DNA from: Comamonas sp. Y33R10-2 | Lineage (GTDB): Bacteria; Pseudomonadota; Gammaproteobacteria; Burkholderiales; Burkholderiaceae_C | DNA: 64,000 bases | Direction: 5' to 3' | Assembly: GCF_019355935.1 (NCBI RefSeq) | Contig: NZ_CP079925.1 | Coordinates: forward strand, 1,674,001-1,738,000 | Notes under the pieces: generated by a model | Seen by the model: only the letters and a program-made list of their open reading frames with translations | Databases searched by the model: none | What the model was told of the DNA's origin: nothing | Shown here: positions 1 through 64,000 of the stretch, piece after piece | Numbering within the stretch: the first letter of the stretch is position 1 | Layout: every line of letters begins with the position of its first letter | Translations under genes and position numbers: made by a program

Positions 1-1
1 A

Positions 2-394
2 ATATCTCAAATATTACCAATCCTTATTGAAATATGGCAATTAACTCATAATAAAATTAGACGCCCATCTATATTCTCCAAAAGTACCATCGTTGTTATT
101 GAACAGCCCGAGCTTCATCTTCACCCAAGAATGCAATACAAAGTTGGAGTATTATTTTGCAAAGCAATTCGCTTAGCGAAATTAAATGATATTGATTTAA
201 AACTCATACTAGAAACTCACAGCAAAGAAATTGTAGACTCTATCGGAAAATCAATCGAAGATGAGACTATCGATCACAATGAAGTTGGGATTTATATAGT
301 TGATAAAAAGCAAAATCCAAATGTAATTAAGTCGAAATTTGATAGTGATGGATATCTAGTTAATTGGCCTTATGGTTTTTTTAATGGATCTTAA
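2..394 (+). CDS. AAA-family ATPase, C-terminal part (DUF3696-like), cut by window edge
   Basis: The reading frame is open from the left edge of the window and ends at TAA 392-394, so only the last ~130 residues are present. A Walker B-like segment (IVVIEQPELHLHP, about 95-130) is followed by ETHSKEI, the switch-histidine region of SMC/ABC-like and OLD-like ATPases. The tail (dsDGYLVNWPYGFF) resembles the end of DUF3696-type ATPases. The Walker A motif lies outside the window. The next gene starts at the base after this stop codon, which implies translational coupling. Base composition is visibly AT-rich compared with the rest of the window, a sign of horizontal transfer. ATPases of this type are common in anti-phage systems. 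The defence role is inferred. Confidence 0.75.
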   Translation: MSQILPILIEIWQLTHNKIRRPSIFSKSTIVVIEQPELHLHPRMQYKVGVLFCKAIRLAKLNDIDLKLILETHSKEIVDSIGKSIEDETIDHNEVGIYIVDKKQNPNVIKSKFDSDGYLVNWPYGFFNGS

Positions 395-1480
395 ATGCTA
401 TTTTATATTTCCTATAAATTTGCCAATGCACTTTCAACTTGTTCAGACTGCCAAGATGTTCTATCCCAACTGATTGACTCAAGAAAATCTGGAACTCATT
501 TGATTTATGCAAACAAAAAATCCAGTAATTTAATATTAAATTTCCTGAGTGCAAATAATAAAAGACATTACGAGCTATTTAATAATATTAGTAAATTATT
601 CATAGAAAAAAAATCACTCATAAGAAAGCTCGAAAAATTTATTTATCTAACTGACAATTCAAATAATATAATCAAATCATTAAGTAGGATACTTATAATT
701 CCAGCTTCTATAGCTAATAATTCTCAAATAACCTACCCCACTTTATTTCTTGGAGAAAACATTAATGACTGTAATTTCTATGCTTTAAAAATAGCAAAAA
801 ACTACAAAAAGACCATCTCTCCTGAATTACATAACTTATCTATAAATTCGCGAAGATTCGAAGGAGGTGGAGGTAGTTGCACTCATGTTCCATATGGAAG
901 ATATAAGAGCAATAAGATTGATCTTTGTCTTTGCATAGCCGATTCAGACAGAAGCTACCCTTCAGCAAATCTTGGCAATACAGCGAACCTCATTCTTGCA
1001 CAAGATAAATTATATGAAAACCAATTATGTGATTTTCATATAATTGATTTCTACAGTGCAGAAAATCTTATACCAATTGAAATAACTTTAAAAATCAATA
1101 CTGAAGGAAAAAGTCAACAGCAATTAGATTTACTTGATGAATATAAAAAAATAAGGTCTATTAATGAATGGCGGTATTTGCCAATGAAAAAAGGCTTTAA
1201 TTGTCAAGAAATTCGCGAGTCAAAAGCAACAAGTACTTTTTGGAAACGTAATTTATCTCGAACAGGAGTTAATTTAAATTGCTGCTTAGACGAAGAATGT
1301 CAGAATGTAATTCTGCCGAGCGTCAGTGATAAGACATTAATTAAGTCAATTTCAGTCCCCGGTTCTGATTGGGAATATTATTTAAATTCAGAAAAAAATA
1401 AAAGCATTATGAAATCTTACGAAAAATTAACAAACACGATTATCAGTTGGCTTTGTGCAGGAAGTCCAATCAGAACATAA
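395..1480 (+). CDS. TOPRIM-like (DUF4435-like) partner protein of the upstream ATPase, putative defence effector
   Basis: 361 residues, starting immediately after the ATPase stop codon. No confident family assignment can be made by eye. Three features in order resemble a TOPRIM fold: an acidic segment after a strand (TLFLGENINDCNFY, residues ~115-128), a DxD motif (CIADSDRSYP, ~187-196), and a later SAENLIP segment like the EN(Y/L) element of DUF4435 or OLD nucleases. A GGGGS stretch lies between the first two. ATPase plus TOPRIM protein is the known make-up of PARIS (AriA/AriB), and Gabija and OLD systems use similar modules, so a nuclease effector is a reasonable inference. The gene is very AT-rich like its partner. 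It could also be an uncharacterised cargo protein without nuclease activity. Confidence 0.6.
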   Translation: MLFYISYKFANALSTCSDCQDVLSQLIDSRKSGTHLIYANKKSSNLILNFLSANNKRHYELFNNISKLFIEKKSLIRKLEKFIYLTDNSNNIIKSLSRILIIPASIANNSQITYPTLFLGENINDCNFYALKIAKNYKKTISPELHNLSINSRRFEGGGGSCTHVPYGRYKSNKIDLCLCIADSDRSYPSANLGNTANLILAQDKLYENQLCDFHIIDFYSAENLIPIEITLKINTEGKSQQQLDLLDEYKKIRSINEWRYLPMKKGFNCQEIRESKATSTFWKRNLSRTGVNLNCCLDEECQNVILPSVSDKTLIKSISVPGSDWEYYLNSEKNKSIMKSYEKLTNTIISWLCAGSPIRT

Positions 1481-1543
1481 TCAATTATCAATTTCTCATT
1501 TACAATATCTATACTTAACACTCGATATAAAATTATTTGCATG

Positions 1544-1573
1544 AAAAAGGCATTCAAAAGACTGCCTTTTTTG
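1544..1573 (+). terminator. Hairpin terminator after the ATPase/TOPRIM-like pair
   Basis: A 9-bp stem (AAAAAGGCA/TGCCTTTTT) encloses a 10-base loop and ends in a T run about 65 bases after the upstream stop codon. The A-rich left arm would let it work in both directions. Confidence 0.6.
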
Positions 1574-1600
1574 AATGAGTTCAGATACTTGATTGCTTAA

Positions 1601-1696
1601 CACTGGCGATAATCCCGTGCAAGAGTCATGCACCACTTCCACCGCCATGCCAATGGATTCCCTAAGCGTTAGCTGGGGATGAATGATCTTGCCAAT
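1601..1696 (-). pseudogene. Decayed duplicate of the lpdA 3' end
   Basis: Read on the minus strand this encodes a peptide colinear with the last ~32 residues of LpdA at 3570. Shared blocks include IGK, IHP, ESIGMA and SCT, with about 22 of 32 positions identical by eye. No lpdA sequence precedes it, so it is an isolated 3' fragment. The intact copy lies 2 kb to the right in the same orientation, and the Fic gene lies between the two. This is the signature expected when a segment inserts at, or recombines with, the 3' end of a host gene and displaces the old end. Confidence 0.75.
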
Positions 1697-1721
1697 TCAT
1701 CAGCACACCAACCGCCCCCAC

Positions 1722-1929
1722 TCACTCCGCCGAATCCGCCTCAGCCTCCGGAAACAAAAACCGCAGCGCATCAGTGGCCATGCGGTCGCCCATACCCAGC
1801 ATGCGGGCCATGAACTGCACCTGATCGAGGCAGATATCCAGCGTACATAGTCGGCCCAAGCGATGAGCGCCTGCTCGCTTAAGTTGCCGCGCCCGTCCAG
1901 ATCAGCACGCTGGAAACTATTGCCAAGTC
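1722..1929 (-). pseudogene. Fic-family protein, C-terminal fragment with frameshift
   Basis: Minus-strand translation gives two in-register pieces joined by a one-base shift near 1845-1855: ADLDGRGNLSEQALIAW, then LDICLDQVQFMARMLG, ending at TGA 1722-1724 after a Glu-rich tail. The pattern RGNLSE...L...CLDQV.FM is typical of the C-terminal helical part of Fic proteins of the DUF4172/Fic type. An in-frame stop lies upstream, so only this scrap survives. It differs in sequence from the C-terminus of the intact Fic gene next to it, so it is a separate paralogue and not a duplication. Confidence 0.65.
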
Positions 1930-2010
1930 TTCAAACAGGATGAAATATTAGTCAAAACAGCCTGTAGCGGAGGTAACTCATAGGCAAGCAGCTATTAAAA
2001 ATGAAATTCG

Positions 2011-3429
2011 CTACTGCTGCCAAGCCTTCAACTCGCTAGGCCGCAAGCCATAGCGGGCCAGCACGCCTTCGTGCAAGCGGCGCAGCTCATCCAAGATCAG
2101 CGCTTTGACTTCTGCGCGCTGTTCGGGTGGAACAATGGCTTGTATCGCTTGCTCAACTAGCGCAACCCCATCAGCTTGGGGCTGTTTGACTACGGCTTTT
2201 ACGGTGTCTTTGATGAGGGTGCGGTACGTCAGCCGCAATGGATCAGGTTCGGCCAAGGTTTGGCGAATGGCTGTGTATTCCTGCGTGCTGCGCTCATAGG
2301 CCCAGATAAACAGGTCGCGCAGCATCTCCACCCGGCCCATTTCATAGATACCGAGCATGGCTTGGGCATAGGTGTCGGCAGGCACATCCACAAAGGTCAA
2401 CGGGCACAGGTTGGCGCGAAACAGCGGCGCATTGGCCGCCAAGCGTGAGACGCGTTTGTTGATATCCGCAAACGGCTGCAGGTACGGCATATGCACCATC
2501 ATGAAAAACGCCTGCTCGAACGGGTCTTGTATCTGGTTGACCTTGCCCAAAATCACGTTGAGCAACTCATCGAGCACTTGAGGCGTACTAATGGGGCGGT
2601 ACACGCTGCCTGTAATGTCTACGGCGTGCTGGCGCACCCGGCCTTCGTCGGCAGGGTTGGGCAGCAAGTTTTCGGCCAGCGCGGCGTGCAGGTTCATGAG
2701 CAGGTAGCGGCTCCACAGCGGCTCGCCGGGCTGCAAGGTGCTGGCACTGTCCACCAGCAACTCAATGGCGGCTTTATGGTTCAAGATCATCTGCGTCTCG
2801 ATACGGGCCTTCCCCTGCGCGGCCGTGCCCTCTTCAATCAGATGGCGGGTATCAAGGCGCGAGTAGGTATTGCCCTCCATTTGGCTGGAGGCCCAAGACA
2901 GGTCTATCAGCAGCCGGTTGAGCACAGCTCGGCTGTAAGTGCCCGCAGGCGCGGCTGCATCGGGGGTGCGCCCCATGGCGTGGAGCTGGCGGCGCACGGT
3001 CTCTGGCAGGTAAAAGCGGTGGTTGGGCTGGTAGCCCTCCAGCAAGTCGCGCTGATAGCCCACGGGTTTGCGCAGCGTCAGCGGCTGCTGGATGTAGTCG
3101 CGCACCTCTTGGGCATCAGGGGCAAGCTTCAAATGCGCTACGCCCTTGGCACTATGCAAGGTTTCTGCCGCCATAGCGGGCACCGCCACGGACTGCACCG
3201 GCGGCTTGACGCGATAACGGCGCCCTCGCCCTTCCCCCAAGGACACGATGTACCCATCCGTCACCCATTGCGCCAACCAACGCTGCATGGTGCGACGCGA
3301 TAGCTGTGGCAATTGCGCCAATAATTGCGCCACAGATACCCCCAATGCGCCTGCATCTCCTATTTTTTGAAGCAGAGACGCCTCATCAGCACTCAGGTTT
3401 GCGGTATATGGCGTGATTTCTATGGACAT
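2011..3429 (-). CDS. Fic-family protein with N-terminal winged helix and atypical catalytic motif
   Basis: 472 residues. Residues ~10-70 look like a winged-helix DNA-binding domain (LSRRTMQRWL recognition region). A Fic domain occupies roughly 140-390. SSQMEGN (~181-187) fits the inhibitory motif (S/T)xxxE(G/N). The active-site loop reads YLQPFADINKRVSRL instead of HPFx(D/E)GNGRxxR, so the catalytic His is Gln and the second Gly is Lys. Canonical Fic enzymes AMPylate target proteins. This variant loop occurs in a subgroup whose chemistry is unclear to me. The start (ATG 3427-3429) has only a weak ribosome-binding site. Copies of a 12-bp repeat just upstream suggest autoregulation by the winged helix. 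The gene lies between two lpdA 3' ends and is probably acquired. Confidence 0.8.
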   Translation of the reverse strand: MSIEITPYTANLSADEASLLQKIGDAGALGVSVAQLLAQLPQLSRRTMQRWLAQWVTDGYIVSLGEGRGRRYRVKPPVQSVAVPAMAAETLHSAKGVAHLKLAPDAQEVRDYIQQPLTLRKPVGYQRDLLEGYQPNHRFYLPETVRRQLHAMGRTPDAAAPAGTYSRAVLNRLLIDLSWASSQMEGNTYSRLDTRHLIEEGTAAQGKARIETQMILNHKAAIELLVDSASTLQPGEPLWSRYLLMNLHAALAENLLPNPADEGRVRQHAVDITGSVYRPISTPQVLDELLNVILGKVNQIQDPFEQAFFMMVHMPYLQPFADINKRVSRLAANAPLFRANLCPLTFVDVPADTYAQAMLGIYEMGRVEMLRDLFIWAYERSTQEYTAIRQTLAEPDPLRLTYRTLIKDTVKAVVKQPQADGVALVEQAIQAIVPPEQRAEVKALILDELRRLHEGVLARYGLRPSELKAWQQ

Positions 3430-3430
3430 G

Positions 3431-3500
3431 ATGGCGCAATTATGCAGCAGTCATGGCGCAATTAAAATAAATGCGCCATATTGCAAAATAATTGCGCCAT
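3431..3500. promoter_or_regulatory. Repeated operator upstream of the Fic gene
   Basis: ATGGCGCAATTA occurs exactly at 3431-3442 and 3453-3464 (22-bp period). Its reverse complement TAATTGCGCCAT is at 3489-3500, with a shortened inverted copy (ATGCGCCAT) at 3471-3479. The array fills the gap between the Fic start codon and the lpdA terminator, as expected for an operator overlapping the promoter. AATTGCGCCA-like words also recur inside the first codons of the Fic gene near 3312-3335. The binding protein is inferred to be the Fic protein's own winged helix. Confidence 0.6.
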
Positions 3501-3520
3501 TTAGCCGTTCCATCAGACAA

Positions 3521-3547
3521 CAAAAAGGCAGCCCGGAGGCTGCCTAT
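3521..3547 (-). terminator. Terminator of the pyruvate dehydrogenase operon
   Basis: On the minus strand an AGGCAGCC/GGCTGCCT stem with a short loop is followed by TTTTTG, just beyond the lpdA stop codon. Confidence 0.8.
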
Positions 3548-3569
3548 GCTGTTAGCAAGCGTAGAAAAC

Positions 3570-5396
3570 TTACTTGCGTACGGGTGGCACGTCCGTGCAA
3601 GAGCCGTGCGCCACTTCTGCCGCCATGCCGATGGACTCGCCAAGGGTCGGGTGGGGGTGGATGGTCTTGCCGATATCGACAGTGTCCGCGCCCATTTCAA
3701 TGGCCAGAGCAATCTCGCCAATCATGTCCCCAGCGTGCGTGCCGACCATGCCGCCGCCCAAGATACGGCCGTGGCCGTGGGCCTCGGGTCTGTCATCAAA
3801 TAGCAGCTTGGTAAAGCCTTCGTCGCGGCCGTTGGCAATGGCGCGGCCAGATGCGGCCCAAGGGAACAGGCCCTTCTTGACCTTGATGCCTTGCGCCTTG
3901 GCTTGGTCTTCGGTCAGGCCGACCCAAGCGACTTCAGGGTCGGTGTAGGCCACGCTTGGAATTACGCGGGCGTTGAAGGCGGCAGCTGCCAGCTCCTTAT
4001 TGCCTTGCAATTCACCGGCGATGACTTCAGCGGCCACATGCGCTTCGTGCACGGCCTTGTGCGCCAGCATGGGCTGACCCACCACATCGCCAATGGCGAA
4101 GATGTTGGGCACGTTGGTGCGCATCTGAATGTCCACGTCGATAAAGCCGCGGTCAGTCACAGCCACGCCGGCTTTTTCGGCGCTGATCTTCTTGCCATTG
4201 GGCGTGCGGCCCACGGCTTGCAAGACCAGATCGTAGGTTTGCGGCTCAGGCACGGTGACGCCATCTTTGGCGGGCGCGAACGAGACCTTGATGCCTTCGG
4301 GCGTTGCTTCAGCACCCACGGTCTTGGTGTTGACCATGATGTTGTCAAAGCGCGGCGCGTTCATCTTTTGCCAGACCTTGACCAAGTCGCGGTCAGCGCC
4401 TTGCATCAGGCCGTCCATCATTTCCACCACGTCAAGGCGTGCGCCCAGCGTGCTGTAAACGGTACCCATTTCCAGACCAATGATGCCGCCGCCCAGAATC
4501 AGCATGCGCTTGGGCACATTTTTGAGGTCCAGCGCGCCGGTTGAATCCACCACGCGGGGGTCCTTGGGCATGAAGGGCAGATGCACGGCTTGCGAGCCCG
4601 CAGCAATGATGGCGTTCTTGAACTGAACGACCTTTTTGCTGCCGGTCTTGTCTTGGCCTTCACCCGTGGTTTCTTCCACTTCAAGGTGGTTGGCAGAGAC
4701 AAAATTGCCGTAGCCACGCACGATGGTGACCTTGCGCATCTTGGCCATCTGGCCCAGACCGCCGGTCAGCTTGCTGATGACTTTTTCTTTGTGGCCGCGC
4801 AGTTGGTCGATGTTGACCTCAGGAGCAGCAAACTTGATGCCAGCCACTTCCAGGTGTTTGACTTCGTCCATCACGGCAGCCACGTGCAGCAGCGCCTTGG
4901 AGGGGATGCAACCCACGTTCAGGCACACGCCGCCCAGCGTCTTGTAACGCTCAACCAGAATGACTTTCAGGCCCAGATCGGCAGCGCGGAAGGCTGCGGA
5001 GTAGCCGCCGGGGCCACCGCCGATGACGACGACGTCGCAGTCCATGTCCACGGTGCCGGCAAAGTTGCTGGCCACGGGGGCAGGAGCAGCAGCCACTGGA
5101 GCTGCCACAGGTGCGAGAGCGGCTGCGGCGGGCGCTGCGGCAGGAGCGGCTGCACCGGCAGTGGCTTCCAGCGAGATGATGACGGAGCCTTCGGCAACCT
5201 TGTCACCGACCTTGACCAGAATGGCCTTGACCACGCCAGCGTGGCTGGAAGGGATCTCCATGGAGGCTTTGTCAGACTCCACGGTCAACAGCGATTGGTC
5301 CACGGCCACGGTGTCACCGGGCTGAACCAGCAGTTCGATCACGCCAACTTCGGCGAAGTCGCCAATGTTAGGTACCTTGATATCGATGAGGCTCAT
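3570..5396 (-). CDS. lpdA: Dihydrolipoyl dehydrogenase (E3) with N-terminal lipoyl domain
   Basis: 608 residues. This is the E3 component of pyruvate dehydrogenase; it reoxidises dihydrolipoamide on E2 using FAD and NAD+. Residues 1-80 form a lipoyl domain with the modified lysine in [12 protein letters not shown], followed by an Ala/Pro linker (~85-115). The FAD-binding motif [13 protein letters not shown] lies at ~125-137. The redox-active disulfide is in [13 protein letters not shown], a second dinucleotide-binding [10 protein letters not shown] is near 305, and the catalytic HPHPTLGE is near the C-terminus. An E3 carrying its own lipoyl domain is usual in beta-proteobacteria. It is the last gene of the aceE-aceF-lpdA cluster, and its 3' end is duplicated as a remnant at 1601-1696. 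Confidence 0.97.
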
Positions 5397-5502
5397 ATGC
5401 GCTCCTATCTTGGTTTTTGTCTCGGTACGGCCTGAGGTCTTGTCGCTCGGGCCGCTGAAAACGGTTTATCTGGTCGGTGAAGCTGGTGTCTAAAACAGGA
5501 CT

Positions 5503-6381
5503 TCAGCTCCAGTCAAAGGTCTGCACAACGGTGCGGCTTTGCGGCTCATAGAACAGCAATATTTCGCAGTCGTGGGCGGTGAACTCGTTGGCGTAGGTGC
5601 TGGCAATGAATACAAAAGGTGCACCGGTTTCCGGGTGGATGGGGTGAATGCCATCGCCTGTGCCGATGTCGCTGAGCAGCGCATCGGTCACATTGCTCCA
5701 GTTGCCGCCCCAGGAGGGGCCGCCCAGCACACCCAGCAGATAACGCCCACTGGTCGAGTCATAGCAGTCCGTGCCCGGTTCATACAAAGGCAGCTTGGCC
5801 ACTTCAGCCGCATCATCCCAAGGTTTGGCAGGGTTCCAGCCGTTGGCTTGAAAGTCTTGCTTGGCTTGGTTGTAGATGGCGTGCTGGGTGGCGTAATGCA
5901 GCTCCATCACGTCGCGCCACGAGTATTTAGCCTCGTGATGCAGCGCAAACGGCGGCTCTGCGCCCAGCTTGACCAGCTCGCGGTGCTCAGTGCGCACCTC
6001 GCGCCAGTCCAGCGACTTTTCCGTCCAGTCGGCACGCTCGGGTTGCTCCAGCATGAAGTAGCGCCAGTCGCCCAGCAGCTCGTACTTGCCTTCGGCGTTC
6101 AGCTGAAAAGCCAGCCAGTTGGGTTTGAGCAAAGTGGTGTCAAACGCCCCTGCGCTCCACTCGCCCACCACACCCTCTGCAGGTTCACAGGGGGCTACAA
6201 GGTGTATCGGCCCGCTCCAGGCATCGTCAAGCATGGCAAGGTCGATCGTCACCAGCGGCAGAAAATGCCGCGCGTACTTCTCGACCGGTTCGGCAAACAC
6301 ATCGGCCACCGCCGGGAAAGGCGTAAGACCGGGTATGACACCGCGTACATGCTCGATGGGATGCTGTCTCAGGTTCTTCAT
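5503..6381 (-). CDS. Conserved hypothetical protein inside the pyruvate dehydrogenase cluster
   Basis: 292 residues, cytosolic by appearance, with no signal peptide or membrane segment. It is rich in Trp and aromatic residues, and the C-terminal half ends ILLFYEPQSRTVVQTFDW. That ending recalls the closing strands of DUF1963 (YwqG-like) proteins, but the match is too weak to assign. It sits between aceF (125 bp away) and lpdA (106 bp away) on the same strand and is probably co-transcribed. The start codon is not certain: the ATG at 6381 is used, but an internal start is possible. No function can be given. Confidence 0.7.
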   Translation of the reverse strand: MKNLRQHPIEHVRGVIPGLTPFPAVADVFAEPVEKYARHFLPLVTIDLAMLDDAWSGPIHLVAPCEPAEGVVGEWSAGAFDTTLLKPNWLAFQLNAEGKYELLGDWRYFMLEQPERADWTEKSLDWREVRTEHRELVKLGAEPPFALHHEAKYSWRDVMELHYATQHAIYNQAKQDFQANGWNPAKPWDDAAEVAKLPLYEPGTDCYDSTSGRYLLGVLGGPSWGGNWSNVTDALLSDIGTGDGIHPIHPETGAPFVFIASTYANEFTAHDCEILLFYEPQSRTVVQTFDWS

Positions 6382-6506
6382 CTCAAGGGCAAAAGTGGGT
6401 TGAAGGAAGGACTGCTACTCAAAAACCATAGCTACTAGCCCAGATACTCTCTAGGCTACAAGCCGATTTCATTCAAAACCGGCCTGTATTCAGCGTGAAT
6501 CTCGCC

Positions 6507-8213
6507 TTACAGCAGAATGCGACGGTAGTCGGCCAGCACAGCGCCCAGGTAGGCGTTGAAGCGGGCAGCAGCAGCGCCATCGATCACGCGGTGGTCGTAG
6601 CTCAGGCTCAGCGGCAGCATCAGGCGCGGCTGGAAGGCCTTGCCGTCCCACACGGGCTGAATGCTGCCCTTGGACAGACCCAGAATTGCTACTTCAGGTG
6701 CATTCACGATAGGCGTGAAGTCCGTGCCACCAATGCCGCCCAGCGACGAGATGGAGAAGCAGCCGCCTTGCATGTCGGCCGCACCCAGTTTGCCGTCGCG
6801 GGCCTTCTTGGCCAGCTCGCCCATTTCCTGGCTGATCTGCATGATGCCCTTCTTGTCGGCATCCTTGAGCACCGGAACGACCAGGCCGTTCGGAGTGTCA
6901 GCGGCAAAACCGATGTTGAAGTACTTCTTGTAGACCAATGTGTCGCCGTCGAGCGATGCATTGAACTCTGGGAACTTCTTCAAAGCCGAGACCACGGCCT
7001 TGATGACGAAGGCCAGCATGGTGACCTTCACATCGCTCTTGGCCTTGGCGCTTTCAGCATTGGTGCTGACGCGGAAGGCTTCCAGCTCAGTGATGTCGGC
7101 CAAGTCGTTGTTGGTGACATGGGGGATCACCACCCAGTTGCGGTGCAGGTTGGCGCCCGAGATCTTTTTGATGCGGGACAGCTCTTTGCGCTCGACCTCA
7201 CCGAACTTGGCGAAATCAACCTTGGGCCATGCCAGCACCTCCAGACCGCCGACGTTGCCGCCAGACGACTTGGCAGGCGCTGCGGCTTGCTGCGCCAACG
7301 TTTGCACCGCACCGGCCATCACCGACTTGGTGAAGGCTTGAATGTCATCAGCCGTGATACGGCCCTTGTTGCCCGAGCCCTTGACTTCAGCCAAAGGCAC
7401 GCCCAACTCACGAGCGAACTTACGCACGGAAGGCGATGCGTGAGGCAGCTGACCCGAAGGCGCAACCGTGGGGTTGTGCGCTGGAGCAGCCGATGGTGCG
7501 GGGGCAGCAACGGGAGCGGCGGCTTGCACTGGCGCTGCTACAGGAGCAGCAGCTTGAGCGACTGGAGCGGTGGCCTCAGCCTGTGCTGATGCCGGTGCAG
7601 TAGCTGCAGCGCCTTGCACAGTGATTTGACCAACCACATCACCGATGTTGACGGTGTCGCCAACCTTGATAGTCAGCGCCGTGATGGTGCCGGCCGATGG
7701 CGATGGAATCTCCATCGAAGCCTTGTCGGACTCCACGGTGAACAGCGATTGCTCAACTGTCACGGTGTCGCCCACCTTGATCAGCATTTCAATCACAGCC
7801 ACGTCCTTGAAGTCACCGATATCGGGAATCTTCAGGTCCACGGTGGTGGATGCAGCAGGTGCAGCAGCGACCGGTGCCTCAACCGGTGCTTGTGCCACAG
7901 GAGCGGCGGCAACGGGTGCCGGCGCGGCAGCAGCCACAGGCGCCTCAGCAGCCGCTGCTGGGGCAGGAGCCGCGTCAGCGGTTTCCAGCACCACGATCAC
8001 GGAGCCTTCTTTGACCTTGTCGCCCAAAGCGACCTTGATCTCTTTGATCACGCCAGCGTGGCTGGAAGGGATCTCCATGGAGGCCTTGTCGGACTCCACG
8101 GTCAACAGGGACTGCTCGACCTTGATGGTGTCACCCACCTTGACCAGCACTTCGATCACGCCAACTTCTGAGAAGTCGCCGATGTCGGGGACTTTGATGT
8201 CTATTGATGCCAT
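6507..8213 (-). CDS. aceF: Dihydrolipoamide acetyltransferase (E2) of pyruvate dehydrogenase
   Basis: 568 residues. It moves the acetyl group from E1 to CoA and forms the core of the complex. There are two tandem lipoyl domains (residues ~1-75 and ~120-195), each with [12 protein letters not shown] carrying the lipoylated lysine, joined by Ala/Pro/Val-rich swinging linkers. A peripheral-subunit-binding domain (SPSVRKFARELGV, ~262) follows, then the catalytic domain with SYDHRVIDGAAAARF near the C-terminus. It starts 18 bp after aceE with a GGGAGACACTGAAC-type ribosome-binding site, so the two are one transcription unit. Confidence 0.97.
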   Translation of the reverse strand: MASIDIKVPDIGDFSEVGVIEVLVKVGDTIKVEQSLLTVESDKASMEIPSSHAGVIKEIKVALGDKVKEGSVIVVLETADAAPAPAAAAEAPVAAAAPAPVAAAPVAQAPVEAPVAAAPAASTTVDLKIPDIGDFKDVAVIEMLIKVGDTVTVEQSLFTVESDKASMEIPSPSAGTITALTIKVGDTVNIGDVVGQITVQGAAATAPASAQAEATAPVAQAAAPVAAPVQAAAPVAAPAPSAAPAHNPTVAPSGQLPHASPSVRKFARELGVPLAEVKGSGNKGRITADDIQAFTKSVMAGAVQTLAQQAAAPAKSSGGNVGGLEVLAWPKVDFAKFGEVERKELSRIKKISGANLHRNWVVIPHVTNNDLADITELEAFRVSTNAESAKAKSDVKVTMLAFVIKAVVSALKKFPEFNASLDGDTLVYKKYFNIGFAADTPNGLVVPVLKDADKKGIMQISQEMGELAKKARDGKLGAADMQGGCFSISSLGGIGGTDFTPIVNAPEVAILGLSKGSIQPVWDGKAFQPRLMLPLSLSYDHRVIDGAAAARFNAYLGAVLADYRRILL

Positions 8214-8231
8214 GTTCAGTGTCTCCCGTTC

Positions 8232-10946
8232 TTACGCGTGCAGCGGGTTGATCTTGTCGGTGTTGATACCGTACTTATGGATCGCTTCGGCCACCGTTGT
8301 CGCCTTGATCTTGCCTTCATCAGCCAAGCCGCGCAGTGCAGCCAAGACGATGTAGTGACGGTTGATTTCGAAGTGCTCGCGCAGCTTGGCGCGGAAGTCG
8401 GAGCGACCAAAACCGTCGGTGCCCAGCACCTTGTAAGTGCGGCCCTTGGGCATGTAAGGACGAATCTGCTCGGCGTAAGCCTTCATGTAGTCGGTCGAAG
8501 CCACGACTGGGCCGGGGTGAGCCGCCAGTTGCTGCGCCACGAAAGGCGTCTTGGCCGCTTCCAGCGGGTGCAGCATGTTGAAGCGATCAACTTCCTGACC
8601 TTCGCGGGTCAGTTCGTTAAACGATGGGCAGCTCCAGACGTCGGCAGCAATGCCCCAGTCTTTTTCCAGCAGCTCTTGTGCGAAGAACGATTCGCGCAGG
8701 ATGGTGCCCGAGCCCAGCAGTTGAACGCGCAGACCGCTCGCTGGCACCTTTTGGCCGGGCTTGACCATGTACATGCCCTTGAGAATTTGCTCCTCCGTGC
8801 CTTCGGTCAGACCGGGCATGGGGTAGTTTTCATTCAGCAGGGTGATGTAGTAGAAGATGTTTTCCTGGTTCTGCACCATGCGGCGCAGACCGTCTTGCAT
8901 GATCACGGCCACTTCGTGAGCGAAGGTGGGGTCGTATGTCACGCAGTTAGGAATGGTGTTGGCCAGAATGTGGCTGTGACCATCTTCGTGCTGCAGGCCT
9001 TCGCCGTTGAGCGTAGTACGGCCCGATGTGCCGCCCAGCAGGAAGCCGCGCGCTTGCAGGTCGCCCGCTGCCCAAGCCAAGTCGCCAATGCGCTGGAAGC
9101 CGAACATTGAGTAATACACATAGAACGGGATCATGACCCGGTTGCTATGGCTGTAGCTGGTGGCCGCAGCGATCCAGCTGGACATGCCGCCGGCTTCGTT
9201 AATGCCTTCTTGCAGAATCTGGCCGGCCTTGTCTTCGCGGTAGTACATGACCTGGTCCTTGTCGACCGGGGTGTACTGCTGACCGTGGGGGTTGTAGATA
9301 CCGACTTGGCGGAACAGGCCTTCCATACCAAAGGTACGGGCTTCGTCCACCAAAATAGGCACGACGCGGGGGCCGATGTTCTTGTCACGCAGCAGCTGCG
9401 TCAAGAAACGCACATAGGCCTGAGTCGTGGAGATTTCACGGCCTTCAGGGGTGGGCTCCAAAATCGCCTTGAACGTGTCCAGCGCAGGCGCAGTGAACTG
9501 CTCGTCAGCTTGCTGGCGACGGTGCGGCAGGTAGCCACCCAGAGCCTTGCGGCGCTCGTGCAGGTACTTCATCTCCGGCGTGTCGTCGGCCGGCTTGTAG
9601 AAGGGGATGTCCGCGATCTGGCTGTCTGGAATTGGGATGTTGAAACGGTCGCGGAAGGCCTTGATGTCCTCGTCGCTCAGCTTCTTGGTCTGGTGAACGT
9701 TGTTCTTGCCTTCACCGATCTTGCCCATGCCAAAGCCCTTGACGGTCTTGACCAGCAGCACGGTAGGCTGACCCTTGGTGCTGTTAGCTGCGGCAAACGC
9801 AGCGTAGACCTTTTGCGAGTCATGGCCGCCGCGGCGCAGGTTCCAGATTTCGTCGTCGGACATGTGCTCGACCATCTTCAACGCGCGAGGATCGCGGCCG
9901 AAGAAGTTCTTGCGCACAAAGGCACCATCGTTGGCCTTCATGGCCTGATAGTCACCGTCGTTGCACTCCATCATGATTTTCTTGAGAACGCCGTCCTTGT
10001 CCTTGGACAGCAGCTCGTCCCAGCCCTTGCCCCAGATCAGCTTGATGACGTTCCAGCCGGAGCCGCGGAATTCACCTTCCAGCTCTTGAATGATCTTGCC
10101 GTTGCCACGCACCGGGCCATCCAGACGCTGCAAGTTGCAGTTGATGACGAAGACTAGGTTATCGAGGTTTTCGCGTGCGGCCAGACCGATCGCGCCCAGC
10201 GATTCCACTTCGTCCATTTCACCGTCACCGCAAAACACCCAGACCTTGCGGTTTTCAGTGTTGGCAATGCCACGGGCGTGCAGGTACTTCAGGAAACGTG
10301 CCTGGTAGATGGCCATCAATGGGCCAAGGCCCATGGACACGGTTGGGAACTGCCAAAAATCGGGCATCAGCTTGGGATGCGGATAGCTGGACAGACCCTT
10401 GCCGTCCACTTCTTGACGGAAGTTCAGCAGTTGGTCTTCAGTAATACGGCCTTCAAGGTATGCGCGGGCATAGATGCCGGGCGAGACGTGACCTTGGATG
10501 TACAGGCAGTCACCACCGTGGTTTTCGTTTTCTGCGTGCCAGAAATGGTTGAAGCCGGCAGCAAACATATTGGCCAGCGAGGCGAAGGAGCCAATGTGGC
10601 CACCCAAGTCACCGCCTTCAGGCGGGTGAATACGGTTGGCCTTAACGACCATGGCCATGGCGTTCCAGCGCATGTAGGCACGTAGGCGGCCTTCAATTTC
10701 GAGGTTGCCGGGGCACTTCTCTTCTTGGCTGGATTCAATGGTGTTGACGTAGCCCGTGGTTGCCGAAAAAGGCATGTCCACGCTGCTTTGACGAGCGTGC
10801 TCGAGCAAGTCTTCAATCAGCTTGTGGGCGTAGTCTGCGCCTTCACGGTCGATCACGGCCGAGAGGGCATCCATCCACTCGCGGGATTCTTGTTGGTCCA
10901 GGCCAGCGGGCAAGCCAGCGCCTTTGGGATCAGTCTGAGCTGTCAT
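8232..10946 (-). CDS. aceE: Pyruvate dehydrogenase E1 component, homodimeric type
   Basis: 904 residues from ATG 10944-10946. It decarboxylates pyruvate with thiamine diphosphate and reductively acetylates E2. The ThDP motif GDGEMDEVES...NLVFVINCNLQ is at ~240-270 (the GDG...N type). The transketolase-like central region and C-terminal domain are intact, and length fits the ~890-residue AceE family. AGGAG lies 9 bases before this ATG. An in-frame TTG at 10967 would add seven residues but would place the Shine-Dalgarno inside the gene, so ATG 10946 is preferred. It is first in the aceE-aceF-x-lpdA unit. Palindromes lie in the divergent promoter region upstream. Confidence 0.97.
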   Translation of the reverse strand: MTAQTDPKGAGLPAGLDQQESREWMDALSAVIDREGADYAHKLIEDLLEHARQSSVDMPFSATTGYVNTIESSQEEKCPGNLEIEGRLRAYMRWNAMAMVVKANRIHPPEGGDLGGHIGSFASLANMFAAGFNHFWHAENENHGGDCLYIQGHVSPGIYARAYLEGRITEDQLLNFRQEVDGKGLSSYPHPKLMPDFWQFPTVSMGLGPLMAIYQARFLKYLHARGIANTENRKVWVFCGDGEMDEVESLGAIGLAARENLDNLVFVINCNLQRLDGPVRGNGKIIQELEGEFRGSGWNVIKLIWGKGWDELLSKDKDGVLKKIMMECNDGDYQAMKANDGAFVRKNFFGRDPRALKMVEHMSDDEIWNLRRGGHDSQKVYAAFAAANSTKGQPTVLLVKTVKGFGMGKIGEGKNNVHQTKKLSDEDIKAFRDRFNIPIPDSQIADIPFYKPADDTPEMKYLHERRKALGGYLPHRRQQADEQFTAPALDTFKAILEPTPEGREISTTQAYVRFLTQLLRDKNIGPRVVPILVDEARTFGMEGLFRQVGIYNPHGQQYTPVDKDQVMYYREDKAGQILQEGINEAGGMSSWIAAATSYSHSNRVMIPFYVYYSMFGFQRIGDLAWAAGDLQARGFLLGGTSGRTTLNGEGLQHEDGHSHILANTIPNCVTYDPTFAHEVAVIMQDGLRRMVQNQENIFYYITLLNENYPMPGLTEGTEEQILKGMYMVKPGQKVPASGLRVQLLGSGTILRESFFAQELLEKDWGIAADVWSCPSFNELTREGQEVDRFNMLHPLEAAKTPFVAQQLAAHPGPVVASTDYMKAYAEQIRPYMPKGRTYKVLGTDGFGRSDFRAKLREHFEINRHYIVLAALRGLADEGKIKATTVAEAIHKYGINTDKINPLHA

Positions 10947-11099
10947 TGTGAGTGTCTCCTTGGACAAGGGGTAGCTTTACGCCCAATCAGTGAGTCTTCT
11001 ATCAAGCCTGCAAGGGTCAAACCTCGCTCGCTGACTTAAGAGCACTGCACCATTGGGCGCACCACGAATTAAACCGATTCACTGTGTCGATCGACGCAG

Positions 11100-11160
11100 A
11101 GTTTCGCACATTTTTTTTGAATTTCAAATTATGCTTTTTGATTTCATAATATGAAAAAAT
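11100..11160. promoter_or_regulatory. AT-rich palindromes between aceE and the histidine kinase gene
   Basis: The ~310-bp divergent gap holds two perfect short palindromes: TTTGAA-T-TTCAAA at 11116-11128 and TTTCATA-A-TATGAAA at 11142-11156. They are centred 27 bp apart in an AT-rich patch. They could be operators for aceE, for the sensor kinase, or for both. The regulator is unknown. Confidence 0.45.
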
Positions 11161-11256
11161 GCTGCGTATGCACACAGATCGACGTCTCTAGAACCTGTTT
11201 TTTACGCGACAAAAATACTCGCAAGTTTCGCTGGGTCTCTCCCCTACACTCATCAC

Positions 11257-13827
11257 ATGCAAACAAGCAATCAAGAGCTAGAAAAAAAAGAAGAGGACAG
11301 CGTCCCATCCATTGTCATTGCAGCCCCTGTGCGTTGGTGGCGCAGTTGGTGGCGCAGCCTGTCGCCTACCCGGCAAGACCGTTATGCGGCTTTAGCGCCT
11401 TTGGCATCGGTGCTGATGTTCATGGCAGCCATCATTGCCTCATTCTGGTATTTGCGCACGGAAGAAGTAGACCGCGAGCATGAAGTGCTGCGCCGCGACG
11501 TGGAATATGCCCAGCAGCGCGTGCGCCTGCGCCTTTTAGAGCGCCAAGAACAACTCATGCGCATGGCCCGGGACATTGGCGCTCGCGATATGCGCAAGGC
11601 CGACTTTGATGCCCGCAGCGAAGCGCTGATCAACCAATTCCCGGAGTTGCAATCCATCACCTGGGTCAACGATAAGCGCCAGATTTTGCACAGCGAATCT
11701 GCGCCCACGGTGAGCACGGACCAGTTACGCGTCGTGGGTGAGACGCTGCACCAGCGTGAAACACTGCAGGCCTACGGCCATGCCCGTGAAATTTTGCAGC
11801 CCATTTATATGCAGGAAAGCGCCGCGCAAGGGGAGCTTCCGCCCTTGCTGCAACTGCATGTCCCTATCAGCCATAACAGCCGTTATCAAGGTGAGCTGCT
11901 GGCCGAATTTTCGCTAGACAGCTTGCTGCGCTACGGCACGCCCACAGAAGTCTTGGCGCGCTACGCCATCACCATGCTGGACGAGCGAAAGCATGTACTG
12001 GCGGGCACGCCGCTATCGCCACGTAAAACACCCACAGAGCTGCTGCACTGGCGTGCGCTTGCCAATGAATATGCGGTTCCTGTCGCACCTGTGGGCCCCA
12101 GCTTGATGCTGCGCGCGCAGGCCTATCACACCTCTTCAGGCATGGTGGGCAATGGCTTGTTCTGGCTGGTGGGCACCTTAAGCGCCATGACGTCTTGGTT
12201 GCTGCTGGCCACATGGCGCCACACGCGCCGCCGCCAGCGTGCGCAGGAAGCTCTGGTGGCAGAGACCAACTTCCGCCGCGCGATGGAGAATTCAGTGCTC
12301 ACCGGTATGCGCGCGCTGGATTTGCAAGGCCGCATCACCTACGTGAACGCCGCTTTTTGCCAAATGACAGGCTGGAGCGAGCAAGAGCTGGTCGGCCAAC
12401 TGCCCCCCTACCCTTACTGGCCAGACAACGATTACGACAACCTTCACTCGAAGTTGCGCGAAGAGCTGTCGGGAAAAACCATCGTCGGAGGCTTTCAAGT
12501 CAGGGTTAAGCGCAAGAGCGGCAGTTTGTTTGATGCCCGCCTGTATGTCTCTCCACTGATTGATGCGCATGGCCAGCACAAGGGCTGGATGTCTTCGATG
12601 ACAGACATTACCGAGCCCAATCGCATCCGCGAGCAGCTATCTGCATCGTATGAGCGCTTTACCATTGTGCTGGAAGCACTTGATGCTTCTGTTTCTGTAG
12701 CACCCTTGGGCAGTGCCGAGCTACTGTTTGCCAACAAGCTTTACCGCCAGTGGTTTGGCTCGCACACAGAAGGCCACCTGCAACTGGTTGCTCAAGCGGG
12801 CAAGCTGCCCGTACGCAACCAGCCCGCCGAGGGCGAAGATGGCCTGATGGGACTGCCCACCGGCACCATCACCAGCGCCCGCAGTGAGAATGCGGAGATT
12901 TTTGTGCCCAGCCTTGGCAAATGGCTGGAAGTGCGCTCGCGCTACCTGAGTTGGGTAGACGGCCGCTTGGCCCAGATGGTCATTGCCACAGACATCACCC
13001 AGCGGCGTAATGCTGAAGACCAAGCGGCCCAGCAAGCCGAAAAAGCCCAGAGCGCCAGCCGCCTCATCACCATGGGCGAGATGGCTTCGAGCGTAGCCCA
13101 CGAGTTGAACCAGCCGCTCACTGCCATTAGCAACTACAGCTCAGGCATGCTGACGCGCCTTGAAAGCGGCACGCTCACGCCTGAGCAGATGAAGTTTGCG
13201 CTGGAAAAAACCGCCCATCAGGCCCAGCGCGCAGGGCAAATCATTCAGCGTATTCGCTCTTTTGTGAAAAAAAGCGAGCCCAACCGTATGCTGGCTCAGG
13301 TCTCCGAAATGGTCAGCGAAGCGCTGGAATTGGTGGGTATTGAGCTGCGCCGGCGCAATGTGCAGCTCACCTCGCATATCGCAGAGCGCATGCCGCCGCT
13401 GCTGGTCGATGCGATTTTGATCGAGCAAGTGCTCATCAATTTGATGAAAAACAGTGCGGAGTCGATTGATATGTCCGGCCGCCCACTGGGCCAGCGCAAT
13501 GTGGAGCTACGTGTTCGCCCTCAGTTGTTTGAGACCCAGCAAGGCATCGAATTCATCGTCGAAGACACTGGCAAGGGCCTGCCGCCCGAAGTGCTTGAAC
13601 GCTTGTTCGAAGCCTTCTTCTCCACCAAGAGCGAAGGCATGGGCATTGGCCTGAATTTATGCCGCTCGATTGTCGAATCGCACCATGGGCGCATGCACGC
13701 TGAGAACCTCTACAATGGTTCTGAGGTCATTGGCTGCCGATTCACATTCTGGCTACCATTGGCACCGGGGGTGGAGACGACAACACTCACCACGACAAGC
13801 GAACCCATAAAGAGGACGATTGCATGA
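11257..13827 (+). CDS. Membrane PAS-domain sensor histidine kinase (FixL/DctS-like)
   Basis: 856 residues. TM1 is at ~45-66 and TM2 at ~296-318, enclosing a ~230-residue extracytoplasmic sensor region. Two PAS-type domains follow at ~335-450 and ~462-590. The HisKA phospho-acceptor is in VAHELNQPLTAISNY (~613-627), and the HATPase domain shows the N box NLMKNSAESID and G boxes EDTGKGLPPEV and GMGIGLNLC. It overlaps the downstream response regulator by four bases (ATGA), so the two form a coupled pair. The kinase is divergent from aceE, so a link to pyruvate or C4-dicarboxylate metabolism is plausible but only inferred from position. No Shine-Dalgarno is obvious before ATG 11257. Confidence 0.9.
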   Translation: MQTSNQELEKKEEDSVPSIVIAAPVRWWRSWWRSLSPTRQDRYAALAPLASVLMFMAAIIASFWYLRTEEVDREHEVLRRDVEYAQQRVRLRLLERQEQLMRMARDIGARDMRKADFDARSEALINQFPELQSITWVNDKRQILHSESAPTVSTDQLRVVGETLHQRETLQAYGHAREILQPIYMQESAAQGELPPLLQLHVPISHNSRYQGELLAEFSLDSLLRYGTPTEVLARYAITMLDERKHVLAGTPLSPRKTPTELLHWRALANEYAVPVAPVGPSLMLRAQAYHTSSGMVGNGLFWLVGTLSAMTSWLLLATWRHTRRRQRAQEALVAETNFRRAMENSVLTGMRALDLQGRITYVNAAFCQMTGWSEQELVGQLPPYPYWPDNDYDNLHSKLREELSGKTIVGGFQVRVKRKSGSLFDARLYVSPLIDAHGQHKGWMSSMTDITEPNRIREQLSASYERFTIVLEALDASVSVAPLGSAELLFANKLYRQWFGSHTEGHLQLVAQAGKLPVRNQPAEGEDGLMGLPTGTITSARSENAEIFVPSLGKWLEVRSRYLSWVDGRLAQMVIATDITQRRNAEDQAAQQAEKAQSASRLITMGEMASSVAHELNQPLTAISNYSSGMLTRLESGTLTPEQMKFALEKTAHQAQRAGQIIQRIRSFVKKSEPNRMLAQVSEMVSEALELVGIELRRRNVQLTSHIAERMPPLLVDAILIEQVLINLMKNSAESIDMSGRPLGQRNVELRVRPQLFETQQGIEFIVEDTGKGLPPEVLERLFEAFFSTKSEGMGIGLNLCRSIVESHHGRMHAENLYNGSEVIGCRFTFWLPLAPGVETTTLTTTSEPIKRTIA

Positions 13828-14492
13828 GTTTGATACCCAAAAAAGGCACTGTTTACGTAGTTGATGACGACGAAGCGGTCCGTGATTCCCTGCAGTGGCT
13901 GCTGGAAGGCAAGGATTACCGAGTGCGCTGCTTTGACTCCGCCGAGACCTTTTTGTCGCGCTATGACCCGCGCGAAGTGGCCTGTTTAATCGTAGACATT
14001 CGCATGGGCGGCATGAGCGGCCTGGAGCTGCAAGACCGACTGATCGAGCGCAAGTCTCCCCTGCCCATCGTCTTCATCACCGGCCACGGCGATGTTCCTA
14101 TGGCAGTGGACACCATGAAAAAGGGCGCACTGGACTTTATCCAAAAGCCGTTCAATGAGCCCGAGCTGCTTGGCTTGGTCGAACGCATGCTCGATCGCGC
14201 TCGCGAAGCCTTTACCGGCCACCAGCAAGCCGCTAGCCGCGATGCGCTGCTGGCCAAGCTGACTGGCCGTGAAGCACAGGTGCTGGAGCGTATCGTCGCC
14301 GGCCGCTTGAACAAGCAAATTGCGGACGACTTGGGCATTTCCATCAAGACTGTGGAAGCGCACCGCGCCAACATCATGGAAAAGCTCAACGCCAACACCG
14401 TGGCCGATCTGCTCAAAATCGCTCTGGGCCAAGGCCAAACCAGCGCGGCGGCTAAGGCTGCAGCTGCTGCAGCAGCGGCTGCCATCAATTAA
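13824..14492 (+). CDS. FixJ/NarL-type response regulator
   Basis: 222 residues. The N-terminal receiver has acidic residues VVDDDEAVRD, phospho-acceptor Asp in LIVDIRMGGMSG (~54), Thr in FITGHGD and Lys in IQKPF. A C-terminal LuxR-type helix-turn-helix follows (LTGREAQVLERIVAG to TVADLLKIA, ~146-205). It overlaps the kinase stop codon and is its cognate regulator. The protein ends in an unusual Ala-rich tail (~14 of the last 17 residues are Ala), a low-complexity extension not needed for either domain. Targets are unknown; aceE and the kinase's own promoter are candidates by position. Confidence 0.93.
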   Translation: MSLIPKKGTVYVVDDDEAVRDSLQWLLEGKDYRVRCFDSAETFLSRYDPREVACLIVDIRMGGMSGLELQDRLIERKSPLPIVFITGHGDVPMAVDTMKKGALDFIQKPFNEPELLGLVERMLDRAREAFTGHQQAASRDALLAKLTGREAQVLERIVAGRLNKQIADDLGISIKTVEAHRANIMEKLNANTVADLLKIALGQGQTSAAAKAAAAAAAAAIN

Positions 14493-14590
14493 GTGCGCCA
14501 AGTGCCGCCTGCGAAACTGCAGGCTACTTCAATCGCGAGATAATCCTAGGAGCACTGGCCGGGCACCTCCGCTTTAGCCAACTCCTATTC

Positions 14591-14636
14591 TGATAGCTGC
14601 TAGTGCTTGTAAATCAAGGGCTAGCAGCATTTTTTA
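14591..14636. repeat. Short dispersed 'TAGCTGCTAG' repeat
   Basis: An imperfect inverted repeat (TGATAGCTGCTAGTGC ... GGGCTAGCAGCA, then a T run) just before folD. Related sequences occur at 6421-6442, 25585-25632, 30917-31014, 34484-34520, 56537-56575 and 58931-58975. Repeats of this kind are scattered through Comamonadaceae genomes. The terminal T run could also end transcription of the regulator gene. Confidence 0.6.
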
Positions 14637-14650
14637 TTGGTAATCCAGCA

Positions 14651-15505
14651 ATGACAGCCCAAATCATCGACGGCAAGCTTCTCTCCGAACAACTGCGCAA
14701 GGAAGTCGCCACCCGCGCCGCCGCGCTCAAAACCAAGGGTGTGACGCCCGGTCTGGCAGTCGTTTTGGTGGGAGATAACCAAGCCTCTCAGGTCTATGTG
14801 CGCAACAAGGTCAAGGCCTGCGAAGACGTGGGCTTTCACTCGGTGCTGGAAAAGTACGACGCATCCATGACCGAAGCCGAGTTGTTGGCCCGCGTGGAAG
14901 CGCTCAACAACGACCCCAGCATTCACGGCATTCTGGTCCAGTTGCCCCTGCCCAAGCACATTGACGACCACAAGGTCATTGAAACCATCTCGCCTGCCAA
15001 GGATGTGGACGGCTTTCACGTTGCCAGTGCCGGCGCGCTGATGGTGGGCGAAGTCGGCTTCAAGGCCTGCACACCCTACGGCTGCATGAAGATGCTGGAA
15101 TCGATTGGCATGAAGGACCTGCGTGGTAAGCACGCCGTGGTCATCGGCCGCTCCAACATCGTGGGCAAACCTATGGCCATGATGCTGCTGGCCGCCAACG
15201 CCACCGTCACTGTCACGCACAGCGGCACCGCCGATCTGGCCGCCATGACCCGCCAAGCCGATGTGATCGTCGCCGCCGTGGGCAAGGTGGACGTATTGAC
15301 TGCCGATATGGTCAAGCCCGGCGCTGTGGTGATTGACGTGGGCATGAACCGCAATGCCGAAGGCAAGCTGTGCGGCGACGTGGATTTCAACGGCGTCAAG
15401 GAAGTTGCTGGTTTCATTACGCCTGTGCCCGGTGGTGTGGGCCCCATGACGATTACTATGCTGCTGGTCAACACTATGGAATCGGCTGAGCGCGTGGCGC
15501 TCTGA
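14651..15505 (+). CDS. folD: Bifunctional methylenetetrahydrofolate dehydrogenase/cyclohydrolase
   Basis: 284 residues from ATG 14651. It interconverts 5,10-methylene-THF, 5,10-methenyl-THF and 10-formyl-THF. Diagnostic segments are [14 protein letters not shown] with the catalytic Lys, [31 protein letters not shown], and the end [16 protein letters not shown]. An in-frame ATG 48 bases upstream lies within the repeat element and lacks family similarity, so the later start is used. The gene stands alone and a GC-rich repeat follows its stop codon. One-carbon units from the glycine cleavage system encoded elsewhere in the window feed the same folate pool. Confidence 0.97.
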
Positions 15506-15602
15506 CTCCCCCTGAGCGGCTTTGCCGCTTCCCCCTCTCTCGCTTCGCGGGAGGGGGACGACAACTCGGTGCGGGGCGGCCCTTCCTCGTTGTCTCTGGC
15601 CT
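15506..15602 (+). repeat. GC-rich intergenic repeat, copy A
   Basis: It begins CTCCCCCTGAGCGGC right at the folD stop, continues with small nested hairpins, and ends GTGCGGGGCGGCCCTTCC...TTGTCTCTGG. Near-identical copies are at 60342-60420 (same strand) and 28050-28147 (opposite strand). Two of the three begin directly after a stop codon, so a transcript-end or mRNA-stability role is plausible. Confidence 0.75.
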
Positions 15603-15709
15603 AAATGCCGTTAGCGCGCTACTGACCACAGCCTGACGCTATGACTGCCATAGCAAATATTGCCGTTGCAGCACTTGATTTTCACGACCTTGCCGGCACC
15701 TAATACAGC

Positions 15710-17761
15710 ATGAGCAATCCACTCCTCGAATCCTCCTCCCTGCCCCTGTTTGACCGCATTCAACCTGCGGATGTGGCACCCGCCATCGACATCTTGCTAG
15801 CTCGCGCCAGCGAGGCACTGGAGACTGTTGTTGCGCCAGACTTTCCTGCTAAGTGGGAAGCTATCTCTGCCGTGCTGGATGTGGCTAGCGAAAAGTTTGG
15901 CACGGCATGGTCAGCCGTCAACCACCTCAACAGCGTGGCCGACACCCCTGAGTTGCGCGCCGCCTATAACGAAGCCCTGCCCAAGGTCACCGAGTTCTGG
16001 ACTGATCTGGGTGCCGATGAACGCCTGTACGCCAAGTACAAAGCCATTGACCCTGCAAGCTTGAACAAAGAGCAGCGCGCGGCTTGGGATCATTCCATTC
16101 GCGGCTTTGTGCTGTCGGGGGCTGAGCTGCAAGGCGCAGCTAAAGAGCGCTTTGCCGCCATTCAAGCCCGCTCTGCCGAACTGACGCAAAAATTCAGCGA
16201 AAACGCGCTGGATGCCACTGACGCTTTTTCCTATTACGCCACGGCCGATGAGCTCGATGGCGTGCCTGCAGACGTCATCTCAGCCGCTAAAGCAGCGGCT
16301 GAGGCCGATGGCAAAGAAGGCTACAAGCTCACGCTGAAGATGCCCAGCTACCTGCCCGTGATGCAGTTTGCCAAGAGCAGCGCCCTGCGCGAGAAGCTTT
16401 ACCGTGCCTATGTGACCCGCGCTTCCGATCAAGCCGAAGGCGATGGCAAACGCTTTGACAATACCGCTGTCATGCAAGAGATTCTGGCCCTGCGCCTGGA
16501 AGAATCTCAGCTGCTGGGCTACCAAAACTTCGGTGAAGTTTCCGTCGTCACCAAAATGGCTGACTCCCCCAAGCAAGTAATCGATTTTCTGCGTGACCTA
16601 GGCCAACGCGCCCGCCCCTACGCCGAAAAAGACGTGGCCGACCTGCGCGCTTTTGCCAAAGCAGAGTTGAACCTTGACCAGCCCCAGCCTTGGGACTGGG
16701 CCTTTATCGGCGAAAAGCTCAAAGAAGCGCGCTACTCGTTTAGCGAGCAAGAGCTCAAGCAATACTTCCCGGCGCCCAAAGTGCTGGCGGGTCTGTTCAA
16801 GATTGTCGAGACACTGTTTGAAGTCTCGATTCGCCGCGATGAAGCCGCTGTGTGGAACCCCTCGGTAGAGTTCTACCGCATCGAGCGCAGCACGCCCCAA
16901 GGCCCAGAGCTGGTGGGCCAGTTCTACCTAGACCCACAAGCGCGCAAAGGCAAGCGCGGCGGGGCGTGGATGGACGATGTGCGCACCCGCTGGTTGCGCC
17001 CCGACACCCACCAGCTGCAAACCCCGGTCGCCCATCTGGTGTGCAACTTTGCCAGCGGTGTCGACGGCAAACCGGCCCTTCTCACGCATGACGACGTCAT
17101 TACCCTGTTCCACGAAACAGGCCACGGCCTGCATCACATGCTCACGCAAGTGAACGAGCGCGATGTCTCCGGCATCAGCGGTGTGGAGTGGGATGCGGTG
17201 GAGTTACCCAGCCAGTTCATGGAAAACTTCTGCTGGGAATGGGATGTGCTCAAGCACATGACGGCCCACGTAGATACTGGCGAGGCCCTGCCCCGCGCGC
17301 TGTACGACAAGATGATTGCGGCCAAGAACTTCCAGTCCGGCATGCAAACCCTGCGTCAGATCGAGTTCTCGCTGTTCGACATGCTGCTGCACACGGATCA
17401 CAACCCTGCAGACGACCTTATGCCGCTACTGGCTAAAGTCCGAGCAGAGGTGGCCGTGCTGCCATCACCCACCTACAGCCGCACGCCTCACACCTTCAGC
17501 CATATCTTTGCTGGTGGCTATGCGGCAGGCTATTACAGCTACAAGTGGGCTGAAGTGCTTAGCGCTGATGCTTACGCCGCATTTGAAGAAACTGCACTGG
17601 CCGATGGCTCGCCCAACCCAGAAACCGGCCGCAAATACCGCGAGTCGATTCTGGAAGCCGGTGGCAGCCGCCCCGCTATGGAGTCGTTCAAAGCCTTCCG
17701 CGGCCGCGAGCCTCAAATTGATGCGCTACTGCGTCATCAAGGCATGAGCCAAGCCGCTTAA
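15710..17761 (+). CDS. prlC: Oligopeptidase A (M3 metallopeptidase)
   Basis: 683 residues, matching the usual ~680 of PrlC/OpdA. It is a cytosolic zinc endopeptidase that degrades signal peptides and other oligopeptides. The zinc motif HETGH lies in TLFHETGHGLHHML (~467), with the third ligand Glu expected in the GVEWDAVELPSQFMENF region. The C-terminal part (SHIFAGGYAAGYYSYKWAEVL) is characteristic of the family. It is monocistronic, with a strong terminator after the stop. No signal peptide is present. Confidence 0.96.
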   Translation: MSNPLLESSSLPLFDRIQPADVAPAIDILLARASEALETVVAPDFPAKWEAISAVLDVASEKFGTAWSAVNHLNSVADTPELRAAYNEALPKVTEFWTDLGADERLYAKYKAIDPASLNKEQRAAWDHSIRGFVLSGAELQGAAKERFAAIQARSAELTQKFSENALDATDAFSYYATADELDGVPADVISAAKAAAEADGKEGYKLTLKMPSYLPVMQFAKSSALREKLYRAYVTRASDQAEGDGKRFDNTAVMQEILALRLEESQLLGYQNFGEVSVVTKMADSPKQVIDFLRDLGQRARPYAEKDVADLRAFAKAELNLDQPQPWDWAFIGEKLKEARYSFSEQELKQYFPAPKVLAGLFKIVETLFEVSIRRDEAAVWNPSVEFYRIERSTPQGPELVGQFYLDPQARKGKRGGAWMDDVRTRWLRPDTHQLQTPVAHLVCNFASGVDGKPALLTHDDVITLFHETGHGLHHMLTQVNERDVSGISGVEWDAVELPSQFMENFCWEWDVLKHMTAHVDTGEALPRALYDKMIAAKNFQSGMQTLRQIEFSLFDMLLHTDHNPADDLMPLLAKVRAEVAVLPSPTYSRTPHTFSHIFAGGYAAGYYSYKWAEVLSADAYAAFEETALADGSPNPETGRKYRESILEAGGSRPAMESFKAFRGREPQIDALLRHQGMSQAA

Positions 17762-17775
17762 TTATTGGCACCTAC

Positions 17776-17805
17776 AAAAAAGCGTCTCATTGAGACGCTT
17801 TTTTA
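17776..17805 (+). terminator. Terminator after prlC
   Basis: AAAAAAGCGTCTC-ATT-GAGACGCTTTTTT forms a near-perfect hairpin flanked by A and T runs, 15 bases after the stop codon. Confidence 0.9.
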
Positions 17806-17973
17806 CGCTCGACGCTGACATAAGCTGACTTAAACCTCACGTCTGTCCTTCAGACCGTGCGCTCTTGCAATGCGTTTAGCGCCTGTGCAGGCTATGCTCT
17901 GTTAACTGCGCTTACACCTTTTGACGACAATCGGTTTAAGACAATCATTTTTTAGTCATTTTTCAGGACTTAG

Positions 17974-18657
17974 ATGACGCGTCCCTTTATTAAAAACACA
18001 GCCCTGCTGCCCGCCCTCTTTCTTGCGTCCTGCGCTGCCATGGTCAGTGGCGCCAGCCATGCTCAAAACTTGTATCGCTCCGTAGGCCCTGATGGCCGCG
18101 TCACCTACTCCGACCGGGTGAACACCAGCGCAAATGCAAACCCAAGCACTAACGCCAAGGCCAGTGCAGAAACAGCAGGCAATGCAGAAAGCAGTTCCGC
18201 GGCTAACGCACAACTGCCCTTTGAGCTGCGCCAGACTGCCAACCGCTACCCTGTCACGATCTACACCGGCAAGGACTGTATGCCTTGCGACGAAGCACGC
18301 AGCTTTTTGCAAAACCGCGGCATTCCTTACAGCGAACGCACGATTGAAAGCAGCAGCGATGTGGCCGCGCTCAAAAAGCTCAGCGCTCAAGAAAACCTGC
18401 CTTTTGCCACCATTGGCAACCAGCATCTCAAAGGCTTTGGCCCGGAGAACTGGAGCCAGTACTTGAATGCCGCAGGCTACCCCACGCAGTCCCTACTGCC
18501 TAAGACCTATAAAGCGGCAGCGGCCAAGCCGTTGACGGCTCCTGCGCCCACTGCTTCACCTGCGCAAAAAGCCGCAGAAGCTCAGGCCCAGCGTGAACCT
18601 ATCACCCCTGCTCCTGGAGCGCCCACACAAAACAACCCTGCAGGTCTGCGTTTCTAA
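17974..18657 (+). CDS. Exported DUF4124/glutaredoxin-like protein
   Basis: 227 residues. A signal peptide (residues 1-~29, ending SHAQ) precedes a short DUF4124 segment (LYRSVGPDGRVTYSDR, ~31-46). After a low-complexity Asn/Ala/Ser linker there is a glutaredoxin-like domain at ~85-165 with the CxxC motif CMPC in TGKDCMPCDEARSFL. The cis-Pro region NLPFATIGNQHLKGF follows, and the C-terminus is Pro/Ala-rich. It is probably a periplasmic thiol redox protein. The gene is monocistronic and its substrate is unknown. Confidence 0.85.
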   Translation: MTRPFIKNTALLPALFLASCAAMVSGASHAQNLYRSVGPDGRVTYSDRVNTSANANPSTNAKASAETAGNAESSSAANAQLPFELRQTANRYPVTIYTGKDCMPCDEARSFLQNRGIPYSERTIESSSDVAALKKLSAQENLPFATIGNQHLKGFGPENWSQYLNAAGYPTQSLLPKTYKAAAAKPLTAPAPTASPAQKAAEAQAQREPITPAPGAPTQNNPAGLRF

Positions 18658-18861
18658 AAAATGGCACGAGGCCCGCACTGAAACTGACCCTGTTTTGTAG
18701 TGCTTCGCTCCTACATCAAATGGCCTTTTGTCGCTGCGCCTCGTACTAGCGTTGCTCGAAGACGCCAACGGCAGGAGCTATTTGAAAAGGCAATAGGTGC
18801 AGCCAAGATTGCGGCCATAACTTCCAAGCAGCCTGCATGAAGCGCCGTTCAATGCCAGCGG

Positions 18862-19662
18862 TCAAAGCATCCCAAACATCGAAGCGTGATTGACCGCCTG
18901 CGCTCGCGATCTCACCTGAAGTTTTCGGTAAATGTTTTTCACATGCGTATTCACGGTCAAGGCGCTGATGTCTAACCTTTTGCCAATTTGGGCGCTGGTG
19001 AAGCCAGAGGCGACCATACGTAAAACATCTTTTTCACGATCCGACAATCGCTCGGCAATTTTGGGTTTCTCACCCAAGTGGCCGCGCAATTCAGAAATTT
19101 TATTGTCAAAGCTTTTGATCAGTCGTTTGGTGACATGGGGTGCAATAGCCGCCCCCCCATTGGCAACTTGCAAGACCGCCTGCGCGGAGTTGCCGAACCA
19201 TGAATGCTTTACCAAGTAGCCTGAGGCACCAAACTCCAGCGCTTTAATGACATTTTCATCCTCATCCATAGAGGTAATCACAATGCTTTGGCTCATTGGT
19301 CTGTGCTGTTGAAGGTAGCTCAGCAGTTGAATTCCAGAACCATCGGCCAGATGAATGTCCAGCAGCAGCACATCAAAATCAAGGCAGCGACACAAGCGCT
19401 TGCCGTCTTTGACGCCCTGCGCTTTGCCGACGATTTGAATGCGCTCATCTTGCGACAACTCGTGTTGAAGCACATTCAAAAAATGCATGTCGGCATCAAT
19501 GATCGCCACACGAACAGGGCTGGTACGTTGCCCCACCAAAAATGCTGGCCAGATCGTCGGAGGATTCTGGAAGACATCAAATACCGCATCTTTTGTTACA
19601 GCAGAAGTATCACGATTACTTGCATCTGCAACAAAGCTTGCTCCTGATTTTAATAAGTTCAT
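18862..19662 (-). CDS. LuxR/NarL-type response regulator, divergent from the repeat-protein operon
   Basis: 266 residues with a ~45-residue N-terminal extension. The receiver domain is intact: VAIIDADMHFL, phospho-acceptor Asp in VLLLDIHLADGSG (~100), IVITSMDED, and Lys in GYLVKHSW. The C-terminal LuxR helix-turn-helix runs from LSDREKDVLRMVASG to LQVRSRAQAVNH. No kinase is adjacent. It is transcribed away from the exported repeat protein at 20041, with 378 bp between start codons. This is the position CsgD has relative to curli genes. A role as activator of the downstream operon is inferred from this layout. Confidence 0.88.
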   Translation of the reverse strand: MNLLKSGASFVADASNRDTSAVTKDAVFDVFQNPPTIWPAFLVGQRTSPVRVAIIDADMHFLNVLQHELSQDERIQIVGKAQGVKDGKRLCRCLDFDVLLLDIHLADGSGIQLLSYLQQHRPMSQSIVITSMDEDENVIKALEFGASGYLVKHSWFGNSAQAVLQVANGGAAIAPHVTKRLIKSFDNKISELRGHLGEKPKIAERLSDREKDVLRMVASGFTSAQIGKRLDISALTVNTHVKNIYRKLQVRSRAQAVNHASMFGML

Positions 19663-20040
19663 AAGCCACTACTCCTCAACACAAGGGAGAACAACTGCAA
19701 ACAATAGTCACGTGCTAATGAACATTATTAGATGGATAGGGAAAATAAATAACAAATTACAACTCTTGCAGAATTTACAACTAGCAACTACCTCCGGAAA
19801 AAGATTGCAATGTTGCATTTTTTAACGCCCCATCAAAGGCATTGCTAGCGCATTTCAAGGGTTCTCGATTGCTGCCGAAAGGGTAGTGCTTGCAAGTGAT
19901 ATCGAAGATGGAACTTCAGCCGGAAACTGGAATTGAGCGATCACCCACAAGCTGCATCAACAGCACTTGCGACAGGTGTCCCGCTTTGTCTCTGGCCATG
20001 GGGGCCAAAGGTGATTTCTAACTTCCTGGGGAGCTTCATC
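19663..20040. promoter_or_regulatory. Divergent control region of the CsgG-like locus
   Basis: 378 bp with no gene; its left 160 bp is AT-rich. An inverted repeat TGCAA-TG-TTGCA (19806-19817), flanked by A and T runs, may be an operator or a small hairpin. GGGGAG 7 bases before ATG 20041 is a clear ribosome-binding site for the repeat protein. No other structure was recognised. Confidence 0.45.
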
Positions 20041-20829
20041 ATGAAATCGATTGCAATCTTTGCTCTGAGTCTTGTAGCTACAGCCGCAATGGCGGGCGGT
20101 CATTCTTCGAATGTTTCGTCAATCACCATCAGCGGCACCTCGAGCCAAACCGCCAGCATCAACGGCGGCATGGTCAACAACGCCGCGCAGTCTAAGGCCT
20201 ATGCCAATCAGAACATTGCCTCCAATAAAGGCAATATTGATATCTCAGGCACGTCGACACAAACCTCAAACCTCGAAAACGCCAAAGTTTTCAATGATGC
20301 AAAGTCTGCTGGTGATGTCGCCGTGCAAAACTTGGCCTCCAACGTTGGCGACGTGAGCATTGATCGGAGCTTTCATGTCAAGGGCAACTCCACACAAACA
20401 GCTAACGTTGTAGGTTCCACCCTCAAAAACGAGGCAAATAGCACGGGCGCGGGCTGCTCAGGCCCAGATTGCAAGGATGCTGCATTGGCCTACCAGAATG
20501 CGGCCAGCAATATGGGTGACATCAGCATCAGTGGCACTAGTAGCCAGTATGTTGGCATTACCGGTGCAAACACCACGGTATCCAACCTTGCCAAGGGTGC
20601 GAATACGGTTGCTATTCAAAACATGTCCTCCAACTACGGCAAGGTCGACATCACCGGCAATTCGACACAGAACACCTATATCGCCAATGGTGCATATGTA
20701 GCGAATTTGGCCAACGGTACGCTGGCACATGCAATTCAGAACATTGCGTCCAACGACTCCTGCGAGCCACCACCCGTGGCCTGCGTAGGTCCAGCTTGCG
20801 GCCCATACTCTTCACACGCTTCTCGCTGA
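20041..20829 (+). CDS. Exported five-repeat protein, candidate fibre (functional amyloid-like) subunit
   Basis: 262 residues. The signal peptide is residues 1-~18 (ending AMAGG). The mature part holds five imperfect repeats of ~40 residues with consensus (D/N)I(S/D)ISG(T/N)S(S/T)QT...N.A...AxQNxASNxG. The SQ/TQ positions are 36, 74, 119, 169 and 210, and the AxQN(I/L/M)xSN positions are 57, 96, 152, 193 and 233. Regular Ser, Gln, Asn and Gly spacing recalls curlin repeats (SxxxxxQxxxxN), but the sequence is not recognisably CsgA. An extra Cys pair (139, 144) lies in the third repeat, and a Cys/Pro-rich tail ends the protein. An upstream in-frame start (19933) has no signal peptide and is rejected. 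The amyloid assignment is an inference. Confidence 0.75.
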   Translation: MKSIAIFALSLVATAAMAGGHSSNVSSITISGTSSQTASINGGMVNNAAQSKAYANQNIASNKGNIDISGTSTQTSNLENAKVFNDAKSAGDVAVQNLASNVGDVSIDRSFHVKGNSTQTANVVGSTLKNEANSTGAGCSGPDCKDAALAYQNAASNMGDISISGTSSQYVGITGANTTVSNLAKGANTVAIQNMSSNYGKVDITGNSTQNTYIANGAYVANLANGTLAHAIQNIASNDSCEPPPVACVGPACGPYSSHASR

Positions 20830-20970
20830 GCCCACTACTCAGCCAGCCCTTGAGGTTCAACCCGCAAGGGGTTGGCTGAGATGCATCCGGACGCCTGAAA
20901 CGCATCTAAAGCCTATTGATGCGCTTTCAGACGTACCGCGAGCCCACCCGCTAGAGACTGGAGGCTTGTC

Positions 20971-21366
20971 ATGACTTATTTCATTTGCAGCACTTGCACC
21001 ATGCTGGCCTTGTTCGTCGTCAGCCATAGCGTATGGGCAGCTCCTGGTGAAGACCCTGTCGCGATTACCGGGCGCGTGACTTATCTCCAGCTACCCACAG
21101 CGCCGGCCTCACGCTCAACCAGCGTGCAATACATGCAAATCATGCCAGACGATGCAGCCGCAAAAGTCAGTCGATATACCGCCAAGGCTTACAGCAGCAA
21201 CTTGGGCAATATCAAAACAGAAAAAGATGTTGTTCAGTCTGTGCAGACCAATGGCACTCGAACTAACTGCTATCAATCGATAGGTAGTGTCTCAGCGCCC
21301 CGCGGTGTCGGGAACAACGAACAGGTCGTTGTTTTGCGCGGGGACGTGATCAACATCTGCAATTGA
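20971..21366 (+). CDS. Small exported protein of the CsgG-like locus
   Basis: 131 residues. A signal peptide (residues ~1-23, ending VWAAP) is followed by a ~105-residue mature domain with two late Cys residues (C100 region NCYQS and C130 near the end) that could form a disulfide. It includes AYSSNLGNIKTEKDVVQSVQTNG, partly echoing the SNxGNI motif of the repeat protein upstream. GGAGG lies 6 bases before the ATG. It has the size and position of an accessory or minor subunit (a CsgE/CsgF/CsgB-like place in the operon), but no family was recognised. Confidence 0.7.
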   Translation: MTYFICSTCTMLALFVVSHSVWAAPGEDPVAITGRVTYLQLPTAPASRSTSVQYMQIMPDDAAAKVSRYTAKAYSSNLGNIKTEKDVVQSVQTNGTRTNCYQSIGSVSAPRGVGNNEQVVVLRGDVINICN

Positions 21367-21457
21367 AATAACGGATCAAAAAAGGCGCCAGCCACTGCAC
21401 CGATTGATGCAGCCTGAAGTTGCGCCATGCCATGCATCAATCATTCAAGGGGTCATC

Positions 21458-23164
21458 ATGAAACTCACGATAGTGGAAACGGTGGCGTCAAAAAAGGCAG
21501 CGTCCAGACACATGGGCGGTTTGGCAAAGGCCGGGCATTGGCTCTGCCTGAGCGCTGTGCTACTGAGCACTGGCTGCGGCCAGTTAGATGCACGCCGCCA
21601 TACCGATGCCCATGAAATGGCCACCATCATGAACCGGCCCGTGGCGCGGCCCGTGCGCTCTATTTCAAGCTTTTCTGAGTCTCTTAGCTGCATGGATCAC
21701 ATGCTGCGTGCGGCTGAGCTACCCACCACACTGATCAGCAGCAAGCAGTTCCCCGACTTCTCGGGCAAGGTACCCGTGGCCGTCAAAGACATGGTGGTGA
21801 CATCGCTCTCTCAGATGTCCCACCTCAGCAATGCCTTTCGATACGTGGACTACGAGGTGGATATTGCGCGCCAAGACACGGTGCAAAACCTCACCACCAT
21901 TTTGCTCAACAACAACCAGATGCAGCTGCAGCGCCCCGCGCTTTATGTATCTGGAGCCATTGCGTTTGTGGACCAAAACGTGGCTAGCTTGCGCAATACA
22001 GCAGGCATATCTGGCGAGCGCGTTGATTTGGGCTACAGCAAAAGCAATACAGCCACGGTGGTTGCACTCGAGGCGCACTTGGGCGACTTTCGCACCCGCA
22101 CCATCATTCCAGGGCTTGATTCGGCCAATGAAGTCGTCATCGGTGGTGCCGGTGATGGTGTCGATCTCGCGGGGCGTATTGGCACCTATGGCGTACGTTT
22201 TAACGTGGGCCGCGACTATGCCATGGGCACGGGCGGCGCTTTACGCACTTTGGTAGATTTGGCCATGATCGAATTGGTCGGCAAATGGGCCCGCGTGCCC
22301 TACTGGCAATGCCTGATGCTGGATCAAACCAACCCACACTTTCAGCGCCAAATGCGTGATTGGTTTGACGCCAGTGGATCAGACGGGCAGTTAAAGCTGG
22401 TGCGTTCATCGCTTATCAGCCGAGGCTATCTGGGCGCAGACCAAGCCAGTCTTAGCGCCAACGCCCCAGTGCTACGTGAAGCCCTTGCCCGCTTCCAAGC
22501 CGATCGCGGAGTCACCGTCAGTGGCGTTATCAACTTCCCGACCTATGAGGCGGCACTGCGTAACTTTGTCGGTCTCAATCCGGATGGCTCACTCACCCGT
22601 ATTGGCTGGAGTAATGATGCAGTGGGGCCTGCCACTGTCGCGCAGACCCCAAGCTGGGCTATCAATTTGCAAGTTGAAAACCCACAGCCCGCAGGTTTAC
22701 GCCCCGCGTTTAGCGAGGGCGAGCAAATCTTCCTGTCGGCAACCGTCACCAAAGCGTCGCACCTTTATTGCTACTACGTCGATACCGCAGGCGCTGTGAC
22801 GAGACTGCTGCCCAATGCGCTGCAATCGAGCACCTTGGTGTCCGCTGAGCAAGCCGTGCGCATTCCAGACTGGATGAGTGCCAACCCCGGCTTTATTCTG
22901 GACGCTGGCAAGCCCGGTAACGAAGGGGTGATCTGCATCGCCACAGATACCGATGTCATGCCGAGCCTGCCAACCCAGATGCAAGGGCCTGCGCTGACGG
23001 TGATGAAAGATGTGCGCGGTACACAAGGCGTGCTGGATCAATTCCGCCAGGTGCTGGACGCTGGCAGACTCACCACGCAGACCATCCAATGGAGCGTGAC
23101 GGCACGCAATGCACCCGCCGCATCAGCAGCAGCCACTCCGGCCACCGAGCAAGGTGGCAAATAA
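21458..23164 (+). CDS. CsgG-like outer-membrane lipoprotein with peptidoglycan-binding and DUF4384-like regions
   Basis: 568 residues from ATG 21458 (AAGGGG just upstream). The lipobox LLSTGC makes Cys40 the lipidated residue. Residues ~70-280 follow the CsgG pattern: FPDFSGK, a strand pair ending FRYVDYE, ALYVSGAIAFVDQN (the 'G-A-I' strand), VALEAHLGDFRTRTI, then a glycine-rich segment and helix LVDLAMIELVGKW. Residues ~318-375 resemble a PG_binding_1 module (LISRGYLG...REALARFQADRGV). Residues ~418-500 resemble DUF4384 (GEQIFLSATVTKASHLYCYYVD). CsgG forms the nonameric curli export pore; a similar pore anchored to peptidoglycan is inferred. Domain calls are by eye. Confidence 0.65.
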   Translation: MKLTIVETVASKKAASRHMGGLAKAGHWLCLSAVLLSTGCGQLDARRHTDAHEMATIMNRPVARPVRSISSFSESLSCMDHMLRAAELPTTLISSKQFPDFSGKVPVAVKDMVVTSLSQMSHLSNAFRYVDYEVDIARQDTVQNLTTILLNNNQMQLQRPALYVSGAIAFVDQNVASLRNTAGISGERVDLGYSKSNTATVVALEAHLGDFRTRTIIPGLDSANEVVIGGAGDGVDLAGRIGTYGVRFNVGRDYAMGTGGALRTLVDLAMIELVGKWARVPYWQCLMLDQTNPHFQRQMRDWFDASGSDGQLKLVRSSLISRGYLGADQASLSANAPVLREALARFQADRGVTVSGVINFPTYEAALRNFVGLNPDGSLTRIGWSNDAVGPATVAQTPSWAINLQVENPQPAGLRPAFSEGEQIFLSATVTKASHLYCYYVDTAGAVTRLLPNALQSSTLVSAEQAVRIPDWMSANPGFILDAGKPGNEGVICIATDTDVMPSLPTQMQGPALTVMKDVRGTQGVLDQFRQVLDAGRLTTQTIQWSVTARNAPAASAAATPATEQGGK

Positions 23165-23165
23165 G

Positions 23166-24491
23166 ATGGCCCGCCCAACGCAGCAGCAAAGCGCACCGCA
23201 TCGCAAAGTTCTGCACATAAGGCGACTCGCCCTTGTCCAGAGCCTAGGCTTTCTACTGCTTTGTTGCGCATTTGCAGGCGGGGTTCCCCATGCCCGCACT
23301 CGGTCTGCGCAAGCAGCCCAGTGGGGCATCTCCACCCCCCAGCCAGCACCTCTTGAGAGTAGGCCATTAAACACGCCCGCCATCACACCTCTTGCGCCGG
23401 ATACGCAACGCATTGAGGAGCCGCCCCCACCCTCTGCAGCCCCTGACATCACTGCTGCACCCGTGGCATCTTCAACGCCACTCATCGTGCGTGACAGTGG
23501 CAGCAAGGCATTGCAGCGTGAGTTGGAGCAACTACAAAAAGCCGCTAGCCCCCGCAGCGGCTATGGCAGCACCACAGCAGCGGCGCAGGCCGCATGGCAA
23601 CTGGGGCTGATTTATTTGCATGGCGCGGGTGTGCGCATCGATCTGCCTCAGGCTCAACTGTGGTTTGAGCGCGCTGCCAAGCAAGGGCGCGAGCCTTGGG
23701 CCTATGCCGGTCTGGCTTGGTGCGCCATTGATGGTTGCGGCGCGCCAGCCAACCCAGGCGAGGCAGCCAAAGCGATTTCTCGGCTGCGCGCCACATACCC
23801 CGCTCGCGCCGATTTTCTGGCATGGCTGCAGGCCAGTCGCCTCAAGCCCATTCAAGTCAGCACACCGGCCAACACCGCAAACCCCATATCGGTTCACAGA
23901 CTGACGGGGTCTGAGCGGCAATTGCTGGAACGTGCCGCGGCCGCTGGCGACACGCAAGCCAATATCGAGCTAGGCATTCAGGCCTTTGCCAGCAGGCAAA
24001 TGCCGCTGGCTGAAAATTACTTGCGCCGCGCCGCCTCGCGCTCCGTAGTCGCTGCAAACAACCTGACCGCGGTTCGTCGGCTCGAAAAAAATGGCCTAAA
24101 TGCGGCCAACTCCTTTGCTGCCCCCTCCTCTGCGGCCCCAGAAGGTTCAGCCCAAGCTGCGCTCAACATGGCCCGCATGTACCACCTAGGGCAAGGCGTG
24201 CCAGCCAATTACGCCGAAGCGCTGCGCTTTTACCGCTTGGCCGAGCAACGCGGCAGCAAGGAGGCGCACAAAATGATTGAGCTGATTTTTTCAAGGCCCT
24301 TGCAAGGCGCCGGGCTGGGCGGCGGTCTTGACCCCGCCTGGATGCAGCAACTTGCCAGAGCCGACCTGAGCCAGACGACACCCGTAATTACAACGGGCAG
24401 CACCACCGCACAGTTGCAGCGTGAGCCGTCGCCACTTTTTGACCTACTGGCCCAACCGTGGCAAAGGCGGCTGCTGCAAATCACTCAGTGA
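23166..24491 (+). CDS. Membrane-anchored or exported Sel1-repeat protein of the CsgG-like locus
   Basis: 441 residues from ATG 23166, one base after the CsgG-like stop codon, so translation is probably coupled. A hydrophobic segment (LALVQSLGFLLLCCAFAGG, ~22-40) is a signal peptide or anchor, followed by a Pro/Ala-rich linker. Sel1/TPR-like helical repeats are visible at ~137-175 (AWQLGLIYLHGAGV) and ~330-365 (ALNMARMYHLGQGV, YAEALRFYRLAEQRG), with a degenerate one near 250. Such repeats scaffold protein complexes. A periplasmic partner for the CsgG-like pore is inferred. An upstream in-frame ATG inside the preceding gene (23109) is unlikely. Confidence 0.75.
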   Translation: MARPTQQQSAPHRKVLHIRRLALVQSLGFLLLCCAFAGGVPHARTRSAQAAQWGISTPQPAPLESRPLNTPAITPLAPDTQRIEEPPPPSAAPDITAAPVASSTPLIVRDSGSKALQRELEQLQKAASPRSGYGSTTAAAQAAWQLGLIYLHGAGVRIDLPQAQLWFERAAKQGREPWAYAGLAWCAIDGCGAPANPGEAAKAISRLRATYPARADFLAWLQASRLKPIQVSTPANTANPISVHRLTGSERQLLERAAAAGDTQANIELGIQAFASRQMPLAENYLRRAASRSVVAANNLTAVRRLEKNGLNAANSFAAPSSAAPEGSAQAALNMARMYHLGQGVPANYAEALRFYRLAEQRGSKEAHKMIELIFSRPLQGAGLGGGLDPAWMQQLARADLSQTTPVITTGSTTAQLQREPSPLFDLLAQPWQRRLLQITQ

Positions 24492-24529
24492 GCTAAGTGT
24501 TCGCAGTGATAAAAAGCATACTAAATTGA

Positions 24530-25552
24530 TTAGTTCGGGCGCTTTTCAAACGCGTATTTTTCAGTATCCACCTCACCCTGGCCTTGCACCGCATAACGGT
24601 CACCCACCACAGCTTCAGGTTTGAAGATGTCGCTGAGCTCGGCCAAGATTTCAGCGCTGAGCTTGACGCTGCCGCCGCGCACGTCTTCACGTAGGTGGTC
24701 CACGCTGGTAGTGCCGGGCAGCGCAATGATGTGATCGCCTTGCGCCAGCACCCAAGCAATGGCCAGCTCAGCCAAGGTGCAACCCGCTTTTTCAGCCACG
24801 GCCTGCATGGGACTGAGCAAGCGCAGGTTTTGCGCATAGGCTTCGCCCGCAAAGCGCGGCATGGTGGCGCGGATGTCGCCCTTCACCAAGTTATCCACCT
24901 GCTGGAGCTTGCCGCTCAAAAATGCGCGGCCCATGGGGCTGAAGGCCACGTAGGCAATACCCAGTTCCTTACAAGCGGCCAGCGTGCCCAGCTCGGCATT
25001 GCGCGACCACAGTGAATATTCGCTTTGCAGGGCGGCAATGGGGTGCTCTTTGTGCGCGCGGCGCAGGGCATCAACGCCCACTTCCGACAGGCACAACTCG
25101 CGAATCTTGCCTTCTTCTTTTAGCCGTGCCATCTCGCCGACTGACTCTTCGATGGGTACGTTTTTGTCCCAGCGGTGCAAGTAGTACAGGTCCATCACGT
25201 CCGTGCCCAAACGCTGCAAGCTGTCTTCACAATTTTGGCGCAGGGTTTTGGGGCGACCGTCGATCACGCGGCGCACCACACCATCTTCACCACGCACACC
25301 GGCCATGCCGCCTTTGCTGGCCAAGGTGATGTGGTTGCGGTGGGGCTTGAGCACGGGGCCGACCAGTGATTCGCTAGCGCCAAAGCCATACAGTGCTGCG
25401 GTGTCGAACATCGTCACGCCCGCATCAATCGCAGCGTGCAGCACCGCGTGAGATTGTTCGGTGGACACGGGGCTTCCGTAGGCGTGGCAGAAGTTCATGC
25501 AGCCCAGCGCAACGTTGGCGACGCTAAAAGGGCCTAAAGGACGGTTTTGCAC
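24530..25552 (-). CDS. Aldo/keto reductase
   Basis: 340 residues, NADPH-dependent oxidoreductase of the AKR superfamily. The catalytic tetrad is visible: Asp in MFDTAALYG (~50) with Tyr four residues on, Lys in LASKGG, and His in YYLHRWD. The C-terminal NADP-binding end (AQGDHIIALPGTTSVDHLRED) is intact. Substrate is unknown. It is transcribed on the same strand as the pmd operon that lies upstream, but a terminator and a repeat separate them, so it is likely a separate unit. It converges with the Sel1 gene. Confidence 0.92.
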   Translation of the reverse strand: MQNRPLGPFSVANVALGCMNFCHAYGSPVSTEQSHAVLHAAIDAGVTMFDTAALYGFGASESLVGPVLKPHRNHITLASKGGMAGVRGEDGVVRRVIDGRPKTLRQNCEDSLQRLGTDVMDLYYLHRWDKNVPIEESVGEMARLKEEGKIRELCLSEVGVDALRRAHKEHPIAALQSEYSLWSRNAELGTLAACKELGIAYVAFSPMGRAFLSGKLQQVDNLVKGDIRATMPRFAGEAYAQNLRLLSPMQAVAEKAGCTLAELAIAWVLAQGDHIIALPGTTSVDHLREDVRGGSVKLSAEILAELSDIFKPEAVVGDRYAVQGQGEVDTEKYAFEKRPN

Positions 25553-25584
25553 GAGGGCTCCTCAAAATCAAAAAATCTAAGCAT

Positions 25585-25632
25585 TTATAGCCGGTAGTCC
25601 ATACAAATCATGGACTAGCAGCTATCAATTTC
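25585..25632. repeat. Short dispersed 'TAGCTACTAG' repeat
   Basis: An imperfect inverted repeat (ATAGCCGGTAGTCCAT...ATGGACTAGCAGCTAT) between the pmd terminator and the aldo/keto reductase. Same family as 14591-14636. Confidence 0.55.
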
Positions 25633-25644
25633 AAAATAAAAACA

Positions 25645-25673
25645 ACAAAGGCCGGAGCAAGCGCCGGCCTTTG
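25645..25673 (-). terminator. Terminator of the pmd operon
   Basis: CAAAGGCCGG...CCGGCCTTTG forms a strong hairpin. On the minus strand a T-rich tract follows it, 20 bases after pmdC. Confidence 0.88.
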
Positions 25674-25693
25674 TCTGCATCAATCACCAGAAC

Positions 25694-26652
25694 TTATTCT
25701 GCGTTCAGTTGCTGCTCCAGATCATGCAGAACCTTGTAGCAGTTATAGACTTGCTGAACGCTGGAGTTAGGCTCGCGGCCTTCGCGGATGGCGGCGAAGA
25801 ATTCGCGGTCTTGCAGCTCAATGCCGTTCATGGACACATCCACCTTGGACACGTCAATTTGTTCTTCCTTGCCGGTGTAAAGATCGTCGTAACGGGCCAG
25901 ATAAGTGCCGGTATCGCCGATGTAGCGGAAGAAAGTACCCAGAGGGCCATCGTTGTTGAACGACAGGCTCAAAGTACAGATAGCACCGTTGGCGGCCTTG
26001 AGCTGAATGCTCATGTCCATGGCAATACCCAGATCCTTGTGGATCGGGCCTTGCACGGCGTTGGCCTTGACGATGGGGCTGCCAGCTTGATAGGCGAACA
26101 GATCCACGGTGTGGGCAGCGTGGTGCCACAGCAGGTGATCGGTCCAGCTACGGGCCTGGCCCAGCGCATTCATGTTGGTGCGGCGGAAGAAGTAGGTTTG
26201 CACATCCATTTGCTGAATGTTGAACTCGCCCGCTTCAATCTTTTGGTGCACGTACTGGTGGCTGGGGTTGAAGCGGCGGGTGTGGCCCACCATAGCAACC
26301 AGACCGGTTTGCTTTTGCAGCTCGGCCACTTCCTGCGCATCCTTTAAGGCATCGGCCAGAGGGATTTCAACTTGCACATGCTTGCCGGCCTTTAAGCACT
26401 GAATGCTTTGGGCTGCGTGCATTTGCGTGGGGGTGCACAAAATGACGGCATCGACTTCAGGCAGCGCCAGCGCATCAGCCAAATCGGTGCAGACATGCTT
26501 GATGCCGTACTTATCAGCCACTTCCTGGGTTTGCTCCAGGCGGCGACCGATCAGGGAGACGACTTCAACGCCGTCGATATTCTTGATGCCATCCAGGTGC
26601 TTGATGCCAAAGGCGCCAGCGCCAGCCAAGGCGACTTTAATGGTCTTGCTCA

Positions 26653-26653
<1 letters not shown>
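25694..26653 (-). CDS. pmdC: 4-carboxy-2-hydroxymuconate-6-semialdehyde dehydrogenase
   Basis: 319 residues, GFO/IDH/MocA family (LigC-like). It oxidises the protocatechuate ring-cleavage product (as its hemiacetal) to 2-pyrone-4,6-dicarboxylate with NAD(P)+. The Rossmann motif is VALAGAGAFGIKHLDG (~7-22), VDAVILCTPTQMHA and EIPLADA follow, and MVGHTRRFNPSHQYV is the conserved central segment. Its start overlaps the pmdB stop by one base (TAATG). It is the last gene of the operon and is followed by a terminator. Confidence 0.93.
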
Positions 26654-27525
<872 letters not shown>

Positions 27526-27984
27526 TTAGTTACCTTCCTTATTCGTGTTGCCAGCAGCGCCCGCTGCACCTTGCGGCTGACGATGCGCTTGTGCATCGCC
27601 GTCTTCGCCCACATACCGATTGCCTTCAGCCGAACGACCACCACCGACCATCATGGCGCGGTACTCGTCTTCGGTCATGCCGGTCATAGAGCCCGCCATT
27701 TGCTGGAAGCTCTTGCCGTCGGTCGAGCCGATCTTGGCCAGAAAATAAATATTGCCGCCCGTGCGCATGCACCAGTTCAGATCGCGCGCCAGCACGGCTT
27801 GCTTTTGCTCTTCCGTCATCGCCCACTCATCCAAGTAGGCGCGCTCATTGGCGCGAAAACGGTCACGGTTGTCGGCCTTCATCAGCGACATGCAAAACTG
27901 GTTGAGCCAGTAACCACGGCGCGATTGCTCGGCATCAAAAATGATGGTGCCGGGCACATCAAGATAAGGTTTTTCTAATGCCAT
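27526..27984 (-). CDS. pmdA: Protocatechuate 4,5-dioxygenase alpha subunit
   Basis: 152 residues, LigA family, mostly helical small subunit that covers the active site of PmdB. Recognisable segments are GTIIFDAEQSRRGYWLNQF, CMSLMKADNRDRF and LARDLNWCMRTGGNIYFLAK. The tail after ~125 is low-complexity Gly/Ala-rich and looks lineage-specific. It is immediately upstream of pmdB, with a GAGAGGAAAG-type ribosome-binding site before the ATG. Confidence 0.95.
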   Translation of the reverse strand: MALEKPYLDVPGTIIFDAEQSRRGYWLNQFCMSLMKADNRDRFRANERAYLDEWAMTEEQKQAVLARDLNWCMRTGGNIYFLAKIGSTDGKSFQQMAGSMTGMTEDEYRAMMVGGGRSAEGNRYVGEDGDAQAHRQPQGAAGAAGNTNKEGN

Positions 27985-28049
27985 AAAACTTTCCTCTCAA
28001 ACCTTGTCACAAGCAGGTCGCCCTGCCCTTAAAACTGGCGCAATCCAAA

Positions 28050-28147
28050 CCAAAGACACCGAGGAAGCGCCGCCGCGCACCGAGGGTGTCGTCCCCATCC
28101 CGATGCAACGCATCGAGAGAGGGGGAAGGCGCAAAACGCCTCAGGAG
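28050..28147 (-). repeat. GC-rich intergenic repeat, copy C, inside the pmd operon
   Basis: Reverse complement of the family at 15506 and 60342: on the minus strand CCTGAGGCGTTTTGCGCCTTCCCCC..., then GACGACACCCTCGGTGCG...TCGGTGTCTTTGG. It fills most of the pmdD-pmdA gap and starts at the pmdD stop codon. It is more diverged than copies A and B. It may fold in the polycistronic mRNA. Confidence 0.7.
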
Positions 28148-28152
28148 GTGCT

Positions 28153-29070
28153 TCAGACTTCTTCTGGCCAGTACAGGCGCATAGGGTTGTCCACCAGCAG
28201 CTTTTGCTGCAGCTCAGCCGTAGGCGCAATGTGGGGGATAAAGTCCACCAGCAGGCCGTCGTCAGGCATGTGATCCTTGAGATTCGGATGCGGCCAATCG
28301 GTTCCCCACAGCACACGGTCAGGGAATTCTTCCACCACGCGGCGCGCAAATGGCACAACGTCTTGATAGGCGTTTTGCTCGCCATCCAGCGCCTTGGGGC
28401 CGGTCACTGACAAGCGCTCAGGGCAAGACACCTTGCTCCACACATTTTGGTGCTCGCGCATGAATTTCAGGAATAGAGCGAACTCTTCGCTATCCACACC
28501 CTTTTCCACGTTGGGGCGACCCATATGGTCCACCACCACGGTGGTGGGCAGTGCAGTGAAGAAGTCCCACAGCTCAGGCAAGTCCACCGCTTCAAAGTAA
28601 ATCACCACATGCCAGCCCAGCTTGTTGATGCGGGCGGCGATTTCCATCAGCTCGTCCTTGGGCGTGAAGTCCACCAGACGCTTGACGAAGTTAAAACGCA
28701 CGCCGCGCACGCCGGCGTCGTGCAGCTCTTGCAGTTCCGCATCGCTAATCGAGCGCTTGACCGTGGCCACACCACGGGCCATGCCGCCCGAGGCCTTGCA
28801 GGCATCGACCATGGCTCGGTTGTCTGCACCGTGGCATGTGGCTTGCACCACCACGTTGCGGGCAAAACCCAGATGGTCACGCAATGCAAACAGCTGCGCC
28901 TTGCTGGCGTCGCAAGGGGTGTACTTGCGCTCGGGAGCGAAGGGAAATTCTTCACCGGGGCCGAACACGTGGCAGTGCGCATCAACAGCACCTGCAGGCA
29001 GCTTGAATTGGGGCTTGGTGGGGTTGGCGTACCAGTCCATCCAGCCGGGGGTCTTTGTGAAAGTGCTCAT
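28153..29070 (-). CDS. pmdD: 2-pyrone-4,6-dicarboxylate hydrolase
   Basis: 305 residues from ATG 29068-29070. Amidohydrolase superfamily, LigI type. It opens the lactone of 2-pyrone-4,6-dicarboxylate to 4-oxalomesaconate. The N-terminal AVDAHCHVFGPG holds the metal/active-site histidine pair region, VVQATCHGADNRAMV is conserved, and the C-terminal LWGTDWPHPN contains the catalytic Asp. An upstream in-frame start (29136) would add 22 residues from a tandemly repeated 21-bp sequence without family similarity. Confidence 0.94.
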   Translation of the reverse strand: MSTFTKTPGWMDWYANPTKPQFKLPAGAVDAHCHVFGPGEEFPFAPERKYTPCDASKAQLFALRDHLGFARNVVVQATCHGADNRAMVDACKASGGMARGVATVKRSISDAELQELHDAGVRGVRFNFVKRLVDFTPKDELMEIAARINKLGWHVVIYFEAVDLPELWDFFTALPTTVVVDHMGRPNVEKGVDSEEFALFLKFMREHQNVWSKVSCPERLSVTGPKALDGEQNAYQDVVPFARRVVEEFPDRVLWGTDWPHPNLKDHMPDDGLLVDFIPHIAPTAELQQKLLVDNPMRLYWPEEV

Positions 29071-29150
29071 AGCGAATGCGAAATGCAAAGTGCGGAATGC
29101 GATTGCGAAAGTGCAGCGGTGCACAAGGCACCGCAATACGTCAAAACGGC

Positions 29151-30137
29151 TTAATCCAGTGAGATATTGGCCTTGCGAATGACTTCGGCAAAGCGCTGGG
29201 TTTCAGCCTTTACGGTCGCCTTGAATTGTTCAGGCGTAGTGGGGAAAGGCTCATAGCCAAAGGTCTTGAACTTTTCAGCAAAGTCCTTGTCCTTGAGCAC
29301 TTCTGCCAAGTCTTTACGGATTTTGTCCGTGGTGGCATCCGACAGGTTAGGCGGGACAGCGATCACATTCCAGCCTGTGACTTCAAAGTCGCTAGGGCCA
29401 CCGGATTCAGCAACCGTGGGAATGTCCGGAAAATCAGCCGAGCGCTTGGGAGCGGTAAACGCCAGCAAGCGCAGCTTACCCGCGCGGTACAACGGACCCG
29501 CTGTACCAGCGCTGCCCAAGGCAAAGTCAATATCACCGGTAGACACCGAGGTGTAGAGCTGCGTGGTTTCCTTGAAAATCACATGCTCCATCTGCGTGCC
29601 GGTCACGCCTTCGAGCAGCTCAGAGCCCAAATGCACAGGGTTGCCCACGGACCAAGAGCCGTAGTTCAGCTTACCGGGGCTGGCCTTGGCATCTGCAATG
29701 ATTTGGCCCACGGTTTTGTACTTGCTGTTGGTGGCAACCGTGAAGAAGAAGTGCGTTTTAAACAGCGGCAAAGCGATCTTGAAATCCTTTTGCGCGTCGT
29801 AAGGCAGCTTCTTGAACAAGGTCGGGTAAGCGGCCAAGTGGACGTTATCGAGCACCAGCAAGTCCGTGCCGTCTTTGGCGCCGCGCTTCCAAGCTTCAAT
29901 GGCGATGAAGCCATTACCACCGGGGCGGTTTTCCACCGTCACAGGCTGCCCCCACAGGCGCGACAGCTTTTCAGCCGTTACGCGGGCCACACCGTCAGGG
30001 CCACCACCGACCGGGAAGGGGGTAATGATGCGCACCGGCTTGGTGGGAAAGCTTTGTGCCTGCGCCTGCGCAGAAAAACTGCCAGCCGCAGCTGCATAAG
30101 CCAAGGTCAAAACGGCACGACGCATTGTAAATTTCAT
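29151..30137 (-). CDS. Bug-family tripartite tricarboxylate transporter receptor within the pmd operon
   Basis: 328 residues from ATG 30135-30137, preceded by AGGAGGAGAC. Signal peptide ~1-28 (ending SAQAQAQ), then the Bug/TctC fold: FPTKPVRIITPFPVGGGPDG, ENRPGGNGFIA, a conserved LNYGSWSVGNPVHLGSELL middle, and a C-terminal LAEVLKDKDF. These periplasmic proteins bind carboxylates for TctAB permeases, and no TctA/TctB gene lies in the window. Placement between the aldolase and hydrolase genes suggests a protocatechuate-related aromatic acid ligand, or a signalling role. It lacks the usual length anomalies and seems functional. Confidence 0.9.
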   Translation of the reverse strand: MKFTMRRAVLTLAYAAAAGSFSAQAQAQSFPTKPVRIITPFPVGGGPDGVARVTAEKLSRLWGQPVTVENRPGGNGFIAIEAWKRGAKDGTDLLVLDNVHLAAYPTLFKKLPYDAQKDFKIALPLFKTHFFFTVATNSKYKTVGQIIADAKASPGKLNYGSWSVGNPVHLGSELLEGVTGTQMEHVIFKETTQLYTSVSTGDIDFALGSAGTAGPLYRAGKLRLLAFTAPKRSADFPDIPTVAESGGPSDFEVTGWNVIAVPPNLSDATTDKIRKDLAEVLKDKDFAEKFKTFGYEPFPTTPEQFKATVKAETQRFAEVIRKANISLD

Positions 30138-30201
30138 AGTTGTCTCCTCCTGCCAAAAAAACCGTTGAATGAATGAAGCGTTCAATAAACGAAGCGTTGA
30201 T

Positions 30202-30885
30202 TTAATCGATGTAGCGCAATCCAGCGGCCGCCAAGGGCTCGCGCATCTTGTACATATCCAGACCCAAAATGCCCGAGGCCAGTTTGTCACGCTTCTCGCC
30301 TTCAAAGCTTTCACGCTTTTGAGCCGCGACCAGCACCTCGGCAGCGCGAGCGGCAGGCACGCAGACCACGCCGTCGTCGTCAGCCACGATCACATCACCG
30401 GGGGTGACGAGCATGCCGGCGCAGACGATAGGAATGTTGACCGAGCCCAGCGTCGCCTTGATGGTGCCCTTGGAAGAGATGGCTTTGCTCCACACGGGGA
30501 AGTCCATCTCTTGCAGGGTCTTCACATCACGCACACCGGCATCAATGATCAAAGCGCGCGCACCGCGGGCTTGGAAGCTGGTGGCCAGCAGGTCACCAAA
30601 ATAACCATCGGTGCATTCAGCAGTCACTGCAGCGACGACGATGTCGCCGGGCTGAATTTGCTCAGCCGCCACGTGCATCATCCAGTTGTCGCCGGGCTGC
30701 AGCAGCACGGTGATGGCCGTGCCAGAGACTTGCTTGCCCGCGAAGATGGGGCGCATATAGGGCTTGAGCAAGCCGACGCGGCCCATGGCTTCGTGCACGG
30801 TGGCGGAGCCCAGAGCGGCCAGGCCATCGGCAGCAGCGCGATCTGCGCGCTGGATATTGCGGTAAACGACGCCGAGTTCGTACAT
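30202..30885 (-). CDS. pmdF: 4-carboxy-4-hydroxy-2-oxoadipate aldolase
   Basis: 227 residues, RraA-like class II (metal-dependent) pyruvate aldolase, LigK/HMG-CHA aldolase family. It cleaves 4-carboxy-4-hydroxy-2-oxoadipate to pyruvate and oxaloacetate, the last step of the pathway. Family segments are [49 protein letters not shown] and [11 protein letters not shown] (Arg/Asp of the active site), then [18 protein letters not shown]. Confidence 0.94.
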
Positions 30886-30916
30886 GAGATACCTCTTTGC
30901 TTAGACGTGATTGAAT

Positions 30917-31014
30917 CAAAAAAGAGAGCTACTAGTCCTTGCTTTGCATCAATTTCGAAATGATTGAAGGCTTAAAGCAATGAACTACTAAGACTAGCTG
31001 CTCCTCTTTTTATA
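30917..31014. repeat. Paired dispersed repeats forming a long imperfect hairpin
   Basis: The 131-bp pmdE-pmdF gap contains two arms, AAAGAGAGCTACTAGTC and GACTAGCTGCTCCTCTTT, on either side of an inner inverted pair (CATCAATTTCGAAATGATTG). Both arms belong to the 'TAGCTACTAG' family. In the pmd transcript this would fold into an extended stem. Confidence 0.55.
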
Positions 31015-31016
31015 AA

Positions 31017-32045
31017 TTACAGGCCCTTGGCCTTGAGTGCCGAATCCAGACGCGAGAACACGCGGCGGGCATTGCCTTCGTACACGGCGTGCTTTTCTTC
31101 AGCCGTGAGGTTCTGCGTCGCTTCGATGTAACGCTTGGTGTCGTCGTAGTAGAAGCCGGTTTGCGGGTCGATACCACGCACGGCGCCAATCATTTCGCTG
31201 GCGAACAGAATGTTCTTGGTCGGAATCACTTCGGTCAGCAAGTTGATGCCGGGCTGGTGATAGACGCAGGTGTCAAAGAAGATGTTGTTGAGCAGATGCT
31301 CTTCAAGCAGCGGCTTTTTCATCTCTTGCGCCAGACCACGGAAACGGCCCCAGTGGTAAGGCACTGCACCGCCGCCATGGGGGATCAGGAACTTCAGTGT
31401 GGGGAAGTCCTTGAAGATATCGCTCGTCAGGCATTGCATGAAGGCGGTGGTGTCCGCATTCAGGTAGTGCGAGCCGGTGGTGTGAAAGCAGCTGTTGCAG
31501 CTGGTGGACACGTGAATCATCGCGGGGATGTCGTACTCCACCATCTTTTCGTAGATGGGGTACCAGCTCTTGTCGGACAGCGGAGGCGAAGTCCAGTGGC
31601 CGCCCGATGGATCGGGGTTGAGGTTGATACCAACGTTGCCGTACTGCTCAACGCACTTGACCAGCTCGGGGATGCAAGTCGCTGGGTCTACGCCGGGCGA
31701 CTGAGGCAGCATGGCTGCAGGAATGAAGTAGTCGGGGAACAGCTCGCTGACGCGAAAGCACAGCTCGTTGCAGATAGCGGCCCAAGTGCTGGACGTCTGA
31801 AAGTCACCAATGTGGTGAGCCATGAACGAAGCGCGGGGGCTGAAGATAGTCAGGTCCGAGCCGCGTTCTTTCATCAGCTTGAGCTGATTGGTCTCAATCG
31901 TTTCGCGAATTTCGTCATCGCTGATCTTCAGCGAAGAAGCCGACGGAGCCTGGCTCGGGTCCTTGAGGCCCGCAATCTGCAGATCACGCCAAGCGCCTAA
32001 CGCGGCGGGGGCTGTGGTGTAGTGACCGTGTACGTCAATAATCAT
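31017..32045 (-). CDS. pmdE: 4-oxalomesaconate hydratase
   Basis: 342 residues, amidohydrolase-2 superfamily, LigJ type. It hydrates 4-oxalomesaconate to 4-carboxy-4-hydroxy-2-oxoadipate. The N-terminal MIIDVHGHYTTAP carries the His-x-His metal motif. GVDPATCIPELVKCVEQYGNVGINLNPDPSGG and LIPHGGGAVPYHWGRFRGL are conserved in LigJ proteins, and NILFASEMIGAVRGIDP is near the C-terminus. It follows pmdK by 39 bp and precedes pmdF. Confidence 0.94.
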   Translation of the reverse strand: MIIDVHGHYTTAPAALGAWRDLQIAGLKDPSQAPSASSLKISDDEIRETIETNQLKLMKERGSDLTIFSPRASFMAHHIGDFQTSSTWAAICNELCFRVSELFPDYFIPAAMLPQSPGVDPATCIPELVKCVEQYGNVGINLNPDPSGGHWTSPPLSDKSWYPIYEKMVEYDIPAMIHVSTSCNSCFHTTGSHYLNADTTAFMQCLTSDIFKDFPTLKFLIPHGGGAVPYHWGRFRGLAQEMKKPLLEEHLLNNIFFDTCVYHQPGINLLTEVIPTKNILFASEMIGAVRGIDPQTGFYYDDTKRYIEATQNLTAEEKHAVYEGNARRVFSRLDSALKAKGL

Positions 32046-32084
32046 CTTGAAGCTCCGTCAAAAGTAATATTTGTTGATCAAAAT

Positions 32085-33491
32085 TTAGTGCCCGCCACCC
32101 AAGCCGGCGAGCGACTTTGGTGCGCCACCGGCATAGCGGTTCTTCACCAGCAAAGCCAAAGCAGCAATCACGCCGGGGATAGCGACCACGATGAAAACCA
32201 TAGGCAGCTCTACATGGCGACGTGCCAGCTCTGCCACCAAGAAAGAACCTGCGATACCGCCAAAGCGGCCAATGCCCAGCATCCAAGACACACCGCTGGC
32301 GCGGCATTCTGTGGGGTAGTACTCAGCCGCCAAGGCTTGCATGGACGACTGCGCGGCATTCATCAGCAAACCAGCCACGAACACTGCCGCCACCAGCGAA
32401 CCCACGCTGCCGCCCAGCACCTGACCGATAAAGGCCACGCCCAAGCTGGTCAAAAAGTAGCCTACCGCAATGATCAGATTGGCATTCCAGCGATCCATCA
32501 GCAGTCCCACAAAAATCGCGCCCACACCACCGAGCTGGAACAGCGCTGCAATCACCGCCGCTTGGCCCGCAGGCACGCCCGCTTCTTTGAACAGCACAGG
32601 CATCCAGTTGACGAGGCCATACACAATGACCAAGCCCATGAAGTACGTCACCCACAGCGACAGCGTGCCCACCAGATACTTTTGCGAGAACACTAGGCGC
32701 AGACCCTGAGGGCCTTGCTTTGCTTCAGCCGCGCGCTGGGCGTTATCGTCCAGCACAAAACGCGTGGCGTTGCGGGTGCTGGCAGAAATACGGGCCATCA
32801 CCTTGCGCACGCGGTCTGCCGAGTAGCCTTTGAGCACCATGAAGCGCACCGATTCGGGCAGCATCACGATCATGATGACGGCCAAGATCAAGGGAATCAC
32901 GCCGCCCACAATCAGCAGGCTGCGCCAGCCGAAATGCGGAATCATCCACGCAGCAATAAAGCCGCCCATGGCCGAGCCAATGGGAAAGCCGCAGAACATG
33001 CAGTTGGTGATGAAAGAGCGCTTTTTGTCTGGGCAGTACTCGTTCATCAGCGTGATGGCGTTGGGCATTGCAGCGCCCAAACCCAAACCGGTGATAAAGC
33101 GCCAGATGGTCAAGCCCTCAAGACTATGCACCAGACCGGAAACAATGGACGCACCGCCCATCACCACGGCAGCAATGATGAGCACGGTTTTGCGGCCAAT
33201 CCGATCAGCCAGTGGGCCGGCGGACAAGGCACCAAACGCTAAGCCAAACAAGGCCGCGCTGAGCACAGGCCCGAGGTGGGATTTATCAATACCCCATTCG
33301 CTTAACAGCGATGGCGCAATAAAGCCGATGGCTGCGGTATCAAAGCCATCGAGTAAAACGATCAAAAAGCACAGGGCGAAAATCACCCATTGAAAGCCCG
33401 AAAAAGGGCTCTCGTTGAGCACGGTTTGTACGTTCACGACACCAGATTCAGTGCTCTGGTCAGTATTCTGTGTAGTTGATTGCGAAGTCAT
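32085..33491 (-). CDS. pmdK: MFS aromatic acid/H+ symporter
   Basis: 468 residues with about 12 membrane segments, AAHS family like PcaK. FALCFLIVLLDGFDTAAIGFIAPSL is the typical first helix with the conserved Asp. GPLADRIGRKTVLI is the MFS signature between helices 2 and 3, and RFITGLGLGAAMPNAITL is helix 4. By position it imports protocatechuate or a related aromatic acid into the pmd pathway. It heads the catabolic genes, with 172 bp separating it from the ModA-like gene upstream. Confidence 0.9.
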   Translation of the reverse strand: MTSQSTTQNTDQSTESGVVNVQTVLNESPFSGFQWVIFALCFLIVLLDGFDTAAIGFIAPSLLSEWGIDKSHLGPVLSAALFGLAFGALSAGPLADRIGRKTVLIIAAVVMGGASIVSGLVHSLEGLTIWRFITGLGLGAAMPNAITLMNEYCPDKKRSFITNCMFCGFPIGSAMGGFIAAWMIPHFGWRSLLIVGGVIPLILAVIMIVMLPESVRFMVLKGYSADRVRKVMARISASTRNATRFVLDDNAQRAAEAKQGPQGLRLVFSQKYLVGTLSLWVTYFMGLVIVYGLVNWMPVLFKEAGVPAGQAAVIAALFQLGGVGAIFVGLLMDRWNANLIIAVGYFLTSLGVAFIGQVLGGSVGSLVAAVFVAGLLMNAAQSSMQALAAEYYPTECRASGVSWMLGIGRFGGIAGSFLVAELARRHVELPMVFIVVAIPGVIAALALLVKNRYAGGAPKSLAGLGGGH

Positions 33492-33663
33492 ATCAGTTAT
33501 CTCAGTTGCCTCTCTTTGTCGCCTCTATCTCCTGTCCGCGGCTGGCGCCAAAGCCTTAAAGGCTCCTGTACGTCGTCACGAAGGGCTTTGACTGCCCTTT
33601 TGCTAGATCAGGCAGCGCCAAGGTCTAAGCCAGGCTGCTGCCCTCATCAATTTCTTCAATTCT

Positions 33664-34359
33664 TTAGTTCACAGGGTCCATGCCTTGGCGGCGCTTGGCC
33701 TCGGCCGCTTCAGGCGAAGCCATAAAGGCCAGCAGTCGCTGCACAGCATCGGCGTTGGCAGAGCCAGTCACCACTGCTGCAGAAAAAACGGTATCAATCG
33801 CAATCGCCTCTGGCAGTGAGCCCACGATCTGAATGCCCGCCACATGAATCAACTCGCTAAGCTGCTGAAAGCCCAGCGCCACCTCACCGGAGGCAACCAG
33901 CGAGCCCACCGGCACGCCTGGGCGAGCCTGAACAATGCGCGGCTTGATTTCATCGGCAATGCCCCAGCGCTCAAACAGCTTTTGCAGCGCAACGCCGCTA
34001 GGGCCGGTTGAATAACCAATGGTGGGGGCTGTCAGCACAGCGGCGCGCACGCCCTCTTCTGTGCTGATATCGGGCAGTTGCGCGCCAGCGTGTACTGCCA
34101 CGGCGGTGCTTGAAAGAACCAGATCCACCTTGCTGCCTGAAATCACTCGGCCAGCGGCCTGCAACTTATCGATGGCACCTGATGCCAGAAACACCACGTC
34201 AAAAGCTTCATCGCCGCTTTGCACGCGCTGTGCCGCATCCACACCGCCCACAGATTCGATCTCTACCTGCTCGCCGCCTTGCGCTGCCCAAGCGGCACAC
34301 AGATCTGCCAGCACTTGGCGTGTGGCCATGGACGAAATGCCGTTGAGAGGTGCGCTCAT
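33664..34359 (-). CDS. ModA-like substrate-binding domain protein lacking a signal peptide
   Basis: 231 residues from ATG 34357-34359, chosen because AGGAG lies 8 bases upstream; a longer start at 34404 is possible. The fold pattern resembles periplasmic molybdate-binding ModA proteins: ATRQVLADLCAAWAAQ, DVVFLASGAIDKLQAAGR, IGYSTGPSGVALQKLFERWG, VASGEVALGFQQLSEL. No export signal precedes it, so it is probably cytosolic. It lies upstream of pmdK on the same strand. ABC permease genes are absent. It could be a ligand sensor for the pmd genes or an orphan binding protein; no function can be asserted. Confidence 0.75.
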   Translation of the reverse strand: MSAPLNGISSMATRQVLADLCAAWAAQGGEQVEIESVGGVDAAQRVQSGDEAFDVVFLASGAIDKLQAAGRVISGSKVDLVLSSTAVAVHAGAQLPDISTEEGVRAAVLTAPTIGYSTGPSGVALQKLFERWGIADEIKPRIVQARPGVPVGSLVASGEVALGFQQLSELIHVAGIQIVGSLPEAIAIDTVFSAAVVTGSANADAVQRLLAFMASPEAAEAKRRQGMDPVN

Positions 34360-34571
34360 GCTGATGTCTCCTAAGGGGTCGTGCATGCCCTGCCTATCAG
34401 TCAAGCCAAGGCAGCCAACATGCCATCAAAATCAATCTGTCTATTGTCGGCACGCTTGCCTACACCCACCAGAGTGACACCCCGCTAGCAGCTATGCTAT
34501 TTTCATATAGCAAAGTGCTTGCTTATTCCATGAATAGATAACTATAAAAAACGCGAAAAACCATTAAAGGC

Positions 34572-34612
34572 AAAAGGCTTATTGCTATTAATTAAATAGC
34601 AATAAGCCTTTT
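34572..34612. terminator. Bidirectional terminator with 18-bp stem
   Basis: AAAAGGCTTATTGCTATT and its exact complement flank a 5-base loop (AATTA). The A and T runs at both ends suit termination in either direction. It lies between the His/Arg-rich secreted protein gene and the ModA-like gene. The rest of the 34360-34681 gap holds only a partial copy of the 'TAGCAGCTA' repeat at 34484-34520. Confidence 0.8.
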
Positions 34613-34681
34613 CAGATGCGCATAAGCAACAGAAAAATTAGTGGTTAACCCCTAACTCAGCCGTAAGCCTGTGCAAGCGTC

Positions 34682-35194
34682 TTAGTCATCATGGCGTCCG
34701 TGGCCTCGACCATGACCGCGTCCTCGATCATCATCATCGCGGCGGTCCCAATCACGACGCTCGTGGCGATCATGGCGACGCTCCTCACGCTGCCAATGGC
34801 GATCATCGCGGCGCTCATGCTTCCAGTCTCGCCCGTGATGATGCTTAGGCCCCTTGTCACGCCAGCGCGATGGAGCGTCTCGCAAGAAATACACAGGGCG
34901 ACCGCAGGCCTGATACCGGCTGCAATGCCGACGCCAGTCACGCGCGTGGCCCGGCGGCACCCACATATACATAGGCTCTACCTGCGGCCCTCTTGAGCCT
35001 TGAGCACCCCACATCGGCTGGGCATACACCAGCGGCGGCGGCGCGGCATTGCCAATATTGATTTGGCCATACACGCCCGGAGCCAACTGCCCAGAGATGG
35101 TGCTGCTGATATAGGCCTGAGCCTGAGCAGCACCGGCTGCGCAAACCAGCAAAAAGGCCGCCACGCCGCGAGTCAAAGAAAGGCGCTTAAACAT
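34682..35194 (-). CDS. Exported protein with His/Arg/Asp-rich tail
   Basis: 170 residues from ATG 35192-35194, preceded by GGGGAGACAT. Signal peptide ~1-26 (ending AAQAQA), then a short mature domain (YISSTISGQLAPGVYGQINIG, ~27-47) and a Trp/Cys-containing middle (WVPPGHARDWRRHCSRYQAC). The last ~65 residues are a charged repeat dominated by Arg, Asp and His (RDDRHWQREERRHDRHERR). Similar short 'YXWxRHC...CGxPV' proteins are common in Comamonadaceae. The tail suggests metal or polyanion binding, which is inference. A longer start at 35269 lacks a signal peptide. Confidence 0.75.
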   Translation of the reverse strand: MFKRLSLTRGVAAFLLVCAAGAAQAQAYISSTISGQLAPGVYGQINIGNAAPPPLVYAQPMWGAQGSRGPQVEPMYMWVPPGHARDWRRHCSRYQACGRPVYFLRDAPSRWRDKGPKHHHGRDWKHERRDDRHWQREERRHDRHERRDWDRRDDDDRGRGHGRGHGRHDD

Positions 35195-35578
35195 ATGTCT
35201 CCCCAATAAATACAAATTGCCGTGGGCAAGCAAAATCGCGCCTAGATTCAAAAACGCTTCTAACATCAACGCACGAGACCTTGGTTTGGCTGACCGATCA
35301 CGACCCTTTGACGTAATCAGTCAGTCAATGGGCCATTTTTGGCGCAAAGCAAATCGCATTGGCAATGAATTTGCAATGAGAGTGCATCCATCTCGCGATC
35401 AAAAAAAACCTCTCACCCCACTCGTTTTTTCGCGGCCGATAATAGAGCTCTGCCGTGCGATTATCAAAGTCGTGTCAGGGCCTGCACTAGCACTAGCGCG
35501 ACCCTAGCGCCACCCCATCGCGCTGCCACCTCCATCCAACCCAGCACTATTGCTGCTGCAAGTCGAATTTTTACTACC
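35195..35578. other. Divergent intergenic region before selD
   Basis: 384 bp with no gene. It must hold the promoters of the secreted protein (minus) and selD (plus). No clear operator, hairpin or repeat was recognised. Confidence 0.4.
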
Positions 35579-36655
35579 ATGAACGCCACCACCTCTCAAA
35601 ACACTACCCCACCCGCATCTCCGCGCCTGACTTCGCTCTCCCACGGCGGTGGCTGTGGCTGCAAGATTGCGCCCGGTGTTCTGGCAGAGTTGCTGGCCAA
35701 AAGCAATGTGCCCAAGCAGTTCTTCCCGGATCTATTGGTCGGCACAGAAACCGCTGATGACGCTGCCGTCTACAAGATCAATGACGAGCAAGCCATTGTG
35801 GCAACGACGGATTTTTTCATGCCCATCGTTGATGACCCCTATGACTTTGGCCGCATTGCTGCGACAAATGCGCTGTCGGACATTTATGCCATGGGCGGCA
35901 CGCCGTTGATGGCGCTGGCGATTGTGGGCATGCCAATTAATGTGCTGCCCCACGATGTGATTGCCAAGATTTTGGAAGGCGGCGAATCGGTGTGTCGCGA
36001 TGCAGGCATTCCTTTGGCCGGCGGTCACTCGATCGACTCGGTCGAGCCTATCTACGGCTTGGTAGGTATCGGCATCGTCAACCCCAAGCAAATGAAGCGC
36101 AACGCCGATGCCAAAGCCGGCGATGTACTGATTTTGGGCAAGCCCTTGGGTGTTGGCATTCTGTCTGCCGCGCTCAAAAAGAATCTACTGGGCGAAGATG
36201 GCTACCGCGCTATGGTGGGCGCGACCACACAGCTCAACCGCCCCGGCGCTGAACTCTCCAAGCTGGACGGCGTGCACGCGCTCACCGATGTGACCGGTTT
36301 TGGTCTGCTCGGTCATGGCCTGGAGCTTGCGCGCGGCGCCCAGCTCAGCGCGCACATTGACAGCAGCAAGCTGCCTGTCTTGCCCGGCGTTCAGGCTTTA
36401 GCTGAGCAAGGCGTGATCACCGGCGCATCGGGCCGCAACTGGGCCTCGTATGGTGAACATATTCATCTGTCATCAGCCGTCAATAGTGCCCAGCAAGCTC
36501 TGCTGACCGACCCTCAAACGTCGGGTGGCCTGCTGGTTTCATGCTCACCTGAATCCGTTGAACAAGTATTGAAAGTTTTTGCCGACGGCGGCTTTGCCGA
36601 TGCGGCAGTGATCGGCCGCATGGAGGCTGGAGAAGCCAAGGTCTTCGTCGCCTAA
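35579..36655 (+). CDS. selD: Selenide, water dikinase (selenophosphate synthetase)
   Basis: 358 residues. It makes selenophosphate from selenide and ATP. The N-terminal loop LSHGGGCGCKIAPG has Cys at the position that is Cys or Sec in the family, with the essential Lys three residues on. DDAAVYKINDEQAIVATTDFFMPIVDDPYDFGRIAATNALSDIYAMGG carries the metal and ATP-binding Asp residues (shown in parts: VATTDFFMP, DDPYDFGRI, LSDIYAMGG). The C-terminal TDPQTSGGLLVS is diagnostic. No selA, selB, selenocysteine tRNA or tRNA 2-selenouridine synthase gene is seen nearby. Confidence 0.96.
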   Translation: MNATTSQNTTPPASPRLTSLSHGGGCGCKIAPGVLAELLAKSNVPKQFFPDLLVGTETADDAAVYKINDEQAIVATTDFFMPIVDDPYDFGRIAATNALSDIYAMGGTPLMALAIVGMPINVLPHDVIAKILEGGESVCRDAGIPLAGGHSIDSVEPIYGLVGIGIVNPKQMKRNADAKAGDVLILGKPLGVGILSAALKKNLLGEDGYRAMVGATTQLNRPGAELSKLDGVHALTDVTGFGLLGHGLELARGAQLSAHIDSSKLPVLPGVQALAEQGVITGASGRNWASYGEHIHLSSAVNSAQQALLTDPQTSGGLLVSCSPESVEQVLKVFADGGFADAAVIGRMEAGEAKVFVA

Positions 36656-36830
36656 GGCGTGTTTACTTCGTCATGACAAGCCACTATTGAAAGAGCGACA
36701 ACCGTGGCTTGCTCTGTCATGAAGGCTCATTTCACTCGTCATTGAGTTCAATGAGCCTTCACTAGGTTTACCGCTTCTGGCGCCACCGTACTCACCTTCA
36801 AAAACGCACTCACACCCAAACCAACACCCC

Positions 36831-37301
36831 ATGCTTTTTATTCTGCTCAAACTTGTTCACCTTTTGGCCGTCATCATCTGGGTGGGCGGTATGTTTTTTG
36901 CGCATTTCTTTTTACGCCCCTCACTTCAAACTCTGCAGCCACCTGAGCGCGTAGTGCTAATGCATGGCGTACTCCAGCGTTTTTTCACTTGGGTACTGGC
37001 ACTCATCGTGGTCGTACTCGCATCGGGCATAGGCATGATTGGCAGCGTTCACGCCATGGCCGCCAAGGCCGGTGCGCAGTTCAATATGCCGGCCTCTTGG
37101 GTCGTGATGAGCATCTTGGGCGTGGTGATGATGGCCGTGTTTGGCCATATCCGCTTTGCCCTGTTCAAGCGCCTTGATGCTGCCGTTCAAGCCAAAGACT
37201 GGCCCGCAGGCGGCAAGGCACTCGACAGCATTCGCAAGTGGGTGTCCCTGAACCTCGCTATTGGCCTCGTGATTGTGGTGGTGCTGCGCGTGCCGCTGTA
37301 A
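36831..37301 (+). CDS. CopD-like small integral membrane protein
   Basis: 156 residues with four predicted transmembrane helices (about 5-25, 48-70, 84-105, 133-153). The first helix HLLAVIIWVGGMFFAHFFLRP matches the CopD/YgiZ-like membrane domain with conserved His and Trp (HLLAVIIWVGGM). CopD proteins are linked to copper resistance, but short stand-alone members are of unknown function. It is monocistronic with its own terminator. Confidence 0.8.
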   Translation: MLFILLKLVHLLAVIIWVGGMFFAHFFLRPSLQTLQPPERVVLMHGVLQRFFTWVLALIVVVLASGIGMIGSVHAMAAKAGAQFNMPASWVVMSILGVVMMAVFGHIRFALFKRLDAAVQAKDWPAGGKALDSIRKWVSLNLAIGLVIVVVLRVPL

Positions 37302-37319
37302 CCCTCAACGCACTCTAGC

Positions 37320-37349
37320 GCCCAGCCCTGTATGGCTGGGCTTTTTTTT
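37320..37349 (+). terminator. Terminator after the CopD-like gene
   Basis: GCCCAGCC-CTGTAT-GGCTGGGC followed by eight T residues. Confidence 0.93.
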
Positions 37350-37483
37350 GCCTGTGCAGCGCATTTCAAGCAGTTTTTCCGTACCACCGTATATGCATCA
37401 AGCACATACCGCTCTTATTTGAGTAGCAAGGACAACATCGCAAGTTAAAGCATTGCTGACATTTTTAAATGTTTGATCAATAA

Positions 37484-38059
37484 TTGCCAAATCAATCATT
37501 GATTAGACAATTAATAGTGCCCCAACTGCCAAACACACCCGAACGCATCATCGACCCACTAGACGAGTCAAGTGCCTTCTACCAATCAGGGGCTTACACA
37601 CCTGACCAAAGCATTGGTTTTTTAATGCGTCGGGTACTCGGATCCATCCTGCAGCAAGCCGATGCACAGCTGGCCGAGCATGGCCTGACCTATGTGCAAT
37701 GGCTGCCCCTGTACAAGCTGCTAATGGACGCGAATACCAACAGCAGCGACTTAGCCAAGGCGCTAGGTATGGACCCCGCATCGGTCACCCGCGCACTTGA
37801 CCGCATTGAAGCCAAAGGCCTGCTGCGCCGCGAACGCTCCAGCAGCGACCGGCGTGTCGTGCACCTGGCGTTGACTCAAGAAGGCAAACGCGTCGCCACG
37901 CACGTACCCAAAGTACTCACTCAGGTGCTCAACGGGCATCTGAGCGGTTTTAGCCACAGCGAATGCACGCTGATGCTGTCCATGCTCCAGCGCATGCTGA
38001 GCAATGGCGATGCATTGCGCGAGGCCATGACCCAAGCCCCAATAAACATTCACGAATAA
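37484..38059 (+). CDS. MarR-family regulator of the efflux operon
   Basis: Up to 191 residues. The winged helix spans ~45-140: LTYVQWLPLYKLLMD, DLAKALGMDPASVTRALDRIEAKGLL, and wing RRERSSSDRRVVHLALTQEGK. It resembles EmrR/MprA-type repressors. The start is uncertain because no in-frame ATG precedes Met 48: TTG 37484 gives the longest protein, while GTG 37517 would exclude a palindrome at 37490-37504 from the coding region. It lies 89 bp before an OMF-EmrA-EmrB operon in the same direction, so it is expected to repress itself and the pump until a substrate binds. Confidence 0.87.
   Translation: MPNQSLIRQLIVPQLPNTPERIIDPLDESSAFYQSGAYTPDQSIGFLMRRVLGSILQQADAQLAEHGLTYVQWLPLYKLLMDANTNSSDLAKALGMDPASVTRALDRIEAKGLLRRERSSSDRRVVHLALTQEGKRVATHVPKVLTQVLNGHLSGFSHSECTLMLSMLQRMLSNGDALREAMTQAPINIHE
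37490..37504. promoter_or_regulatory. Palindromic operator at the MarR gene start
   Basis: AATCAAT-C-ATTGATT is a perfect 15-bp palindrome, with TTGATCAAT 15 bases to its left. This size and symmetry fit a MarR operator. Its position at the start of the gene supports autoregulation. Confidence 0.55.
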
Positions 38060-38148
38060 AGCCCACACCCAGCTCGAAAATCAGGGCAGCCTGATTCGAT
38101 GATTCCCCCTCCCCGCCCTATTTCAATAAAAACCACTGGCACTTTCCC

Positions 38149-39609
38149 ATGACCTTACTTACTCAACGCAAGACCTATGCCCTCGCTGTATTGGTCACCG
38201 CAATGGCTTTGGCAGGCTGCGCCTCTCAAGGCCCGGCCCACACACCGCTCGCCAAGTTGGCTGCGGCAGATATTGGCCTTGCGGACAACAACCCAGTTAC
38301 TGCAGCAGACGCTAGTGCGCTCAGCTCCGTCCAATGGTGGTCTGGGCTGGGCGACGCGCAGTTAAACCAACTCATCGACCAAGCGCTCACCGGCAGCCCC
38401 AGCCTTGCCGCCAGCAACGCCCGCTTTGACAAGGCTGCAGCGCTGGCCACCGCTAGCAGCACCGTCAGTGACATTCGCGGCACCTTGGGTGTAGACGCCA
38501 CCCGCCAGCGCTACACCGCCAACGGAATGATCCCCGCGCCCATTGCTGGCAATATCTACAACAGCGGCAACGTGCAGGCTGGCCTGTCCTGGACACCTGA
38601 TTTTTTTGGCAAGCACTCCGCTGAGCTGCAATTGGCACTGGGGCAGGCCCGCGCGGCCAAAGCAGACTCCGCCGCTGCCGCCAACCAACTGGCTGCGCAA
38701 GTGGCGCGCAGTTACATCGCACTGGCACGACTCATTGCCCAAAAAGAAGTGGCTGAGCGCACGCTGGGCCAGCGCCAGTCACTTTTAAATTTGAGCGTGC
38801 AGCGCACCCAAGCGGGGTTAGACAGCCAAGTTGAGCTGACACAGGCCCAAGCTGGCATGCCCGATGCCAGCACACAAATTGAAATGCTCAACGAGCAAAT
38901 CACGCTAACGCGCCGCACCCTTGCCGTGCTGTGCGCGCAAGCCCCTGATGCGCAAAATGCGCTCTCGCCCCAACTGGCTGGCCTGCGCCTTCAAGCCGTG
39001 CCCCAAGTGCTGGGCGCTGACCTGCTGGGCCGCCGCCCCGATGTGGTGGCCGCGCGCTGGCGTGTGGAGGCTGCCACACAAGGCATTAATGCAGCCAAGG
39101 CCGACTTCTACCCCGATGTGAATTTGAGCGCTTTTGTGGGCCTGAACGCGCTGGGGTTTGATCGCCTGTTTCAAGCTAGCTCACGCCAGATGGGCATCAC
39201 ACCGGCGCTGCGCCTGCCCATTTTTGATGGCAAACGCCTGCGCGCGCAGTTGCGCGGCAAGCAAGCTGATTTGGACACCGCCATTGCTCAGTACAACGGT
39301 GCGGTGCTGGATGCGGTCAAGCAGGCCGGGGACTCGATTGCCTCTGTGCAGTCACTGCAGCGCCAGCAATCGCTGCAAACCGAATCGCTTTCTAAAGCCG
39401 AACGCGCCTATGACTTTGCCGTGCAGCGTTACCGCGCAGGTCTGGGCAACCAAATCACGGTGCTGAACACCGAAACCCAACTTATCACCCAGCGCCGCCT
39501 CACCGTGGACCTGCGCGCCCGCGAGCTAGACACCCGCGTGGCGCTAGCCGCAGCACTGGGCGGCGGCTGGATCGACGAGACCTCAAACCTAGCTATTCAG
39601 AACCACTAA
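38149..39609 (+). CDS. Outer-membrane efflux lipoprotein (NodT/OprM family)
   Basis: 486 residues. The lipobox ALAGC makes Cys24 the lipidated residue. Two OEP repeats follow, with the long periplasmic helices visible in QLALGQARAAKADSAAAANQL and DTAIAQYNGAVLDAVKQAGD. LGRRPDVVAARWRVEAATQGI is a hallmark of the family, as is YRAGLGNQITVLNTETQL near the end. It forms the TolC-like channel for the EmrAB-type pump encoded by the next two genes. Confidence 0.93.
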   Translation: MTLLTQRKTYALAVLVTAMALAGCASQGPAHTPLAKLAAADIGLADNNPVTAADASALSSVQWWSGLGDAQLNQLIDQALTGSPSLAASNARFDKAAALATASSTVSDIRGTLGVDATRQRYTANGMIPAPIAGNIYNSGNVQAGLSWTPDFFGKHSAELQLALGQARAAKADSAAAANQLAAQVARSYIALARLIAQKEVAERTLGQRQSLLNLSVQRTQAGLDSQVELTQAQAGMPDASTQIEMLNEQITLTRRTLAVLCAQAPDAQNALSPQLAGLRLQAVPQVLGADLLGRRPDVVAARWRVEAATQGINAAKADFYPDVNLSAFVGLNALGFDRLFQASSRQMGITPALRLPIFDGKRLRAQLRGKQADLDTAIAQYNGAVLDAVKQAGDSIASVQSLQRQQSLQTESLSKAERAYDFAVQRYRAGLGNQITVLNTETQLITQRRLTVDLRARELDTRVALAAALGGGWIDETSNLAIQNH

Positions 39610-39695
39610 GCACCCTCTTCATTTCTGGGCACAGCAGCAAAAAACTGCGCCCTGGCCGCAAAACCACTCATACAGATAACAAAGCGCCCATCATC

Positions 39696-41003
39696 ATGAC
39701 TGACAACCAAGCACCCAAGGCTGCACTAGCTCCCACTCCGGCTTCCACTCCCGCCTCCGCATCACCTACCGCCAACCCCACTGCTCGCCGCAAAGGCCTG
39801 ACCATCGTCGCCGCCGCCGTGGCCGTCGGTGCCATCGCCTGGGGCGGCTGGCACTGGATGGTGGCCCGCAACTACCAAACCACAGACAACGCCTATGTCG
39901 CGGGCAATGTGGTGCAAATCACGCCCCAAGTGGGCGGCACTGTCATCAGCATTGATGCCGACGATACCGACTATGTCAAAGCCGGTCAGCTACTGGTACA
40001 GCTCGATCCTGCCGACTATTTGGTGCAGCTGGCGCAGGCTGAATCTCAACTGGCCCAGACTGCGCGCCAAACCCGCACCCTCTACGCCAACAACGCCCCG
40101 CTGGCCGCACAAGTCGCCCAGCGCGAAGCTGACTTGCTGCGCCTAAAAACCGATGCAGCCAAGGCCAGCGACGATGTAGAGCGCCGCCGCCCCCTAACCG
40201 CCACAGGCGCTGTCGGCAAGGAAGAGTTTGATCACGCCAAAGCTATCGCCACAGGCGCCAGCAACGCCGTAGCCGCTGCCGATGCAGCCGTGCGCGCCGC
40301 CAAGGCCCAGCTAACCGCCGCAGAAGCCCAAACCAAGGGCACGACAGCCGAAGATTCCCCCGCCGTGATGGCCGCAGCCGCCAAGGTACGCGAGGCTTAT
40401 TTGTCGCTGCAGCGCACACGCCTGATCTCCCCGGTAGATGGCTATGTTGCCAAACGCGGCGTACAACTGGGCCAGCGCGTGGCTGCGGGCTCGCCCATGA
40501 TGACGGTGGTTGATTTACACAAGCTCTGGGTAGACGCCAATTTCAAGGAAAGCCAGTTGGCCGACCTGCGCATAGGCCAAAAGGTGGAGTTAACCGCCGA
40601 CGTCTATGGCGACAAAACCACCTATGAAGGCTCTGTCGTAGGCTTGGGCGCTGGCACTGGCGCCGCTTTTTCTTTACTGCCCGCACAAAACGCTACCGGC
40701 AACTGGATCAAGGTGGTTCAGCGCGTGCCTGTGCGCATCAGCTTAGAGCCCGCAGCCCTTCAACAACACCCGCTGCGCGTAGGTTTGTCTATGGAGGCCA
40801 AGGTCCACATCAGCAACAAAGACGGTCTCACTTTGGCCAATGCTCCCCGCACAACGCCTGTGGCACAGACCACTGTGTATGACGGCACGCTGGCGCAGGC
40901 CGAAGACCGCATTCAGCACATTATTGCGGGCGACAAGCTGCCAGCGCTGACATCGCTCAGCAGCGCGGCCGTCGCACAAACAAAGCAGCCAGCAGCCCAA
41001 TAA
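39696..41003 (+). CDS. emrA: EmrA-like membrane-fusion protein
   Basis: 435 residues. A cytoplasmic Pro/Ala/Thr-rich N-terminus precedes one transmembrane helix (~32-52, GLTIVAAAVAVGAIAWGGW). The lipoyl-like half-motif TTDNAYVAGNVVQITPQVGGTVISI follows, then a coiled-coil hairpin (~115-230), the second half-motif YLSLQRTRLISPVDGYVAKRGV, and a beta-barrel with LWVDANFKESQLADLRIGQKV. This is the HlyD/EmrA pattern. It bridges the EmrB transporter and the outer-membrane channel. A 16-bp gap to emrB supports one operon. Confidence 0.92.
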   Translation: MTDNQAPKAALAPTPASTPASASPTANPTARRKGLTIVAAAVAVGAIAWGGWHWMVARNYQTTDNAYVAGNVVQITPQVGGTVISIDADDTDYVKAGQLLVQLDPADYLVQLAQAESQLAQTARQTRTLYANNAPLAAQVAQREADLLRLKTDAAKASDDVERRRPLTATGAVGKEEFDHAKAIATGASNAVAAADAAVRAAKAQLTAAEAQTKGTTAEDSPAVMAAAAKVREAYLSLQRTRLISPVDGYVAKRGVQLGQRVAAGSPMMTVVDLHKLWVDANFKESQLADLRIGQKVELTADVYGDKTTYEGSVVGLGAGTGAAFSLLPAQNATGNWIKVVQRVPVRISLEPAALQQHPLRVGLSMEAKVHISNKDGLTLANAPRTTPVAQTTVYDGTLAQAEDRIQHIIAGDKLPALTSLSSAAVAQTKQPAAQ

Positions 41004-41019
41004 GACGCGGAAATCAGCC

Positions 41020-42651
41020 ATGACTTCCCCGTCTTCCCCATCTACAGCCTCTTCCGCTTCAGCCGAAGGCAGCAGCAAAGCGCCGCCGCTGCCTCCCATG
41101 GCCATGCCCGCCATTCCGCCACTCAAAGGCGCTCCGCTGGTTTTGGGTACGCTGGCCCTGTCGTTGGCTACCTTTATGAATGTGCTGGACTCCTCCATCG
41201 CCAACGTGGCCATTCCGGCCATTGCAGGCGATGTGGGCGTGAGTCCCAGCCAAGGCACTTGGGTCATCACCAGCTTTGGCGTGGCCAACGCCATCTCCGT
41301 GCCGCTAACGGGCTGGCTCACCCAGCGCTTTGGCGCCGTGCGCCTGTTCACCATGAGCGTGCTGCTGTTCGTGCTCACCTCTTGGCTGTGTGGCTTTGCA
41401 CACTCGCTAGAGATGCTGGTGTTCTTTCGCGTGCTGCAAGGCTTGGTAGCGGGGCCGATGATTCCTCTTTCGCAAACCCTGCTTTTAGCCAGCTACCCAC
41501 CGGCCATGGCGGGGGTGGCGCTATCACTTTGGGGGGTCACCACGCTGGTGGCCCCTGTGGTGGGCCCACTTTTGGGCGGCTGGATTACGGACAATATCTC
41601 TTGGCCGTGGATCTTCTACATCAACGTGCCCGTGGGCCTGCTCTCAGCCGTCATGACTTGGAGCTTGTACCGCAGCCGCGAGACGCCTACACGCAAGCTT
41701 CCCATCGACACCGTAGGCCTGAGCCTGCTGGTGCTCTGGGTCGCGGCGCTGCAGATGATGCTGGACAAGGGCAAGGAGCTGGACTGGTTTGCCTCCACAG
41801 AAATCATTGTCTTTGCCGTCATTGCCGTCGTCGCCTTTGCCGTGTTTGTGGTTTGGGAGCTGACCGACGCCCACCCGGTGGTGGACCTGCGCCTGTTCAA
41901 GCTGCGTAACTTTGCGGCGGGGTCGATTTCGCTGTCGATTGCCTATGGCCTGTTCTTTGGCAACGTGGTGCTGCTGCCGCTGTGGCTACAGCAATGGATG
42001 GGTTACACCTCCACCGCAGCCGGCCTGGCACTGGCTCCCGTGGGGATACTGGCGATTTTGTTGACGCCCATCGTGGGCCGAAAAGTCTCCGTCTGGGACC
42101 CGCGCAAGATGGCCACCATTGCCTTTATGGTTTTTGCGCTGGTGCTGTGGATGCGCTCGCAATTCACCGTTGAGACGGACTTTGCCCACATCCTCATTCC
42201 CACGCTGATTCAGGGCGGGGCCATGGCCTTCTTCTTTATTCCGCTAACCACCATCACCCTCAGCGGGCTGACGCCGGACCGCATTCCGGCAGCTGCTGGC
42301 CTATCCAACTTTGTGCGCATTACGGCGGGTGCTATGGGCACCTCCATTGCCACCACGCTTTGGGAAAACCGGGCCGCCATGCACCACGCTCACCTGACTG
42401 AGCTATTGGTTCAAGGTCAGGGCACGTTTGCCGTCACCGTCAAAAATCTGCAGGCAGCGGGCATGAGCACCGAGCAAGCTTATGCGCAGATCAACCGGCT
42501 GATTGACCAGCAAGCCTTCACCCGCGCGGCGGACGATATCTTTCTGGCATCGTCCTTTTTGTTCCTGAGCTTGATCGCCCTGATCTGGTTCACCAAGCGC
42601 CCTGCTGCACAGGCCGGCGGCGCAGCAGATGCCGCCGCTGGCGCGCACTAG
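41020..42651 (+). CDS. emrB: EmrB-like DHA2 MFS multidrug transporter
   Basis: 543 residues with ~14 transmembrane helices. Family motifs are LATFMNVLDSSIANVAIPAIAG (helix 1), GTWVITSFGVANAISVPLTGWL, and helix 5 motif GPLLGGWITDNISWPWIFYINVPVG. Both ends are Pro/Ala-rich. It extrudes hydrophobic compounds by proton antiport with the EmrA-like and OMF partners. Its TAG stop codon (42649-42651) is shared with the first three bases of a MITE-like element, so the last residues may differ from the ancestral C-terminus. Confidence 0.94.
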   Translation: MTSPSSPSTASSASAEGSSKAPPLPPMAMPAIPPLKGAPLVLGTLALSLATFMNVLDSSIANVAIPAIAGDVGVSPSQGTWVITSFGVANAISVPLTGWLTQRFGAVRLFTMSVLLFVLTSWLCGFAHSLEMLVFFRVLQGLVAGPMIPLSQTLLLASYPPAMAGVALSLWGVTTLVAPVVGPLLGGWITDNISWPWIFYINVPVGLLSAVMTWSLYRSRETPTRKLPIDTVGLSLLVLWVAALQMMLDKGKELDWFASTEIIVFAVIAVVAFAVFVVWELTDAHPVVDLRLFKLRNFAAGSISLSIAYGLFFGNVVLLPLWLQQWMGYTSTAAGLALAPVGILAILLTPIVGRKVSVWDPRKMATIAFMVFALVLWMRSQFTVETDFAHILIPTLIQGGAMAFFFIPLTTITLSGLTPDRIPAAAGLSNFVRITAGAMGTSIATTLWENRAAMHHAHLTELLVQGQGTFAVTVKNLQAAGMSTEQAYAQINRLIDQQAFTRAADDIFLASSFLFLSLIALIWFTKRPAAQAGGAADAAAGAH

Positions 42652-42916
42652 GGTCTGTTGAGATTTGCTCGGAGTCGCGAAGGATGCAGGCCGGTTGCCA
42701 ATCTAGGCGTGCGACGCAGTGCGGGTGCTATCCCGCACAAGGCGCGCAACGACGAGTGGCGGCCGGCCTGCCTCCTTCCCTTCGGGTTGCCGCGGTAAGG
42801 GGCTGCCTGCGGCGTTGCCCACCTTTGCAAGGCATGAGCCTTGCTGCAGGCGTGCGCCTTGCATCCAACCCCTTGCCACCGCAACGCGATCTTCGATCAA
42901 TTCTCAACAGACCCTA
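42649..42916. mobile_element. 268-bp MITE-like element at the 3' end of emrB
   Basis: The ends are perfect inverted repeats: TAGGGTCTGTTGAGA at the left and TCTCAACAGACCCTA at the right. Similarity continues inward imperfectly for about 15 more bases (TTGCTCGGAGTCGCG against TTGATCGAAGATCGCG). There is no transposase gene inside, and the interior is GC-rich with further inverted segments. The outermost TA could be a TA target-site duplication as made by IS630-type transposases. A non-autonomous element mobilised in trans is the best reading. Confidence 0.7.
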
Positions 42917-42940
42917 ATCAACGCAGTCAGAACTTCAAGC

Positions 42941-42990
42941 AAAAAGAGCTGCCAGTGCTTTATTGATAAGCACTGGCAGCTCTTTTTTTG
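42941..42990. terminator. Strong terminator after the efflux operon
   Basis: AAAGAGCTGCCAGTGCTT and its exact complement form an 18-bp stem around a 7-base loop, ending TTTTTTT. It lies just beyond the MITE-like element, so it was probably the original emrB terminator before the insertion. Confidence 0.92.
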
Positions 42991-43033
42991 AGAGTAAACA
43001 AGTTCTTTTTGGAACTTGGGCAAAAATACGCTC

Positions 43034-43531
43034 ATGACTATTGCAACGTTCTCCCGCCCTGCGGCCCTGCGCGCCCTCACCATCACCAGCGCTCTCGCAG
43101 CCTTGATGCTGGGTGCCTGCACCACTACAGCACCAGGCAAGCCCAGCCATACGCAGAGCGTGGAGACCACTGTGAGCCAGCCCTCATGGCCGCAATGGAC
43201 AGGCACAGAATGCGCTCCTCTGAGCCAACTGGATCAACAGCCCCAGCTGCGCCGCCACACAAGACCGGCCATCCAATCCAAATGGTTCCCTGATGGGCTC
43301 ACAACCAAGGTTACCTTCTTGCTTGAAGTCACCCATGAGGGCAAGCTGGGCCGCGTTACCTGGCAACCAGCCGATACCGACCCGCGAATCGTGAACGCCA
43401 TCCAGAAATCGCTGGCGCGCTGGAAGTTCAAGCCCGGTATGCGCGATGGTCAGCCCGTCACCTCCTGCTTCGAGCAGCCTTATGAGTTGATCTTTCCGCC
43501 CATCAATACGCCGCAGGCAGTGATGCCTTAG
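43034..43531 (+). CDS. Lipoprotein with TonB C-terminal-like domain
   Basis: 165 residues from ATG 43034. A signal peptide with lipobox LMLGAC is followed by a Thr/Ser-rich linker. Residues ~85-155 resemble the TonB C-terminal fold: VTFLLEVTHEGKLGRVTW, then RIVNAIQKSLARWKFKPGMRDGQPV and a closing strand. It lacks a transmembrane anchor and so is not a classical energy transducer. Such stand-alone lipoproteins are frequent in Comamonadaceae and have no assigned role. A TTG start 18 bases upstream is less likely. Confidence 0.75.
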   Translation: MTIATFSRPAALRALTITSALAALMLGACTTTAPGKPSHTQSVETTVSQPSWPQWTGTECAPLSQLDQQPQLRRHTRPAIQSKWFPDGLTTKVTFLLEVTHEGKLGRVTWQPADTDPRIVNAIQKSLARWKFKPGMRDGQPVTSCFEQPYELIFPPINTPQAVMP

Positions 43532-43659
43532 CTGCTTGCAAGCTTGCCTCAAGGCATGAGCATTGCCGCGATTGGCGCACCACACCCCGAGCTAACGTAA
43601 ACCCTAGACCCCGAAAAATTCTTCAAGGCGATACAGGGACTTCCACTAGAATCGCCACC

Positions 43660-43905
43660 GTCAGGAGAGAGTGCCTACAGCTTCACGCTGCAACGCACCG
43701 CCGAAGGCGCAGGCACCCCACCCGGTGCCCAAACGCTCAGGCAAAAGGACTGACGACCGCTGCTGCGCTCAATGCCGGCAGCGTTCCTTGCTGGAGAGAG
43801 ATGCCGCACTACGTCATTACGCTAGGCGATGGCATCCACCGAAGGAGCAAACCGCCCAACTTCACTGCGGCGGTGAATCTCTCAGGTAAAGCGGACAGCA
43901 GGGCA
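43660..43905 (+). ncRNA. Tandem glycine riboswitch upstream of gcvT
   Basis: Two aptamers are visible. Aptamer 1 (about 43663-43752) has GGAGAGAGTGC, CACCGCCGAAGGCGCA, and the 3' part CGCTCAGGCAAAAGGACTGA. Aptamer 2 (about 43793-43900) has GGAGAGAGATGCC, CATCCACCGAAGGAGCAAACC, and TCTCTCAGGTAAAGCGGACAG, joined by a ~40-base linker. These are the conserved cores of the gcvT riboswitch family. Glycine binding is expected to turn on glycine cleavage expression. The start codon lies ~70 bases after the second aptamer. Confidence 0.95.
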
Positions 43906-43972
43906 AGCTCGCTAGGCATGGCATCGCCATGCATGGCCACTCATTTTGGTTTTATGACCGGAGCGCTTGCCT

Positions 43973-45145
43973 GTGACTATTGCCGCTACTACTTCGAACA
44001 CCGCTTCCGATACCGCTTCCGATATTTCTTCGGGCCTGCGCACCACGTCACTGTTCGCCCTGCACCAGAAACTGGGCGCCCGCATGGTGCCCTTTGCCGG
44101 CTACTTCATGCCCGTGCAGTACCCACAGGGCTTGATGGCCGAGCATCTTCACACCCGCAAGGCCGCAGGCCTGTTCGATGTCTCGCACATGGGCCAGTTG
44201 CTGCTGCGCGGTCCCGATGGTGCGGCAGCGCTTGAATCGCTAATGCCTGTTGACGTCATGGGCCTTGGTCTGCACAAGCAGCGCTACGGCCTGCTGCTCA
44301 ACGAGCAAGGCGGCATTCTGGACGATCTGATGTTCGTCAACCGTGGCGATGACTTGTTCCTCATCGTCAACGGCGCCTGCAAGGCCGAAGACATTGCGCA
44401 TATTCAAAAGCATATTGGCAGCCGCTGTGAAGTCGTGCCCCTGCCCGAGCACGGCTTGCTGGCACTGCAAGGCCCGCAAGCCGTCACCGCTTTGGCGCGT
44501 CTGATTCCCAGTGTGACGTCGCTAGTCTTTATGACTGGCAACCACTTCGACTGGCAAGGCCACGTGCTCTACATCACGCGCAGTGGCTATACGGGTGAAG
44601 ACGGTTTTGAAATTTCCGTGCCCGGCAAAGCCGCCGAAGCGCTGGCCCAAGCTCTGCTGGCCCAGCCCGAAGTCGCCGCTATCGGGCTAGGCGCACGTAA
44701 CTCGCTGCGCCTTGAAGCAGGCCTGTGCTTGTATGGCAACGATATCGACACCACCACTACGCCGGTAGAAGCCACTTTGAACTGGGCCATGCAAAAGGTG
44801 CGCCGCCCCGGTGGCGAGCGCGAAGGCGGCTTCATCGGTTCAAGCACGGTGCTTGCGCAGCTACAAAATCCGCAGCAGCTCAACCGCAAGCGTGTGGGAC
44901 TGGTGGCCTTAGAGCGCATCCCCGTGCGTGAGCCAGCCGAATTGCAAAACGCGACCGGCCAAAAAATTGGCCACATCACCAGCGGCCTGCTTAGCCCCAC
45001 CTTAAATCAGCCTGTAGCGCTGGCCTATGTGCAGCCCGACTATGCAGCGGTAGACACCGAAGTTTTCGCCATCGTGCGCGGCAAGCAAGTTCCTATGAAG
45101 GTCGCGGCCACCCCCTTTGTGCCAACGAATTACTACCGCGGCTAA
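43973..45145 (+). CDS. gcvT: Glycine cleavage system T protein (aminomethyltransferase)
   Basis: 390 residues from GTG 43973, chosen because GGAG lies 9 bases before it; a TTG at 43967 is too close to that site. It transfers the methylene group from aminomethyl-lipoyl GcvH to THF and releases ammonia. Landmarks are LGARMVPFAGYFMPVQYP, LFDVSHMGQLLLRGPD, ITRSGYTGEDGFEISVPG (with the catalytic Asp nearby), and LGARNSLRLEAGLCLYGNDID. A short Thr/Ser/Ala-rich N-terminal extension precedes the family core. The upstream glycine riboswitch controls it. Confidence 0.96.
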   Translation: MTIAATTSNTASDTASDISSGLRTTSLFALHQKLGARMVPFAGYFMPVQYPQGLMAEHLHTRKAAGLFDVSHMGQLLLRGPDGAAALESLMPVDVMGLGLHKQRYGLLLNEQGGILDDLMFVNRGDDLFLIVNGACKAEDIAHIQKHIGSRCEVVPLPEHGLLALQGPQAVTALARLIPSVTSLVFMTGNHFDWQGHVLYITRSGYTGEDGFEISVPGKAAEALAQALLAQPEVAAIGLGARNSLRLEAGLCLYGNDIDTTTTPVEATLNWAMQKVRRPGGEREGGFIGSSTVLAQLQNPQQLNRKRVGLVALERIPVREPAELQNATGQKIGHITSGLLSPTLNQPVALAYVQPDYAAVDTEVFAIVRGKQVPMKVAATPFVPTNYYRG

Positions 45146-45262
45146 GCAATCTACGCAGAACAACCCGCTAAGGCTCAGAGCGCCACCAAACGCCGCTAAA
45201 GTGCGCGCTGGACCTTTCTCAAAAAATTCGATTCAACTGAATCCACCATCTGGAGCCCTTCC

Positions 45263-45637
45263 ATGAGCATCAAATTTTCCAAAGAACACGAATGGATCAA
45301 CATCGCTGACACCAATGCCGCCATCGTCGGCATCACCGTCCACGCACAAGACGCGCTGGGCGATGTGGTGTTTGTGGACCTGCCCGAAGTTGGCGCAACC
45401 TTCAACGCAGGCGATGTTGCTGGCGTGGTCGAGTCCGTCAAGGCCGCCGCTGACGTCTACATGCCCGTGACCGGCGAAATCGTTGAAGTCAACGAAGAAC
45501 TGCGCAACGACCCATCGCTGGCTAACAGCGACCCGCTGAACACTGGCTGGTTCTTCAAGGTCAAGCTCAGCAACGTGAGCGAGTTAGATGGTCTGATGGA
45601 AGAGACCGCTTACAACGACTTCGCCAAAGACAATTAA
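45263..45637 (+). CDS. gcvH: Glycine cleavage system H protein
   Basis: 124 residues, standard length. It carries the aminomethyl group on lipoate between GcvP, GcvT and E3. The lipoylated Lys is in GVVESVKAAADVYMPVTGE (~63-64 region). It starts 117 bp after gcvT and is followed by a hairpin terminator before gcvP. The lipoamide dehydrogenase it needs could be LpdA, encoded in this window. Confidence 0.97.
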   Translation: MSIKFSKEHEWINIADTNAAIVGITVHAQDALGDVVFVDLPEVGATFNAGDVAGVVESVKAAADVYMPVTGEIVEVNEELRNDPSLANSDPLNTGWFFKVKLSNVSELDGLMEETAYNDFAKDN

Positions 45638-45645
45638 TTGGCACA

Positions 45646-45677
45646 CGGCCTTTGCATCAGCGAAGGCCGTTTTTTTA
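45646..45677 (+). terminator. Terminator between gcvH and gcvP
   Basis: ACGGCCTTTGC-ATCA-GCGAAGGCCGT followed by TTTTTTT. It should end or attenuate transcription after gcvH, which implies lower gcvP readthrough or a separate gcvP promoter in the remaining ~75 bp. Confidence 0.85.
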
Positions 45678-45752
45678 TGGCAAACGCCCGCAGCCTCTTA
45701 CCCGTGCAAGCCGGCGCCTGCCAGTCACAGCTTTAGAGAATAGGTCCCTCCC

Positions 45753-48650
45753 ATGCTGATGTCGCCCCCCGTCGCTTCGCTCGAATCTCTGGAAAATGCC
45801 AGCGAGTTCATCCCCCGCCATATCGGCCCTGATACAGACGAGCAGCAAAAAATGCTGGCCGTCATCGGCAAGCCCACGCTAGACGCTCTGATTCGCGACG
45901 TGGTGCCCGCCTCCATCGCCCGGCCCAAGCCGATGGACTTGCCCGCGCCAGTGACAGAAGCGGCTGCGCTGGCTGAGCTAAAAGCCATTGCTAGCAAGAA
46001 CCAAGTACTCAAAAGCTTTATTGGTCAGGGCTACTACGGCACGCATACGCCGGGAGTCATCCTGCGCAACATCTTGGAAAATCCCGCCTGGTACACGGCC
46101 TACACGCCGTATCAGGCCGAAATCTCGCAAGGCCGTATGGAGGCACTGGTCAACTTCCAGACCATGGTGACCGACCTCACCGGCATGCCGATTGCCAATG
46201 CCTCGATGCTGGACGAAGCAACGGCCGCTGCCGAGGCCATGACACTGGCCAAACGCTCGGTCAAGTCCAAAAGCAACCGCATCGTGCTGGCGGGCGATCT
46301 GCACCCGCAAACCATTGAAGTCATCCAGACCCGCGCAACGCCCATTGGCATTGAAGTGGTCGTGGCTAATAGCAAAGAAGAGTGGGAAGCCGCGCTGGCG
46401 GGCGACCTGTTCGCAGCAGTCATCCAGTACCCCGCATCCAGTGGCTGGATTGTGGACTGGAAGGCCGATGTGGATGCCATCCACGCCAAGCAAGCCGCTG
46501 CGATTGTGGCCACCGATCTGCTGGCCCTAACCCTGCTGACGCCGCCCGGCGAATGGGGTGCCGACATTGTGGTGGGCAACAGCCAGCGCTTTGGCATGCC
46601 CATGGGCGCAGGTGGCCCGCACGCCGCCTTCATGGCCTGCCGTGACGAGTACAAGCGCTCACTGCCCGGGCGTCTGGTGGGAGTCAGCGTCGATGTGCAT
46701 GGCAAGCCTGCCTACCGCCTGGCGCTGCAAACCCGCGAGCAGCATATTCGCCGCGAAAAGGCCACATCGAATATCTGTACGGCGCAGGTGCTGCCCGCAG
46801 TGATTGCCAGCATGTACGCCGTCTACCACGGCCCTCAAGGCCTCAAGCGCATCGCCCAGCGCGTGGCACGTTTCACCGCCATTCTGAGCCGTGGTCTGGC
46901 GCAACTGGGATTCAGCGCTCACCACCATGACACGGCATTCGATATGCTGAGCCTGCACACCAAGGGCGCTACGAATTCCATAGCTGCTCACGCTGTATCC
47001 AAGGGCGTTAACCTGCGAAAAGCCTTTGATGAATATCTGTGCATCAGTCTGGACGAAACCACGACCCGCGCCGATGTGGAGCTGATCTGGAGCATCTTCG
47101 CCAAAGACGGACAAGCCCTGCCGACTATTGAAGCGATGGACGAAGGCGCGCCTTCGCTGATTCCCGAGGCACTGCAACGCCAGTCTGCCTATCTGACCCA
47201 CCCGGTCTTTAACACTCACCATTCCGAAACTGCCATGCTGCGCTACATCCGCAGCCTGAGCGATAAAGATTTGGCACTGGACCGCAGCATGATCCCGCTG
47301 GGCAGCTGCACCATGAAGCTGAACGCCACCAGCGAGATGATCCCCATCACCTGGCCAGAGTTTGCCAACATCCACCCGTTCGCCCCGGCCAGCCAGTTGC
47401 AAGGCTATGCTGAACTGGATGAGCTGCTGCGCGGCTGGCTATGCCAGGCCACCGGCTACGCCGGCATCAGCCTGCAGCCCAATGCAGGCTCGCAAGGTGA
47501 ATACGCAGGGCTTTTGGCCATCAAGGCCTTCCACGAATCCAAAGGTGAAGCGCATCGCAATATCTGCCTGATCCCCAGCAGCGCCCACGGGACCAACCCT
47601 GCCAGCGCGCAAATGGTGGGCCTGCAAGTCGTGGTCACCAAGTGTGACGACAACGGCAACGTGGACATGGACGACCTGAAGGCCAAGTGCGAACAGCACA
47701 GCGCCAATTTGGCCTGCATCATGATCACCTACCCCAGCACGCATGGCGTGTTCGAAACTCAGGTAAAAGAGCTGTGCCAGCTGGTACACAGCCATGGCGG
47801 CCGCGTGTATGTGGACGGCGCCAATATGAATGCACTGGTCGGCCTTGCCGCGCCCGGCGAGTTTGGCGGCGACGTGAGCCACCTGAACCTGCACAAAACC
47901 TTCTGCATTCCCCACGGCGGTGGCGGCCCCGGCGTGGGCCCTGTTTGCGTGGTGCAAGACCTAGCTCCCTTCCTGCCCGGCCATGCCACGGGTGGAGATA
48001 CTCGCAAAGTAGGAGCAGTCAGCGCAGCCCCCTTGGGCAATGCAGCCGTTCTACCCATCAGCTGGATGTATATCCGCATGATGGGCGAGCCGGGCCTCAA
48101 ACTCGCGACCGAAACCGCCATCTTGAACGCCAACTACATCAGCGCGCGCCTGCAAGCGCACTTCCCCACGCTGTATGCAGGCGAACACGGCCATGTGGCC
48201 CACGAGTGCATTCTGGATCTTCGTCACTTCAAGGAGAGCTGCGGCGTGATGGCCGAGGACGTCGCCAAGCGTTTGATTGACTATGGCTTTCACGCGCCAA
48301 CGCTGTCCTTCCCCGTGCCCAACACGCTGATGGTGGAACCGACTGAGAGCGAAAACCTGTACGAGCTGGACCGCTTTATCGACGCCATGATCGCCATCCG
48401 CGCCGAAATTTCCGAGATCGAAGCAGGCAAGCTGCCGCAGGACGACAACCCGCTCAAAAACGCACCGCACACCGCCGAAGTGCTGCTGACCACCGAGTGG
48501 AACCATAGCTACAGCCGCGAGACTGCCGCCTATCCCATGCCCGCCCTGCGCCGCGCCAAGTACTGGAGCCCCGTGGGCCGCGTGGACAACGTCTACGGCG
48601 ACCGCAACCTGTTCTGCAGCTGCGTGCCGATGGGCGAATTCGAGAACTGA
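45753..48650 (+). CDS. gcvP: Glycine dehydrogenase (decarboxylating), P protein
   Basis: 965 residues, full-length homodimeric type. It decarboxylates glycine with pyridoxal phosphate and loads the aminomethyl group onto Gcv[10 protein letters not shown] at the N-terminus, [29 protein letters not shown] and the second-half signatures [11 protein letters not shown] and [15 protein letters not shown] are diagnostic. The PLP Lys is in [18 protein letters not shown] (~712). It is separated from gcvH by a terminator. The start could be ATG 45753 or the next in-frame Met two codons on. Confidence 0.97.
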
Positions 48651-48683
48651 TGACGCAGGTGCGTTGAATTGGTCGCTGCCATG

Positions 48684-48726
48684 AATGGCCCTCAGCCCAT
48701 CGCGATACGGCTGATGGGCCATTTTT
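48684..48726 (+). terminator. Terminator after gcvP
   Basis: AATGGCCCTCAGCC...GGCTGATGGGCCATT forms a long stem with one mismatch and ends in TTTTT. Confidence 0.85.
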
Positions 48727-48744
48727 CATTCAAACATCATGGAT

Positions 48745-49268
48745 ATGACTGACCTACTAGCTCTCGCAAAGTATCTGAAGCTGGAACCTGCAGCGCATAT
48801 GCAGACGTTGAACCCGGCCTTGAGTTGCGTTACCCCCAAATTCCGCCTGAATATCTGGACTTTCTGCAGCGCTTTGTGAAGCTAAAGACACCCGACGAAA
48901 CCACATGGTTCAACAGCACGCAGGACTTCAATGGAGACACTCTCACATCCGAATTTGCGTGGAATGAATTTGAGCTTCTGTCACTGGAGGCCCTAGCCGG
49001 TGATACACCAAGCCAGTCAATGATTCGAGACTTCTGGAATGCACACCTCCCCATCGTTCTGTCCGTCAGGCATAGCTATGCCTACTTTGCGATTGGCGTA
49101 GCAGATCACAACTGAGGGCAAGTTTTCTATGGGGAAGAGCCGGAATATGAAGAAACTGTGTGCATTGCGAACAGTTTTCCCCAGTGGATACAGGCACTGA
49201 CACAAGGACGGCTTGAAGAAAAATATGCCGCATTGTTGAGTCCCGCCCCCCAGGAAACACATGAATAA
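48745..49268 (+). pseudogene. Broken SMI1/KNR4 (SUKH) family gene
   Basis: The N-terminal piece begins at ATG 48745 (MTDLLALAKYLKLEPAAHM). A frameshift near 48795 moves the conserved continuation (EPGLELRYPQIPPEYLDFLQ) to another frame. The region up to YAYFAIGVADHN is then followed by an in-frame TGA (49113-49115), after which the same frame resumes with GQVFYGEEPEYEETV...FPQWIQAL and stops at TAA 49266-49268. This order matches SUKH proteins, many of which are immunity proteins of polymorphic toxins. With one frameshift and one nonsense codon it is judged inactive. A shorter intact segment 48825-49115 exists with a TTG start. Confidence 0.7.
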
Positions 49269-49956
49269 GCCACCCTTGATCTCCATCGACTTTCAATCCA
49301 TCGGTCAATTTGACAAGGAGTCTGCTTTTTTTGAGCCCGCCAGCCAGACCTTGCTGACGTATTGGACGGACGCAAACAAAGTCTATTGGCGCGCCAATGA
49401 GGTTGCCGCAGATCTGGCCAGTTTTGTGTGCCTGAGCAAGATTTTTGCCAAAGACAGCCGGCATTGCTTCTTGCATCACCGCAAACTCCAAAAAACCGAC
49501 GTAGCAACATTTACCGCGCTCAACGACTGCTACGCCAAAGACAAACAATCTGTTTGGACCGTGGGCGGAAGCCATGTTTTCCATTTGCAAAAAACAATCA
49601 AAGGTGCAGATCCCAAAAGTTGGCGGTTTATAGATCTGGACAACGGCTTCTCGCGCGATGAGCGATCCATCTTTCGTCTGGAAAAGCGCTGGGCCGAGGC
49701 AGACGTGGACAGTTTCCGCCTGGAGATGCTGGCGCTGGACGACCTGCCACCCATTGCATACCCAAGGGATAAAGGCAGCTTTTCCTCATATCTGGTCAGC
49801 GAGCCACGCTTCAACAAGTCAAGGATGAAGCCTGCGGCAACTGACTGCCACTTCATACAGGACATGCGCAATCCGGCCTCTAGGTATGTTGCAGATTGCA
49901 TCAAGCGCTTACACTGCCGGTGTTTTATGACCCCTGCGGGTCTGCAGCCCCATTGA
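49261..49956 (+). CDS. DKNYY-repeat family protein
   Basis: 231 residues. The middle shows repeated units of the form 'xxKVYWRANEVAADLASFVCL', 'KDSRHCFLHHRKLQKTDVATF', 'KDKQSVWTVGGSHVFHLQ', 'GADPKSWRFID' and 'RDERSIFRLEKRW', the K-D-x-x-x-V-(Y/W)-x-x-x-x-x-(I/L) pattern of DKNYY proteins. No signal peptide is present. It overlaps the end of the broken SUKH gene by eight bases. DKNYY proteins are often found among polymorphic-toxin immunity genes, so the two look like remains of an immunity cluster. No toxin gene is adjacent. Confidence 0.7.
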   Translation: MNKPPLISIDFQSIGQFDKESAFFEPASQTLLTYWTDANKVYWRANEVAADLASFVCLSKIFAKDSRHCFLHHRKLQKTDVATFTALNDCYAKDKQSVWTVGGSHVFHLQKTIKGADPKSWRFIDLDNGFSRDERSIFRLEKRWAEADVDSFRLEMLALDDLPPIAYPRDKGSFSSYLVSEPRFNKSRMKPAATDCHFIQDMRNPASRYVADCIKRLHCRCFMTPAGLQPH

Positions 49957-49961
49957 GTCCT

Positions 49962-52142
49962 ATGAGCAGCCCCAGTCAAGCGCCCCCAAACTCCACCGAC
50001 GCATCAAGCGATCTGCCCCTGCACGCCTTGCTGGCACCTACAGCAGCTGCACCCGTCATGGTCACCGAGATACGACCCATCGTCCCCGATGACGATGATC
50101 CTTTGCATGCACTGGTGGCAGAACTGCGCAACTACCAACACGAGTTGGAGTTGCAAAACGAGGTGCTCAACTACAGCCAGGCGGTTGCGGAAAGTGCCTC
50201 GGAACGCTTTGAAACGCTGTTTGCCAGCATTCCCCTGCCTCTCTTGGTGGTGGATGAATACGACTTGGTCGTCCAAGCCAATGCAATGGCACACCGGGCG
50301 TTTCAGCCCACAGAAAAAGACCGGCTGCTGGTGAATTTCAAGCCTTTTGTGCACGCCAAAGATGCTCAACGCGTGCAGCAGGCCTTCGCGCAGGCGAAAA
50401 CCGCAGGTCGCGCGGATGTGCATGAAGTTGTTTTCCAGATCACCGAAAGCTATGCCCTCTGCGGTGACTTGCATGTGGCTGGCGTTGTCGTGCCCCAGCA
50501 AAGCGGCCCGCCCACTTGGCAGTATCTGTGCGCTGTAGTGAACCAAGGCCCACTGCTGGCCGAACGCAAAACCCTGCAAGAGCGCAACCAGCAACTACAC
50601 ACTAGCGAGCGGCGGCTGGAGTCAGTCATCAACTCCTCGCTGGACGCGATCATCTGTGTCGATCAGCGCCAGCGCATCACCGTTTTCAATCCCACGGCGG
50701 CCGCCCTTTTCTTGTGCTCTCCGCAAGATGCGCTGGGCAGCCCGCTAGAGCGATTTCTTCCTGACTCCTCTCGCGCCCTCGCCTTTGCCTCGCTGACTAC
50801 GCAGGCCGTGCTGGGCGAAATGACAGGCATGACCATGAGCGGGCGAGAGATTCCAGTTGAGATCAGCGTCTCCTTTGAGCACCACAGCAGCGGCGACACC
50901 ACCACCACCATTTTCGCCCGCGACCTGACAAGCCGCAAACGCTCTGAAGCCCAGCGCAGCGCACTAGAGACGCAATTGCGCGAATCGCACAAGATGCAGG
51001 CCGTAGGTACTATGGCTGGCGGCATTGCCCACGACTTCAATAACATCGTGGGCGCCATTTTGGGCAATGTAGAGCTAGCTAAGGCTGATAACGCGGGCAA
51101 CCCCGCAGCCATGGAAAGCCTGCGCGAGATTGAAAAAGCCGGGCGCCGCGCCCGTGATCTGGTGCGCCAGATTCTGACCTTTAGCCGAAACGACCTGCCC
51201 GAACGCCGTCCCGTGCAGGTGCAAGAAATTATGTCCGACACGGCCCGCCTGCTGCGCGTTAGCTTGCCGCCCTTCATCGGATTGCAGCTGCTTGAGGTCG
51301 ACAATCTGCCCCCTTTGATGGCCGACCCCACCCAAGTGGAGCAGGCCTTGTTCAATCTCTGCAACAACGCCATGCAGGCTATTGGTAGCCAACGCGGTCT
51401 CATCCAGATGCAGGCCATGCGCATTACTCCAGACAGCTACCAATGTGAGCGCTTGGGCCTGCCAGTGGCCCAATACCTAGCCTTCATCGTGCAAGACTCT
51501 GGCCCCGGCATGGATGCTGTGACCCAGCGGCGCATCTTCGAGCCGTTTTTCACCACCAAGCCCGTGGGCCAAGGTACAGGCCTGGGTTTGGCCGTGGTAC
51601 ACGGCGTGATGCGCACGCATGGCGGCGCTGTTGATGTGCAAAGTGAACTGGGCAAAGGCAGCTGCTTTACGCTGTATTTCCCTTTGAGCGATACGCCTGC
51701 TGACTATGTCGAGCCCCTTGCGTCCAGCGCTTCAAAAGCCGTGACACTACAAGTCGACTCCCCCGAGCCACATACCTCGCGCCATGTGATGTATGTGGAT
51801 GACGATCAGGCGCTGGTCTTTCTCTTTAAACGCCTGCTGCGTCGCCGGGGCTACCAAGTCTCGGGCTTTATCGATCCGCACGAGGCCATACAAGCCTTGC
51901 AGGCCGCGCCTTATGAGTACGATTTGATCGTCACCGACTACAACATGCCCGGCTTCAGCGGGGTGGACTTACTTAAGCAAGCATTGCAAATCAACCCGAA
52001 CCTGCCGATTGCACTGGCATCGGGCTATGTCACGGCAGAAATTGAGCAAGCTGCGATTGCGGCTGGCGCCAAAGCTCTGATCCACAAACCCAATGATGTG
52101 CAAGATTTTTGCGTGACGGTGCATGAGCTGCTGAACCCTTGA
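49962..52142 (+). CDS. Hybrid PAS sensor histidine kinase with C-terminal receiver
   Basis: 726 residues from ATG 49962, no membrane segment, so cytosolic. A short coiled coil (LRNYQHELELQNEVLNYSQ, ~50-68) precedes PAS domains at ~78-195 and ~213-330. The HisKA phospho-acceptor is in GGIAHDFNNIVGAILGN (~354), of the HDFNN type. HATPase boxes follow (NLCNNAMQAIG, QDSGPGMD, GTGLGLAVVHGVM). A receiver domain occupies ~608-726 with acidic YVDDDQAL and phospho-acceptor Asp in LIVTDYNMPGFSG (~660). No separate regulator is adjacent, so output probably passes through an unlinked phosphotransfer partner. The stop is followed by the rluA-type gene within 9 bases. Confidence 0.92.
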   Translation: MSSPSQAPPNSTDASSDLPLHALLAPTAAAPVMVTEIRPIVPDDDDPLHALVAELRNYQHELELQNEVLNYSQAVAESASERFETLFASIPLPLLVVDEYDLVVQANAMAHRAFQPTEKDRLLVNFKPFVHAKDAQRVQQAFAQAKTAGRADVHEVVFQITESYALCGDLHVAGVVVPQQSGPPTWQYLCAVVNQGPLLAERKTLQERNQQLHTSERRLESVINSSLDAIICVDQRQRITVFNPTAAALFLCSPQDALGSPLERFLPDSSRALAFASLTTQAVLGEMTGMTMSGREIPVEISVSFEHHSSGDTTTTIFARDLTSRKRSEAQRSALETQLRESHKMQAVGTMAGGIAHDFNNIVGAILGNVELAKADNAGNPAAMESLREIEKAGRRARDLVRQILTFSRNDLPERRPVQVQEIMSDTARLLRVSLPPFIGLQLLEVDNLPPLMADPTQVEQALFNLCNNAMQAIGSQRGLIQMQAMRITPDSYQCERLGLPVAQYLAFIVQDSGPGMDAVTQRRIFEPFFTTKPVGQGTGLGLAVVHGVMRTHGGAVDVQSELGKGSCFTLYFPLSDTPADYVEPLASSASKAVTLQVDSPEPHTSRHVMYVDDDQALVFLFKRLLRRRGYQVSGFIDPHEAIQALQAAPYEYDLIVTDYNMPGFSGVDLLKQALQINPNLPIALASGYVTAEIEQAAIAAGAKALIHKPNDVQDFCVTVHELLNP

Positions 52143-52150
52143 GTTTTTTG

Positions 52151-52822
52151 ATGACCTTGATGAGTGAGTTGAACTGTGTCTATGAAGACGAGCACCTGCT
52201 GGTGCTCAACAAACCTTCGGGCTTGCTCTGCGTGCCCGGACGCGGCCCGGACAAGCAAGACTGCCTGAGCCTGCGCGCGCTGCAGCACTATGGCAATGCG
52301 CTGGTAGTGCACAGGCTAGACCAAGCCACATCCGGCTTAGTCGTTATGGCCCGCAGCTTAAGCGTGCAGCGCCAGCTCAGTCAGGCTTTTGCTGAGCGCC
52401 AAGTCAACAAACGCTATATGGCCGTGGTGGCTGGCACGCTGCAGGCAGACCCCAAAACCGCCGCAGAAGATGGCTGGCAACTCATCGACCTGCCCATTGC
52501 CGCTGACTGGGAACGCCGCCCACTGCGCGTCATCAATCATGAAACTGGCAAAAGCAGCCAGACGCTTTGGAAAGTTATGGAACACATCACCCACCAAGGT
52601 ATGCACTGCACCCGCGTGCAGCTAAGCCCGGTGACCGGCCGCACCCATCAACTGCGCGTGCATATGGCCGCCACGGGTCATGCCATTTTGGGTGATGCGC
52701 TTTACGCCAGCGGGAATGTCCTAGCAGGCAGCCCACGCCTTTTGCTACAAGCCACCGATTTGGAGTTCACACACCCCGTCTCAGGCGAGGTAGTGCTGCA
52801 TCAATGCACCCATGATTTTTAA
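52151..52822 (+). CDS. rluA: RluA-family RNA pseudouridine synthase
   Basis: 223 residues from ATG 52151 (another in-frame ATG at 52160). It isomerises uridine in 23S rRNA and/or tRNA. The catalytic Asp is in VVHRLDQATSGLVVMAR (~58). YEDEHLLVLNKPSGLLCVPG is the first family strand, and LSPVTGRTHQLRVHMAATGHAILGD is the conserved C-terminal block. Its short length and lack of an S4 domain fit RluA more than RluC/RluD, though substrate cannot be read from sequence. Confidence 0.9.
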   Translation: MTLMSELNCVYEDEHLLVLNKPSGLLCVPGRGPDKQDCLSLRALQHYGNALVVHRLDQATSGLVVMARSLSVQRQLSQAFAERQVNKRYMAVVAGTLQADPKTAAEDGWQLIDLPIAADWERRPLRVINHETGKSSQTLWKVMEHITHQGMHCTRVQLSPVTGRTHQLRVHMAATGHAILGDALYASGNVLAGSPRLLLQATDLEFTHPVSGEVVLHQCTHDF

Positions 52823-53148
52823 AGCGCATCAAAAATAAACTCAGCTCAAACAATTTAACGTTGCCGCGCTGCAACATTGATAGCAGGTTTAAAGGTCTTT
52901 TTTCGCCTCTATTGGGTTGATGGGTGGCGCAAAGATCTGCGCAGTTATGCATTTCATGCCTAAATGAATGCTATCCCATAGCCCTTATAGGTGGGCTGCT
53001 ATGCAGTGCATAGCAAAAACGGTTCAGCTGCACCACCCCCTGCATACCCTGTTGCCTTCAGCAACCACTCGATTAATCTGGACTTCTTTGCGCAAGCTGC
53101 ATCTGCAGATTTGCGTTTTACGAATATTCCGATTCGAAGGAAGTCCTC
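52823..53148. promoter_or_regulatory. Intergenic region upstream of the liv operon with two GCTAT palindromes
   Basis: 326 bp without a gene. GCTATGCA-G-TGCATAGC at 52998-53014 is a perfect 17-bp palindrome, and GCTAT-CCC-ATAGC lies 16 bp to its left at 52970-52982. They are candidate operators or a folded leader for the branched-chain amino-acid importer. The binding protein is unknown. Confidence 0.5.
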
Positions 53149-54270
53149 ATGAGCACTCCGTTCCGCTTGCAAGCCATTGTTGCAGCCTTGGGTCTGGCTA
53201 GCGCCGCTTTGGTATCTACCGCCGCAAACGCCCAAATCAAGATCGCCTTGGTCATCCCCACCACAGGCCCTGTGACCCAATACGGCGACATGGTCAAAGA
53301 AGGCGCGACCACTGCTGTTGAAATGGCCAACGCCGCCGGCGGCATTGGTGGCAAGAAGATTGAACTGGTGCCCGTGGATGACGCATGTGAACCCAAGCAA
53401 GGCCCTGTCGCCGCCAACCGCGTAGTGAACAGCAAGATTGGCTATGTGGTCGGACCCGTCTGCTCGGGTGCATCCATTGCCGCCGCCCCCATCTACAACA
53501 ACGAAGGCGTGGTGGTGGTAACTCCATCTGCAACATCGCCTGCGCTGACGGATGGCAAAAACTACCACTTCATCTTCCGGACCATCGGCCGTGATGACCA
53601 GCAAGGCCCAGCCGCTGCCAAGTTCATCGCTGAAAAAATCAAGCCTAAGAAGGTTGCCGTGCTGCACGACAAGCAGTCTTACGGCCAAGGTATTGCCGCC
53701 TCTGTTCGCGCTGACCTGCAAAAAGCCAATATTCCAGTCGCGCTGTTTGAAGGCGTCAATGCTGGTGACAGCGACTACTCCGCCGTCATCACCAAGCTCA
53801 AGGGCGCGGGCGTGGACTTTGTCTACTACGGCGGCTACCACCCCGAAATGGGCCTGCTGCTGCGCCAAGCTGCTGAGCAAGGCCTGAAGGTCAAGATGAT
53901 GGGCCCTGAAGGTGTGGGCAACCCTGAAGTCAACGCCATTGCCGGCCCGGCCGTCGAAGGCATGCTGGTCACCCTGCCCGCAGACTTCTCTGCCAACCCC
54001 AAGAATGCAGCCGTAGTGAAGGCTTTTGCTGACAAAAAGCGCAATGCTTCGGGCGCCTTCCAGCTGACATCGTTCGCAGCAACTCAGGCTATTTTGGCCG
54101 GCATTAAGGCTGCGGGTGACAAACCTGCCAAGGTAGCTGACTGGCTGCACAAGTCGACTGTGGACACGGTGCTCGGCCCCGTCTCTTGGAACAAGCAAGG
54201 CGATTTGAACGCTTTCGACTTCCAAGTGTTCCAGTGGCACAAGGACGGCAGCAAGTCGCTGGCCAAGTAA
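53149..54270 (+). CDS. livK: Branched-chain amino-acid ABC transporter, periplasmic binding protein
   Basis: 373 residues with a signal peptide (~1-27, ending AANAQ). Peripheral binding protein type I fold: IKIALVIPTTGPVTQYGDM, GGKKIELVPVDDACEPKQG, YVVGPVCSGASIAAAPIYNNEGV, and the hinge KKVAVLHDKQSYGQG. The CE...CSG cysteine pair (in DDACEP and VCSGAS) is typical of LivJ/LivK. It heads the livKHMGF-like operon. The ligand is probably Leu/Ile/Val, though related compounds are possible. Confidence 0.93.
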   Translation: MSTPFRLQAIVAALGLASAALVSTAANAQIKIALVIPTTGPVTQYGDMVKEGATTAVEMANAAGGIGGKKIELVPVDDACEPKQGPVAANRVVNSKIGYVVGPVCSGASIAAAPIYNNEGVVVVTPSATSPALTDGKNYHFIFRTIGRDDQQGPAAAKFIAEKIKPKKVAVLHDKQSYGQGIAASVRADLQKANIPVALFEGVNAGDSDYSAVITKLKGAGVDFVYYGGYHPEMGLLLRQAAEQGLKVKMMGPEGVGNPEVNAIAGPAVEGMLVTLPADFSANPKNAAVVKAFADKKRNASGAFQLTSFAATQAILAGIKAAGDKPAKVADWLHKSTVDTVLGPVSWNKQGDLNAFDFQVFQWHKDGSKSLAK

Positions 54271-54367
54271 ATCCACCGCTTTTTCCGAAGTTGCATGGTT
54301 TAGGCCATGCCTTCGGATACTTGCAATCTGGCCCTCGGGCCTTTTCCTGTTTCAAGGGTGGCGTTAC

Positions 54368-55291
54368 ATGTCAGACTTTCTCCCTCAGCTGATACAACAG
54401 CTTTTCAACGGGCTCTCACTCGGAGCCATTTACGCTTTGATCGCCATTGGCTACACCATGGTCTACGGCATCATCGGCATGATCAATTTCGCCCACGGTG
54501 ACATCTACATGCTCGGGGCCTATATCGGCCTCGTTACGCTTTCGGCAGTGGGCACGCAAAGCGGCCTGCCTATCTGGGCCATCATCGGCCTGATGCTGGT
54601 GGTCTCGGTCTTCGTCACCGGTGTCTATGGCCTGGTGGTCGAACAAGTCGCGTACAAGCCGGTTCGACAAAGCCCACGCCTTGTGGCGCTGATCTCGGCC
54701 ATCGGCATGTCCATCTTTTTGCAAAACTGGGTGGCTTTGGGCCAAGGCGCACGCGACATGGCTGTGCCTTCGCTGCTGCCGGGTGCCGTCAACTTCCACA
54801 TGGGTGATTTCGAGGTCTTCATCCCCTACACCCGCATACTCATCGTTGCCGTGACCGTGGTGCTGATGATTGCCCTGACCCTGTACATCAAGCATTCCCG
54901 CATGGGTCGTGCCTCGCGCGCCTGCGCCCAAGACATGCACATGGCCAACTTGCTGGGCATTGATACCAACAAAGTCATCTCCTTCACCTTTGTTCTGGGT
55001 GCCGTGCTGGCCGCTGTGGGCGGCGTATTGATTGCGCTGGCTGTGGGCAAACTCAACCCCTACATCGGCTTTTTGGCCGGCATCAAGGCCTTTACGGCAG
55101 CGGTGCTGGGCGGTATTGGCTCGATTCCCGGTGCCATGCTCGGCGGCGTGATTTTGGGAGTGGCAGAGACTTTTGCCGCAGCCTATATCTCGTCAGAGTA
55201 CAAAGACATCGTGGCTTTTGGCCTGCTGGTCACCATCTTGATGTTCCGCCCCTCAGGCCTCTTGGGCAAACCTGAAGTGGAGAAAGTCTGA
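54368..55291 (+). CDS. livH: Branched-chain amino-acid ABC transporter permease LivH
   Basis: 307 residues with about eight transmembrane helices. [35 protein letters not shown] is the LivH N-terminus (seen in parts: [31 protein letters not shown]). The cytoplasmic EAA-like loop [19 protein letters not shown] contacts the ATPases. It overlaps livM by one base (TGATG). Confidence 0.94.
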
Positions 55292-56529
55292 TGAAGTACA
55301 GCTTTTCCGCCTCCTTTCGCGATGCACTGATTGCCACGGTGATGACGGCCATTGTCGTCACCCCCGTCTTCAGCCTGCATCTAGAACGCGCCGGCATGCG
55401 CACCCAGATCGCCCCTGACTGGCGCTGGACGATTTGGGCCTGCGTCATTGTCTTCATCGGTCAAATGCTCAAGCCGCTGCTCACCGGCAAGATGCCCAAG
55501 GTCAACCTGCCGCCACTGCCGCAAATGAAGTCGGGCACCCGCAATGTCGTCATCTTCGTGGTGCTGATGATGGCCGCTTCCTGGCCCTTCTTCGCCGGCC
55601 GCAATGCGGTAGACATTGCCACACTGGCCATGATTTACGTGATGCTGGGCTTGGGCCTGAACGTGGTCGTGGGCTTTGCCGGTCTGCTGGACTTGGGCTT
55701 TGTGGGTTTTTACGCCGTGGGCGCCTACACCTACGCCCTGCTCTTTCACTGGGCTGGCTGGTCATTCTGGGAGGCACTGCCACTGGCCGGTGCAGCTGCA
55801 GCGCTGTTTGGCTTTGTGCTGGGCTTTCCGGTACTGCGCCTACGCGGTGACTATCTGGCCATTGTGACGCTGGGTTTTGGTGAAATCATCCGCTTGTTGC
55901 TGGTCAACCTGACCAGCATCACTGGGGGCCCAGACGGTATCTCCAGCATCCCCAAGCCCACGATTTTTGGCCTGCCCATTACACGCACCCCAGCCACCGA
56001 AGGTGGAACCACCTTTCACCAATTCTTTGGCTTGGAGTTCAACTCCATGCACATGGTGATTGCGCTGTACCTGATGGCGCTACTGCTGGCCATGGTGACG
56101 CTGTTTATCAGCAATCGCCTAATCCGCATGCCCATTGGCCGCTCTTGGGAAGCCCTGCGCGAAGACGAAATCGCCTGCCGCTCGCTGGGCATGAACCCCA
56201 TGAAGATCAAGCTCTCAGCCTTCACGCTGGGTGCCATGTTTGCAGGCTTGGGCGGCGCTTTCTTTGCCGCGCGCCAAGGCATCGTCAGCCCCGAGTCCTT
56301 TACCTTCATCGAATCTGCACTGATTTTGGCCATCGTGGTGCTGGGCGGTATGGGCTCGCAACTGGGCGTCATCATCGCCGCCATCATCTTGACCGTGCTG
56401 CCCGAGCTCGCCCGCGAATTCTCTGAATACCGCATGCTGATTTTTGGTCTGGTCATGATTTTGATGATGGTCTGGCGCCCGCAAGGTCTGCTTCCTATGA
56501 AGCGCCATCATGTGGAGGTGAAACCATGA
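55291..56529 (+). CDS. livM: Branched-chain amino-acid ABC transporter permease LivM
   Basis: 412 residues with about ten transmembrane helices and an extra N-terminal pair typical of Liv[33 protein letters not shown] is the family signature (parts: [26 protein letters not shown]). [27 protein letters not shown] is the coupling loop. It forms the membrane channel with LivH. Confidence 0.94.
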
Positions 56530-56584
56530 ACCTGCACTTGATCGCTATCATTTCAATAACTACAAATACAGCTAGGACAACGAC

Positions 56585-57352
56585 ATGAGCGAGTATTTGC
56601 TAGAAGTCAAAGACCTGTGCATGCGCTTTGGCGGCCTGCTGGCGGTAGACCATGTGGGCTTTAACGTGCGCCCGCAAGAAGTCTTTGCCATCATCGGCCC
56701 TAACGGCGCAGGCAAGACCACGGTGTTTAACTGCATCAGCGGTTTCTACCAGCCCTCAGAGGGCTCCGTCATCTTGAACGGGCAAAGCATTGCCGGACAA
56801 AGCAGCCACCAGGTGGCAAACCACGGCGTGGTTCGCACCTTCCAAAACGTGCGCTTATTCAAAAGCATGACAGCTCTTGAAAACCTGCTGGTCGCGCAGC
56901 ACCGCACGGGCCGGGTCAACCTGATCAGCGGCCTGTTCAACACACCCGCTTATCGCCGCGCGGAAGAGGAAAAGGTCGAAAACGCCTTGCAATGGCTGGA
57001 CGTCATGGGCCTGCGCCAATTTGCCAACCGCGAAGCAGGCAACCTGGCCTATGGTCACCAGCGCCGCCTGGAGATTGCGCGCTGCATGATTACCAAGCCC
57101 CGCGTGCTGATGCTCGATGAGCCCGCCGCCGGTCTGAACCCGCAAGAGAAAAAAGACCTGCAGCAACTCATTGACCAGCTGCGCAAGCAATACGGCGTGG
57201 CCGTGCTGCTGATTGAGCACGATATGGGCTTGGTCATGGGCGTGTCTGAGCGCATTTTGGTCATGGAATACGGCAAGCCCATCGCCATGGGCCTGCCGGA
57301 AGCCATTCGCAATGATGAACGGGTCATCAAGGCCTATTTGGGAGAGGCTTGA
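56585..57352 (+). CDS. livG: Branched-chain amino-acid ABC transporter ATP-binding protein LivG
   Basis: 255 residues. Walker A is GPNGAGKTT (~38), the signature region is NLAYGHQRRLEIARCM (the LAYG variant usual in LivG), Walker B is VLMLDEPAAGLNP, and the switch His is in LLIEHDMGLVMGV. A 55-bp gap after livM contains a fragment of the 'TAGCTA' repeat (56537-56575). The stop codon overlaps the livF start (ATGA). Confidence 0.95.
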   Translation: MSEYLLEVKDLCMRFGGLLAVDHVGFNVRPQEVFAIIGPNGAGKTTVFNCISGFYQPSEGSVILNGQSIAGQSSHQVANHGVVRTFQNVRLFKSMTALENLLVAQHRTGRVNLISGLFNTPAYRRAEEEKVENALQWLDVMGLRQFANREAGNLAYGHQRRLEIARCMITKPRVLMLDEPAAGLNPQEKKDLQQLIDQLRKQYGVAVLLIEHDMGLVMGVSERILVMEYGKPIAMGLPEAIRNDERVIKAYLGEA

Positions 57353-58065
57353 TGAGTCAGCCTATGTTGCAACTGGAGCAGGTCTCCACCCACTACGGCG
57401 CCATCTGCGCAGTCAACCAAGTGAGCTTGCATGTCAATCAAGGCGAGATCGTTACCTTGATTGGCAGTAACGGCGCGGGTAAAACCTCGCTGCTAATGAC
57501 CTTGTGCGGCAACCCACGAGCCAGCAGTGGACGCATTATGTTTGAGGGCGAGGACATCACCCAGATGTCTACCCATCACATCATGCGGCGCGGCATTGCC
57601 ATCTCTCCTGAAGGCCGGCGCGTCTTCAAAGACCTGACGGTGACAGAGAACCTGCAAATGGGCGCTTTTTTTCTGAACAAGAGCGAAATCGCCGAGGGCA
57701 TTGAGCATGTCTTCAAGCTCTTTCCCCGTTTGCAAGAACGCGCCACGCAGCGCTCGGGCACCATGTCCGGCGGCGAGCAGCAGATGCTGGCCATTGGCCG
57801 TGCGCTGATGAGCAAGCCTCGCCTGCTGCTGCTCGATGAGCCCACGCTGGGCCTGGCCCCGCTGATCATTGCGCAGATCTTCGAGATCATTCAGACCATT
57901 CGCGCTGCGGGCGTGACGGTGTTCCTTGTCGAGCAAAACGCCAACCGCGCCTTGCAAATTGCCGATCGCGGCTATGTGTTGGAAACCGGCAAGGTGGTGC
58001 TCGAAGATACCGGAGCCAACCTGCTGAGCAACGACGATGTGCGCAAGGCTTACTTAGGCCATTGA
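57349..58065 (+). CDS. livF: Branched-chain amino-acid ABC transporter ATP-binding protein LivF
   Basis: 238 residues. Walker A is GSNGAGKTS, the signature is TMSGGEQQMLAIGRALMS, Walker B is LLLLDEPTLGLAP, and the switch region is VFLVEQNANRALQIADR with the LivF-type VEQN. It pairs with LivG to power the importer. It is the last gene of the operon and a hairpin terminator follows. Confidence 0.95.
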   Translation: MMSQPMLQLEQVSTHYGAICAVNQVSLHVNQGEIVTLIGSNGAGKTSLLMTLCGNPRASSGRIMFEGEDITQMSTHHIMRRGIAISPEGRRVFKDLTVTENLQMGAFFLNKSEIAEGIEHVFKLFPRLQERATQRSGTMSGGEQQMLAIGRALMSKPRLLLLDEPTLGLAPLIIAQIFEIIQTIRAAGVTVFLVEQNANRALQIADRGYVLETGKVVLEDTGANLLSNDDVRKAYLGH

Positions 58066-58094
58066 TCAAAGCACTTATTTGAAGTGTTCCAACC

Positions 58095-58127
58095 AAGCCC
58101 CGGCTGATTTCAATCTGCCGGGGCTTG
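58095..58127 (+). terminator. Terminator of the liv operon
   Basis: AAGCCCCGGC...GCCGGGGCTT with a 12-base loop, then TGTCTATTTCT. The T run is weak. Confidence 0.75.
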
Positions 58128-58164
58128 TCTATTTCTGCTGTGAATCACCCGTAAGATGACTTGA

Positions 58165-58920
58165 ATGAACAAGCATCTGACAATTTTGACGGGCGGCTCC
58201 CGCGGCATGGGCCTAGCAATGGGGCAGCAACTTCTGGCTCAAGGCTATCACGTCTTAAGCATTGCTCGCAACAGCAGTTCTGCGCTACAGTCCAGCGCCA
58301 GCAAGCCTGAGCAGCTATTGCAATGGGAGCAAGACCTAGCCCAAAGCGCGGCAGCTGCGCAGCGCCTAAGCGCTTGGCTGGCTACGCTCAAAAGTAGTGG
58401 CTGGGCCAGCATTACCTTGATCAATAACGCGGGTGTGATTCCGCAAATTGCAGCGCTGTCCCAAGTCTCAGCCGCTGACATGATCAACGCCCTGCGCGTG
58501 GGCCTTGAAGCACCTATGGCACTAACCAGCGCTTTTCTGGCCGCCACACAAAGCTGGAGCATCCCGCGCAAAGTGCTCAACATTTCCTCAGGCCTTGGCC
58601 GCCGCGCCATGGCATCACAAGCTGCGTACTGCACCACCAAGGCAGGCATGGACCAGTTCAGCAGCTGCGTCGCGCTTGAAGAAGCTGCCAAGCCCAATGG
58701 AGCACGTATTGTGTCGTTAGCGCCGGGCGTGATTGATACTGACATGCAGGTGCAACTGCGCAGCGCAGCGGCTACCGACTTTCCTGATGTGGCGCGCTTT
58801 GCAGGCCTGCATACCAATGGGCAATTGACCTCTACAAACGATGCGGCCGCCCGCGTTCTGGCATGGCTTGATCGCGCCGATTTTGGCGAGCAAGTCATTG
58901 CCGATGTGCGTCAGCCCTGA
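58165..58920 (+). CDS. Short-chain dehydrogenase/reductase
   Basis: 251 residues, NAD(P)-dependent Rossmann enzyme. The cofactor motif is TGGSRGMGLAMG (~9-20), NNAG is in TLINNAGVIP, and the catalytic Ser, Tyr and Lys are in LNISSGLGRRA and YCTTKAGMD (Y-x-x-x-K). SLAPGVIDTDMQ follows. It resembles sepiapterin-reductase-like SDRs (YueD/BenzilR type). Substrate is unknown. It is monocistronic and starts 38 bases after the liv terminator. Confidence 0.9.
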   Translation: MNKHLTILTGGSRGMGLAMGQQLLAQGYHVLSIARNSSSALQSSASKPEQLLQWEQDLAQSAAAAQRLSAWLATLKSSGWASITLINNAGVIPQIAALSQVSAADMINALRVGLEAPMALTSAFLAATQSWSIPRKVLNISSGLGRRAMASQAAYCTTKAGMDQFSSCVALEEAAKPNGARIVSLAPGVIDTDMQVQLRSAAATDFPDVARFAGLHTNGQLTSTNDAAARVLAWLDRADFGEQVIADVRQP

Positions 58921-58930
58921 GTATTGGACT

Positions 58931-58975
58931 CAATAAAAGCATAGCTACTAGTGCTTTATTAGCGTGCTATTTTCG
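58931..58975. repeat. Short dispersed 'TAGCTACTAG' repeat
   Basis: AAGCATAGCTACTAGTGCTT...AGCGTGCTATTTTCG just after the SDR stop codon. Same family as 14591-14636. Confidence 0.55.
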
Positions 58976-59357
58976 ATGTAAGTCCTTGCAAGCCGCTTCA
59001 AGCTCTTTCAAGCCCATTGCGCATGGCAGAATGTTTCGACTGTGTCAAACAGCAATCCGCGCCCGTGGGCCACAACGGCAGCGACACCTGATCGGTACGC
59101 TGCCTCCGTGCTAGTACAAGCAGCAACCCTGCCGTGCAGCGCGCGCGAATAACAGCCTGCCATGCCTGTACTGCATGGCAAGCCTTTGCGGTAAAGATAA
59201 ATACCCATTGATGGCGGAACCACCCTCCCCGATCATCGAAAAGCCCACCTTCCGTGACGCTGTTTTCTGGCTTATCCGCCAAGAACATCAGCAGTGACTG
59301 CGCCGCCCTTTTTTGCCGCGTAGCGCTCCCCCCATAGTCTCTGGAGTTTTCTTTTTC
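58976..59357. other. Intergenic region with one possible 28-codon ORF
   Basis: 382 bp without a recognisable gene. A short ORF at 59211-59297 encodes MAEPPSPIIEKPTFRDAVFW and eight more residues. Its KPTFRxAxxFW pattern vaguely recalls the N-terminus of ChrA chromate transporters, but it stops at once. It may be a scrap or chance. CTGGAG about 10 bases before ATG 59358 is the ribosome-binding site of the next gene. Confidence 0.3.
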
Positions 59358-60341
59358 ATGTTTCGCCAAATCCTCATCAGCACAGCCTTCATCGCAAGCA
59401 CAGGCTTGAGCTTTTCTGCCGCTGCACAAGACCTCGCCAAAGACTATCCGAACAAACCGGTTCGCATGATCGTTCCCTTCCCTCCAGGCGGCGGCACCGA
59501 TATCTTGTCCCGCGTGATTGCCAGCAAGCTCACTGAAGTTAGCAAATGGAGCATCGTGCCTGATAACCGCGCCGGTGCGGGCGGCACCATGGGCATTAGC
59601 GAAGCCGTCAAATCTGCCCCCACGGGCTACGACATGGTCATGGGCCAAAAAGACAATGTGGTTTTAGGCCCCTATTTGTACAAAAGTCTGCTTTGGAACC
59701 CCACACGCGATCTGACGCCTGTAGCCCACGTGGCTTACACCCCCATCGTGATTGCCACAGCAGCCAACTCGCCCTACAAAACGCTGGCCGATGTGATTGC
59801 TGCTGCTAAGAAGAATCCTTCAAAGATCACTTACGGGTCACCGGGCAACGGCACCAGCATTCACTTATCCGCCGTGATGCTGGAAAAAGCCGCAGGCATT
59901 CAACTCACGCATGTGCCTTACAAAGGCTCCAGCCCTGCCATGATGGATGCACTGTCTGGCAATGTGGACCTGCTGGTGTCTTCCGTGCCCTCGGCCATCG
60001 CCCAAATCAAGGCCGGCAAGATGCGCGCCATAGCCGTAACATCCGCCGCCCGCTCCAGCTCGTTGCCTGACACGCCGACTCTGGCCGAATCTGGCCTCAA
60101 AGGCTTTAATGTGAGCACCTGGTACGGCATCTTCATGCCTCGCAACACGCCCACGCCCATCGTGAACAAGGTCAACGCTGAAGTGAACAAGCTGTTGGCC
60201 ATGCCTGAAGTCAAGGAAGCTATCTTGACCCAAGGCGCTGAGCCTAAGGCCATGAGCGTGCAGGCGTTCAACGACTTCTTCCAAGCTGACTTCAAGGCCA
60301 ACAAGGCCATTGTTGAGGCTTCAGGCGCTAGTATTCAGTAA
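59358..60341 (+). CDS. Bug-family tripartite tricarboxylate transporter receptor, orphan
   Basis: 327 residues from ATG 59358. Signal peptide ~1-23 (ending SAAAQ), then NKPVRMIVPFPPGGGTDILSR, DNRAGAGGTMGI, ITYGSPGNGTSIHLSAVMLE and HVPYKGSSPAMMDALSGNVDLL, all hallmarks of Bug/TctC proteins. It binds an unknown carboxylate in the periplasm. No TctA or TctB gene is present. A longer start at 59313 would disrupt the signal peptide. A GC-rich repeat begins at its stop codon. Confidence 0.93.
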   Translation: MFRQILISTAFIASTGLSFSAAAQDLAKDYPNKPVRMIVPFPPGGGTDILSRVIASKLTEVSKWSIVPDNRAGAGGTMGISEAVKSAPTGYDMVMGQKDNVVLGPYLYKSLLWNPTRDLTPVAHVAYTPIVIATAANSPYKTLADVIAAAKKNPSKITYGSPGNGTSIHLSAVMLEKAAGIQLTHVPYKGSSPAMMDALSGNVDLLVSSVPSAIAQIKAGKMRAIAVTSAARSSSLPDTPTLAESGLKGFNVSTWYGIFMPRNTPTPIVNKVNAEVNKLLAMPEVKEAILTQGAEPKAMSVQAFNDFFQADFKANKAIVEASGASIQ

Positions 60342-60420
60342 CCCCCTGAGCGGCTTTGCCGCTTCCCCCAAGGGGGACGACATCCTAGCTGCGGGGCGGC
60401 CCTTGCTTGATGTCTCTGGT
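60342..60420 (+). repeat. GC-rich intergenic repeat, copy B
   Basis: CCCCCTGAGCGGCTTTGCCG..., then CCCCCAAGGGGGACGACATC and GCGGGGCGGCCCTTGC...TGTCTCTGG. It matches copy A at 15506 over most of its length and begins right after the stop codon. Confidence 0.78.
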
Positions 60421-60458
60421 TTTGGGGCATGCCTTTTTTTATGCCTCGCCCTGAAATG

Positions 60459-60485
60459 CAAAAGACCTCCGAAGAGGCCTTTTGT
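60459..60485. terminator. Convergent terminator before the universal stress gene
   Basis: AAAAGACCTC-CGAA-GAGGCCTTTT is a short imperfect hairpin with A and T flanks between two convergent genes. Confidence 0.6.
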
Positions 60486-60501
60486 TTAATGTGGGCTGCT
60501 T

Positions 60502-60945
60502 TTATTCACGCACAACCAAGACGGGGATCTTGACCGCACCCAGCACGCGCTGGGTGACGCTACCCAGCATCAGCTTTTCCAGTCCTCGGCGGCCTTGCGA
60601 GCCCATCACGATCAGGTCTGCACCTACGCTGACCATGGTGCTCACAATCCCTTCGTGCACCCCATGCGCCTCGCTCACCAAGGTAGTCACGCTCTGGCCC
60701 TCTTCTTGCATGATGGCTTTAACGAGATTGAGCGCTGTATCTGCTTCCGCCGTGGCGGCACTCAGGTATTGCGACTGGCCATAGGCAAAGTCTGCGCCCA
60801 CGCCGGTGAAGGGATAAGGATCCACTACATAGACCGCCGTGACCGAACTGCCAAACACCTTGGCAAGTTCTGCCGCCTTGCGCGCGGCTAAGAGGGACGG
60901 CTTGGAGCCATCGACCGGAACCAAAATATGATTGAACATGGACAT
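60502..60945 (-). CDS. Universal stress protein UspA family
   Basis: 147 residues from ATG 60943-60945 (AAAAGGAGTCC upstream). The fold pattern is complete: FNHILVPVDGSKPSLLAARKA at the N-terminus, and the ATP-binding motif G-x2-G-x9-G(S/T) in VMGSQGRRGLEKLMLGSVTQRVL near the C-terminus. It is a cytosolic nucleotide-binding stress protein. It stands alone and a repeat element lies 66 bases upstream of its start. Confidence 0.94.
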   Translation of the reverse strand: MSMFNHILVPVDGSKPSLLAARKAAELAKVFGSSVTAVYVVDPYPFTGVGADFAYGQSQYLSAATAEADTALNLVKAIMQEEGQSVTTLVSEAHGVHEGIVSTMVSVGADLIVMGSQGRRGLEKLMLGSVTQRVLGAVKIPVLVVRE

Positions 60946-61010
60946 ATAGGACTCCTTTTCAATTGAGGACGGTTGATGCAACAAAGCATTTGCACAATGT
61001 CACTTGCGCC

Positions 61011-61162
61011 AATTAGAGCCGCTTGCACGACCGAGAAAATGCCCCAGTTAACGCCAATAAATCAAGGTTTGCGTTTGTGACTATGCGCTAAATTGCAAGC
61101 AGCACAAAAGTACGATAAGGCAAAGCAACGACGCATTAAGGGTTGGGTTAGCGACTCTTAAG
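61011..61162. repeat. TTAGAGC-type repeat element, copy 1
   Basis: It begins AATTAGAGCCGCTTGCACGA and ends GGTTAGCGACTCTTAAG, so the ends are inverted repeats (TTAGAGCCGCT/AGCGACTCTTAA). The interior matches copy 2 at 62137-62267 in ACGATAAGGCAAAGCAACGA and GGTTT(G/A)CGTTTG. The two copies are direct and flank the 2OG-dioxygenase gene. Confidence 0.7.
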
Positions 61163-61223
61163 ATCTCTACTGTGCCTTCATCATGCCTGAGCGTATTGCG
61201 CTAAATCAACCGCAAAATTTCGC

Positions 61224-61979
61224 CTATAAATTAGCGCCCTGAAAGTTTCCACGTCGATAGGTCAGCACTAACGTGTCCCGCACACCGCCGGGCTCAGTTG
61301 GCTGAATAGGCGTGGTTTCATGAATCATGCGCGCATCGTCGAGCAGCATCACAGACCAAGGCTCAGTCAGCGTAAAGCGCTGTCCGCTTGGACCTGCGGC
61401 TTCGAACACGCGGGTCTCACCGCCCTTTACGCCTTGGCGATTGACCAGCAAAACCGCCACCAAGTCCACGCCATCACGGTGTGCGCCTTCAGGCGTGGGG
61501 CGGCCAATGCCGTCTGTGGTGTCGATGCGAAACTGATGCGCTTCCACAAACCAACGCTGCGGCAAGTCATTGGCGCAGAAAACTTGATCAGACAACTGCC
61601 CCAAAGCATTAATCATCTTTAGCCAAGCTGGGTTTTGCACAGTTGCATCCAGCATGGGATCAAACAAGCGCTGCATGCCACCGTGCAAAGCGTTGTACTC
61701 CACAGGCTGCCAGTGGGCGCGGTGCGGCACTTGCTGCACGGCACTGCCCTCGCTCACAAAGCAGGAGTGGCGACGGCGGCGGTAACGGCCACCGTCTTTC
61801 AAAAAAGCATCAGGCGGCAGACCCTGCCAGTCCGCATCTATCACGTGCAAATCACTCACATTAAGCCCCATCCACTGGGCAAAGACCTCTGGCTGCAGCA
61901 CTGCATAGCCACTGGTACGTAAAGACTGAGCCGCCTTAGCCGCTGCCGTGTAGGGAGGGGAAAATATGATGTGCGTCAT
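61224..61979 (-). CDS. 2-oxoglutarate/Fe(II)-dependent dioxygenase family protein (PF10014-like)
   Basis: 251 residues if ATG 61977-61979 is used; a start at 62027 would add 16 residues. Iron ligands are His and Asp in PEGAHRDGVDLVAVLLV and a distal His in ARMIHETTPI, with the 2-oxoglutarate Arg in GGVRDTLVLTYRRG. GGRYRRRRHSCF and the PxxQP...HGGMQRLFDPM region resemble the 2OG-Fe dioxygenases that include L-isoleucine 4-hydroxylase. The substrate is probably a free amino acid or small acid (inference). It is isolated and bracketed by two repeat copies. Confidence 0.85.
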   Translation of the reverse strand: MTHIIFSPPYTAAAKAAQSLRTSGYAVLQPEVFAQWMGLNVSDLHVIDADWQGLPPDAFLKDGGRYRRRRHSCFVSEGSAVQQVPHRAHWQPVEYNALHGGMQRLFDPMLDATVQNPAWLKMINALGQLSDQVFCANDLPQRWFVEAHQFRIDTTDGIGRPTPEGAHRDGVDLVAVLLVNRQGVKGGETRVFEAAGPSGQRFTLTEPWSVMLLDDARMIHETTPIQPTEPGGVRDTLVLTYRRGNFQGANL

Positions 61980-62136
61980 AAGGTGGGCAAGCTTACTCCT
62001 CACGGCCGTGCTCGGCGGCGATACCACATCAAAATTTACGCAAGGCAGCAGTCCACAAATTGCATGAATGAAAAACTGCCTGCATCGCTCTTAGCAATGC
62101 AGGCATTTTAAGACTACGACCCGTAATGACACGGGC

Positions 62137-62267
62137 AATTAGAGCAGCTAACACAACCCAGTAAACCGAAGGTTTACGTTTGAGACAAGGCGCGAAGCCG
62201 CAGGCAGTACATGAGTACGACAAGGCAAAGCAACGACCTATCAAGGGTGGTGTTAGCGGCTCTTAAT
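62137..62267. repeat. TTAGAGC-type repeat element, copy 2
   Basis: It begins AATTAGAGCAGCTAACACAA and ends GGTGTTAGCGGCTCTTAAT. The termini are inverted repeats of ~14 bp (TTAGAGC.GCTAACAC). The interior carries GACAAGGCGCGAAGCCGCAG and a segment shared with copy 1. It ends 8 bases before the pobA stop codon. Confidence 0.72.
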
Positions 62268-62275
62268 CCACAGGC

Positions 62276-63490
<1,215 letters not shown>

Positions 63491-63573
63491 TCAGTGCCTT
63501 CTGTGCGGCACCAATGTCTCAGTCACAAGATTACGTTTTGTGTTGAATCAAACCCAAGAGAAGATGCCCTGAA

Positions 63574-63612
63574 TTGCGCGACAATCGCACAAATTGAGCG
63601 ATCACCGCACAA
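63574..63612. promoter_or_regulatory. Tandem palindromic operator between pobA and the IclR regulator gene
   Basis: TTGCGCGA-CAA-TCGCACAA at 63574-63592 and TTGAGCGA-TCA-CCGCACAA at 63594-63612 are two related 19-bp imperfect palindromes with a 20-bp period. They lie ~20 bp before the regulator ATG. Multiple spaced palindromes are known for IclR-type PobR/PcaU regulators. Binding here is inferred. Confidence 0.6.
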
Positions 63613-63633
63613 AACAATTACCAAAGCTTCCGA

Positions 63634-64000
63634 ATGAATGAGCACGACGCCCCCACCATTGCCCCCGCAGACTTCATTGCCGGGCTGGCCAAAGGTCTGG
63701 CCGTTTTGGAAAGTTTTGATACCGAGCGCCAGCGCCTCAATGCCACCATGGCCGCGGATCGCGCTGGCATCACCCGAGCCGCAGCCCGGCGCCACCTGCT
63801 GACGCTAGCCTATCTCGGCTATCTGGAAACCGATGGCAGCTATTACTGGCTCGCTCCCAAGGTACTAGGTCTGTCGGGCAGCTATCTGGCATCGGCACGC
63901 TTGCCTCGCGTGGTCCAGCCTGTGCTGCACCAGTTGGCTGCGCAAACAGGACTTTCCTACTCCTGCGTCGTGCGCGAAGGAAGGGAAGTCGTCATCGTCG
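63634..64000 (+). CDS. pobR: IclR-family transcriptional regulator (PobR-like), cut by window edge
   Basis: The first 122 residues are present and the frame stays open at the right edge. The N-terminal winged helix is FIAGLAKGLAVLESF, then ITRAAARRHLLTLAYLGYL and DGSYYWLAPKVLGLS, typical of the PcaR/PcaU/PobR subgroup. The start of the ligand domain (LAAQTGLSYSCVVREGREVVI) is visible. It is divergent from pobA and is expected to activate it with 4-hydroxybenzoate as ligand. The gene name is inferred from context. Confidence 0.85.
   Translation, partial: MNEHDAPTIAPADFIAGLAKGLAVLESFDTERQRLNATMAADRAGITRAAARRHLLTLAYLGYLETDGSYYWLAPKVLGLSGSYLASARLPRVVQPVLHQLAAQTGLSYSCVVREGREVVIV

Follow-up and report, generated by a model that had tools for sequence, protein, structure and literature searches.

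Related CsgG/HfaB pores function in the making of curli fibres and in the anchoring of the Caulobacter holdfast. MafA of Neisseria is described (PMC7738311) as an outer-membrane oligomer, supposedly made of lipoprotein, that is reminiscent of CsgG in its properties and is needed for the secretion of MafB. The locus described here lies in a 64,000 nucleotide stretch of DNA, which is referred to as the window, and all five of its genes were found where the original prediction had placed them (Table 1). It probably specifies a two-component-controlled outer-membrane export system of the HfaB/CsgG superfamily for a self-assembling solenoid protein, oligomerisation of the lipoprotein, export, fibre formation and peptidoglycan binding being the properties that we infer.

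Table 1. Features of the locus, with positions in the window, strand and basis of assignment
Feature	Position	Strand	Basis
NarL/LuxR-type response regulator (REC + GerE), kinase-less (orphan) here	18862..19662	-	Pfam
Divergent intergenic stretch, 378 bp, presumed control region	19663..20040	.	Coordinates
Repeat protein (262 aa, secreted) made of five ~39-residue units, presumed exported subunit	20041..20829	+	Repeat count, AlphaFold2
Solenoid region of repeat protein, residues 27-235	20119..20745	+	Model secondary structure
131-aa secreted protein; presumed surface partner, nucleator or plug	20971..21366	+	Alignment A2
Lipoprotein, 568 aa: HfaB/CsgG-like predicted pore subunit with PG-binding-like and DUF4384 modules	21458..23164	+	
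Lipobox cysteine of lipoprotein, residue 40	21575..21577	+	Conservation in relatives
CsgG-like core of lipoprotein, residues 68-289	21659..22324	+	
PG_binding_1-like module of lipoprotein, residues 311-365	22388..22552	+	Pfam, below cut-off
DUF4384 module of lipoprotein, residues 418-498	22709..22951	+	Pfam, 6.8e-16
Sel1-repeat protein, 441 aa, exported judging by its N-terminus	23166..24491	+	Sel1, 3.2e-13

Membership of the lipoprotein in the HfaB/CsgG superfamily is well supported. CsgG structures, the membrane-bound ones first, were the best matches of its structure model, a monomer of modest confidence (pLDDT 68, pTM 0.38) in which residues 162-255 form four strands, each 12-27 residues long. 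The profile comparison with CsgG became convincing only when the alignment was widened by distant relatives, as hhalign with the narrow alignment A1 gave no more than 33% when ten CsgG sequences were used and 9% with two. Against the two curli-type CsgG sequences alone the wide profile gave 79.8%. The core of the lipoprotein matched HfaB at 97.7% (E 1.7e-12), making HfaB its nearest relative by profile, closer than curli CsgG. The CsgG fold that had been proposed is thus borne out by the structure matches and by the wide-profile and HfaB profile comparisons, and the parallel drawn with HfaB was apt; the accompanying statement that none of the subunits is recognisably a csg or hfa protein agrees with what was found for the two small proteins, whereas for the pore protein it goes too far. 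Strand alternation, tested as a sign of membrane strands, did not reach significance (p 0.15 to 0.72); the test is uninformative, since real CsgG and HfaB also fail a similar one.

Direct searches of the lipoprotein core against Pfam, NCBIfam and PDB sequences gave no CsgG match and, apart from scattered weak hits, nothing else that was convincing. PF03783 (Pfam CsgG) was not detected in the organism's own genome and is missing from the 13 families to which 73 relatives have matches at E <= 1. With regard to the two other modules that had been predicted, DUF4384 was recognised (6.8e-16) and was found in 73 of the 73 relatives, while PG_binding_1 remained below its cut-off in the window protein (3e-4; 21.3 bits, cut-off 23 bits) and was matched by 72 of the 73 relatives at E <= 1, at best with 6.3e-8. 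The proposed lipobox is upheld by its cysteine at residue 40, which is a C in 70 of 73 relatives. In those 70 the residue after it is always one of A, G, S and T, with no case of D, and the sequence signal fits a location of the lipoprotein in the outer membrane.

The presumed substrate had been described as a five-repeat protein, in agreement with which five repeat markers were counted in the window protein, spaced by 39, 56, 41 and 40 residues; 44 members of its family contain 171 such markers, as compared to a mean of 2.5 after shuffling. The unit is 39 residues long and is mostly present in 3, 5 or 7 copies per family member, and the gene is tandemly duplicated at two loci (L031 and L032). 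AlphaFold2 (mean pLDDT 77, pTM 0.77) predicts a beta-solenoid of 39-residue units, which is followed by a C-terminal tail with the conserved cysteines C241 and C248. The ATG at 20041 begins an apparent signal peptide, and an in-frame TTG upstream, at 19933, would lengthen the open reading frame. The window protein has no Pfam family, 40 family members have no consistent Pfam or NCBIfam family, and a search of PDB sequences returned scattered weak matches, none of them convincing. Likewise, the solenoid model had no significant PDB structure match (Foldseek, VIA) and retrieved generic weak solenoids only, FapC (fibril 9u4u, E 0.46) and CsgA (E 0.77) being non-significant and placed among many others. 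Curlin (PF07012) was not detected in the organism's own genome, is absent among the best 25 of the 36 families matched by 40 repeat proteins, and its motifs were counted 2 and 6 times in 44 repeat proteins as compared to 5.1 and 9.4 times after shuffling.

The 131-aa protein has a C-terminal QVVVLRGDVINIC strand and two cysteines, C100 and C130, that are invariant in the 31 sequences of alignment A2; it has no Pfam family and no convincing NCBIfam or PDB sequence match. At 11 distant lipoprotein loci a related C-terminus is present twice, and at the other 9 a two-cysteine partner was not found by the motif used.

Co-occurrence in relatives, as had been anticipated, was established in 200 genomes of the host family (own genome included), the same sample being used for all three proteins. 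The 131-aa protein occurs in 24 of these, the full-length lipoprotein in 24 (E <= 1e-160, with weaker matches, 6.7e-76 or weaker, in 21 more genomes), and the repeat protein in 27, of which 3 are marginal (E about 6e-4). An identical set of 24 genomes is common to the three, with the genes adjoining, and their co-occurrence is more than expected by chance. The exact linkage opens the 131-aa family and DUF4384 to study as parts of one machine. The Sel1 gene begins 1 base past the lipoprotein stop and was found at 45 of 48 loci; at the remaining three (L004, L011 and L042) the contig stops within the lipoprotein gene or shortly past it. Some distant relatives have an OmpA-domain protein in place of the Sel1 protein. 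A search for sigma-70-type promoters at 18600-24700 gave no match, where shuffled sequences would lead one to expect 3.5.

The regulator is composed of Response_reg and GerE domains (Pfam), and of 37 aligned relatives 35-37 share each of its receiver residues D56, D58, D102, S/T130 and K152. A histidine kinase gene, which the original prediction did not mention, is located behind the regulator in 32 of the 38 regulator-bearing loci (4 of the 32 scanned). The window has no such gene behind the regulator, and elsewhere in the same genome the closest match to the neighbouring type of kinase is 36% over the kinase core. At one locus (L002) regulator and kinase are oriented in the same way as the repeat gene rather than divergently. 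The CsgD model NF007505 scored 46 bits against the regulator, with a cut-off of 250, which does not identify it as CsgD. The analogy with csgD is a loose one: a LuxR-type regulator is indeed divergent, but its receiver residues are canonical, a kinase gene usually adjoins it and the pore gene is situated beside the presumed substrates.

We propose that the gene set is switched on by the response regulator, which in most relatives the kinase next to it presumably phosphorylates. Lipidated subunits of the lipoprotein would then oligomerise to a pore in the outer membrane, with the extra C-terminal modules in the periplasm tethering the ring to peptidoglycan, and the Sel1 protein (or, in some distant relatives, the OmpA-domain protein) may act as a helper. 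The repeat protein would pass through the pore unfolded, fold outside by stacking of its 39-residue units and polymerise end to end to a fibre or adhesive layer, while the two-cysteine 131-aa protein may nucleate it or retain it at the pore, in a role like that of CsgB/CsgF or HfaA. Several of the results above weigh against this reading: the modest confidence of the lipoprotein model, the low values from the narrow alignment, the 79.8% with curli-type CsgG alone, the strand alternation, the lack of a significant PDB match for the solenoid, the 9 distant loci at which the motif did not detect a two-cysteine partner, the sub-cut-off PG_binding_1 match and the gene orientation at L002.

Three other explanations were considered. 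The repeat protein may be a monomeric adhesin or a released protein that makes no fibre, the pore then being a secretion channel of CsgG-like type. This is unlikely in our estimation, even if MafA, described as a CsgG-reminiscent oligomer needed for MafB secretion (PMC7738311), provides a precedent, and even if the repeat protein lacks a significant structural match to known amyloids and its C241 and C248 could cap the solenoid. The small size and regularity of the repeat protein, its variable repeat number and its tandem duplicates (at the two loci named above) argue against it, as these form the pattern of a polymerising subunit. We also think it improbable that the lipoprotein ring is an anchor or exporter of polysaccharide, acting like the holdfast-holding HfaB or like PelC, with the repeat protein as a sugar-binding surface part.

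Finally, instead of being a pore, the lipoprotein could belong to the CsgG/LptE/PelC/FlgT-like fold group as a scaffold in the periplasm that binds peptidoglycan and senses the state of the envelope. That CsgG structures in their membrane-bound form head the matches, that the model has strands of 12-27 residues, and that the lipoprotein is strictly linked to small secreted proteins make this very doubtful.

Among the matches listed from the open-licence PMC literature no published description of the locus was apparent, and the gene set is conserved and apparently undescribed. The source names of protein-search matches, where given, are mostly 'hypothetical protein', 'DUF4384' or 'peptidoglycan-binding', and most rows are nameless; with names so uninformative a biofilm or adhesion factor of the host family may have been overlooked. 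If the proposed export system is real, the short list of known CsgG-type exporters gains a member that has a substrate family of its own and a pore with a wall-binding module built in. It would also make testable the idea that CsgG/HfaB-type channels broadly serve to export surface proteins that form solenoids, and that the repeat families are interchangeable.

Like HfaB, the lipoprotein has a core of CsgG type, and the arrangement of its N-terminus ([FY]S..L.CM ... D[FY][ST]G) looks the same by eye, but it adds the PG-binding-like and DUF4384 modules and is 568 aa long as against 331-343 aa in seven HfaB. The Caulobacter HfaB cluster likewise unites small secreted partners in one gene cluster (PMC6707917), although the present locus differs from the holdfast anchor in its two-component regulator and Sel1 protein. 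HfaD (NF037936) was not detected in the genome, and against seven HfaA sequences the 131-aa family scored 0.8% and the repeat family 0.2%; membership in the HfaABD holdfast anchor as a system was rejected on these grounds.

With curli the locus shares an exporter of CsgG fold, a predicted beta-solenoid protein of variable repeat number and a regulator of LuxR type that is transcribed away from the subunit gene. It differs in its 39-residue unit (about 23 in curli; PMC10192328), in having neither curlin repeats nor a Pfam CsgG match, and in a regulator that keeps canonical receiver residues and usually adjoins a kinase gene. As CsgE (PF10627), CsgF (PF10614) and curlin repeats were not found in the genome and the CsgD model was below cut-off, membership in curli was rejected. 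A secreted subunit with imperfect repeats is also a feature of Fap, and the FapC fibril was one of the weak solenoid matches, but FapF is described (PMC12822426) as a beta-barrel trimer that includes a coiled-coil, and not as a CsgG-like ring. The MafA/MafB pair (PMC7738311) is similar in combining a CsgG-reminiscent outer-membrane oligomer with a dedicated secreted protein; MafB, however, is a toxin, while the substrate here is a presumed repeat solenoid. We tentatively suggest that the locus may represent a system of self-assembling surface fibres in Proteobacteria that stands apart from curli, from Fap and from the holdfast anchor, with a peptidoglycan-tethered HfaB/CsgG-type pore, a non-curlin beta-solenoid of 39-residue units, a disulfide-bearing nucleator and a two-component switch of its own.

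The window lies in a genome of 3.84 Mb held on a single contig, where the regulator gene faces the four genes of the opposite strand, and the nearest relatives of the locus, judged by similarity of its genes and of the adjoining aldo/keto reductase gene, are found in Comamonas suwonensis (L001) and Comamonas testosteroni (L035). The regulator is separated from an M3 peptidase gene by a gene for a DUF4124-glutaredoxin fusion protein, whose signal peptide was recognised by eye, and the LigA/LigB gene group further along is what we take to be a protocatechuate 4,5-cleavage cluster.

Genes of the locus and its surroundings (window coordinates)
Feature	Position	Strand	Bases to next locus gene
DUF4124-glutaredoxin fusion protein	17974-18657		
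Regulator	18862-19662	minus	378
Repeat protein	20041-20829	plus	141
131-aa protein	20971-21366	plus	91
Lipoprotein	21458-23164	plus	1
Sel1 protein	23166-24491	plus	
LigA, LigB, GFO/IDH-type oxidoreductase, amidohydrolase	25694-29136	minus	

Alignments of the 131-aa protein, the lipoprotein and the repeat protein were searched against one set of 200 Burkholderiaceae_C genomes, and established that an identical 24 genomes carry 131-aa protein, strong lipoprotein and repeat protein matches, at adjoining positions in each. The 131-aa protein matched in these 24 only, the lipoprotein in 45 (24 at E ≤ 1e-160, the others at 6.7e-76 or weaker) and the repeat protein in 27, the three additional matches being marginal (~6e-4). 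Under independence the chance of two identical sets of 24 in 200 is ~1e-31, a figure which is overstated since the genomes share ancestry. One family genome, G568, harbours two copies of each of the three genes (C1 ~1767300-1769700 and C2 ~503000-505900). Across the phylum the lipoprotein profile matched 27 of 397 genomes, weak and partial matches included. A scan using one genome per species yielded 48 related loci, with the regulator present in 38, the repeat protein in 43, the 131-aa protein in 42 and the Sel1 protein in 45, and contig ends account for most of the missing genes. No regulator was recognised in L034, L038, L043 and L046 despite the presence of upstream sequence (just ~1.2 kb for L043), nor a 131-aa protein in L043 and L046 (Lysobacter); the likely repeat protein of L034 was seen by eye only.

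Clustering of neighbouring genes, from the window as well as the 48 loci, revealed one extra family, located directly behind the regulator on the same strand in 32 of the 38 regulator-bearing loci. Its four scanned members matched HATPase_c and HisKA_3, the latter slightly below cut-off in one. The locus therefore typically carries a two-component switch of its own. The remaining six loci either stop at a contig edge (L004, L007) or lack a kinase gene at this position (L029, L031, L032, L035), C. testosteroni L035 in this respect resembling the window. In L002, an exception, regulator and kinase point the same way as the repeat gene rather than facing it. No kinase gene was found behind the window regulator, the rest of the genome yielding at best a 36% match over the kinase core, and this regulator, which retains its phosphorylation residues, thus looks like an orphan.

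The repeat marker Q-[NSQA]-x-[ASGT]-[ST]-N was counted over 44 repeat proteins, the L001 protein being incomplete, and its spacing was 37-43 residues in 115 of 127 cases and exactly 39 in 60. Three markers were present in 20 proteins, five in 14, seven in four, two in four, four in one and one in one; the prevalence of odd numbers (3, 5 or 7 in 38 of 44) suggests growth by pairs of 39-residue units. A two-cysteine loop is often visible by eye between markers 2 and 3 of five- or seven-repeat proteins, and L031 and L032 each encode a tandem pair of repeat proteins. The window protein, whose mature part comprises 12.7% N, 14.3% S, 13.5% A, 10.2% G, 7.8% T and 4.5% Q, is predicted to be a beta-solenoid (pTM 0.77; of 21 ten-residue blocks over residues 31-240, 19 have a pLDDT of 79-92 and two of 73 and 69). 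Curlin motifs were not enriched in the repeat proteins (2 and 6 observed versus 5.1 and 9.4 shuffled).

In the 131-aa protein two cysteines are invariant among 31 aligned sequences, and the C-terminal strand reads QVVVLRGDLVNIC. Of 11 distant loci, two (L100 and L105) encode a similar C-terminus next to the lipoprotein, the family HMM matching in L105 (= L082) at 3e-5, and L119 and L121 show a looser form by eye. Upstream of distant lipoproteins there are genes for small secreted proteins containing similar repeats, as matched by the repeat HMM in L101 (3.7e-6), L100 (= L077; 3e-6) and L105 (= L082; 1e-5), and by eye only in L102, L103 and L110; none was recognised at this position in L106-L109. 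Downstream, OmpA-domain proteins are encoded in L102, L103 and L104, with a Sel1 protein also in L102.

More distant lipoprotein paralogues (L116, L118) are encoded downstream of a gene resembling, by eye, a caspase-like protease. A second paralogue family, shorter at ~400 aa, occurs in L112 and L113 as well as in other genomes of the family; its matches cover residues 154-360 of the lipoprotein profile, and an alignment of two members shows no DUF4384 part. The Pfam-recognised CsgG proteins of other families in L052 and L053 have a C-terminal end resembling, by eye, a peptidoglycan-binding module, and tethering of CsgG-type proteins to the wall may consequently be commoner.

In curli, according to two reports (PMC10192328, PMC12822426), CsgG exports an unfolded repeat protein which becomes a solenoid folded outside and stacked on a nucleator. 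By homology, the lipoprotein would form the channel; its cargo probably consists of the repeat protein together with the 131-aa protein, which would be exported through it and fold outside. Polymerisation, nucleation through the 131-aa protein and wall tethering are further inferred features, and we regard fibre formation by the locus as an even prospect. Among the open-licence papers listed by literature searches none appeared to describe the locus, and membership tests placed it outside both curli and HfaABD, the Caulobacter holdfast anchor; its exporter very probably belongs to the known HfaB/CsgG superfamily.
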